Shown: positions 1 through 64,000 of the stretch, in pieces | How positions within the stretch are numbered: position 1 is the first letter of the stretch | How the letters are laid out: each line of letters begins with the position of its first letter | DNA from: Polytrichum commune | Taxonomy: Eukaryota; Streptophyta; Polytrichopsida; Polytrichales; Polytrichaceae | Assembly (NCBI GenBank): GCA_950295325.1 | Contig: OX485804.1 | Span: 35,154,001 to 35,218,000 of the forward strand | DNA: 64,000 nt | Reading direction: 5' to 3' | The notes under the pieces: model-generated | What the model was told of the DNA's origin: nothing | Seen by the model: the letters and a program-made list of their open reading frames with translations, nothing else | Database searches by the model: none | Position numbers and translations under genes: made by a program

Positions 1-213
1 TAGAACGTAGACTCACTGTCGGACAAAATTAATGGATGATCAAGTTACAATTAGCCTTAGCTCACCCTACCTCTGAAGCTTATACCCTACCGCAAGATAA
101 TTTCACTTTGAAATCAGATTTGGTTTTTGCAAAGCCATTTCCAACAGACGCACCCAGTTAAGAAAATATTCATGGTTGACCTAGCACATGTCTACCAATA
201 AGAGGACACGTGA

Positions 214-604
214 GGGCCAGTTCACATGAGGACCCAAGTCCCGAGTCCCACTCATGTTAGCAAGTCCAAACATGGACGCAAAGCCGCAACATTTGAGCCT
301 CAAATGCCATTCGAATATGGTTAATTGTTGTTAAAGTTGGATGTTGATGATTATTTTATGCAAAAATATCTGCAGGACTTGTGTTGAGAGTTGGGTTTAG
401 TTTTTTGTTTGACCCAACTCTCAACACAAGTCCCACGTGTCACCTTCAAAAAGTGTTGTCATGTAGGCATCCATGTCATACTTAGGATTTAGGTCCCTAT
501 GTGGAGTGTTGAATCCCAACTTCCATGCTCTCGACGGTTGAGATTGCATGAATGAACTTCAAGTGACTTGTGAGTTAGGACTTGGGACCCCGTGTGTACC
601 AACC
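214..604. mobile_element. MITE, family D copy 1 (hairpin-bearing)
   Basis: Non-coding inverted-repeat element. The left end begins GGGCCAGTTCACATGAGGAC and the right end, read on the opposite strand, gives the related ACACGGGGTCCCAAGTCC, so the termini are imperfect inverted repeats. Inside lies a perfect 22 bp stem (375-396 pairing with 412-433) around a 15 nt loop. Two further copies are at 3352-3700 and 44544-44728. The GGGCC terminus resembles PIF/Harbinger (Tourist-like) MITEs; superfamily is inferred. It encodes no protein. Confidence 0.7.
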
Positions 605-1960
605 TTGAATATTGTTTCGGTCGTGCCAAGTGGAATATTGGGTGTTCTGTGTAGATATTTTAGTGATTGTTGTTGTTGTCAAATTGCAGGAACCAGCAAG
701 AGGTAAGGTATGTGACTTTGTTGTGGACGATTTTGACAATTGGATTGAACTCGGAGTTACTTGAAGGAGGTCAAAGAGAAAATTCTCTTGCAAAGGCTTT
801 TTTATATGTGTTAGCTTTTGAACATGGAATATAAGGAAACTAATTTTAAAGTTTAGGAAGCCGAAAGGCTTATGGACTAAAAGTATATCAAGATTGTGTT
901 AAACCAACTAATTAGTATTCCTCTAGAGTGGTAGAGTGTGGTAGTCTCCATGAGATAGAGGCTAATATCGACTTAATGATCTAATTGAAAGAAAGACTTG
1001 AGACCCCCTACTATTACATTCCTAAATAGTGATCTCTAATGCAACTATATAGGGGACACTTCCACACAAAGCGTGCCTCATTTTCAACTACATTATGAGA
1101 GTAGAATTGGCATAATCTAGAGATTATATCTAGAGATAAGGATAGTCGAACACCGTCCAACTTCAATGGCAAGTTTATGATTTGAGATGCAGTAAGTAGC
1201 AATGATCTTGCATTGTGGTGGTGTCAATGGTTGATTCAAGTACAATTCACAATTCGTATTTCAGAAAATCCTTGAGATGGATGTAATCTAGTTTCGTCCC
1301 CAAAAGATGAAAAGAGTTCCACTTGTTAACAAGAAAAGTTGTCTTGAGATCATCTAATATGATTTTTGATGGCATAGGAATATCATGAGTTTCCCAATGA
1401 CATAGAATAAGTAATATGAATTGAGCTCAAAGTCCACTCTCACCATAACAAGTGTACAGATTTTTGGTGTCCATTCTTAACTGTTGTAAGCTTTCAAATA
1501 TATCACTCACATATAGGTGTTCGATCAAGAAGAGTAACCAGATGTTTCTTTATTTCTCAAACTCAACCATCTCATCTGTACCTAGCAGTCGGGTCTCCCA
1601 GTTCATTGGTGATACTTGCAAGATGTCACTTCAAAGCTAGATTAAGGTGCACTCTGCAAAGCCTTAATTTACATCAAGTAGCAAGTTGAAGATCTAAAGT
1701 CAGCCGAACTATTAGTAATACTTCATCGTGACCTACACATCATCCCTTCACATTGCATCTGAATTTTTTTCATACCAGATATTTTGTAAAATGGTTTTCT
1801 GGGTAGATATTACAGCATGTCAGGTATCGTGTATGTGGCACTATTGTGGGCACTTCCAACTCTACAACAGTCCATTTTGTCTTGCCGATGAGCAATTGTG
1901 TACCATAAAGATTGTCATTTAGTTTCCAGGTTCAAAATCAAAGGTCTATGTTGAGAACTA

Positions 1961-2181
1961 TGTCCGGGGGGAACCGGCGGTTAGTTACAGAGGAACCGAT
2001 GGAGTTTGAGAAATAACCGGTTGAAGTTCAAGACTCCAGGAGAATTGCAGATCGTTTTAAAAGAATCTATAGAATATACCTCAAATGAAATAAGCAAAAC
2101 CGGAAGATGTCAACATGTAACCGGTTGGATTTAGAATCACTAGGATCTTGACCGACTATGCCCAAAAACTTCCCGGGCACA
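1961..2181 (+). repeat. Family E dispersed repeat, copy 1
   Basis: About 220 bp, beginning TGTCCGGGGGGA and ending in the roughly inverse TTCCCGGGCACA. The core (TTACAGA.GAACC, GAGTTTGAGAAA, CGGTTGAAGTTCAAGAC, GGAATCTATGGAATAT and variants) recurs at 10729-10876, three times in tandem at 43541-44253, and inverted at 56216-56414. The inverted ends suggest a small non-autonomous DNA transposon; the class is unknown. Confidence 0.6.
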
Positions 2182-3351
2182 TATGTTCTTCAATCTCATC
2201 GTATCATGTGTCTTTTTTAGTGTCCGTTCTTGATTGTATTCCGGGTAGTGTTGCATTTTTTATTCTAGAAGTCGGAGGCGGCATTATGAAATGTTTTTTA
2301 AAATATTTAACATTTTTAATGTTTTTTATTGAAAATAATTGAAAGCATCAATCCGTGAGGTCCTTTATGGCAAATCACAGTCGAAAACATTCCCCTCTTC
2401 TAGGATCAGTTCTTTGAGCTTTTCTCCGCCCAAGTATTGATCCAAGAATGAAGACATTGCGAATGCAAACTATCATTCACGACTTGTCCGGTGTGCCATG
2501 TGGTGCGTTATGTATTCCAGTATTTGTCAGTTCATGTAGCAACACTCAAGTCTCAGAAACTATCATTGAGTTTGAACATACTAATGCTATATGGTAATAT
2601 GGAACAAATGGCGAGGTTGAGCGTGTTTATATTTGCCCTACTGACTTGGACTGACTGCAACCGTGAATATATAATAAAAATCATTAAAAAATGCCTCAAA
2701 ATTTGCTGAGTACTTTAAAATACGTTTTAAAATGTGTATTTTAAAATAAATTAAAAATAAATGCACCACTAATTCCGGGTGTTCAATCAAGAAGACACAA
2801 CCATATTATGAGGCCCAAATACTTAAAAACATATCTTATTTTATCTTATTCTATTGACCAGCAACCTAGTTGCTCAGACGTTGTACAGGTACAGCGAATA
2901 GTTGTTCTATCCAAGTCGCATCCAGTGTTTGTGAAAGCAACAATTCTAAACTGTTATCATATTATATAGATTGATCTTTTTTCTTTGAGATTTTTTGAGA
3001 TATTATTTAGATTGACCATTGTACGTGTGTTATAATAACACACATATTCAAATGTATGACGCACCACTGGTCGGCCTAGAACTTGGCTCGAGTGGTCGAC
3101 CAACTTACATGCACACCACTACTAGCATATGAGTCCTACGCAATCGTCTCACGTCAATGAATGAACAATGCAAATCTACTACTATGTTAGATTTGTAAAT
3201 TTGCCAGTTTCATAGGACAAGTTTCCAGTGACGTATGTCAATTGTCTAGGATTCATGTGCTTGTAGTGCACTCATGAGCACGATCGTGTTTAAAAGCTAT
3301 ACATAAGTTATAGAATTTATATACAAGTTGTACACACACCGTGAGCACTAA

Positions 3352-3700
3352 GGGCTAGTTCACATAGGATCCCAAGTCCCAAGTCCCACTCATGCTAGCA
3401 GGCCCCAACTTTTGAGCCCCAAGACACCATACAAATATAGTTTATTATCGTTAAAAATCAGATCTTGATTATTTTATGCAAAAAAATTTGTGGGACTTGT
3501 GTTCAGAGTTGGGCTAGCTTTTTGCTCGACCCAACACTCAACACAAGTCCCAAGTCTCACCTCCAAAAAGAGCAGTTGCCATCGAGGCATCCATGCCATA
3601 CTTGGGACTCAGGATTTGAGACCCCATGTGAAGTGGGTGATAAGTCCCAACTTCCTACTCTCAACGGCCAAGATTACACGTATTGACCTCAAATATCAAG
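3352..3700. mobile_element. MITE, family D copy 2
   Basis: Same order of sequence blocks as the copy at 214-604: GGGCTAGTTCACATAGGATC left end, TTTATGCAAAAA, then a hairpin (arms about 3493-3514 and 3531-3552 with two mismatches), then CATCCATGCCATACTTGGGA. It follows a TAA. The right boundary is degenerate and approximate. Confidence 0.65.
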
Positions 3701-3977
3701 GCCAACTTTTGACTTCAAAAATTTACGGTTTTTTCAATTCAAGGAATAAAATTACCAAAAGCATTCTAATCTTCTTGATTTCTATCTTCCTACATAGGAA
3801 AAATTTGCACCGCCTTATACTTCTCCATATCTAGCGGAGAATCTCTTAAGTGATCGGCTATGGACGCCACTACTCTAAAGTCTGAAAAAGCTTGCACAAC
3901 ATAGATTTGTTCAAAAGTTTCTTACTGGGATTGTAAGCCAACTGCCCTTGACTTACCAAAATGCAGGTCCTAGTACT

Positions 3978-3980
<3 letters not shown>

Positions 3981-4018
<38 letters not shown>
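3981..4018. repeat. (AT)n microsatellite
   Basis: An uninterrupted run of about 19 AT units. Confidence 0.95.
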
Positions 4019-4023
<5 letters not shown>

Positions 4024-4862
4024 TGCAAATGTTCTATACATCGTGAAGTTAATAGTACTCTTGTTGTATGGAATACTATATGTTTTGTTAGTAGTTTGTT
4101 GAATAAACTTGGCAGTCACTGAAAGAACAGACTGTTTTTTTTTCTGACTATCAAATTGTGAGTTTTATCCCCTTTCATGAAGTGGTTCCCTTTGGATCAG
4201 ATACATTTGCATATATCGTGACATTGAACACCAAAATAAGAGCTGATTATTTCACTCACCATGTATGCTATACATAGGGGTTTAAGTGTCTATTTTTGTT
4301 CATTTTAGGGAAGTGTGAAATTGACCATATACTAGTTTAAATGACCATAAAGACACGTCATGTGGTCACATGATCTATCGATATTTGATCAATTCTAGTT
4401 GTAAGTTCAAATGTAAAGAACAAGGAAGCACAACTGACGAAATATCCTCTCCATGTGTGCGATGAAAAATCAAATTTTGATCGGTCATGTGACCGCCTAA
4501 CGTGTCTTTGTGGTCAATTTAACAATCCTTTTTTTTTTCTTGGGTTGAATCGTATTTATACGTTATGATATTAATCAGTCAAGTATGCATGCTCCATAAC
4601 ATTACTCAGCTCTTTGGTTGTATTCCATGGGTCCAGGTATCAAGCAAGAATGGTTGTCCTTTACCGTTGAGATCTCATAACTCTTGGAGTGCTCATGGGC
4701 TCCCTTGAGTCTTGCCCCATATTGTGGCTAAGGTATTGTGCTTTTGCCTTTGTTTGTTTAATGTAATCGTTGAGGTACATGCCATGAATGAAAAATTGTT
4801 CAATGATTTTCTCATTGGAAATTGTTAATGAATTTCATATATTTATTTGATATTTTAAATCT

Positions 4863-4863
<1 letters not shown>

Positions 4864-4896
<33 letters not shown>
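4864..4896. repeat. (AT)n microsatellite
   Basis: A run of about 16 AT units in intergenic DNA. Confidence 0.95.
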
Positions 4897-4899
<3 letters not shown>

Positions 4900-6954
4900 G
4901 AGGCATTCATCACATTAAAGTGAAATGCTTAGTATAAATACATGAGTCCATTTTCTAGCTTGTAGTTTGTATGTATACATTTGTTTTTCTCTCATATATA
5001 GGGTGTTTAATTTTATATTGACCGATGCACCGCATTTAAATTTCCAATGAAGAATCCACCCCCCGGGCCATTGGTCAAACATTTTTGTGAGCTGCAATCG
5101 TTGAAGGACTTGTACTAAGATTAGGATTGGGCATGAACAATGGTCTTTTGAAGAATGTTTTTTGCATCAAGAAAGAGTCCTCATTGATTGGTTCTTTTAG
5201 TAATCTTTTATAATTGAGTTTTGATAGACATAATCATTCACTATTGCTCATCCTAAGCTTACGGTATTATAATTGTGATAATTTACTTCTATTTATTTTG
5301 TAAAATAGGTTCACAAGAATTGGAATGATTTTTTTTTTGTTTTGTAGGATGAGTATGTTTAGAGGGTAAGTTAAGTTATGTCAAAGAGTGGGGGTTTGTT
5401 GGAAACATGAATGAAATTCAGTTCATTATAAATAAACTTCAATCCGTTGTGGATGAAAGAAAGGAAAAAGGTTTTGTAGGGTTAGAAGCACGTTGAACTA
5501 GATTTCCCTTCCCATTTTCATTTTGGATAGTTTCAACTGCACAGTCATACCATCTTTAGTTTCCTCATACGTTTTGTAGCCATCTTCATTTGTCTTGAAT
5601 TGACATAGTGGGAAGCAAGGATCCAGTTGATTGTGAGGCTGGTGAGGGGTTTAATTTGGAGAGAGGCGATGTTGGTTCAAGTGATTAGAAATTTTAGGGT
5701 GCTCAATTTAACTTCATTCTTGCTCATGCTACGCTCGTTCTTGGAGTGTTTGAAGCGGTTTCAGTTGCTCACACTATGCTCATTCTTGGACTATGTGAAG
5801 TAGTTTTAGTTACTCAAGTCAAGTTCGCTACTTGTTGTAAGGTGTTGTGAGAAGGTAGCCGAAGGTTTGAGGCACTCATTCTTGGTCATCTCGTTTAAGT
5901 TTTTTTGTAAGGTGTTATTCATTGTTTTCACTAAGTTTTAGTGTACAAATGCGGTTTGGGTTTTTGGAGCCAGTTTAGCCATATATGAAGGAAACTCTTT
6001 GAACATTTTGTAATTGATTACCACATACCTAGCCCTAAAATTTGATTCCTTGCATTTGCACATGAATTTGATGTCTTATGCCCCGATATGAAGTGGTTAA
6101 AATGTTTGAATGTATATGTTGGTTTGATTTTTCCCAATGCCATATTTCCTTACTTGACAAACTTCATCAAACAAGGAACTCTAATATCATGAGGAAAAAA
6201 ATTGCACGTGTTCGTACTTTTAAAATTAATATAGGCTCCAAGTTATTGCACAACTCTGGAATTTACAATTAGCTATAGGGTGGAGGAAAATGATGATAGA
6301 CAAGAATTTTATAATCAAAGGGTCCAAAAATATCAAGGACTAAGGTGTATATAACCCCTAAACAAATACTTGGTTCTTGCACGTGTATGCCAATTTTCTA
6401 TAGAGATGTCTTCCTCAAGCTACAATGGTTAGCATATTGTGAACACATAAACCTAATTTCTTTCAAACACGTGATGTCTTTTTGGTGCTACACTAAGTAT
6501 CATAATTAGTGTCACCATTTCTACTAATCTTGGTCAGTACCAATTGTAAACCGCCCATGTAAAATCGCCAGTACTAACGTAAACTTAACATTATTTGTTG
6601 TTCCTTGTTTTGTTTTTAAAAAAAAATTGGGCATCATGGATTTAAAATGTTGCAATTATTGTCACTTACTAACCAACTTCTCATCCACGACAACATTTCA
6701 CTACAGAAATGTGAGGATGCAAAATATACCAAACTTTGTTTCAATAATTGACATGGATTTCATCCAAATTCCAATCATCCATGACAGTAAAAATCCTTGT
6801 AAACTTATCATAGCAGGTGACATTATAGATGTTAACCCAGTGACACAAAATACCACATGACACCAATTACAAATACAAATACTAGTTTCTAGATCCACAT
6901 CTAACCACATACCACTCAAATATGGGTGTCCAAATTATTGTTGTGCTCAATTAA

Positions 6955-7454
6955 CGGCCACTTCACACATGAGACTGAGAGCCCATGACCATTACATTTC
7001 AAGCACTCTCGTTGGTGGAAAAGGTGGAGCCGGTCCAAGTTTGCTTCACATTACGCTTGAGGGACCAACAGAGTAAGTGAATGCAAGATTGGTGTAAAGT
7101 CTACATGGATTCCTACATGACATCAAATGGATCATGTTTCATGGTCACTTGGACTATTTTCAAAAACCACCTCTTGGAGGTAGCCCTAACACAAAACTAG
7201 GAGACCATGGCACTCCAAACGCTCACAACCGTTAGTTTATTCTATTTTATCATGTGTGAAGACCCACATGAATAGAAATTCATTGAAATAGCATTTGGTC
7301 GAGGGCCTGATCACACATGACTTCACACTACACTTGAGGGTTCGTGACCACACTGCATGATGTTGGAGGTGTGTTGGGACGGCCTTTGGACACTTTTCTT
7401 TTGGGCTCTCACAATTCCATGGTCACGGCTCTTGGCTCGTGTGTGAAGTGGCCC
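6955..7454. mobile_element. Harbinger-like MITE, family A copy 1
   Basis: 500 bp element flanked by TAA on both sides (6952-6954 and 7455-7457). Termini are inverted: CGGCCACTTCACAC at the left and GTGTGAAGTGGCCC at the right. The 3 bp TWA target duplication and GGGCCACTTC-type terminus are the known signature of PIF/Harbinger (Tourist) elements. It is non-coding. Sister copies lie at 13956, 36461, 39952, 41389 and 49420/53629. Confidence 0.85.
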
Positions 7455-7904
7455 TAAGGCATGCCTACCTTACCTTGCCTTACAGCCCCTTGCATTGCAA
7501 GACTTGACTTTGTGAGGACTTGACAAAGAATGTTAAGTTCAATATGCTGACTCACCAAGTACAATTTATACACAACCCTAGGTGATGCTCACGTGATTCT
7601 TTGAGTTTGAGCTGTGAGACTTGTCCTTTTATTATTCATTTGCGGTAAACGACAACAACTTCCGTTTGAAGACAACCAACAACATGCTAACTTAATTGGA
7701 GCTACAATTGTAATGGTCACATGGTCAAGAATCACCATGGACTTTGAAAGTTTGAAAGGATTTTGCAAATTTGATAATCGAAAGTTTACGGAACTTCAAT
7801 TGGAATAATGATTTGTGAATAGTAATCACGTAAAGTGCATGGGTCTTAAGTGGCTCGGTTTCTTAATCGGACCCCTAGGTTTGACTGGTATGTGGTATGT
7901 GGTA

Positions 7905-8095
7905 TGTAATTGGGAGGATCTATGTTTCTAGTTAGGATATCAACAAACATGCACTTCCGATAACTATGACTAAATTAGGGGCGGTCCGATTTTTAATCCA
8001 TTTTTTTCCAGATGTTTCATAATAGATTTGCTAATGCAACACGCGTTTTGTTGTGCAGATCTAATTGGTAGAAGTTGGAGAACATTAAAAAAAAA
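7905..8095 (+). repeat. Family G dispersed repeat, copy 1
   Basis: Shares ordered blocks with 44822-45060: GGGAGGA.CTATGT, ATCAACAAACATG.ACTT, GATTTGCTAAT, TTTTGTTGTG and AGAAGTTGGAGAACAT. A further shared block, ACCGTAGAGGGC, is found at about 8586 here and 45036 there, so the parent repeat is longer and this copy is interrupted. The nature of the element is unknown. Confidence 0.55.
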
Positions 8096-8151
8096 AAAAA
8101 AAAAAAAAAAAAACCAACAACAACAACAACAACAACAAACAAACAAACAAA
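8088..8151. repeat. A-tract plus CAA/CAAA simple repeat
   Basis: About 25 A residues are followed by CAA and CAAA repeats. It directly follows the family G block, so it could be a retroposed poly(A)-type tail, but no target duplication was found. Confidence 0.8.
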
Positions 8152-10510
8152 CACCTTATGAGAGATGACACCAATCAGGAGTTCGATACAAGACAATTCA
8201 CCATGTTGGGTTTAAACTAGGTTTGTAACATTAGCATGTAACCAATATCACAACGTGCACGAAGCTAGCACATGCCACATCAAGAAATGTAGTCCACTCC
8301 TAGGATTAGTTGTAATCATTGGTATCATATGTTCCGCCGATAGAAGTGAAAAGAAAAAAAGAAAAAAAGAAACTATGTCCAAATTTCATGCATATGTCTA
8401 GACTTGCTTAAAACATAGTTCATGTCTCATGCCCTTAATGTTGTCTTGGTGACTTTTTTTCACAATAACAACATAACAACCACTTGAAAGCATCGTTCAG
8501 AAAACACAAGAGAAAGAAATCACATTTGAACCTCACATATCTTGACAAGTTAATCAACCCTAGACGAAGACTTAAATGAAAAATACCGTAGAGGGCTCTC
8601 TATTCCAACACAAAAGAATTGTTTTCTCTTCAGTGATGTCAAGTGTCATGCTAACATTTGCTAAGACCCACTTGTATCCCATGTGGAAACAACATTCCAA
8701 CACATATTAAGATGAAATAGAGACTCTACGGTAAACCCCCCCCCCCCCCACCCCACCCCACACACACACAAACACACACATTAGGAATTATAAGAAGATA
8801 GGTCTAATTTAGATTGGCAAGTTTCATTCAAGATCTCCCATCTTTTGGGTTGGAAAGAGTATTTGCGAATTTGGTTACGATGACATTCATCGCATAGGCC
8901 ATTTTGTATGAGTTGCATCCGCTTCATGAACCTGTAGTCTTCAATTATTTCATAGAACAATAAAGAAGGAAAACTCCTACAGATAAGAAGCACATTCAAG
9001 CCCAAATTATCACATGTTATCGTACACATATGTTATGATATTGAATTTTATTTTTATTTTGATGTCGTGTATACACTTATTTCTATTTCTTATCCAAATA
9101 TTTTTATGTAACATATTTATTTTTCGGGTCCATTCTAGTTATATTGTTATTTCATTGGCGATGATGAGAGAAATGCCAAATAGTGACGATGGTATCCATT
9201 CAACCTACAATGTCCATTTCTTGAGCAAATTCCAATCATATCACAAAACATGTGTTTGAGGTGTTTGTTTCTCCCTCCAAGCTTGTCATGTACCACTCAA
9301 TTATAGGCGTTTGATTATGAAGAGTGACCACATAAGGCCCACACACTTTACAAACTTTTTGTGTTTGAAGCAGAGGGTGCTAAAACCAACATCCATTGAA
9401 AAGCAACACCCTAGAATTTTGCACAGTTGATTTCTAAGAATGGCCGCCATCGTTTAGCATTTGGCTCCCGCATACGTTTTATATCCCAATAAAACATTTA
9501 ATCTTTATGACTTTTGCAAAAGGAATTTGAAAAAAGACATACTTTGTTGCCTTGGAATCTTCTCTAATTTGCTACTAAAACTTTGATTCTTTAACACATG
9601 TCACTTGGATAAATTAAGGTAAAATGGATAAAACTAGCACTTCTATTGTCAAAAAAATTTCTTTAAACCTTAGGGCCCCTTTTTGTACATTTACATGTAC
9701 TTCAAAATTCTTAATAGCCTTTTTAAAATGTACACAGTAGAGAAGAACACTACCCTTCTCTTATGTATACCTATTATGTACGCTAATGCCTCAAATAATA
9801 CCCCTTTCAACAATCAATTAGTTCATATGTGGTATGAAGAGTCCACCCCGGGGACTTTCATGACAAACCTTTAAAGGCACCTGAAATGGTGCTCTCAAAA
9901 ATTTGACAAGGAGTCCATCTTTTACATAACCATCTCTTGGCCAAAGTCAAATGCCTATGCTTCCATTCACCAAAATTGGATATTCTGACACTACTTGAAC
10001 GCTTTTTAAGCATTATAAATCGTCAAAAATGCGGCAAGACTTCCCTACCAAAAGATAAGCTCTCAAGAAATTTGAAGGATAACTCCACTCAATTAAAAAA
10101 AACTAGACACAGTAATAGTATCTGTGCTGAAAGTGACATTCTTAGCGCCATCCACCCTAAGCTAGGGTTAGATGCACACCTCTTTGGTAGGGCCCCACCA
10201 CAATTACCGAGGTAAAGGTGGTGTCACAAAAACATCACAGGTAAATCCCTCTAGATTAATTTGGGACATCAGATGTCGATTATGTGGTCCAATTGTCTTA
10301 AAATAGGGGAAAAAAACATGTTAAAATAGAATTGACTGCGTAATCGCCTCAGGCAATAGTGGTAGGGGCAGCTCAAAAAGGTGGGCATCTAGCCCTAGCC
10401 ATATTCCCTCAGATGGACCACTTTGAAATTTTGAAACGAAATCTTCCTCAATCTCTCAAAATGACCTGCCAAGCAATGAACAAGGAAAACTAACCGCTAC
10501 ACAAAATATG

Positions 10511-10710
10511 TATTTAGTGTCACTTACTATTTAAAATTACGCAATCCTCTATTTTTTTTATTATGTATCTCATATTTTACCAACAAACGTCAGATTGATT
10601 GTTTGGTCATTATAGAACATTCATAACTTTACTTGGTAAAAATTTGCATCAACAATGTTAAAAAATATATATAACATTGTGTAACTCCAAATAGTAAGTA
10701 ACACTAAATA
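10511..10710. mobile_element. Short MITE with 22 bp terminal inverted repeats
   Basis: A 200 bp AT-rich element. The arms at 10511-10532 and 10689-10710 begin TATTTAGTGT and match over 22 bp with one mismatch (C/T at base 11). The TTTAGTGTC core is shared with the family C ends at 38478 and 49066. There is no coding capacity. Confidence 0.75.
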
Positions 10711-10728
10711 TCATATTTAGTGCATATA

Positions 10729-10876
10729 AACCGGATGAGTTTGAGAAACAACCAATTGAAGTTCAAGACTTCAAGAAAACTACTGAGGATTTTAGTGGAA
10801 TCTATGGAATATTCCTCAAATTCATAAAGAAAAACTGAAAGATCACATTATGCCCAAGAATCTCCCCAGACACTGC
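10729..10876 (+). repeat. Family E dispersed repeat, copy 2 (partial)
   Basis: Contains GAGTTTGAGAAACAACC, TTGAAGTTCAAGACTTCAAG, GGAATCTATGGAATATTCC and the right end ATCTCCCCAGACACTG. The left terminus is missing. It ends shortly before the CT tract upstream of APC15, so it may lie in that promoter. Confidence 0.55.
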
Positions 10877-10893
10877 CAAGGTCAATAGAAGAG

Positions 10894-10913
10894 CTCTCTC
10901 TCTCTCTCTCTCT
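10894..10913 (+). promoter_or_regulatory. CT-repeat upstream of APC15
   Basis: A 20 bp CT microsatellite about 150 bp before the APC15 start codon. Pyrimidine (Y-patch or GAGA-type) tracts are common near plant transcription starts and in 5' leaders. The link to APC15 transcription is inferred from position only. Confidence 0.5.
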
Positions 10914-11060
10914 GCCAATGAAAAGCAGACACGTAGGCAGGCCTAACCCTAAAGCTACAACAAGGGACCGGGAGTGAACCAAGGAAGCGAGCAGACAGGA
11001 ACAAACTACGCCACTTTACTTCGTCGATTCCATCTTCAATCGATCGATCGGTCGATCGAA

Positions 11061-11606
11061 ATGTTGCCAGGAATGCTGCAATTCCCATTTCTCATTCCGC
11101 CCACTGTCGATCATTGCGACAATTGGTTCGTTGTTCACAGCGACGAAGGCCTTCTCGCTCAGGAGGAGCAGGAGCTCAAAGACAAGGTGACCAATAAACA
11201 AGCAAACAAATAATGCTTTTTTGCATGCTTATCCACTTGTTGCATTATGTCTTTCGATCTTGAATGGGGGTTAGGTTTATGATCCCTTTTTTTTGGTGAA
11301 TTTTTCTGAACTTAAGCACAAGTTGTGATGAATGTGAATGAGAAGTGGTCTTTGTGATGATGTAATGAAGAGAAGGAGAGAAACGCCAAATTGTGATGGT
11401 GGGTAACTTTTAGGGTTTAATGGATTTTAATGTGGGTGTTTCTGCAGTGGACTGAGATACGAACCACGAACGAGGGGATAAACCCATTAGGGAAGACGCC
11501 GGTGGAAAATGATCAGGAGGATTATGAGGCTGATGCGGAAGACGAGGATGCGGACAATGGGGAAGAAGGAAGTGAAGTTGAAGAGTTTGAGCAAGAAGCT
11601 AACTGA
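11061..11606 (+). CDS. APC15: Anaphase-promoting complex subunit 15 (APC15)
   Basis: Two exons: 11061-11186 (42 codons) and 11448-11606 (52 codons plus TGA), joined in phase 0 across a 261 bp GT-AG intron, giving 94 residues. APC15 is a small accessory subunit of the APC/C ubiquitin ligase; in animals it promotes turnover of the mitotic checkpoint complex. The plant family signature is visible: an N-terminal MLQFP block (residues 5-9), an acidic helix ending KDKWTEIR, then a PLGKTP motif (normally IGKP), EDYEADAEDEDADN and a C-terminal EEFEQE acidic tail. The length fits plant APC15. A second in-frame ATG four codons in (11073) would start exactly at MLQFP, so the true start could be either. 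The gene lies tail-to-tail with PARP1. Family assignment rests on motif recognition by eye. Confidence 0.9.
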
Positions 11607-12766
11607 ATGTTGAGCTGTGACGCATTGTGCTATCAATTCAGGAAAAATTTGTACAGGAAGGTTGAATGCAATGTAGAATGTTTGGACAGTGTCGTCTGTG
11701 AAACTCGCAGCATACTGGAACCTTCGGCATTATTCTAATTTACAAGTATGCACTTATATTACAACATTCAATCCTCAAGAACCTTATGAACTTCCTACCA
11801 ATTAGAGATGTAGAAAACTCTAATGTGATTTCCAATGCGACTGCACTGGTTATGGAATGAAAGGATATCAGGCTGGGATTATGCTGAATCTGGTGGAGGA
11901 TCAAAACTTGGATAAGAAGAGTTTAAGAGGTCGTCTGATTTTGTGGTAATTGTTTAGGGGTTTCGGGTTGACATGTATGTGCAAATAGACCATTGATATG
12001 AGAGAGCAAGGTTTGAATCCAGAAGAGATGCTTTCAAAGCTCATTGTGGTCCTTTTCTTTAATGGATCACTGCCCTAAATTTATCTTCAATGCTCATCAG
12101 TCCTCTTGTTGATAAGCTGTTTCTTTTGTTTCTTTTGTTTCTTTTGTTTTAAAAGTTGCATGATTTTTGTGGTAGGTCTTCACACCCATGTTTTAACTTG
12201 ATTCCTGCAGCAGATGTTCTCTAAAGGGGCCGAAGATCAGGCAATCTGCCCAAATGTTGGACTATCGTTTACCTTTTGCTTGTGAGTTTCAAGGAGAGTT
12301 CTATATTTGCATCCCCACTTACATTCCTGAGAGATCACATGTTTGCAGGGAGTACCTATTTGCAACTTTGAGCATCTATGTACCAGACAAAAGTGATGCA
12401 ATAAGCCTCAATGATAGACAACTTAAGATTCTTTATACAAGGGCTCCCAAAGGAGCATAGCAATCGGAGACCAAATTATAAATTGTTTTCTCAATACATG
12501 TCCTTGTCTCTTGGAACCTTCACATTTTAGAACTCTTTACACTTTGTACCGACTTTTCCCGATGGCTGCTTCCATCCATGAGACCCAAAATTGGCAGGAG
12601 GTTATCTCCATACTTGGCGGCACAACCGTGAAATTGGTTCCAAAAGTTGCATCAAAAATCTATTTACAGGCCAGGGAGTGAGCTCAGCCAGATATTCCCA
12701 ATTACCAACCCTTTACAATCCATAGAAAAACTCCATTGGATGCTCCAAGTGCCATCACCCAATACC
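11607..12766. other. Intergenic, shared 3' flanks of APC15 and PARP1
   Basis: About 1.16 kb between two convergent stop codons; it should contain both 3' untranslated regions. A TTTCTTTTG microsatellite-like run lies near 12120-12150. A 68-codon plus-strand frame at 12254-12460 is not recognisable as a protein. Confidence 0.6.
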
Positions 12767-23305
<10,539 letters not shown>

Positions 23306-23488
23306 CGCTCCGAGTAAAATAGCCCTCTTAACCTTAAACCTTAAACCTCTGTCTCTTCACCTTACCTCTTTGTCTCTTGCTTCCTCTTCCTCCTCCGCCT
23401 CTCCCTCAAATCAAATCGCATGTTCCATCACATCACTGCACGTACAAAGCCCTTATAGACACTAAACATTCTTCACAATTCTGCTCCG

Positions 23489-23545
23489 TCTCTCTCTCTC
23501 TCTCTCGCTCTCTCTCTCGCGTCTGTCTGTCTCTCTGTTGACCTT
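23489..23545 (-). promoter_or_regulatory. GA/CT tract upstream of PARP1
   Basis: A 57 bp CT-rich tract (GA-rich on the coding strand) about 185-240 bp upstream of the PARP1 ATG. GAGA-type tracts near plant promoters are known binding sites for BPC proteins; a role here is inferred. Confidence 0.45.
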
Positions 23546-23689
23546 CGTTTGAGTGACAAGCCATTTTGAGTTGATATTGGCTATGGCCCTCAATTGTTGA
23601 TTTAGTGTGGCATGAGATTGTTTAAGAGTTAGTGTGACATATTGTGAGGCATAGCACTAAGGTAGATGGGTCTTAAATGTTAAGTTTTT

Positions 23690-24005
23690 TTTCCGATTAG
23701 CCCACTTCTCTTGAGATATGAAACACGCGAGGAGTATAAACATAGCTAGCAAATTCAAATCAAGGCCACAACCACTTTGCTCATAGTTTTTGGAGCTCAT
23801 ATGAACACCTTTATCATTATCAAAGTGAAGTTTTTCATGCTCATTAGATGGTCTTATAGGTATCCTCCAATTATGTTGATTGTTGAGCCTGGAATGATTG
23901 TCACATAAATAACATACAGTCCAATATCTTTGAAACACATGAGTTTATAGTATCCGTTTTTGGAGCCACACCAAACCACGTACCACTCAAATATAGGGGT
24001 CATGA
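23690..24005 (+). repeat. Family F dispersed repeat, copy
   Basis: Block order: GATATGAAACACGCGAG, ATTATCAAAGTGAAG, GTTGATTGTTGAGCCTGGAATG, and finally ACCACTCAAATATAGGGGTC. The same order is seen at 36005-36385 and 41660-41960. Non-coding; element class unknown. Confidence 0.6.
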
Positions 24006-26204
24006 TAAGAAAATGAAGCAAGGGCAGGCTATCTATCTTACTTCTCATTACCATAATGTTTTGTGTGATTATGATATTAACAATTAGTGGATGAAATCCA
24101 TAGTTTATTTGGGTACATTAGAGTTATCCGTAAAGTTTTTCAAAGAGGGACCAAACCATGGGTTTCATCCCAGTTTGAGGGACTTCACTATATCAAGTGT
24201 GCACCTGACATCCTGGATTGAATCCTATTTTTGCTTCTAAGATGGGAGTTTTGAGGCTTAGATTTGTGACATCCAAAGTTTGAAACCTACAATTGCTATT
24301 AAAAATACAATTTTGTAGTAGGCTTGCTCTCCACAATGACAAGGTAGCTCTCTAATCCCCTAAAGCCTAAGTTAGTCATTCAAAATACAAGTTGGCGGGC
24401 AGGCTTACCAGATAGATGCGCCACAAGTCACTCACCTAGAACTAGACGCAAGATTTTCCACATGATTCTCCTGTCACGATGCTCCCGACACAAACATGAT
24501 GTACCTCAAGACAAGTGGGCTAGGTGCCTCGAATTAGCCTCAATATAATATGGCCAAAATTGGGTCTACTTTGTGTTTATTATCTCAAACTCAAAGTTTG
24601 GCTTCAGCCTTAGGTTTCATCCCATTTACTTTACAAATAACTCTATTGTCATCATGAAACCCAAGTTCTTCAAAGCGGGGATATATATGGGGCAAAAGGA
24701 GGTTTAAAAGGAGTATGAGTCAAACATCAATAATTGAATAATATGATCATTTTGAAATGGACATAAGGGATGTTTATGATTGGTTTCAATTTTAAAAGAA
24801 ATGAAAAACCATGAAGTAGTTCAAAGAGAGGTGTAAGAAGCCTAGGGACGAATCTATGTAGCATCACTAAATTTGATATTGAAATAAATAAGTTGGGGTA
24901 AACAAAATGCATGTTATATGGTGATTTCGATGTAAGAATGGCACATGTTCATCTTGATTCACTTGTTATAAAAATTCTTTGTTATCAATTGGAGTTTGTT
25001 CTTCTTTCAATATATCCAATATTATCTTGCAATTTGAGCAACCTTAACTCAAAAACTTGCATGAGGGTTTTGATGTGTATGCATGTGCAAAGGTGACAAT
25101 AACTAGAATTGAAAAAGAAGAAGAAGAAGAAGAAGAAGAAGATTGTGGTTCATTACAGTAGTGTTAGTAGTCATTAGTTGGCATCAATCAATATTTTCTT
25201 AGCAGTCTAAAGTTAGATACAATTCGTATTTTTTAGCTATACCAATTAGCAACCCCAAGTTGGCTTTAACTTATAAACTCATTTGAATTCTTATGTACTT
25301 AAGAAACATAACTTATTTTTCTTATGAGAGATTCTATACGTGTGGCTTGCTTCATGTCTTATTGGGACCCATGTGAACCATTTTCAAAATGTTGGTCTAA
25401 ATCTTGTATGCTAAATCTTTTATTTTTTTTGTATGGTATGGAATCCAATTTGAGGCTCACCTTTGAGACACATAAGGTAGTGTTGACTTTGATGTCTTTA
25501 TGTTGGTTAAAATTATGCTTGATTGTTGGCTTCTAGTTTCAATCTTTGTGTTAATTTGTTTTCTTCATTGATCTTTGATGTCTTTGTGTAAGAGAGTTAT
25601 TCAATATGCAAACAACTACTAGAGCAACATAGATTAATGCATGGATAAGTGCATAGAAACTTATGTCCTTGTCCTTAGTGGCACATTACATCCCACAAAT
25701 TTATTAAAGTGAAGTTGAAATATGTGTTTGAGAGCAAAGCTAGCATAAATTCATCATGATTCAAACCTCAATTGTCATTGGCAATAGACATGCCCCGCCT
25801 AACATCTATAATTTGAAAGTGTGTCGCTTGAAGGTTTGCTAGTGTTGGGTTTGCCAATGCCAAAGTTTTAAGAATTTTTGTTTTTGAGAGTATTGCTTTA
25901 GGGTTCACTAATGCCAAAAAAATTTAATTTTGTTAATATCATAGTTTGAGGGAGTTTCATCTTTTGACAAATTTGTGGCAAATTATAGCTTTTCATATGG
26001 GAGGGCTTCGATCAAAAGTGGGTGGTCATTTGATTTCAAATTTTGAGTAGCAAGGAGAAAATGCAACTTGAGAGAGTGTCATTTGAGAAGTTCATAGCTA
26101 GTGCCTAAAATCTTCACGAGTCGCCCATGAAAAGCTCTGAGTTTTGGAATACCCAAATCGATATTCTACCAAGGGAAGTTCTACATACCAAACAATATGA
26201 AATT

Positions 26205-26515
26205 ATTTATGCACGTCCATTCTCACTTACGACATCTACACATTCCAATTTGATCATTTTCAAGTTCCATAATTGGAGTTGAGTTGCAAAAGTTGTAAGA
26301 ATGAAAGTGAAGATTCCCTTTCTCCTTAGGTGACCACATAGGGCTTCCCAATTGTGTTGACTATTGAACTTGAAACGGTGTCTACTGTCTACATTTTGAG
26401 TACATTCCACTATAATCTTAACACATGTTTTTTTAGTGTCCATTCTACAGTACAAGTCTTGCCATATAACAATCAAATATAGGTCTTCGATTAAGAAGAA
26501 TGACCACATACCTTA
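26205..26515 (+). repeat. Family F dispersed repeat, copy
   Basis: Contains AAAGTGAAGATTCCC, GGTGACCACATAGG, TGTTGACTATTGAACTTG, TTTTTAGTGTCCATTCT and CAAATATAGGTCTTCGATTA, in the family F order. Non-coding. Confidence 0.55.
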
Positions 26516-28353
26516 AATATGACGGCATTTGAGGATAACACAATTTGTTGTAGGTTTACAAGTGCAACTAAAGTCACTCTTTCTTTGTAATGGGAATCAA
26601 AATTGTCATACTACTATATTAGCTTTTACAATTTAACGCCTCCAAAATTATAACATGCAAATTGTGCCACACACAACTTGCGGTTGTGTGACCTAAGAAG
26701 AGGGTGTTATTTCCAACCCCTTTCTAAAAGCATCCCCTAATCCTGTAACTAAAGCGCACCTTAAATTGCATGCATGTCTTCAACACAACACGGGGGTGGA
26801 TTTGGACAAAAGTAGCTAAGGTAGGTCATGCTAATATGGACACCTCCAACTCCATGGAGTCATCCATCCGTTGGATTTGAACATTAGAAACTTGAGCAGG
26901 TTAGTAATTGAGAATGAGGACCAAAGAATTGAAATCAATGAATCGGAGCTAAGGAAGGCGTTGATCTAGGCTTCAAAATCAAAGATTATGTACTTTCCAA
27001 TGTGGTGTTATAGCTTGGAACTATTTTATCGTTCAATGTTGTGTAAGTGGACGACATTGTTAGCAGATTTGACACGGATCATTTGTCAACGAAAACCAAG
27101 TTTGATGCCAATATTGGTTGCATAATGCCTCTAACGTGGTCACATGTAAGAAAAATGTTGTTGAATTGGCTTTTCATCACATAATACCCACAAAACAAGT
27201 TGGTCGGCACCTCACAATCACATGCCGCCTCCTAAGTTGGCCACCTCGGGCACAAAAATCAAGCATGTCATAACTCGATGGATAGCACTCCTCATTATGG
27301 AGGATGGTGGGTGTAGTTTGACTTTTGCAAAGATGACTAACCCAAATAGCATCAAGGCAGCGGCTAAATCACCATGTATTACTCACCCACTGAATTGAAG
27401 CAACTATAAGGCCAAATAGGAGCCAAAAACAGGCTTCCGATTAAGGAAGCTAACCGATCCTCTTAGGGGGTGGGTTACTTATATGTTTTTGTTGAGCTCC
27501 CGCATGCACAAGGACTCCAATTTTCAAGTGGGTGGAATGTTGGTTTTTGTGTGGGAGCAGCTTAAGCAAAGGGTGTGGAAAGCAAGGTTGGTCTTGGACC
27601 AGAAACAGGGGGACTTCAAAACAAGTGTTGGGATGGTTGTGGGAACTGTTTGCAGTGATAAAGATGTTTTAAAATAATTTACACACAATACGTGACTTTT
27701 TAGAATATTTGTAGTATATCATATGATGTGCGATTTATTTTATTTTTGTTTCTACCATGTCTAAGCCAATTTGCTAAGCCAAACACGCATGCCACTTATC
27801 CAAATGAACTCAAAAAATAGGTTGAATTAGCCAAAGGTTGGTTTCAGGACAATTTGCTTGGTACATGTTTGAAAGTCGAGGTCATATGCATAGCCAAACC
27901 TATCCAAGGCTGAGGGTATATGTGTTTGCAAATACGACCACATCTGAAGACAACAGTAAACACATGATCAATGCATTTCACACAGTCCATAACAGGAATG
28001 AATTTAAACATTCAAAGAAAAGCCTTTGCTAAATCTGTTGAAAGCCTCTTGACACTCTACATTCAACCTGTTAAATGTGGAGCACGTATGGCATTTGCTC
28101 CACCTCTCTTCTTCTTCCCATTTGAAAGCTCTTCGAGCTCTTCGAGCTCTTCACTACCAGCATTGAGTTTGTTTTCTGCTTGACAGAGATCATCAGAAGC
28201 AAATAATCACGATGAATCTAATAATGTTACACTTGAATTCTGTTGGCTGCCTGGAGCAAGACAACCGTCTCCTACCACTTTCAGACTAATTTTCACAAGG
28301 GAGTCCTTCCTTTGTATAGAGGGGAAATATACAAATATCTCATGAGAACAAAT

Positions 28354-31300
28354 TCATGGAGTTTCCTCCAGCAGTTTGGGGTCCTTCGCCGCACGAAGGT
28401 TAACCCCACTTCTGGGACCCAGGGTAGAGTTTAGGAACCTTTTGTTGGAGGCACTCTCTGTGGGAGCCATGGCCTTGAACGTCACCGAGAATGGCCCACT
28501 GTAGAAGAAGGAACTCATCGTGCTTGCATCCGGAGTTTCGGAGCAACTCGTGGTCGAATCCTCGGATGGAAAATCAGAGGATTCGCGAAGTGGGGAGTTC
28601 TCTCCCTGAACTATGGGAGATGAAGCGTGGCTGTTCTGCCTGGCCTCCTGAATCTCAGGCCGGAGCTTCAATATGTTTGCTTCCACTCTTGACCCACTTG
28701 AAATCGATAGTCCTGTCATTTTGAAGATGTCATGCGATGTGTTAAACAATAAAGACATGTTTTAGTATTATATTGTACTACATTTGCATAAATTACAGAA
28801 GAAATTTCTCTTTTTGCAAGCATTCGCCATAGATTACACACCGATCATCGCACCTGGGGTAGACTACATAAATGTATTTAATAGCTCATCACAGAAGTGC
28901 GGTTGCATGCATGAGGAAGGTGGTGGATGCATACCTCCAGGGCTACCCTTGGTATCCGCTGCCACTGTCTTCGAGGTTGCACCAAAAGTGGCTTGCCATG
29001 GCTTCACCTTCTCCTCTCGAATATCAGTACCCCAAATGGGAGCCATCGAGAAGGTGGTAGAGGGAGCATCCGAAGGATGGAGCCCTAGTTTATTCCATGA
29101 CTGCTTGCTCCAAGACTGACTTAACCCAGCAGCATCACTACCATCATCACCACTCTCTCCACACGAGGCTTCATATCCATCACTTGTGGCCGACAATCGC
29201 AGGATGTTCTCACTGCTCGTGGACACTTGCGTGGCCAGCTTGCTGATGATTTCTGCATGTCCCATGCTTGGTTTCACATCTGAGGATGTCAATTGCACAT
29301 CTGAAGATGAAATGAAGGTTGATTTCACAGGGAAGGAAGATCTCACATCCCCGGGGTACCGTGGGAACATGATCTGGGGAGGGTAAGAAGAGGCAGGAGG
29401 GAAAGAGGCAAGTCTCGGGTCACCAGTGAACATTGAAGAAGAGCTCGGATTCCTGTACGGGCTACGTGGCTCCGAATCCAAAGGATGCATATCTCCACCA
29501 TGGGGAGGAGCGAAGGCATCATTCACCGTGAGTGGGATGATCCTGTCACGCTTGCTTCTTGTCAATGACCACATCTCCTTCCCAAACCTATGATGGTGTT
29601 TCCTTCGGCCACTGTTCCGCCTACTGCCTGCTGCAGCGATGTGAATCTCTCCACTTGAGCTTAGACTGCTCCTGTAGCTACTGTCTGTGTCTGCACCTCC
29701 CGTTGGGAGGTCCAGAGGCAGAGGCCTGCTCGGCTGGAGAATTGAAGAATTTTCTCGAGCACGAGCGGCTGCTCTGGCTGCATCCTCAGTGCTCACTCTG
29801 GCTAGCTTCCATGGGCTGATTCCCACTGGTAAACGTTTCTGAGGTGCTTTGGCGTCAATGATTTTGCCAGCACCCGCTTTCCCAGGTCCCACCTCCAAAT
29901 CACTCAATGCCATGATCGTCTGCGAGAAACAAACTCTCCTCAGTTTTTCAATGAAACAGCAGGTTTGTGAGGTAATCAGTGAGAAACCACATGATGTGCA
30001 TGCGAGGAATATAAGTTACTTAATTGGTGTGCAAGAAAGAAAGGTAGCTCATGAATAGGAAGTTATGTGCATTGAGTGAATAACAACAATATAATGTGCA
30101 TGTGAGGAACTTCCAAGTGTTGAATTAGTATGCGAGAAAGAAAGGCTAGCTCGTGGGTAGGGAAGCCATGTAAAATGAGTGAGAAACAACAAGTGCATGT
30201 GAGGAACTTGAGGTATTAAATTGGTCTGTGAGGAAGAAAATCTAGCTCATGGGTAGGGCAGATGTGTGAAATGAGTGAGAACCAACATGATATGCTTGTG
30301 AGGAACTTGACGTACTGAATTGGTACGCAAGAAAGAAAAGCAAGCCCATGGGTTAAAAAGAAGCTGGTCTTTTTCATAAATGTGATGAGAGAATGGCTAC
30401 GGCATTCATACCTGATCTTGATCCACAAATAGGCGAGGAGGTGTGCAAAATACAGTACGCTTGACAGGCGGTACTCCTGTTGAGCTGTTGTAGCCACTGA
30501 ACCCTGTGTCAGTTGAGGTAGCAGGTGAGGTAGTCAAACTGTCCAGTCCTTGGTTCTCCTCCCAAGATTCTTGATTTTGTTCTCGGACAGCTAGAATGTA
30601 GTCATATGTTGTAATGCCCTGCATGAAACAACAGCCCCAAGTTACAGATACATTGATATCTTGTATCAGAGACATGGTATCCTTCAAGCATACATCTACA
30701 TGTAACAGAAGATGATCTACCTTACCTGCAGTTAAATAACCAAAACCCTTCCTGCTGTGAAGTACATGAAGGAAGTAACACTTCTCTATTTGAGAGCACA
30801 TCCGCTTGATGACATGGTTCCAACTTGGACACTTTACCTTGTGCATGAGGATAAGGTGGAAGCAGAAAAGTTGTGTCAGAGGTGCAGTTGCCAGCATTGC
30901 CAGGAACGTCAAAAGGACCTGCAGATGCTCAGAAGGTGAAATTATCTGCTGGAAATTCTGAAAGGAGGAAATATACAAGAGATGCAATCTGAAGGTGAAT
31001 CCTAGTGCAACTGGCTTTAGAGCAGATGATGATCTTTGTAGAGCATAGGAGCATACCACAAGCACAATGTAAGCCATCCTAGGGAAGCTGCTGCCAAGGT
31101 TATCTGAGATCTCTTTGTCAAAAATCTCCTTGTGACTAAGGCAGCGTGCGAGTGCCGCAATTCCAACTGCCCACTCCAAAATCAGCTGCACACACAACCA
31201 TAAGCACCATGTACAGAGTCAGTACAGACGAAAATTATTTTACGTTGCAGATTATTCTTCCAGAAAGTCGCTGTAAAGTTTGATGTATTGTATAAGGACT

Positions 31301-33492
31301 ACAAGTAACACTCCAACAACAATTTAGGTACAAGAATATGCATACCATCAGAAGGCAAAACACCATAAGTGCGACAAATGGCTTGTAGTTCCTCGTACCA
31401 ACGCAATTATTTAGCCACTGCCAGTCATGACCCACAAAGGGTTCATTAGTAATCACACTTTTATCAGCAATTTTTTGGGACCATTATCCATAATCACTGT
31501 CTGCAGGGCGTTTAAAGAGCTCAAAAGTGCGGTTCAGGCAGAAGGGATTTGTACCCGGCAATGATGATCAAATCCATGCACACACTTATTGCAAGCCCTG
31601 CAATGTTTGCTGTGCATTGATATCTGTAACAACAAATCAGAGCATTTGAATCCTATTAGTCTCTCCATCTGATCTTTGCTGCTAGAAGGCCTACCGATCT
31701 GAACAACTGCATTCACAGGCCTGTAGAAATTGCGGAAAATTGTATAAGGTTGATAATTTGCATTGTGATAGAAAAAATCACCTCTGCATCACAAATACTG
31801 CAGTAGAGAGACTGATCTTCCGGATCCAATTCTTCTGGTTCTCGTTTCCTCTTAGTACACTGTTTTGGTAGAAGTTGTAAATGGTCCAGAGGCTTGCAGC
31901 CAGTCTCAATTGGTTCATAGCCCTCTTCCTTGGTCGCAAGAAAAGTCTTTAAACTCTTCCTAGTATCACCCGCCTCAAACTTCTCATCTTTCTGTGGACT
32001 ATGCTTTTGCTTGGCCCGATGCACACCTGGATCAGCAGGGTCTATCCATGTGCATATGATGTAAAGAGCAAAGACAGCAGCGACCTGCATCACAAACAGC
32101 AGAATCTAAGCTTCAAGTACATGGATGAACTCATAAACAAAAACAGTGTATGAATGACTTGAAAGACATTTGAATCACAATGATGAAGACCCACCCTCTG
32201 AAACCAAAACAATTGCCACTTTAACATGGACAGCTGCCCACTTTATGAATCTCCACGGAACAGGTGCTAACCCCAGATCCCATGCTCTTAAAGGAAATAG
32301 ACAGGAATAGAACACTCACCAATGGCGTATACACCCCGATTATGGTATACTTGGCAGTCCTACTGCCTAAGAATGGAGCAAAAAACACGTAGAATGAGAA
32401 GGCCAATGTTGCAAAGACTGCAATGGCCACCGTCTGCTTATCATCCAGGGAACATGCACACACCTGTAAGCTCCCCTATAGGTATAACAAATGCCGGACG
32501 ACTGGACTAAAGTCTCAGTGGCTCTTGGCTTCGGACAAGAAGATTTTGAGATTTTGACGCAGTTGCCGAAGAAAAAACAAATCACAAGATTTTGCAGTTT
32601 ACATGCTATGTGATAAGTATGTAAGATGAAGGATCAAGATTAGGACTAATGTTTCTAGTGACTGAATATCTAGTGAGGTGGCTACTTTGGAGCTAGAAAT
32701 TTTGAAACAAAATTTTGGCAATGTGGTTGGCAAGACCCTCATAGCCATCGTGAGTACAAACAAAACTTTAGCACACCCATTTACTTTACAAGACTCCATA
32801 ATATACATCCTATGGAAATAGTTTGTAAGATGAAAGATGAAAGATTGGGACTATTATTTCTGGTGAGAAAGAATGTCTAGTGAGGTGGCTACTTTGGAGC
32901 TAGAAACTCTGAAACAAGTTTTTGGCAATGTGGTTGGCAAGACCCTCGTAGCCTTTGTGAGTACGAGCAAACCTTTAGCGCACCCATGTACTCTAGAAGT
33001 TAAAATAAGTACTAAATGACGAAACCGTACTATTTATCCAGATAGTCACAAAATTTGTGTCTTGTGTGTTAAACCCAAAAGGTTTAGGTTTAAGAAACAT
33101 GTAGATTCAGTTTGCGATTACGTAAATGCCCAAGTGAAACGTGCTCTGAATACTCACTCGCGTGGTCAAGTGGACAATCGATTCACAACGTGATCGTCCA
33201 GTTACCATGTCTATCAAACTAATCGCGCAGATCCGCAATTCAAACACAAAGATTCCAAAGTAAATTTAAAAATATGCCTTGCAAGAATTACACATTGCGA
33301 GGACGCATGCGTGTCACCGAACAGGTTCTTCAAGCTTGCTGGCCATCGATCTACTCTATTCTATTCCAATTTACTCGCCATGGTCCACAACCGGGGTTGA
33401 GCTCCGGAAATTAGAATGCTACCACTTGAATATTAGACACGACCACTTGCCTGAAGAGGGTGATAAGGAAGCTGCCAGCCATGACTTCGCAT
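28354..33492 (-). CDS. DHHC-type protein S-acyltransferase (PAT19-22-like)
   Basis: Integral membrane enzyme that transfers palmitate to cysteines of target proteins. Ten exons: 33492-33451, 32433-32320, 32084-31782, 31623-31555, 31417-31346, 31185-31057, 30918-30838, 30618-30412, 29919-28935, 28712-28354; 786 residues, all phases consistent. Exon 1 encodes only MRSHGWQLPYHPLQ, the conserved start of this plant group, and ends in a GC donor (AG|GCAAGT). Transmembrane helices 1 and 2 are near 15-35 and 45-65, followed by DPG at WIDPADPG. The cysteine-rich domain runs 147-182 with catalytic D172-H-H-C175, then WLNNCVG; helices 3 and 4 lie within about 187-270; TTYDYI is a variant of the TTxE motif. 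The roughly 450-residue C-terminal tail is serine-rich, cytosolic and poorly conserved. Family sure; exact paralogue not assigned. Confidence 0.93.
29979..30365. repeat. About 97-103 bp tandem repeat in a DHHC-gene intron
   Basis: Four units starting at 29979, 30076, 30179 and 30275, each with GTGAG.AAC.AC, GCATG.GAGGAA, AATTGGT and GCAAGAAAGAAA blocks. It fills most of the intron between exons 30618-30412 and 29919-28935. Confidence 0.85.
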
Positions 33493-34041
33493 TGTGTTGA
33501 ACACGATCTGTACACCGGTATCTCTGCAGCTATTTACTCAGCTTTTGTCCGAACGCTCTCGATGATGCATGTCAACATATGATATGATGAATATACTAAT
33601 TCCCTACACTCTCTTCAAGTTCTGTTCTGTTCTGTTCTACCCACAACTTCGCACCTGTACCAATCCAGCTACTGCCACCCCAATTCTGAAAGATGGCTAT
33701 GTCGATTCCATTGTCATAAGGACAACTGTTCATGTACTATTCAACCTCGCAAACATTGCCCGCTTTCAGTAAAACCACAACCGGGGAACAGCTGTGGTTC
33801 ATAGTCGGTGACTTCATCAAATGCACCATTTATTCTGTTGCTGAACCTTGCTCGCTCTTATTACTACTTCGCTCTCATCGCAAAATCCACCTCCATCATC
33901 TTCACTCCATTGCACTGCGCTGTCTGTGTTATGTGTGTATATCTCGGAAGCACACTTTCCTTAAAATGACTCCTCGGTGGTTCGACCAACTCTTCCAATC
34001 CACGATGATTCCAGACAACTCCACACACTAGCATAGCACCA

Positions 34042-34500
34042 CCATCCACAGCCCTGCCAAAAACCTCGGCACGGAAACAGTGCTCCCAATCAATCCATCC
34101 AAAATCTTTGTGGCAAAGTTTCAAACTCCAAACTCCCAGCGTGATATTCGAATCAGTATCTCGGGAGCACAGCACACTTCCTGCAATATGGGTCTTCGAT
34201 GCTTCGCCCGAATCCACAAACTTAACCTTCCACAAATTGGCTTGGGGCCATCCACAGCCCTGCCAAAATCTCCACACGGAAACAGTACTCCCAATCAATC
34301 CAACCAAACTCCAAACTCTTTGCGGCAAAGCTTCCAAACTCCAAGCGTGTTGCTCGAATCCGTGTCTCAGAAGCACACAGCACACTTCCTGCAATATGGC
34401 TCTTCGATGCTTCGACCAAAATCCACAAACTTAACCTTCCACTAAAAAGGAAAAAAAAAAAATTAGCTTGGCACCATCCAGTCCTGCCAAAATCTCCACA
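34042..34500. repeat. About 206-226 bp tandem repeat upstream of the DHHC gene
   Basis: The anchor CCATCCACAGCCCTGCCAAA recurs at 34042 and 34248, with a third start at 34474. Units share CAGCACACTTCCTGCAATAT and ATCCACAAACTTAACCTTCC. A degenerate earlier unit (TCTCGGAAGCACACTTTCC) is visible near 33940. It lies about 550-1,000 bp upstream of the start codon, in the likely promoter or 5' leader. Confidence 0.85.
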
Positions 34501-34559
34501 GATAGAGAGAGTAACACACACTCCACTCGCTTCCCCTGCGCAAGCAACCAATCAATCCA

Positions 34560-35200
34560 AGCTTCTTCAAACTCTGCCTAGCTTCAGAATGTGGCAAGCT
34601 TGAAATCCTCGAGCTTCAACGGCTCCGCTTGTGGAGCGTTTCGTTCGAATCCACCGTCTGACCGCCAAACCAACCAACCAACCTCTCAGGCAGCATCATT
34701 TGAGGCAGCAGCCGGTGAGCGATCCGCGACGCAGCAGCAGCATCCTCATCATCATCATCATTGTGTTGGCCGGTGCGTGTCAGATCGGAAATGCAGCATC
34801 CGATCGGGGCGTGCGCAACGGGCAGAATGGGAAAAGGAAACCGAAGCCGCAGCCACCATCGCCACCACCTCCGCCAACAAATCTTCCCAGAACCTAGATT
34901 CCTCGTCCACTTGGAACCTCATGCATTGTCTTCTTTAAACCTAGATTCTTCAGGCACCCAGATCCCTCAGGTCTTCCAAAAACCTAGATTCCTCCCACCC
35001 ATAGATCCCGCGTTGTTCCCAATTCATAGATTCTGTCTAAGCGTAGATCTCTCTTGCAACGGTCTTCAGAGACGCACGGAATGGCGTTTTCCTACCACTC
35101 CGTCTGCCAGTGTGAACGCGGCTATTTTGAAGTCTATAAACCTCCAACTTCAACACAGCCCCCTATATTTCCTTTAATTCTCCCCTGAGTAGGTAATATA
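34560..35200. other. GC-richer CAG/CCA-rich stretch
   Basis: Locally higher GC with CAGCAGCAG, CATCATCATC and repeated AACCTAGATTC segments (34890, 34938, 34980). Open frames occur on the plus strand but look like low-complexity artefacts. It could be distal promoter of the DHHC gene or an unidentified 5' exon on the minus strand. Confidence 0.35.
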
Positions 35201-36004
35201 CATATGGATGATACACTCTAAATTCCGTAATATCAACATCCTTAATGTCATCCCTTCTCTTATATCTGGAAACCCTAGTGAACGGATGTTCGCAGTTCAA
35301 ATCTCGCTCCATATTGTCATGTTTCCCTCCCATATGTCATGGGCTTCGACATTAAAATAAACCACACGCTTGCATGCATCACACTTGCCAATATTATAAT
35401 ATTGACTTCGTGTTATTCCATAATGTCACATCTTATATTGATTCTCTTTTATCGAGTAACCATGTTAACACTACATAACTCCTCAACATCACGTTCACTT
35501 TGGTTGCCACAAGCGTGATCTTATGAAGTTTAGAATGTACACATACGTACCGGATTTTGCTACCTAAGATAATAGTAACTCCAACCCCCAATTCCATATA
35601 TGGACTCTTGGCTTCGACCGGCTTTTGAAGCTTTAGTAATCTTCAATGACGGCTCCCCAACTTAGGGTGAGATCCCATTAACTTAAAAGTGTGGGTCTAA
35701 GAAGTTGGGGTCGAATCACCTCTTCATGGACTTTGCTTTGGGACTCATACAATATTTGACCCAAGGTTGGAGTTTGGGAGAGTTGTTTCTTCTTTAGTCG
35801 GGATTCTTTCCCTTGAACCTCAATTTCTCTCCCTTTCATCCTTATATGTATATATATCATTGCGTGGCAACTAGAGAGATTGTCATATGATGGTTCATGG
35901 CAACTCATGAACCACTCTAATCAATCAATTTTAATCTGCCATACCAATTTTGAAGCCGTGATGTTTCATATGTTTAAGGCAACACAAACACATCTTATGG
36001 TTAT

Positions 36005-36385
36005 GCACCCAAATCTCCTAGGATATGAAACACAATATCAATCTAAGATGATTAGCAAATCCAAATCAAGACTGTAATTGTTTTCCTCATAACTTTGGAA
36101 CATGTAAGAATATCTTATTCAATATCACAGTGAAGATTAAGTTCTTCTCAAGTGACCATATACCCCCCCCCCCCCAACCCTCTAAGATTATATTGCCTAT
36201 TGCATCTAAAATGGTTAACAAATTTTAAGCTCATAGTCCAATCTCTTTTGAATACAAATTGCGATGTCTTCTCATAGATCCACACTCAAACCACTAGGAG
36301 GGTTTCGAAGCCCCGATATTGCATAACCACACAACACTCAAATATAGGTGTTCGATTAAGATAAATAGCCGAATTAGAATTAGAC
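36005..36385 (+). repeat. Family F dispersed repeat, copy
   Basis: Contains CTAGGATATGAAACACAAT, GATTAGCAAATCCAAATCAAG, ATATCACAGTGAAGATTAAG and ACACTCAAATATAGGTGTTC. It is interrupted by a C-run at about 36163-36173. Non-coding. Confidence 0.6.
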
Positions 36386-36460
36386 CCGCTTACCTCATGG
36401 TCGGTTTAGGATGCAATGAAGAAGTGCCTAATTAAGATACACCACCAAATATTGTATTTA

Positions 36461-36949
36461 GGGCCACTTCACACATGAGCCAAGAGCCCTGACCATGAAA
36501 CTGTGAGAGCCCAAAAGAAAGTGTCCAAAGGCCATCCCAAGTCACCTCCAAAATCATGTAGTGTGATCATGGACCCTCAAGTGTAGTGTGAAGTCATATG
36601 TGACCAAACCCTCAACCAAATGCTATTTCAATCCATGCAGATCCTCGCACATGATCGAATAGAACAAATCAACAGTTGCGAGCGTTCATAGTGCCAAGGT
36701 CTCCTGGTATTGTGTTAGGCCTACCTCCAGGAGATAGTTGTTGAAAACAGTCCAAGTGACCATGAAACATGGTCCATTCAGTGCCACATAGGAATCCATG
36801 TAGACTTCACATCCACCTTGCATTCACATACTCCATTGGTCCCTCAAGCGTAGTGGGAAGCGAACTTGGACCGGCTCCACCTTTTCCACCAACGAAAGTG
36901 CTTGGAGTGTAATGGTCACGGGCTCTCAGTCTCGTGTGGGAAGTGGCCC
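36461..36949. mobile_element. Harbinger-like MITE, family A copy 2
   Basis: 489 bp. It begins GGGCCACTTCACACATGAGC after TTA and ends GAAGTGGCCC before TAA. The two flanking trinucleotides are not identical (TTA/TAA), so one has mutated or the true edge is one base off. The interior is collinear, in inverse orientation, with the copy at 6955-7454. Non-coding. Confidence 0.85.
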
Positions 36950-36952
36950 TAA

Positions 36953-38477
36953 GTGTAGCTTGGACCAAGTTATGCAACTTTAAACTTCACCGACGGCTCC
37001 CCGACTTATTAACTAGTAGCTAGGAACAAGTGGCGAACCAAAGCTCTGGGGGCCCACCGTATTTTCAAATTCGGAGTGGCGGCCATGGCCATGTTACCTT
37101 ACCTTTTAGGCTTGTTATACGGCCTTATTGTACCTCCAACTTTCTCCCCACTCTATGCAAGATGTTCCTATTTTCAACTACCTTCGTTAACAGTCGGCAC
37201 GGACTCTTAGCTCTTAGCTTGGACCAAGTTTTGAACCTTTAAAGGTCGATGACGGCTCCCCAATTTAAGGTGGATATGTCTCTCGTTCCCACCCCGGCCA
37301 TATTCAAATACTACCTTTGCATGGAAAATGGTTCAATAACCTTTAAATAAAGATTTCATGGTATATTTTAAGTACCAATTTGATGGCTCATTAGTTGAGA
37401 TGTAGCTAGAAAGTCAATGCTACACAACCCGTCTGCACTCCATGTTTTGTGCATGTTTGTATAACCACTTAAGAAGATTGCACACATGTTCTTTGGGAAT
37501 TCGTCAAATATTGGCGTTTTGTCAATTGGGTCTCATCCTTATGGTATCATGTGAATACAATATTTACCGACTGACAAAGTTATTTTCATAAACTTGATTG
37601 CACATCATAAGAGACGTAATTTTTGGTCGCAGATGACCCCAAAACTACCGGGTGATAGTGGAGAGGTACTCATTTCCGAATGGAGTGGTTGGCGGTTCGA
37701 TTCCTGTTGTGAAATCTTGCCTCCACTTGACGAAGGAGACAAGGTAGGTAGGTAGGTAGGAAGCAAGGTAGACAATAAACCGCACCCCTGCACCAAGAGG
37801 ATTCTCGAGCATGGTAGAGCCAACGGGTTCAAATTCACATCGGATTGCCTGATGTCGGTTATTTGTTTATTTATATATTTAGAAACCTAATTTCTTGCAA
37901 TTCTTTCTCAATTTGAAACCCCGATTTGTTTGCCCATAATACCACCAATTTAACGACATACTCCATGAATAATAAATAAGTTCTTAATAAAATAAAATTA
38001 TTTAACAATAAATAAATAAATGAAACTTGATTTGAATCGCAACCCTTTTTGTCTACTCGGGTGTCAAAGATCGTGTAAAAAAAATTGTTTGCCATCTTCA
38101 AACAAGCATGTCTATGTTCAAGAACTATATCTCCGAGGCGCTCGTTGACATATATGAGGTCTTAAAGTGGTTGCGTTCCTTAATCAACCACTGACACCGA
38201 GATCCATTTATGAAGGTGGACGTTTGCTTCAAGGTTGCACAATCATGCCTTGAATTGATTTTGGCATGTTAATTAATTCCCTCAAAATTGGCCATTTCAA
38301 TCATGATATACGTTGTGTATAGAACTAGCCGTTTTATGGTACCCATGTGTTCAAATGTAATTTACTTCTATGCCACATGACCGTTATCATTGGTCTCATG
38401 GAATGGCTATATGACATGCCGCACTTTGCTTCAAGTTCGTTTTATTGATAAATGTTGAAGTTGCCATGGTACTACAC
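36953..38477. other. Gene-free stretch
   Basis: No gene recognised. A GGTA tetranucleotide repeat occurs at about 37740-37762. The rest is unassigned. Confidence 0.5.
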
Positions 38478-39414
38478 CGTTTATGGTATTTAGTGTCATG
38501 TGCGTAATAGTGTCACTTACCCTATATTTGACACATATGCTAGGTTGCACCAGTGATAAACAACTTCATCATTAATGTCACCTCGTGACACTTGGCGTTC
38601 AAGTACACTTTACTTATATCTCGGTATGAGTACTTTCAATAGTGTTATGAGGTGTATGCCTATATTACACAATGGTGTACAAGCTAACTAACGAGTACGC
38701 CAATGACACTTGGCATTAGTATGCTCACGAATATCTTCCTCTTGCATACTATAATGTAAACATGCGGCACTTGCCTTCATATGGTTGATAACATCTTCAC
38801 CTTGCATACCAAAATACAAAAGCTATCATCTCAAGTATCTTAATTTGCTACGCTAAATGTCATAATGTAATTTTGTTTTTCGCTTTAAAGAAGTTACGTA
38901 TGTTGATGAATCATATGTTGATGAAGTTACGCACGTTATTGTCATATTGGCAATCAATGGATGTGACTCTAGGCATCTAGTTTAGGCCCTTTGCAAATAG
39001 TGCACACGACACTAAGGGCCGGTTTAGACTATGCTAAAGAAGTGCACCAATCAAGAATTATAGGGAAAAGGAGCAATATGATTGGCTACAAAATGGGTTC
39101 TTCACCGGCCGAGGTTTACACTACAACCAAGACTTTTGCAGCAGATAGAACGTCAAGCACAGATGAAAAATGATACGGTTGCCAACACAACAACACTCTT
39201 CGCTAGGGGAGTTATATGGAGATCATGTTTCTTGGCCAACCTCAAGCCCTCATACAAGAAACTTGGCCTTTAGAGAACTCCAACTTGAGACTTTTTTCGA
39301 AAATCGTTTTTCCCATTTTGTCCGTCATCAAATAACCTTGTCTTAGGCTAAGTTTCTTGACCGACTGGTGCACTTCTTCATTGTAGTCTAAACCGGCCCT
39401 AAATACCATAAACG
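38478..39414. mobile_element. Family C inverted-repeat element, copy 1 (interrupted)
   Basis: The left end reads CCGTTTATGGTATTTAGTGT and the right end, read inversely, CGTTTATGGTATTTAGTGTC. The right terminal repeat is split at its TTA/TAA by the family B MITE at 39016-39399, leaving ATACCATAAACG beyond it. Without the insert the element is about 550 bp. It is collinear, in opposite orientation, with 47817-49078. Non-coding. Confidence 0.75.
39016..39399. mobile_element. Harbinger-like MITE, family B copy 1
   Basis: 384 bp, flanked by TAA at 39013-39015 and 39400-39402. Perfect terminal inverted repeats: GGGCCGGTTTAGACTA at the left and TAGTCTAAACCGGCCC at the right. This copy is uninterrupted and serves as the empty-site reference for the SINE-bearing copy at 48300-49063. 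Confidence 0.9.
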
Positions 39415-39951
39415 ATGCACCTAATAAGTTCCCGCATACCTATGCTTGAAATACCCCCTCCCCACCTGACTTTACCAAATAACCAAAGTATTTCCTAAAA
39501 ACCGGGTAAAACTCCCTCGGTTATAGGGGAGGCATCCAGCTCTCCCAATGCACCTACAAGAGCTTGCTCCATAGATTTTCAAGTAGATGTTAGTTAAGTA
39601 ACTTTCACACATGCTCATGGTTTTATTTACCAAGCAATGAATGTTGGGTTGTTTTTGTCCCATCCCCAAACGCCTTACTACTCATCTATCTTACCATCGG
39701 TTTTTGTTCATTAAGCTCCTCGTACCCTCATAGCTAAGACTAAAACACAACCAATCACAAGGGCGGGAGGCGACACTTTTAAAAATCCTACACTCTTGCC
39801 TCATGTCTAAGTATCGATGGGAGGGTCAATGCTTGAGCCTTAAAACCTTCACTTCTAAACCATGCCACATCATTTGCCAACTGGGCTCGGCACTAGATAA
39901 TGTCGATGCATGGTGTGATGGCCGGGTTGTTAGAACCAACTTTTAGTCTTA

Positions 39952-40541
39952 GGGCCACTTCACACACAAGGCTGAAGGCCCTTGACCATGGCAATGTAAG
40001 AGCTCTCATTGGTCGAAAAGGCGGAGACCATCCAAGTTCACTTCACACTAGGAGGTGAAGGCCTAAAGGCCCAAAGAAAAGTTCATGGATGAAAAGTCTA
40101 CATGGAGTCCTACATGGCTAGTTGTGGATAAGGGTGCATGGTCTACCGGAATTTGCGTCAGACCCACCTCCAAGAGGTGGGCTTGACGCAAATTCTGGGA
40201 GACCATGACTTTTTTAATATTTTTTCCAGCAAGACAAATTTCAAGACAGACTGCATGGCAGATTCCAAGACAGATTCCAAGACAGACAAACACCACCAAG
40301 TAGTTATCTTAAATTAATAAACTTGGAGACATATTATATTAAACCAAATCCTCCCCTCTTTTTCCGCCAACAAAATATGCAATGGTCCCGCAACATGGTT
40401 CATTCTCACTTCACACTATGCTTGAGGGCCAAAGACTACATAAAATGGCTTTCCCAACACCCATGGTACGGCCTTTGGATGAGAGTCAAGGGTCCTCACC
40501 ATTACAAGGTCACGGCTCTTGGCTCATGTGTGAAGTGGCCC
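39952..40541. mobile_element. Harbinger-like MITE, family A copy 3
   Basis: 590 bp with identical TTA duplications (39949-39951 and 40542-40544). Left end GGGCCACTTCACACACAAGG, right end TGTGTGAAGTGGCCC. It contains a strong internal hairpin at 40139-40206 (arms AATTTGCGTCAGACCCACCT and AGGTGGGCTTGACGCAAATT, loop near CCAAG) and an extra AT-rich segment around 40205-40370 absent from the shorter copies. Confidence 0.88.
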
Positions 40542-41060
40542 TTAGCTAAAGTCGGGTGGGGAGGGGAGGGGGCACACCTATGCTTGTAAGTAATCCGAAA
40601 CTCTCCAATAGACATGCCTCAAGTGTACAGGACAAAGCTATTCTGACAAGTCACCGAGCTACGTCCTCCGACAGTTACCATGTGAGGGCAAATCTGAGAG
40701 CAATCGAGGGTGTCTGCAGTTGGACAAGGGAAGGGGACGCGTCCTCATACGCTTGTAAGGAAGGAGGAGTGAACTTATTCGGTCGGTAACTTATATTTCC
40801 GTTTGAAAATCCTCAAGCTCGGGACGCATGATGGCCGGTCAAACGACTCCAAACATGGCGCGGTGGACCTACTACAATAAGAGCCCTTCCCTTTCCGCCT
40901 CTAGCCGTTCAAACTACCTTACCTTACCTTACCTTACATCGTGTGTTTCGGGACCCACGAGGGTGGGTGAGTTGCGCTCTAACTTTGGGAGCCGGCATTA
41001 GAGCCCCATTGCATTGGCTACCCTTTAATGCACAAAGGGATTCATGCCCCGATTCCTCCA

Positions 41061-41376
41061 AACTTTCCATTCGGTTCCGGCCGTGAAATCGTTGACGACT
41101 ATGTTGAGAAATGGATGTTGGGCCGCCACTTTTCACACTACTACAGCTGGAGATGTTGACGGATGGTGTCGGAACTGGTCGGTGTGATCAGCCCCTCGCG
41201 CCATGATCACACATGTCTAACTTTCCATCCGGTTCCAACTGTGGAATTGTTGGGGGGTTGTGTTTAGAAATAGATGTTGGCCGGCCACTTTTCACACTAT
41301 TACAGTCGGAGATGCCGATGGATGTGGTTGGAGTTGGTCGGTGTGATCGGCACCTCAACCCCCGAGTTTATAGTTG
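41061..41376. repeat. 158 bp tandem duplication
   Basis: Two units anchored by AACTTTCCAT.CGGTTCC at 41061 and 41219, each ending with GGTCGGTGTGATC(A/G)GC. Both contain CCACTTTTCACACTA.TACAG. The units are GC-richer than their surroundings. No coding pattern is conserved between them. Confidence 0.85.
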
Positions 41377-41388
41377 GACTTCATGTAA

Positions 41389-41604
41389 GGGCCACTTCAC
41401 ACACAAGACATTGCTGTATTTTAATATTTGTCGTTGGTATGTTGGAGTTTGCGTTAGGTCTAGCTCCGAGAGGTAGGTATGGATGCAAAATCCAGCATAT
41501 CATGCCAAAGTCAAGGGTTTCAAACAATTGGTAGGCCTTTGGATGAGAGTCGAGGGCCTTCACAATTAATGGTCACGGTCCTTGGCTTGTGTATAGAGTG
41601 GCCC
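41389..41604. mobile_element. Family A MITE, short copy 4
   Basis: 216 bp. It starts GGGCCACTTCACACACAAG after TAA and ends GAGTGGCCC. The right flank (TCG) does not match the left TAA. Internal deletion relative to the 490-590 bp copies. It retains a GCGTTAGGTCTAGCTC/GAGAGGTAGGTATGGATGC hairpin remnant. Confidence 0.75.
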
Positions 41605-41659
41605 TCGATTCTCTTTGAAATGCGTGCTATTTGAAAAATATTCTCTTTGCACCCACTTC

Positions 41660-41960
41660 TTGTAGGATATAAAACATGCAATTAGTGAGAGGTGATTAGT
41701 AAATGCATACGGTGGATGTAGTTGTTTGTTGTATCATTTCGGAGCTCGTTTGAATATCTTATTCATTATCAAAGTGAAGATTATTGTGCTCATTAAGTGG
41801 TCACATAAGTCCCCCTAATCATGTTGACTATTGGGCCTAGAATGGGTAGCATATTTTGAGCACGTAATCTAGTTTCTTTTGAAGACATATCTTTTTGGTG
41901 TTCGCTTTTAGATCCATGGCTAACCACATACCACTCAAAGATAGGCATCCATATTCTTGC
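41660..41960 (+). repeat. Family F dispersed repeat, copy
   Basis: Block order as in the 23690 and 36005 copies: GGATATAAAACATGCAA, CATTATCAAAGTGAAGATTA, GTGGTCACATAAGTCCCCC, GTTGACTATTGGGCC, ACCACATACCACTCAAAGAT. A partial further copy follows at about 42590-42795. Non-coding. Confidence 0.6.
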
Positions 41961-43540
41961 TATATTGGAGTAAGGTATGTCTTCCTCAATCACTAGTTTT
42001 AGCGAAAGTGCCATGTGTCACATAAATATTCGTTAAACTCCATGATAATATTGATGTGGCACAAGTATTTATTACACAATTGAGGACGGGTGGATGCCGA
42101 CACGATCAACGTTCCAAAGCTACAAAACAACTTGTCATCGACAACAACATGTTAAGTGGACGATGCATGGATGGTTTGAGACATATAATGCATATGCATG
42201 GGTGTAACATGTCAAGACGACGCATGCCCAAAATAGTAAATTATTGTTGGACACGTGATGTGCTGAGTTTGCAATGATATTGTGTGATATTTAGGAGTGA
42301 GTAGTATTCCTTGGTCACATGCCTTGTTTATGTATGACCAGGGTCTTTGCAACAAGTCCACCATATACTCAAAAGGGCACACTTGTCATCCTCCTAGTGA
42401 GCCCCCACATGTAAGGTACGTAGCATGCACATTCGAACTCCAGTAATATTTAACTTTGTCAATGGATCAACTTGCAATAATTGTTTCATCCGATCCTCAA
42501 TTACAAATCACAAAGATTGCCACTCAAAGCTTTGAAATCGGAGTAGAGGCACAAACACTATAAGAATCCAAAGTGAAAATCATTTCTCTTTGTAAACAAT
42601 CACATACTCCTTGCCCAACTATGTTCGTCATTATTGAACCTCTAAGAGTTCAAATATTTTGTGCACATAGTTTAGTCTCATCGTAACATATGTCTTGTAG
42701 GTGTCCATTCTTAACTTCAAGTTCTCATAACCCAAGACTCAAATATCGGTCTTTTAATTAAGAAGAGTGACCCAAGAGTGACCACATAAGGCACATCGAC
42801 CACTAACGTCCCTCCACTCTACAAGCACATGAATCTTGGGCAACTATTTCGCATCACTAATTAAAAGAACATCCAATTCATCACAATGGTAGATTTACAT
42901 AATTCTTTCAAAATATCGATCTCTTCCTCACATGTATCATAAAATCAATTCGGATATGGAATAAACTCACATGTTTAGAGATACACTTAGTGGGTTTTTA
43001 TGTTCTTTCCTCTGCTTCTTAAGCATTGAACATTTCAATAGACCAATATGGACTCGTATCCAACTAGCATAGTCAAACACTTCTCTTCAACGTTAACACA
43101 TAGAGGTTCCCTTGACCATGCAAACTGAGTCATTTTGAAGGTGAAAGCCTATTGAGCAATTTAATGCCTTGAAATTATTCACGGATGTATGCCTAGAACG
43201 TATTCAAGGGAAACCGTATATAATCTCGGCTTTTTTTAAAAGGTCGGTGTAGTACACCAGTTATTCGCTTATTTATTTTCACCTTACCCCCAATGGACGG
43301 AAGGATGGAATGAGACAATTCTTAGGTCTCCAACTCATCATAACACAAACTGGACATCATCTCGAGCATTGATAAGAATGAGGTGCCAGTTGAACGTAGT
43401 CAAGTTAATGGCCCACCCTGCCTATATATGTCGTAGTAAATGAACCAGAAGTGGATTGTAAGAAATAAAGACTACTTGCATATTAATTGGAGACTCCGAA
43501 CTACGCAGTGTTTCAATGAACTGGGCGATCCAACTGCTAG

Positions 43541-44253
43541 TTACAGATGAACAGATTGAGTTTGAGAAAAAATCGGTTGAAGTTGAAGACTTCAAGAGAA
43601 TCATGCATCGTTTTGGGGGGATCTATGGAATATGCTTCAAATTCATGAAGGAAAACCGAAACATTGCAGCATATTGTAACCGGTTGGACTTGGAAACACG
43701 TGGATTTTTGACTGATCATGTCCGAAAATCCACCCCGGACACTGACTGACGCAGTTGATTAATGCACGAGAGTCAAGTTACAGATGAAGAGATTGAGTTT
43801 GAGAAAGAATCGGTTGAAGTTCGAGACTTCATGAGAATTATGCATCGTTTTGGAGGAATCTATGGAATATGCTTCAAATTAATGAAGAAAACCCGAAACA
43901 TCGCAGCATGTTGTAACCAGTTGGACTTGGAAACACGTGGATTTTTTTAACTAATCGTGTCCGAAAATCCACCCCGGACACTGACTGACGCAGTTGATTA
44001 ATGCACGAGGGTCGAGGTACAGATGAACAGATTGAGTTTGAGAAATCATCGGTTGAAGCTCGAGACTAGGGGAAAATTACTGACCGTTTCGGAGGAATCT
44101 ATGAAATATACTTCAGATTAATAAAGAGAAACCAAAACATCACAACATGTAAACACTGGCAGGACTTGGAAACATGCAAATTTTTGACTGATCATGTCTG
44201 AAAATCTACCCTGGACACTGACTGACGCTGTTGATTACTGCACGAGAGTCGAG
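43541..44253 (+). repeat. Family E array: three tandem units of about 237 bp
   Basis: Units begin at 43541, 43778 and 44017 with TTACAGATGAACAGATTGAG-type sequence and end with CACCCCGGACACTGACTGACGC and a CACGAGAGTC spacer. The first two units are closer to each other than to the third. Dispersed single copies at 1961, 10729 and 56216 show that the array arose from a mobile or amplified repeat. Confidence 0.88.
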
Positions 44254-44510
44254 TCCAGAAGACACATTCAACCTCAAAATAATACAAAATTGCAATTTCC
44301 TCCAGTATTGATAGGGATTGATAGCTGTGGGCGTTGTTTGAGTCTCCTCTGTATTAAGCAGTAGGTACGAAACGTCGAAGGAAAGTGCAGGGTTTGAAGG
44401 TGCACTCTGAAGGCTCCTCCAAGTGGAGTTCGACCTTTGGTGAATTGTTTGAATATTAAAGTACATATTTAGGCCTTGATTACAACAAGGCAGTTCAGAC
44501 ACGTGCTTTG

Positions 44511-44537
44511 TACACACACACACACACACACACACAA
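44511..44537. repeat. (AC)n microsatellite
   Basis: About 13 AC units immediately upstream of the family D MITE copy 3. Confidence 0.95.
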
Positions 44538-44543
44538 GTATTA

Positions 44544-44728
44544 GGGCCGGTTCACATGGGGTCCCAAGTCCCAAGTCCCACTCGAGTTAGCAAGTGCCAA
44601 CAATGGAGGCAAAGTTCTCACTTTTGAGCCTCAAGAAACCATTGAAATATGGTTGATTATCATTAAGGTCGGATCTTGGTTATTTTATGCAAAAATGTTA
44701 ATGGGACTTGTGTGGAGAGTTGGGTCTT
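44544..44728. mobile_element. MITE, family D copy 3 (3' truncated)
   Basis: Starts GGGCCGGTTCACATGGGGTC after TTA and matches copies at 214 and 3352 through GGGACTTGTGTGGAGAGTTG, then stops at the apex of the internal hairpin (about 44728). The second hairpin arm and right terminus are missing. Confidence 0.75.
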
Positions 44729-44821
44729 AGAAGCCAATGTCATCTTTGTCTTTACAAAGTAAGGTAGATGTTTCCTTTAATCGTGTTCATTGTTATAAAC
44801 TCTACACTCAATAGTGAACAC

Positions 44822-45130
44822 GATTGGGAGGACCTATGTATGAAATCCAAAAATCAACAAACATGTACTTTTGATAATCATAACTAGATTATGGGGAGGT
44901 CCGAATTCAATATGGTTTTTGTAGATGTCTCATTGTAGATTTGCTAATTGAACACGAGTTTTGTTGTGACAATTTAATTCATAGAAGTTGGAGAACATGA
45001 AAAATAGAACCAAATAACACCCACTTACCTTACTACCGTAGAGGGCGCTCTATGATATCTTTACTAGTGCTGGAATGTAATTTTCTCGTGGGAATTCAAG
45101 AGGGTCTCAACCAATGTAGGACTAACACGT
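44822..45130 (+). repeat. Family G dispersed repeat, copy 2
   Basis: Collinear with 7905-8095 and with the ACCGTAGAGGGC block at 8586; here the blocks are contiguous. Distant inverse similarity occurs near 63180-63340. Unknown element. Confidence 0.5.
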
Positions 45131-47816
45131 GGCAACACTTGAGGGGGAAAGGATTATTCATTTGTTTAATAGAGAGGCCATCTAGGTATTACTATTAAAG
45201 TACCCCAAACTCCAAACCATTAACCCCTAAATGATCCAATAATGATATGTTGAATGCTTTTAGCATGTTCATACTACACTAAATAGTCTTAATATTGTGG
45301 GTCACAATAGATTTCTAGAGCCCACACTTAGTTCATAATTAAATTTAATGTGGACCACATTTATTTTCAATGCATGCTAAACTTCTAGTAGAAATTTAGT
45401 GTGAGCCACATGAATCAATTTTTCTTGTAAATCAACGTGAGTGGTTATTTTAATTTGTGCAACTTTTGTCCTATAATTAATATACAATGTGTTGGTCATA
45501 AGTCCTTTGAAAGACTTGGGGGAAGACCCGGGGCCTTGGACCCCCATTATTTTCACCTCTACGAGAAAATAGTGTGGCCCACACTAACTATTTTCACGCT
45601 AATTTTTTACCCATACTAATAGGACTATTCAGTGTACTTTTGTATTCTTTGTTTTTAATGAGTGATATGAAATCTTAACTAAAAATAATAAAGTTCTTTT
45701 GTGTGGGTGTCAAGAAGAAGAACTTTGTGGAACAACAAACTATCAATATTTACCAAGAAGTCACATTACAAAGAGAGACAAATGACGCCAACCAAGGTTC
45801 GCATGAATGAGGGATGCTTCACCCTTTATCATAGTCGTTCACATCACAATCTACATTGACATTGTATAATTTCAACTATAATGTGTATGAGGGGACCATA
45901 TTGGCCCCCAAAAGTGTTTAGGGATTAGGGTATACTATATGTCCCCTCAACAATGGCAACATCGAACCTAGACTTGCCCTGGATTGGTTAACCTAATATG
46001 TGCCATGTGTTCAAGATGGGGTGTTCAATTGAGGGGGGGGGGACGCTAAATATTTACAATTTAATGAGCAGATGTCAACTAGAAGGGGCCAAGGGGAGGG
46101 ACTAGGAGAAGTAAGTCATTCTCTATGTATGAGAGCGTTGAAAATGTGCTATCCTCGTCAATGGAGGTATCAGTAACATAACCTTGAGTATTTAGTTCAT
46201 TTACAAGTAATGAACTTGTCAAGTTTTATGTTTGTTTCATGTTTCTTGATTATTTTGTTGCTTTTTGCAAACATTTGGTTTTTCTTTAATAGGGTGTCAT
46301 AATATTGGAAGTAATGAGAGCTTCGATGAGCATAATGTATACGAGGCCAAGGAAGACACAAGAAATGCATAAGGTGTGAATGAATGAGAAGAGAATTGGG
46401 TGATTAGCCTAAGGGATGACTCAAACTTAAGAAACAAATGATGAGGAAGGTATCTCCCAATTTAAGAGAGGAACGAAGCAAAAAGTAATTGCACAAGAAT
46501 AGGATATAATCTATGAGAGAAGATGGTGTACATTTGATTAGTAGAGTAATTAAGAGATGATGCAATTTTAGTATGGGAGGACGGAAGGCCAATAGCCTAA
46601 GAGGGAGAATGGAGTCTAATTGCCATATGAAGGGTGATGAGCTTTGAGAATTAAAGGAAGTTGATTGAGATCCCTAGGATTGAGTGTAGTGGAGTACAAG
46701 AAAGGGCAATAACCTTATAAATGTTGAATAATAGTAGAACCAATTATTAGTCAAGAGGAAGCTAATCCCTACAGGGTTAGAAGGCAAGTAGCCTAAGTGA
46801 AAGTGGACAAATTGAGAGAGCATGTGATGGGCATAGATATTAGTAGCCAAAATATGAAAGCCATAGACAAGACTTATGTTGAGAAATAATTGAGTAAGTG
46901 TGAAACATTACCATAGGGTAACATTGATATCATAACATAGCCGAGTAGGTCCATTGCATATTGTTGAAATTGACAATGAACTCACATGTAGAGGTGATGG
47001 TGTCCAAGGATGATTGGGTAGGTTGTAGGCCATCAATGACATTATCTTGAAAGGGAAAAAGATTTACCTCATTAGAGTAAGTTTGTATCCAATGAAGATT
47101 CTTTGAGTATCCAAAATATAATAAAGCATATAACAAAGGATATAGTCTATCTTGATGATGTGTTGATGTAATGTTAACCTATAAGGTGATTTTTGAGACA
47201 AGTTGTCAGGTCCACCAATGATGAAGGTGGTGATTACAATTATGAAGATTTGCATGATGGATATAAGTTGATTAAGTAACGTAAGTTTTAGATTATTGCA
47301 AGCATACTTTATGGATATTAAAGACTATGTGGTTACTCAGAAGATGTTACCATGGACTTTTTTTAGACTACGAGCCATTGACTACTTGCCAAGCTTTTGA
47401 GCTTTATGACTAACCTAAATGATGGAATTAGAATGATAGGAGTCCACACGGATAGGAAGAAATCACACACAACTGAGAGGGCATCATAGAACCATAAGAA
47501 TGTGTATTAAGTTTTTTCTATTAAGAGGGAATGAAGGAGTAAAAGACATAGATCGTTGCTATAAACCTTAATCCAATTTGGCATTAATCCTCATAGACAC
47601 TAGCTTCATCTACCCTGAGACCTTGTACCTTGAATTGTTTTCCTTGGGTTAGTTTACGTGATAGCAAAATCTTAACTACAAATTGGATATTTCCCATCTA
47701 TTAGAATGAGATGTTTTTGATGTGGCTTTTCCCAACCATCGTTTACTTTATAAATAATCATGGCACCCTCCTCTTCCCCCCACCCCTTCACTCCCATAGT
47801 TAATACTATTATAATG
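45131..47816. other. Gene-free AT-rich stretch
   Basis: No recognisable protein or RNA. The texture (long stretches with few but present stops, no repeat partner in this window) could be an old retroelement body, but I found no reverse transcriptase, integrase or LTR signature. Confidence 0.45.
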
Positions 47817-48299
47817 TAACACCATTAGTGTGACGTACACTATTTGCAAAGGGCCTAAACAAGATGCCTATAGGTCTCGAAGTGTCAAGTTTGATAATCG
47901 TCAATACGATACTACTCGTCAACATAAGTAACTTTTTGAAGTAATAAAAAAGAAATTGCATTTTGACATTTAGCGGAGCACATTGGGGTACTTAAGATGA
48001 TAGTTTTGTGTTTTAGTATGCAATGAGAAGACATTATTGAGCATACTAATGCCAAGTAGCATATGTTTACATTTTATGCCAAGTGTCATTTGTGTGGACA
48101 TTTAATCAACTTGTAGGCCATTTTGTAAAATAGGCATACCTCGTAACACTATTGAACATACTCATGCCAAGATATTAGCGAGCGCACTTGAACACCGAGT
48201 GTCATGAGGTGACATTGATGGTGAAGTTACTAATCATTAGTATAACCTAGCATATGCCTCAAAATAGGGTTAGTGAAACTAATACGCATGTGACACTAA

Positions 48300-49063
48300 G
48301 GGCCGGTTTAGACAATGTTGAAGAAGTGCACTAGTCAAGAGTTTATGGGAATGGAGCAATATAAGTTGGCTATGAAATGAGTTCTTCATAGGCACCACGG
48401 GCCTTGGGCTTGGTGGTTAGGGCTCATGGCCCCCAATGGGTTCTATTCCCCATGCCGGCGTGGTGCTCACCATCTTAGTCCACCCAACTATGGTGGGGGG
48501 TCCTTGGACCTTGTTGTATGGGTACCTCAAAGCCTTTTGGGGGGATACCATGTCCGGTATCTTCAAAGCACTAGTGGCTAGCTAGGAACCAGTATAATGT
48601 GTCACTATAGTGTCACTATAGTGTCCATCCTCGAAAGGGGAGAGTAGTATTCCCCCAATGTCCCCTTGTCCGGTGGGCATTGGGTCATTGACATTACGAA
48701 CGGACACTTTATTCACGCCGGCCCCTTGCTAAAAAAGGACCGGATTTTCTATCTATCTGAGTTCTTCACTAGTTGGGGTTTACACTTTGGCCAAGACTTC
48801 TCCGGTGGCCACCTTCAAGCATGGATGGAAGAATGACATGGCAACACTTTTTGCTAGGGGAGTTCTCCAGAGGTCAAGTTTCTTGGGCAGCCTCAAACCC
48901 TCGGCCAAAGAAACTTGCCTTCCAGAGAACTCCAAGTTGGGACATTTAGATTTTTGGTTTTGCCATCTTGTCCGCCGTACCAACTTGTGCCTCAAATAAC
49001 TTTGTCTTGAGCTGAAACTCTTGACCAACCAATACACTTCTTCACTCTAAACTAAACCGGCCC
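48300..49063. mobile_element. Harbinger-like MITE, family B copy 2 (carries a SINE)
   Basis: Flanked by TAA at 48297-48299 and 49064-49066. Ends GGGCCGGTTTAGAC and TAGTTTAGT-type inverse (AAACTAAACCGGCCC). Total 764 bp; subtracting the 369 bp SINE and one 11 bp duplication leaves 384 bp, the exact length of the copy at 39016-39399, with which it aligns end to end. Confidence 0.88.
48389..48757 (+). mobile_element. tRNA-derived SINE with 11 bp target duplication
   Basis: 369 bp insert bounded by TGAGTTCTTCA at 48378-48388 and 48758-48768. It begins GGCACCACGGGCCTTGGGCT. A pol III A-box-like TGGGCTTGGTGG lies at 48405-48416 and a good B box GGTTCTATTCC at 48439-48449, 34 bp apart as in tRNA promoters. 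The body is GC-rich, unlike the AT-rich host, and ends in a CTATCTATC-type 3' tail. No second copy is in this window. The plant SINE family is not assigned. Confidence 0.85.
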
Positions 49064-49515
49064 TAAACACCATAATCGGCGTAATGACCGAAAAAGTAGA
49101 CGTTGAGCACGTCGCCCAACACCTTTCGAACACATGTCTTTTTGTTGTCCGGTCTTTAAGCAGAAAGATCCACACCTAACCACACACCACTTAACTTAGA
49201 ATACGGTAGGTGTCCGATCGCGATGAGCATCCCGATTACTAGGTCGGCTTACCTTACCACTTTATTCAGCTTAGGTAACAGACTTTTTAACTTTTGTTTC
49301 AGCGCCAAATGGTACTTTTACTGCTGTGAAAGGGGTCGAGATTTGTGCTGATTTGCATCACTGACGACAGTCTATGATGCCCTGATCTTTAACTAATAAG
49401 TTATGCACCACTTAACTTAGGGCCACTTCACACCAGGGTGTATGTTTGACAAATTTCATGTGACGTTCAACCTCAAATCCAAAGTGTCACGTGACGTTTT
49501 CAAAAAAAAAAATGA

Positions 49516-49529
49516 ATGTCAATTGACAT
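49516..49529. promoter_or_regulatory. hAT left subterminal palindrome
   Basis: ATGTCAATTGACAT, a perfect 14 bp palindrome 82 bp inside the left end. Related GTGTCAATTGACGTG occurs twice near the right end. hAT transposases are known to bind repeated subterminal motifs; that role here is inferred. Confidence 0.55.
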
Positions 49530-49641
49530 CTACATTTTATTTCAAAATGTCACCTCAATTTTTGGCTTACACAATATTGTAGAAAACTAATATTTTGAAT
49601 AATAATAAAACAAACTTGATTTGTAACAAAAATAATAAAAA

Positions 49642-51876
49642 TCAATCGAGCGTAAGTATCCTTCGGTCTCGCGTGTTTCTCCAAATGTTGAAGATGGTAG
49701 CCCAATCCATTGCATCCACTTCAAGCCCACAAAGAGAAACCCGCATAAGAGCATCAAGGGTCTTCAAGTTCAACCTATTGCGCAAGCGGCTTTTGATTGC
49801 ATTTTGTTTGGAAAATCCTCTCTCACAAATAGCTATACTTGATGGAATGAGTATAATTTTTTGCCAAAGTTGCATAAGTTTAGGCCAATTTGTATGCCAT
49901 TCCAAATTGCTACCACATATGCGCCAAGCCTCAAATATCGTTTTGTTCTCACACTCATGTCGAAGTGTTTCCGTAAATTCCAAGAGTTCTCCCTTACACA
50001 TGTCACTCTCTTCTTCAGTGTATTGAAACTTCAACAATATTCTTTCGAGCCACAATTCGGTATTTGTGATTCGGTCACTATCATCGCTTGGATAATTACG
50101 AGGGCTGAAAAGTTTGGCCGCACTGAATATTGGAAGGTCTGGGAAACGATCGTTCAAAGCATGAACAACTCTTTGCACATAAGATGCATCCAACAATACA
50201 CATTGTTGTAGTTCATTGGGCCCATCAATTGCCAATGCATGAATAATACGATCTCCTGTATTATTTTCATAATTCAATTGAAGATTTTCTGCAGATTCTC
50301 TCAAGAATTTTCCCAAATTCTTGCTTGTACGACCAAACATAGGTCCATTCCCGGATAAAAAATGACGTGATAAAATTGAAATGGTGATATCGATGGTTGC
50401 ACTAATAGTTGTGATATCAACCATATCATACTGAAATTTGATATTCAATTTATTCAACTCTTGTAAAACATCCACAAGTAAGTTCAAATAAAAATGAAAT
50501 TTGAAAGAACACATAATCTCATACCAATGTGGTTCTTCATCTCTGAACAATTCCAATAATGCCGGCATGCACTGTAGTAAGTGGGTCATAACATTACCTC
50601 GAGAAAGCCACCGTACTGTATGAATTTGTAAAACCACTACATAATCTTCTTCAAATACATCTTTCAACAATCGTTTCAGCTCATTGCGTCGATTTGTACT
50701 ACGGCCCACCCACTCATAAACTTTGTTGGCAAAACGATCCAACATTTGAAAATCTGGAAAAGATCTAGTTGCATCTCCTGCAGCTAAAGCCTCACGATGT
50801 GCAATACAATGCACATTTATGAGAGTTGGAACCTCTGCACGCATTCTAGTTGCTAGTCCTGTACGATGTCCCGTCATACTAGAAGCCCCATCAGTGGCTA
50901 GAGCTACTTGTTTTAGAGGCATCCAATGCATTTTCTCCAATAATCCAGTAATAACTTGATACATAGATTCAGCTGTACCATCTCGAAGAGCCAAAAGCTC
51001 AACAAATCTTGTAACATGAGGTCCTTTCCCATTATTTGATAAATAAACAACATAAACAATCAAATGTTGTTCAAGAGTTCGATCAGTGGCTTCATCTATC
51101 ATCAAAGAAAAAAACGGAGAGGATTGCGCCTCTGATAAAAGTTTATCATTGAGATATTTTGAAATTGCCCATAAAAATTCCAATGCTGCATATCCTGAAG
51201 TATATGAACCATATTCATCATTGACAGGCATATTTGGAGTTTGTAGTAGTGAAAGCAATTGGCATGTATCTTGATAAGTCAATATTGAACGATCATTCCA
51301 TACTGTAAAATATAAAACTTTCATCACAGTGATGATTCTTGATTGTTCTCTATCTATCATGACATTCAGCCCTTGAATCACTGGAGGTGCATTTGCACGT
51401 TGAGGAAAATGTATATCCTCCCAACGAGTTACCGAATGTTTGTGATCAACATTCTTTTCATGAACCTTGACAGCTGATTTTTGTAAACTTTTGCAACCAA
51501 TGCCTGTCCCCCATCTGGATTCAACACGCATTTCTTGGCAAGCAGCGCATTTCATAAAACATGTTGCTGGCCCATCATTTGGTCTATAATGTAATAACCA
51601 TGGCCTACCAATTTTCCATGAAGCCTTAAAAACTCTTCGATACCTTTGTTGATTGGGAATGACATGAGCAGGTTCTCGAATTACATCATTTCCAACATCA
51701 TCATCTGATTGAGATTCACTCTCATTATTCATGTTGAGAGAAAAAATTTCATGTTCAAATCCTGGAGTTTGTTGAGATGACTGAAATGAAGATTGAGAAG
51801 ACACTCTTCCACCAAAAATCTCATTCAAATTAAGTTGACGAGCTCTTCCACGGTTGTTGTTACTTCCAGAAGCCAT
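49642..51876 (-). CDS. hAT transposase (zinc-finger, RNase H-like, hATC)
   Basis: Intronless 744-residue frame with ATG start and no frameshift. It would cut and paste the surrounding element. An N-terminal low-complexity region is followed by a zinc finger at about 95-150 (C-x2-C in MKCAACQ, then H-x5-H in VHEKNVDHKH, TTF/BED-like). The RNase H-like fold starts with FFSLMIDEATD (first catalytic Asp region), then ALATDGASSMTGHRTGLATR (second Asp motif), the insertion domain with the HTVRWLSRG Arg-Trp motif, and the C-terminal hAT dimerisation region with SIAICERGFSKQNAIKSRLR near 680-700. This motif order resembles the ZMYM/DUF4371-type hAT proteins rather than plant Ac. No catalytic motif is visibly broken, so it may still be functional; whether it is expressed cannot be told. 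Confidence 0.95.
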   Translation of the reverse strand: MASGSNNNRGRARQLNLNEIFGGRVSSQSSFQSSQQTPGFEHEIFSLNMNNESESQSDDDVGNDVIREPAHVIPNQQRYRRVFKASWKIGRPWLLHYRPNDGPATCFMKCAACQEMRVESRWGTGIGCKSLQKSAVKVHEKNVDHKHSVTRWEDIHFPQRANAPPVIQGLNVMIDREQSRIITVMKVLYFTVWNDRSILTYQDTCQLLSLLQTPNMPVNDEYGSYTSGYAALEFLWAISKYLNDKLLSEAQSSPFFSLMIDEATDRTLEQHLIVYVVYLSNNGKGPHVTRFVELLALRDGTAESMYQVITGLLEKMHWMPLKQVALATDGASSMTGHRTGLATRMRAEVPTLINVHCIAHREALAAGDATRSFPDFQMLDRFANKVYEWVGRSTNRRNELKRLLKDVFEEDYVVVLQIHTVRWLSRGNVMTHLLQCMPALLELFRDEEPHWYEIMCSFKFHFYLNLLVDVLQELNKLNIKFQYDMVDITTISATIDITISILSRHFLSGNGPMFGRTSKNLGKFLRESAENLQLNYENNTGDRIIHALAIDGPNELQQCVLLDASYVQRVVHALNDRFPDLPIFSAAKLFSPRNYPSDDSDRITNTELWLERILLKFQYTEEESDMCKGELLEFTETLRHECENKTIFEAWRICGSNLEWHTNWPKLMQLWQKIILIPSSIAICERGFSKQNAIKSRLRNRLNLKTLDALMRVSLCGLEVDAMDWATIFNIWRNTRDRRILTLD

Positions 51877-52573
51877 ATGTTATGTCTGCAAAATAATTCA
51901 ATTCTAATCATATAAATTTAATACACTCATCAACAAACAACATTCAAATTTCATTCTTATCCAATAACAAGTTAGTGAAAATTCCCCTACAATATGTTTT
52001 CAAATTCACAAAGCCTTTACATCATGAAAAGAATCCTGAACAATCTAATTTCAATGTGATGTTGGTGACGCCCTTGAGTATGTAGAATCATAAAGGCAAA
52101 TTAAAAATAGAATGATTAATTTTATTCACAGTCACAAAGACTACACAATGCAAAGTGGAATTTTGTAAAAAATTCATAAATTAAGAAACATGAATTTCGT
52201 AAACAATTCATAAACCCCAACTTATGTATTGAATCCATCATGAATCTAGCCAAGGAAAAACAAGCTTCAAACAAAATTGGCATCCCTATTCACAAGTTAT
52301 GTTTCCAACTTCATGAAGGCTTGACATTATAGAAAAGAAAACCCTACTTATGTGAATTTCAATATGCAGATGTTGAGTGAAATCCCGCCAGTGCATCGAA
52401 TTACAAAGACAAATTAGGAAAATAGTGATTAACTTTATTCACAATCATAAAAACTACACAATTCAAAGTGAAATTTCCACAGAAGCTCCACCAAACCATA
52501 TACAACACTGAAGGGGAAAAACTAGCCTTTCCACTGTATCAGAACAAAGTGCGCTACTGTATCAGAACAAATT

Positions 52574-52979
52574 GTATCAGAACAAAATGCGAAACTATAT
52601 CAAAAGTCAAGGCCAGTTATGTGTTTCTTAATAAAAATGAAGGTCCCTGACCTCAAATCATTTCAAACCAGCAGAGACTCGACTACGCGAATTACTGTAT
52701 CCTATGTCACTCTCAGAAGCTACTTTATTAGTCTATACAACCAACTACTCCACCATCAAGTGTGCCCGTTTGCAATTGTATCAGAACAAAGTGCGAAACT
52801 ATATCAAAAGTCAAGGCCAGTTATGTGTTTCTTAATAAAAATCAAGGTCCCTGACCTCAAATCATTTCAAACTAGCAGAGACTCGACTACGCGAATTACT
52901 ATATCCTATGTCACTCTCAGAAGCTGCTTTATTAGTCTATACAACCAACTACTCCACCATCAAGTGTGCCCGTTTGCAA
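52574..52979. repeat. 204 bp tandem duplication inside the hAT element
   Basis: Two near-identical units, 52574-52777 and 52778-52979, both containing CAAGGCCAGTTATGTGTTTC, GAGACTCGACTACGCGAATT and CCACCATCAAGTGTGCCCGT. They lie upstream of the transposase start, between it and the right terminus. Confidence 0.92.
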
Positions 52980-53148
52980 CAAACTACTTCAGAATACGAA
53001 GAACCACAATTTCATGACAGAAAATCGACATTGTTCCCCAAAAACAAGAAACACAATATCTTGTCTTGGGAACTGAATGATTGCCTTCTCATGCAATGTA
53101 GACTCTAGAAAACTCTGAAGTATATTGACTCGCCTTGGTAATTTTGGC

Positions 53149-53230
53149 CTCACATTGGTTGGAAGCAAGAAAAACTCACATTGGTTGGAAGCAAGAAAAA
53201 ACTCACATTTGTTGGAAGCAAGAAAAAACT
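53149..53230. repeat. 26-27 bp triplicate repeat inside the hAT element
   Basis: Three units of CTCACATTGGTTGGAAGCAA plus an A-tract, differing by one base and by A-tract length. Confidence 0.9.
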
Positions 53231-53475
53231 CATATGGAGTGGAGGATGTGCAAGCACCACGGTGATACAAACATTTGCCTCGCCATGTTCCTAGTTAGTC
53301 TCGCTCTCCAATCACCGTCTTAGCTCCCGGTTACAAAGGAAATTGCAAGAGCAAAGTTGAACTTAAGTATGTGAGTGAGTGTAGGAAGTTCTCCTACTGT
53401 TATGGGTTATGTTTTCCGGATATTTGAGCTGCACTTTATAGTACTCAAGTAATACGTGTCATTTCAATTTCTAGT

Positions 53476-53554
53476 GTGTCAATTGACGTGTGGTTTTTTT
53501 CTTCACAAGTCACAGTACGTGTCAATTTCTAGATTGTGCGTGTCAATTGACGTG
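53476..53554. promoter_or_regulatory. hAT right subterminal repeats
   Basis: GTGTCAATTGACGTG at 53476-53490 and again at 53540-53554, with partial ACGTGTCAATTTCTAG units around them. They mirror the left-end palindrome. Candidate transposase-binding sites. Confidence 0.55.
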
Positions 53555-54172
53555 CATTTTTTTTTTGTGCAAGTTTTTGCGTGTCAAAAGAGAAAAACTT
53601 GCAAAAACTTTGTCAAACATATACGCTGCTTCACACACAAGCCAAGAGCCGTGACCATGAAATTGTGAGAGCCCAGAATAGAGTGTCCAAAGGCCATCCC
53701 AAGGCACCTCCAAAATCATGTAGTGTGGTCACGGACCCTCAAGTGTAGTGTAAAGTCATATGTGACCGGGCCCTCAACCAAATGCAGTTTCAATGAATTT
53801 TTATTCATGCGGGTCCTCACGCATGATAAAGTAGAATAAATCAACGCTTGTGAACATTCGGAGTGCCGTGGTCTCCTGGTTTTGTGTTAGGCCTACCTCC
53901 AAGAGGTGGTGTTTGAAAATAGTCCAAGTGACCATGAAACATGATCCATTCGATGCCATGTAAGAGTCCATGTAGACTTTACATCTATCTTGCATTCACT
54001 TACTCCGTTGGTCCCTCAAGCGTAGTGTGAAGTGAACTTGGACCGGCTCCGCCTTTTCCACCAATGAGAGTGCTTGAAGCGTAATGGTCATAGGCTCTGA
54101 GTCTCGTGTGTGAAGTGCCCCTTACAAAGTTTACAGCCGATTCCTTTGCCACTTGTGGCTTTAACATACTAA

Positions 54173-54563
54173 GGGCAAGCCCAATGACCCTGCACCTGCA
54201 TCTGCATTTGCGCTTTCTCATCCGCGATGCGGATGTAGATGCAGGATACTGGCCTAGTCACCTTACTAAACCCTAAAACTGGATGTAAAATAATACCGAA
54301 AGTGCGAAACTCCCTGCATTTCGGCGAGATATGCAGGGAGCTTGCTATCAGGTAAGGACAAACAACTTCATGGCGGCTTTTAACTAAAGACAACTCAATA
54401 TGGTAGGGCCGCAGAAAACTACAAATCATTTTAGAAGAAAATCTGAGGTAGTAAGGTAGAATGCGTGACAGTTTTGCATGGGTCTGCATCTACATTCTGG
54501 GTGGAGGCCACTTTTCATTTCCGAATGTAGATGCAGATCCAAGAACGACTGGGCTCAACATTT
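54173..54563. mobile_element. Candidate MITE with imperfect terminal repeats
   Basis: The left end CAAGCCCAATGACCCTGCAC continues to CATCTGCATTTGCG; the right end, read inversely, gives GAGCCCAGTCGTTCTTGGAT then CTGCATCTACATTCGG. The arms match imperfectly over about 35 bp. No clear target duplication. Tentative. Confidence 0.45.
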
Positions 54564-54639
54564 TTATATCTGGCTATACAGATGTTTTTTGCTACACTAG
54601 TTAGGACCATGCTATGTTTACACATGGTTTATTTTGAAA

Positions 54640-55020
54640 ATGCCCGTTGAGTTAGCCTCAAACCGGGTCGGGCGGCATGCATTGTAGCCAACCCGGCCCC
54701 GTTACCACGGTGTTAGAGGCCACCCCCGGCTCAATCACGACCGCCCGTATCGCCGTCGATCTAACGGCCGAGGGATAGGGGGCCCAAACCCTAACCCTCA
54801 CTCCAACCCCTCGCCTCTTCCGTCATCTCCTCCTTTTGCTGCCTTCGCCACCCCAAGCCCGTTGTGTGCTTCTCCATCGCCGCTCTGCTCCTCTCCTGCC
54901 GCTCTGAAGCCACATGTGCTCCTGCTAACAAAAAGTCCCCACCGTCCTACGAGGCAGGCCCCGGCAAGTTTAGACTCCCTCCACGCCTGGCGCCTAGGTT
55001 TTTGCAGGTGGGCACTTTTT
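54640..55020 (+). promoter_or_regulatory. GC-rich promoter-like island with telo-box
   Basis: Abrupt rise in GC against the AT-rich surroundings. GGGCCCA (54780-54786) abuts AAACCCTAACCCT (54786-54798); the site II plus telo-box pair is typical of plant promoters for translation and cell-cycle genes. A pyrimidine-rich leader-like stretch follows, then GTTTTTGCAG|GTGGGC near 55003, resembling splice-site sequence. No open frame follows, so it is either a decayed or translocated promoter or part of a transposon that captured gene sequence. Confidence 0.4.
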
Positions 55021-58000
55021 GTTTAACTTTGGCTTGTTTCTGAGCCCCACCCCACCCCGCACCTCCACTCCAGCTCCAGCTCCTTCTCCTTCTCCGTCTT
55101 TTTTTTTCCTTTATTTCTGCTCATTGGGGTTTGGACAAGGGTTATGGGACATGTTCTTGTGGCCCTCTCCTTGTATTTGAGGAGGAATACCTCACATGTA
55201 TAGGCTGTAGCCATATTTTTGAGCATTCTTCCCATGGGCCGTGGAACAAATATTTTTTGTACATTGAATCTTAGATGTAGCCAAATTTTGATGTACTTTG
55301 GGTTGTATTAGCCACATTTACATCAACAACGTAGGAAGTGGGGGCCATATTTCAACTCTACGTTGGCAAAACATAGCCACATACACTCGCCCCAAAAAAA
55401 TTATATATCGCCACATACTCAAACCTTCTATGACATCTAGTCGCATTCGCCATATGTTAAGTCATCCCACGTGGCCAGCTAGGGCTCCTTCAAGCCAACT
55501 CAAATTGCCAAAGAAGCTAGCCAATGGATGGGCCAAGAGCCAATGTAGAGACCCATTTCTTTTGAAAAAAAAAACACTGACTGGGCTTGCTCTAACATAA
55601 TCGAAACCCACAAGCATGATGACTCGCTGGTCCTGGTGCTGGAACACTACAACAACATATTAATAACCCCACTTAATTCGCGACGAGGAATCTTCTCGTT
55701 TTCGAGTGTGTGTGCATGGCACATGATGCAGACACAAGATCAGGCCTAGGAAGTTGGAACTAGGGAGGGAGGCAGGAAGAAGAAGAAGAAGAAAGAGGAG
55801 GAGGAGGCTGTTTAATTAATTGTCATTACGTAGCTAAGTTACCTGACTCCATTGATCTTTACTCTGGAGCCTCGATCGGCAGGTGTTGCAGGGACGGTGC
55901 ACAGAGGATCTCATTATGGCCACCAGCTACTTACATACCCTACTTAATATTCCATGAACCGGCCGAAAGTGGAGAGAAGTAGTGGGCATATAAAGTTGTG
56001 GCAACTGCAACTGCAACTGCCGCACACTATTATAATGGAACACTTTGAGTTGCAACTGCGAAGTTAACTTGAACTCCGGCTCATAATAATTCGATTGAGT
56101 TGATTCTTGTTCCATGTGGGTGTGTATGAGTGTGTGCGCGCGCATGCAGGGCCAGACCAGACTTCATCGAGGCTCTTGATGGAAGGTGGTTGTCAAGAAG
56201 TTATGGACTGGATCAGTGATTGGGGAGATTTTTGGGCCTAATCGGTTGAGATCCTAGGGTTTGACATCCTCCAGTTTTCCTTGTTTAAATTGGGGTATAT
56301 TTCATAGATTCTTCTCAAATGATCGGTAATTTTCATGCAGTCTTGAACTTCAACCGGCTTTCTCAACCTCAACCGGTTCATCTGTAACTAACTGCTGGTT
56401 CTCCCCGATCATTGGATTGGATAACCAACGACATGAGAGTGGATGATGATGAGCCACGGCCGGGATTCACAAGTCATCCACATGCTTGAGTTCATGCTCA
56501 GTTGTAGAGTAGATGTGTCCATAACCAATCACTTAAGAGATTCTCCACTAGATCTTTAGAAGTATGAGGTGGTGCAATTTTTTCCCGTGTAGGAAGACAA
56601 AAATAAGGAGGATTGCAATTTTTTTGGTAATTTTATTCCTTCAATTTAAATTACTGTGATTTTTTGAAGCCAAAAGTTGGTCCGAATATATTACCAATGT
56701 CTAGCATCAGCCATAACCTCATTTAAACTGCTATGCCTCCTCATTATAGCACTCAAAACTAGGACATATGTCATGGCACTATTGGTTCGAGCATGATCGA
56801 AATTCAGTTCCAGCCCTGAGAAAAACTTTGATACCCTATAGATTGCCAATGAAGTCTTCATCGAGAATAGGCACCTCTAGTATAATTGACGAACTCATGG
56901 ACAATATCTGAGAGTTATCGATGATATCGTGCTCCCGGGATGCAACATTGTGACGAGTGTTGATAATCCTTTTGTTGTTGATATTGAGCAATTGGTTGTG
57001 AATATGGTGAGGTGTATGAGTGTCTATTGTGCTACTTGTCACACTTCCATGGGAGAGCATTCCATGTTCGAGCTTGCTTTTGTAGTGGCCACACGGTGTT
57101 TTGAATATGGATAAACTTCACACTCAAAAGACATTCAACATCTACACTTCATACGATGGATCGTGTTATTTTGGATGTGTAAGATCAAGCCCACCCGTGA
57201 CATGGAGGAGTAGCATGCACACAAAGAGGCTCTATCGGACTTGATGATTATATTTATTTGTCTAGGCACTTCCAACTCCACATATCAATTTGGTCGTTGG
57301 ATCTTCAAGATAGAGAACTCATTTGTGAGCATTTTTGGCAAAGGAGAATGTTGGCGAGGGATTTGTGACCGGAGTTCGTGTGGTCGTGGCTTGCTCTTGG
57401 TTTGCTATATTTATATGGTTGCAGTTGAGTTGTCAAGTTTGTGCAACCTTGCCAAGAGTTAGCCTTGGCCAACAACGAGAGATAAGGAAAGTTCTGTAGT
57501 TTTTTTGGGGGTTTTTCTCATCATTCAACAAAATTTTCATTTGTTGATGTGGCACTTTTTTAATCATGAAATATGCACTTAAAGATCAAGAAGTATGTGA
57601 ACCTATTCGTAGTCCCACAAGTGCCTCTATTTCCATTACCCTCAAGATTCTTGAAATTATTCAAGTGTTGTCACTAGATGATTGGGTTCTAGCCTTCAAG
57701 TGACATGTTTATAACTCATATGTGTTGATAATGGGTGCATTTATAAGGAATAAGGACCACAACAATAGTGGGTGCCTTTATTACTATGAACTTTTGTCAT
57801 GGTCATGATGAGGTGACAATTTGAAATTTACTTGGAGGAGTAAGTGAGTGATATGCAACTAACCTTATAATCTAAGTGTTAGCTCATCTCCACCCCTTTT
57901 CTAAACCATCACACATAACCCTAATTTTCAGTGTCCAATCTTTCATTGATCACCACCCCAACATCACTTGAATTGGAAATTGGAAGGGCGGAGAGATGTG

Positions 58001-58127
58001 GGCCTTCACAACTTGTACAAAGTTGTTTAATGTTCCATGATGTTATTTTAAGCTAAACATGTACAAAACTAGCTCACCTAAAATAGCCCTAGTATTAGTT
58101 ATGTTATTCCACCAAAGAAAACATACA
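55021..58127. other. Gene-free stretch
   Basis: Holds a family E copy (56216-56414) and GAA/GGA-rich simple sequence near 55780-55810. Short frames around 56836-57462 match nothing I recognise. Confidence 0.5.
56216..56414 (-). repeat. Family E dispersed repeat, inverted copy
   Basis: On the minus strand it starts TGATCGGGGAGAACCAGCAG, continues TTAGTTACAGATGAACCGGT and TTGAAGTTCAAGACTGCATG, and ends AAAATCTCCCCAATCAC. Here both termini are well preserved as inverted repeats (TGATCGGGGAGA and TGATTGGGGAGA), the best evidence that family E is a terminal-inverted-repeat element. Confidence 0.65.
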
Positions 58128-58482
58128 TGTTTCAATGTCTTTTAAAAATAGAGAGGAAATTCAAGGCATGATCCACCCAACGTTGAGCTTTATACTCTTG
58201 TAGGAACTAAGAGTTGAAGCTCCCCTCAACTATTTCCTCGAGCATAAAGTTAACCGGCTCCCTCCGTGCATGTGGGGTGAGTTAAGTGCTTTTGACTAAT
58301 GGTCATTATTTACGAGGTGAGAACATCGTGTAAGATTATAATCCCAGCTAGTGGGTAACTCCCCTTTACCTTTTAGAACCATTAGATTTCCTAGAGTGGA
58401 GTCCTCTAGTCTTACATATAGTAGAGTCTACTTGGAATTAGAGTTGGCAAATGTAATTAATCAAAAAAATACACACCTCCCA
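58128..58482 (-). repeat. Ty3/gypsy 3' LTR
   Basis: Shares with 61353-61704: GCATGATCCACCCAAC, CTTGTAGGAACTAA, GAAGCTCCCCTCAACTA, GGGGTGAGTTAAGTGCT and AGTCTTACATATA.TAGAGT, in the same order. The plus-strand ends are TG and CA. Confidence 0.8.
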
Positions 58483-59689
58483 CTTAGAAATGAACGTCCA
58501 CGCTCATGTACTACAAACCCCAAATTGTTATTGTATTGCGTTAAAAAAAAATCAAGACCATCACTTAATTCAAATTAAACCATGGGGTCTATATATGTAT
58601 TCATGCTCCATGCCATTCGCAAGGCGAGACAAATTAAGAATAATGCCCTGTTTATAAGATCTTGTGCAAGCATGAAAGAATGAAAAAAACGCCTGCCCTG
58701 AAGATACATTTTTGCCTCAAATGCTTATGCACAGTTGGGGCTTCATGGTCGCACTAAACACCATGGCATGCATGTTGTTTGATTTAGCAACCGCTTCCCA
58801 ATGCTCATTGGGGACTTCGGCACTCAAGTTGTTTTCTAGCTCCCAAGAATTATGGTCAAGTGCATATCCAAGCCATTTAATGAGATAGAATTAATTGGAG
58901 GCAAGGACAAGACTCTCTACAATCTAACCTCGTTAATTTGACTCTCGTTTATACGACACATTATTGCGAGACCAAACTTTTTGGTTCAAAACTCCCTCTT
59001 TTAGACGACTACAACACTCGATAATGCAACATTTAGAATCTTCGGTTTGTCATATGCTAAAATTCCTTCCATCTATGTTATGTACATCTAAAATACATCC
59101 ATTTTCACTTGGGAGTTATTTGGGAACTTCACTTATCATTGGGAACTTAATGATAATTAGGTTTATTAGTGTAGAATGAACATGGTCATGGTTAGAGTGG
59201 CCTCCTGCCTAGTATGTTGCCTTGTACATAGTTGATGTAGTATCACCAGTATCTCTATGTTAAACGTCATGCATCATTGTTGTCTAGTTTCTTATTAGAG
59301 AACTCTTTATATTTTGGTGTTAATGAACGTATTAGTTTTCAAGAGTCAGTAGGAAATTTAGATAAGATGACAATTGCCAACTTGGGTCAGCAACACCATA
59401 GATCTTTGGACTCCTATTTCAAGAGCTCTTCACACTAGTTGTATTTGTTTGGAGTTATGAGTTATTATTTCATACCATCTATATTGCTTAAACTCATTGT
59501 ATATATTTTTAAGCTCGTATTACTAAATTGTTTTCATATCCTCTCAATAATATGACAACTTTACACTATTTGTCACATTAATGAGAAGACAATACCTCGA
59601 TAACATGATTTTTTTGTGTTTCCCAAATGTGTCATACTAAAGAGGGAAAACAAAATCTTCGTAGGAAAACATGTAGTCTACTTTATATG
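58483..59689. other. Region between pol remnant and 3' LTR
   Basis: No coding match. It contains a pogo/Tigger-type terminus at 58920 and otherwise unassigned AT-rich DNA, probably a mixture of element 3' region and later insertions. Confidence 0.4.
58920..59030 (+). mobile_element. Solo pogo/Tigger-type terminus
   Basis: After a TA (58918-58919) the sequence runs CAATCTAACCTCGTTAATTT then GACTCTCGTTTATACGACAC, closely resembling the terminal repeat of the element at 61911 (TAGTCTAACCTTGATAATGT). No matching right end was found nearby. Its length is a guess. Confidence 0.45.
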
Positions 59690-60220
59690 ATTCATCATCC
59701 TCAAAGGTTGGTGTAAGGGGAGGTTGTACCATGCCATTTGATATATATGGCCAAAGAAGTGACACATGAAAGAAATCATGAATCTTGCACATGATTGGCA
59801 ATTGCATGCAATATGGTACGACCTTTATCCTCTTGGTTGTCCAAAATGGGCCAATCTACCATGGTAATAGCTCTCTAGCATCTAGGATCTTCAACTTAAT
59901 GTTGGAAATACTTACAAACACTTGTTGGTCCACTTCATAAAAACTTCTCGTCTTTTTTGTTAGCATTGTATTTATCTCGTTGTTGCACATCAATTACACG
60001 TCCTTTGGCTTAGTTAATTACATCATACACTTGCTTGGCAATATTCTTTGCAGCAAGGAGTTGACATCTATTGTTCTCACTAATTGGTGTCACATGATGA
60101 TGACCTATGTTTACAACAAACAAAAATTTCCATAAGGACAATCCCGCATAGAACATGCATGGACTTCGTGAAAACGTCTTCTCATGCTTTGGAAAGAGAG
60201 GGAAATGGGTGTATTGCAAA
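59690..60220 (-). pseudogene. Ty3/gypsy region after integrase (broken)
   Basis: The minus-strand translation contains NIAKQVYDVIN, then VFVSISNIKLKILDARELLP, an in-frame stop after PW, then IGPF and MCKIHDFFHVSLLWPYISNG. The GPF...KIHDFFHVSLLWPY pattern is the conserved segment downstream of gypsy integrase (usually KIHPVFHVSLLKPY). It is collinear with the integrase fragment and broken by stops. Confidence 0.8.
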
Positions 60221-60611
60221 CATCTATATTATGTGTTTGGATTTTTGTGCAAGGCGGACTAAGATAATGACAAGTGTATTCACGCCCCAACGTTCACCTA
60301 TAATAAGGTCATGTGACTACTTGAATATGTTGGTGTTATAGGGAATGCATGTTGCTCCAAAACATATATATTCAACTGCATGTTTATAATGTACATAAGT
60401 GACATATATTGTTGTGAATTCTTATAATAAATATTAGCAACGGACTGTTAAAAATTTCAAGTATCCATGGTAATAGGCCTTCAATACTCTTGTTCTCTCA
60501 TAATGTTGTAACTTTACACCATCCAATGAGAGATGAATTTAGAGTGTGGACCCGAAGACTGTACACATTCACCTAATTTGGCTTTATCTCTCATATGTTG
60601 TCGTTCATCGC

Positions 60612-60870
60612 TCATATATTAGTTTCCCTTGTAATAACATGTGTCATTGGTTGGCATAAAGTGGCAATTTTGGACAACTTATCCACACATACAAAGATGA
60701 CATCATAACCATAAGTAGAAATTGTTGAGCTAGAGATAAAATTTAGGTTCACCACCTCCCAAATTTTGTTGGGAATCTCCAATAATTGTAACAAACTTGA
60801 TGGCTTCATAATAATAGTTTTTCTCTATTGACAAATCTCACAAGATGACATCATTAATTGAAATGACAAA
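60612..60870 (-). pseudogene. Ty3/gypsy integrase fragment (broken)
   Basis: Minus-strand reading gives SSCEICQ (end of the HHCC zinc finger), an in-frame stop, then KPSSLLQLLEIPNKIWEVVN and YGYDVIFVCVDKLSKIAT. This matches the gypsy integrase pattern (K..GLLQPLPIP...W..SMDFI...DAIFVVVDRLSK). The position normally holding the first catalytic Asp (MDFI) is Asn here (LNFI). The rest of the DDE core is lost. Confidence 0.88.
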
Positions 60871-61339
60871 GTTAGTTTATTCAAAGGGTTGGCTTGGCTT
60901 CATCCAAATATACTTGCCATAATTATGAATGAAACTGAAATTGACGCAACAATTTAAACCTCGTCAATTTCTCTTAAGATACTTTGCCTTGTGTTTTTCA
61001 ACAACAAAATATGCAATGGTATCATAATGCACCTCCTTTTTATAATGCAAATAGGCCCTTCATAAAATATGACAATATTCAACGAAGGAATAATTAATGA
61101 ACAAGTCCCAAATACATTAGACTTTTCAATTTCAATTACAATGTATGTCGTGAGAATTTAGGGCACTTACCTTACCCGCTCCTTTCGCCTCTCTTAACAA
61201 AAAAGAAAAGAAAAAATATTGCATTCCTTATACTTCATAAAGCAACAAGCTCGTGCCCTTCCTTCACAAAATAAGTCTAATTGTCTGCCTAATGCAAAAA
61301 AGTAACAACACACAAAACACCAAGGTACAAGAGTTTGGA

Positions 61340-61351
61340 CCTCTAATACCA
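61340..61351 (-). other. Retrotransposon primer-binding site (tRNA-iMet type)
   Basis: On the minus strand, TGGTATTAGAGG one base from the LTR edge. The canonical site complementary to the 3' end of initiator tRNA-Met is TGGTATCAGAGC; ten of twelve bases match. It fixes the element's orientation. Confidence 0.8.
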
Positions 61352-61352
61352 A

Positions 61353-61704
61353 TGAAACGTCTCTTAAAATTAGAGAGGAAATCAAAAGCATGATCCACCC
61401 AACCTTGAGCCTTATATACTTGTAGGAACTAACACTTGAAGCTCCCCTCAACTAGTTTTCAAGCATGTAGTTAACCAACTGTCCCTCCATGCCTTTGGGG
61501 TGAGTTAAGTGCTCTTAACTAACGATCATTACTTAGGAGCTGATAACATCATGCAACATCATAGCCCCAACTAGTCGGTAACTCCCTTTCAGCTTTTAGA
61601 ATTGTTAGATCTACCATGATGGAGTCATCTAGTCTTACATATAATAGAGTTTAGTTGGAATTAGAGATAGCAAATGTAACTAAACAAACAGATACACGTT
61701 ACAC
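61353..61704 (-). repeat. Ty3/gypsy 5' LTR
   Basis: Partner of 58128-58482; starts TGAAACGTCTCTTAAAATTA on the plus strand next to the primer-binding site and ends near ACGTTACACA. No flanking target duplication could be fixed. Confidence 0.78.
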
Positions 61705-61910
61705 ATGTAAATAGAAACATTGAAAGACATGGGTTCACAAAGATGACCTAAATTTAAATATATACTAGGTTCTTAATATTATTGGTATTGAATTTGATTA
61801 TACTTTCACTTCCTCTTCGTAACAAGTTGTGCTAAACATAGTTTCAATGCGATAGACCAAATAAAACTCAACATTGATACTTGTCGAGGCCTTGTATAAA
61901 TTATTGAGTA

Positions 61911-62977
61911 TAGTCTAACCTTGATAATGTCACACCATCCGTTTCACCAAAAAGAGTGATATAAACAAGGTGTGACATATTTGATAATGTCATATTTTGA
62001 AGATTTGTGCATAATGTGATATTATCAAAAAAAAAAGGTAGAAAATCAAAATAAAATTACAATGTAAAAAAGAAAAAAGAAAAAACGAGACTTCAATGTT
62101 TTTGAATGTAAAATCTAATTCAAAATTGTGAATAGCAACAAGAGCACATCATAATGTGACATTGAGATCAGGTAAAGACCTCTCACTAGAGACAAAGAAG
62201 TTTCTAATGTCACATTGTTTTGTTGATGTTAAATGTGCAACACCAATTCTAATGAGTTTGTCATGGATTTTTTCCATTCCTAACAACTCCAGAGTGTTGA
62301 AAATATGAGAACCTTGGCTAGGCATAAAATTCAAAACATCTTTAGAATATTTTTGTGCATCGCTTAGCTTCACTACTTTAGACTCATCATCACTGCTATC
62401 AACAATCAATGGGTCTACTTCCATGGAATCAAGAACATGTTCGCCATCTTGGACTAATTGCACAAGCTCCTCAGTAGAATATTCCACCTCAAAATCATCT
62501 TCACCTTCCATGTTTATGTACTCCAAAGGACAAAGCTTTTCTACAGGCTTGCCTTCAACATCCAAACCCAAATTCAATGCGGCGATGAGATTGCCCAATT
62601 CCAAAGCTGCTTCCTCCATTTTGAACTTCATATGTTCATCAAAATTGTTGATATCTGCATTCCACTATGTAGTCAATATGGCGGACTCTCTCCAACAATT
62701 TCTAATGGTTTGATCATCTAATTCATGCCATGCCGCCACACGACATGCGCATGACCCTTTCGGCTACTACATTCTGTCCATCCAACCATCACATACAATT
62801 CATCCATACTTGGTATTATCACATTTACACTACGGATTTGGAAAAAAATAGTGACATTACCAAGGGTGATAGGGATAATAACGAGGGAGTTTTACACTAT
62901 GAAAATCGGTTTCAAACTTTTAGGTGACAATATCAAGGTGTTCTATTAACAAGGGTGACATTATCAAGGTTAGACTG
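61911..62977 (-). mobile_element. Tigger/pogo element, internally deleted
   Basis: 1,067 bp between TA dinucleotides (61909-61910 and 62978-62979). The terminal inverted repeats, TAGTCTAACCTTGATAATGT at the left and inversely CAGTCTAACCTTGATAATGT at the right, differ only at the first base. Further internal copies of GATAATGTCA and GTGACATTA lie near both ends. TA duplication plus CAGTCTAACC ends are the known Tc1/mariner-pogo (Tigger) signature. Only the end of a transposase gene remains. Confidence 0.9.
62149..62760 (-). pseudogene. Tigger-like transposase, C-terminal remnant
   Basis: Minus-strand reading: ACRVAAWHELDDQTIRNCWR, then ESAILTT, an in-frame stop, then NADINNFDEHMKFKMEEAAL and an acidic tail of about 150 residues ending LPDLNVTL. 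The AW..L...TIRNCWR motif is the conserved end of the CENP-B/DDE_1 transposase domain. The DDE catalytic core and DNA-binding domains are missing. The downstream segment alone forms a clean 160-codon frame from 62631. Confidence 0.8.
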
Positions 62978-62979
62978 TA

Positions 62980-64000
62980 CGCCACAGAACATCAAAGACA
63001 AAGCAAAGACATCAAGAAACATCTCAAACTTGATCATGTGCTAAGACCCCAAATACAATGAAGGATTAAATGCGTTTCTTGTTTAAAGTTGGAAACCTCT
63101 AAAATCCTTCCTTGCCTAACACTACCTTTGTCTTTGTTATTGTCAAACTAGAACACCTACATGGGATTTGGATGGGTCTCACACGAATGTAAGATTGCCA
63201 AGTGGCAACATTTCATGAGTGACTATTTAATAAAAGCCATAGTATGAAGCATGCGTTGATATGAAGTGTACATAAGGTACGTGAGTGTCATTTGATTCAT
63301 TTTCCAAGTTCTCCAACATCTACCCATTATATTTATACAATAAAAATTGTGTTACGTCAACGAATTGATGATGAAGCATTGGTTAAATCAGGTTGGGATT
63401 GAGCCTTCCTTCATTTAGTTGTGATTATCTAAAGTGCATGTGTGTTGAATATCTACGTATGCCCCTTCCCTCCCAACAATTGTTTTGACTATTCATTATA
63501 TAATAGTTGATCAATTTACACTAGTTTCTTTTAAACACATGTCTTGTTGTGTGTCTATTCTTAGATGTAACCTAATCATGACACACCACTCAATTAAATA
63601 CAAGTTTTTTAAAAATTAAACCTCAAATGCATGGTCGAATTATGGTAAGAGAATCAAATCATCAATTTCCAAATCTTTATTGGAGATACTCCTTCCACAA
63701 GATGTTTAAGTCAGGTTAGAATGAATGTTTTGACTGTTGGGATTGAGCAAAAGATTCGAGTTTTAGTGTCCATACCATTAATTGAAATTTGAGTGCCCAA
63801 AATACAAACCGAATTTCAAGGATGCTTTAATCATGTGCCTCTTGTAACTTTTCTCCTTTGCAACTTTTTATGTAGTACTGAATACACACTATCTCTACCA
63901 CAAATGAAAGTCAAATGAGATTTTATGCTTACAATATATTTATTTTCAATTTTATATTTTCTACATGCAAAAACTCATAACCAATTCAAATATGATGTTG
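62980..64000. other. Gene-free stretch to window end
   Basis: No gene recognised. Degenerate family G similarity near 63180-63340 and family F fragments near 63470-63610. Confidence 0.5.

Follow-up and report, generated by a model that had tools for sequence, protein, structure and literature searches.

A hAT transposon nested in the terminal repeat of an older PIF/Harbinger-like MITE in Polytrichum commune

RESULTS

Structure of the locus

In the window, the whole 64,000-nucleotide stretch of Polytrichum commune contig OX485804.1 analysed here, a 4195 bp hAT element is nested in the terminal repeat of an older PIF/Harbinger-like MITE (Table 1), a reading to which we assign a probability of about 97%. 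The same 8 bp, CTTCACAC, borders the hAT element on both sides and, as the initial annotation had proposed, is at once the hAT target-site duplication (TSD) and a part of the terminal inverted repeat (TIR) of the MITE, GGGCCACTTCACAC. All coordinates of that annotation held on rechecking, its end point of 54124 counting the flanking TTA, and the MITE proper ending at 54121. The two hAT ends, CAGGGTGTATGTTTGACAAA and CAGCGTATATGTTTGACAAA, differ by 2 mismatches in 20 bases. Removal of the hAT element and one TSD from 49420–54121 leaves a MITE of 499 bp with TTA on both sides, which was aligned as a 501 bp sequence including two flank bases. Over its full length, the rejoined MITE matched two complete copies in the window, 7454–6953 at 89.4% and 36461–36950 at 85.0%, bearing out the earlier claim that it is collinear with the latter copy. 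No evidence against the nested insertion was found.

Table 1 Features of the nested insertion and related MITE copies in the window
Feature	Position	Strand	Basis
Complete same-family MITE copy, flanks TAA/TAA	6955-7454	-	Alignment
Complete same-family MITE copy, flanks TTA/TAA (unequal)	36461-36949	+	Alignment
Diverged same-family MITE copy, flanks TTA/TTA	39952-40541		Flank check
Left MITE TSD, TTA	49417-49419	.	Matches TTA at 54122-54124
Left MITE TIR, containing left hAT TSD	49420-49433	+	Sequence
Left hAT TSD	49426-49433	.	Sequence
hAT element, 4195 bp	49434-53628	- (strand of transposase frame)	Ends, genome copies
hAT TIR, 3′ side of transposase	49434-49453	+	Ends compared
Palindrome GTCAATTGAC, left subterminal	49518-49527	.	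Further copies at 53478 and 53542
Uninterrupted 744-aa hAT transposase frame	49642-51876	-	ORF, profile matches
5′ side of transposase, without long frame	51877-53628	-	Sequence
Tandem duplication, 204 bp, 5 differences between units	52570-52977	.	Sequence, hAT copies
hAT TIR, 5′ side of transposase	53609-53628	-	Ends compared
Right hAT TSD	53629-53636	.	Sequence
Remaining MITE part; right TIR 54108-54121 (1 mismatch in 14)	53637-54121	+	Sequence
Right MITE TSD, TTA	54122-54124	.	Sequence

According to PMC4423477, PIF/Harbinger TIRs begin with GG(G/C)CC. The TIR of the MITE starts with GGGCC, and the family is flanked by 3 bp TTA/TAA target duplications, unequal only at 36461–36949; these two traits support a Harbinger-like assignment of the MITE. 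The end and target-duplication traits listed for hAT and for PIF/Harbinger in Table 1 of PMC4423477 agree with both elements of the locus.

The hAT element

The predicted transposase carries a zf-C17orf113 zinc finger at residues 92–153 and a hAT dimerisation domain (PF05699; 24.2 bits against a cutoff of 21.4) at residues 661–711. Residues D261, D329 and E685 align with those of Hermes that we take to be catalytic (D180, D248 and E572), in a weak alignment with an E value of 0.0046 overall and 0.3 bits for the stretch holding both aspartates. The CxxH motif, C357xxH360, was assigned by position, and a single-sequence structure model of the protein was unusable (pLDDT 32.9). The dimerisation domain above cutoff, the 8 bp TSD and the CA-ended TIRs (CAGGG and CAGCG ends) together support placement of the element in the hAT superfamily. 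The transposase is presumably expressed and functional, and transposition would have followed the hairpin-type hAT reaction.

Immediately ahead of the transposase ATG lies an acceptor-like TTTTGCAG, which would fit a putative 5′ UTR intron. The 204 bp tandem duplication was found in 8 of the 10 young hAT copies described below and thus probably predates the insertion at 49434. The subterminal palindrome is confined within the window to its three positions (49518, 53478 and 53542), and is a candidate transposase-binding site. A search of viral contigs yielded no relatives, and neither Rfam, at gathering thresholds across the window, nor NCBIfam gave a match.

Genome copies, age and order of insertion

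In the 408 Mb source genome, 40 of 1110 first-look candidate hAT matches were scored. Of these, 29 retained the two ends together with an 8 bp duplication, which was perfect in 28 and had one mismatch in the other; the remaining 11 had no clean duplication under the rule of the script. The initial annotation had named as evidence against itself the lack of a CTTCACAC duplication beside other hAT copies, an odd wording, as what is expected there is duplication of each copy's own 8-mer. This was indeed the pattern at the other 28 clean-ended copies (27 perfect, one with a mismatch). Furthermore, at five other exact 14 bp MITE ends in the window (7441, 36461, 39952, 40528 and 41389), CTTCACAC occurs singly and the sequence runs unbroken into the MITE interior. 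The own-sequence duplications of the hAT copies and the single CTTCACAC at intact MITE ends thus argue that the junction is more than a chance match. The duplications also bear on a possible assembly artefact, in which a hAT contig was misjoined to MITE sequence. Both elements are repeats, and repeats are prone to misjoining, but a misjoin would not leave two whole hAT TIRs bordered on either side by exact 8 bp duplicates, and the same form of junction recurs at 28 other copies. This explanation is the least probable of those considered.

Ten near-full-length hAT copies, including that of the window, are 0.31–1.67% apart, and the window copy differs from the other nine by 0.43–1.41%. With ten copies less than 2% apart, the family is young, as judged from sequence divergence. 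Ten of 12 near-full-length copies, among them the window copy, share the same sequence at both 20-base ends, and the uninterrupted 744-codon frame is kept in 4 of the 12. Codon variants of the transposase among the young copies comprised 11 synonymous and 62 other changes; with no synonymous excess, there was no sign of selection among these copies, and the intact frame is attributed to youth. Divergence among complete MITE copies in the window, three in number, is 11–15%, making them older than the hAT family. The earlier proposal of a recent insertion is supported by the copy divergence, and the distance of 0.43% to the nearest copy is a better argument for it than the perfect 8 bp match on which it had been founded, from which recency can only be inferred.

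The disparity between hAT copies 0.31–1.67% apart and MITE copies 11–15% apart supports both recency and an order in which the MITE came first. We propose the following scenario. A TTA site would first have received a PIF/Harbinger-like MITE. A young hAT element, from a family that retains some uninterrupted transposase frames, would later have inserted by cut and paste 14 bases into the MITE, and an 8 bp stagger would have led to duplication of CTTCACAC. The split terminal repeat may no longer be usable by the helper transposase of the MITE, which would have immobilised it. Alternatively, the MITE could have been split by the hAT element elsewhere, and the 4.7 kb composite could then have transposed to the present site as a single PIF-type unit, which would account for the outer TTA duplication. 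The outer duplications are compatible with either order, and the outermost 14 MITE bases are still present at the left end. However, a PIF transposase would then have to act on an end separated from its inner sequence by 4.2 kb, and CTTCACAC duplications occurred at none of the 39 other scored hAT places (40 of 1110 candidates scored), so no second composite copy was seen. We consider a composite move highly improbable, though slightly less so than a misjoin.

Target preference and insertions at MITE ends

The hAT family has a real target preference, which CTTCACAC fits. The TSDs hold 2.75 bits of information, a value that did not exceed 0.93 in any of 2000 random samples of the flanks. Under a matrix built without it, CTTCACAC is among the best-scoring 1.5% of 8-mers in the window. 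T at position 2 or A at position 7 was found in 35 of 58 cases (p = 1.2e-6), in agreement with nTnnnnAn; both occurred jointly in only 6 of 27, against about 2.5 expected.

A second hAT copy, L045, a derivative that starts with TAG instead of CA, lies in a terminal repeat of another member of this MITE family, its duplication starting one base outside the MITE. A sister copy, L009, lies inside another PIF-like MITE, at CTTCACAT. As an addition to the nested insertion rather than a replacement for it, the hAT family may be drawn to PIF-type MITE ends as recurrent landing pads, since two 8-mers close to the hAT target consensus, AGGGCCAC and CTTCACAC, occur in GGGCCACTTCACAC with its flanking A. 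These are the top-scoring 8-mers touching the 14 bp repeat (3.17 and 3.65, respectively), and finding at least two of 29 clean insertions in terminal repeats of this family (window and L045) has a P of 0.004 if sites are taken as uniform and of 0.012 if they are weighted by preference. However, the window copy was selected for its position in a terminal repeat, and without it the P for at least one of 28 is 0.07 (uniform) or 0.13 (weighted). The score of AGGGCCAC includes L045 and falls without it to 2.38, in the top 4.6%, and the higher-scoring GAGCCAAG (3.77), just inside the repeat, has no insertion.

For MITE bodies, a first count of 2 of 29 insertions in two MITE families (P = 0.23–0.35; within-locus permutation, 0.42) was discarded, its rule having overlooked L045. 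The bodies of the two families make up 3.2–4.2% of the flanking DNA, so that 0.9–1.2 hits would be expected among 29; three were observed with L045 (P = 0.06–0.12), which is not significant, and targeting of MITE bodies is thus not claimed. Without the window copy, the count is 2 of 28 (P = 0.22–0.33). A search for TIR-bounded hosts around the 29 insertions returned four loci, with a long repeat and TTA duplication only at the L009 MITE; this search was insensitive, as it overlooked both L045 and, in its true frame, the window MITE. Among the best-ranked literature matches, no title dealt with hAT elements inserted in the terminal repeats of MITEs, which is weak evidence of absence. An excess of MITE-end insertions over the expectation from abundance is unproven, and we regard preferential landing at MITE ends as rather unlikely.

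DISCUSSION

Nested transposon insertions are common in plant genomes, and the present one is an ordinary case of a transposon within a transposon, resolved to the base. As in other plant nested insertions, an older element holds a younger one, and each is bordered by a target duplication of its own; here, however, the terminal repeat itself was struck, and PIF-like MITEs were also hit by two further copies of this hAT family. The practical use of the event lies in its base-level resolution, in a young family with uninterrupted transposase frames. If MITE ends were favoured, two transposon superfamilies would be linked, a commoner MITE offering more hAT targets and each insertion cutting the MITE's own end, which would be a concrete mechanism for one superfamily disabling another.

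The hAT element shares with Ac, Hermes and Tip100 the 8 bp TSD, short imperfect TIRs starting with CA, the dimerisation domain and the putative DDE residues, and its family likewise comprises copies of 3.9–4.2 kb and internally deleted derivatives. In contrast, the zinc finger at its N terminus was matched by the C17orf113 model, and BED was not among the listed matches. The MITE resembles the PIF/Harbinger (Tourist-like) MITEs mPIF, mPing and mPePIF1, as tabulated in PMC4423477 (Table 1) and PMC6327408 (Table 2), in its length of approximately 500 bp, GGGCC TIR start and 3 bp TTA/TAA duplication. Its TIR runs on as CACTTCACAC, whereas those of ZmPIFa and PePIF1 run towards GTTTG.

The 29 resolved insertions provide a target preference for a hAT family with a C17orf113-type zinc finger. 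For the Tip group, target preference is described in PMC3942097 as not having been investigated. The T2/A7 bias is like that of Hermes, given as nTnnnnAn in PMC10368747, and the bias here is additionally G/C-rich at positions 1, 4, 5 and 8.

Anatomy of the nested insertion

The initial annotation proposed that a hAT element is nested in the terminal repeat of a MITE at 49420-54124, and the sequence agrees with this placement, except that the end at 54124 takes in the flanking TTA, the MITE itself stopping at 54121. The insertion of a young hAT into the end of this PIF-type MITE is thus real and cleanly resolved, and represents a fresh example of a well-known type of event. As also proposed, the 8 bp CTTCACAC on both sides of the hAT belong at the same time to the 14 bp MITE end GGGCCACTTCACAC, and TTA flanks the MITE on both sides. 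Excision of the hAT and one duplication was predicted to restore a MITE of approximately 499 bp, collinear with the copy at 36461, and indeed leaves 499 bp.

Coordinates of the nested insertion and flanks of MITE family A copies in the window
Feature	Position	Remark
TTA, left MITE flank	49417-49419	
Left MITE end GGGCCACTTCACAC	49420-49433	
Left hAT target duplication CTTCACAC	49426-49433	part of GGGCCACTTCACAC
hAT	49434-53628	4195 bp
Right hAT target duplication CTTCACAC	53629-53636	
Remaining MITE	right of CTTCACAC 53629-53636, to 54121	
TTA, right MITE flank	54122-54124	
Interrupted MITE	49420-54121	flanks TTA/TTA
MITE copy	6955-7454	flanks TAA/TAA
MITE copy	39952-40541	flanks TTA/TTA
MITE copy	36461-36949	flanks unequal, TTA/TAA

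When the MITE halves were rejoined by script (501 bp including two flank bases), the product aligned over its full length with the window copies at 7454-6953 (89.4%, 1 gap) and 36461-36950 (85.0%, 10 gaps), which agree with each other at 84.8%. Further family members, either incomplete or with greater divergence, are located near 13956, 39952-40541 and 41389-41604, and CTTCACAC occurs singly in the five other exact 14 bp ends of the window, each continuing into MITE interior. It is a reasonable inference that the split of its terminal repeat would have immobilised the MITE.

According to Table 1 of PMC4423477, Harbinger elements have a 3 bp duplication, TAA/TTA, and an end GG(G/C)CC, and hAT elements an 8 bp duplication and CA ends; Table 2 of PMC6327408 gives GGGCCCGTTTGTTT and TTA for ZmPIFa. 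The TWA flanks and GGGCC-starting end of the window MITE family match the Harbinger entry of PMC4423477. A further repeat family with a related end (GGGCCAGTTCACAT, GGGCTAGTTCACAT, GGGCCGGTTCACAT) starts at window 214, 3352 and 44544.

Copies, age and coding capacity of the hAT

The genome (407.8 Mb, 64 contigs; probably that of a plant, judging by its elements; the window is C2:35154001-35218000) gave 1110 first-look candidates, of which 40 were scored, the 39 loci other than the window being retrieved. All 40 matched the hAT, and the family may therefore be much larger. At 29 of the 40 loci (the window and 28 others), the two hAT ends are present together with an 8 bp duplication; the duplication is perfect in 28 of these, with one mismatch in L027, and the 29 sequences are all distinct as read, those of L020 and L021 being mutual reverse complements. 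By the script's rule, 11 loci have truncated or diverged ends (L028, L032, L036, L037, L040-L044, L046 and L047). The small-contig locus L028 (C24:10700-16484) repeats L032 (C3:873500-879271), with the same hAT relic and identical 25 printed bases on either side, which may reflect haplotype duplication in the assembly.

Of the twelve copies longer than 3.9 kb, ten young ones (the window copy and L009-L017) show pairwise differences of 0.31-1.67%, with 0.43-1.41% separating the window copy from the other nine, and L019 and L020 are 4.75-6.71% from all other copies of this size. The 17 shorter clean-ended copies measure 1475-1940 bp, and all eight that were aligned to the window copy match both end regions without the middle. 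Because the three complete window MITE copies are 11-15% apart and the ten young hAT copies less than 2%, the hAT is later than the MITE, an order that the anatomy also requires. A 204 bp tandem duplication inside the hAT is present in eight of the ten young copies, L012 and L013 having one unit only; it is thus probably older than the window insertion and of no use for dating.

The window hAT carries an uninterrupted frame of 744 codons (minus strand, 49642-51876), which is whole in four of the 12 copies over 3.9 kb (window, L011, L012 and L016). Among the young transposase copies no purifying selection was seen (11 synonymous versus 62 other codon variants, at about 475 and 1757 sites, respectively), and for this reason the intact frame is attributed to youth; in the same codon comparison, the ratio for the window copy was 0.53 versus L019 and 0.50 versus L020. 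Pfam matches in the frame are zf-C17orf113 (33.5 bits, cutoff 29.5) and Dimer_Tnp_hAT (24.2 bits, cutoff 21.4), and Hermes-like transposase chains are its best match among solved structures (E 0.0046). D261, D329 and E685 pair with Hermes residues that we take to be the catalytic D180, D248 and E572, the stretch with D261 and D329 scoring only 0.3 bits. The frame also has a CxxH motif (C357/H360), which PMC4763223 assigns to the active site of Hermes.

Within the entire window, the palindrome GTCAATTGAC is confined to three sites close to the hAT ends (49518, 53478 and 53542) and is a candidate subterminal transposase binding site, comparable to the Hermes subterminal repeats that serve in transposase binding as described in PMC10368747. 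TTTTGCAG lies directly before the ATG, which would fit a putative 5' UTR intron.

Target preference and possible recurrence in MITEs

The 29 duplications contain 2.75 bits of information, whereas 2000 samples drawn from their flanks average 0.30 bits and never exceed 0.93; G+C is 56% in the duplications versus 41% in the flanking DNA. Of 58 cases, 35 have T at position 2 or A at position 7 (p = 1.2e-6), a bias resembling the Hermes preference nTnnnnAn reported in PMC10368747, though both letters are present in only 6 of 27 sites. When the 8-mers of the window are ranked with a matrix built from 27 of the other insertions, CTTCACAC falls within the top 1.5%. The best two 8-mers touching the 14 bp repeat are CTTCACAC (3.65) and AGGGCCAC (3.17; 2.38, top 4.6%, without L045 in the matrix), yet GAGCCAAG, just inward of the repeat, scores higher (3.77) and has no insertion.

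L045, a derivative of 1.9 kb that was inserted independently seven bases into an end of a family A MITE, has AGGGCCAC as its target duplication. Two of 29 insertions are thus in terminal repeats (P 0.004, uniform; 0.012, preference-weighted); excluding the window copy, as it was chosen for being in one, leaves 1 of 28 (P 0.07 or 0.13, respectively). In L009 (C1:61721617-61727400; 0.50% from the window copy), the hAT lies 352 bp inside a different element of 566 bp with TTA flanks and GGGCCACTTCACAC ends, at an internal CTTCACAT. MITE bodies make up 3.2-4.2% of the flanking DNA (density was measured near hAT copies and in the window), so that 0.9-1.2 of the 29 insertions would be expected in them; the observed number was three (P 0.06-0.12), or two of 28 excluding the window copy (P 0.22-0.33). 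On these figures, recurrent insertion in MITEs is no more than suggestive. The insertion at L033 lies 22 bp outside a family A copy.

The host in L009 (249-5017) represents a second family of PIF-like MITEs. With the hAT removed it measures 566 bp; it has ends GGGCCACTTCACACTATGG, with the 14 bp end in common with family A, and an inner CTTCACAT/CTTCACAC repeat. L033 (C2:56154600-56160306) contains two tandem family A MITEs at 2401-3560, each bearing an additional 62 bp of terminal sequence beside one end, an arrangement resembling a MITE duplication in which the ends are doubled.

Other features of the window

Minus-strand frames at 19785-23356 match PADR1_N, with a zf-PARP match below its cutoff, and probably represent exons of a gene for poly(ADP-ribose) polymerase. 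A 237 bp unit is present in three tandem copies at 43542-44253, and a related 130 bp stretch is also found at 1988 and 10723.
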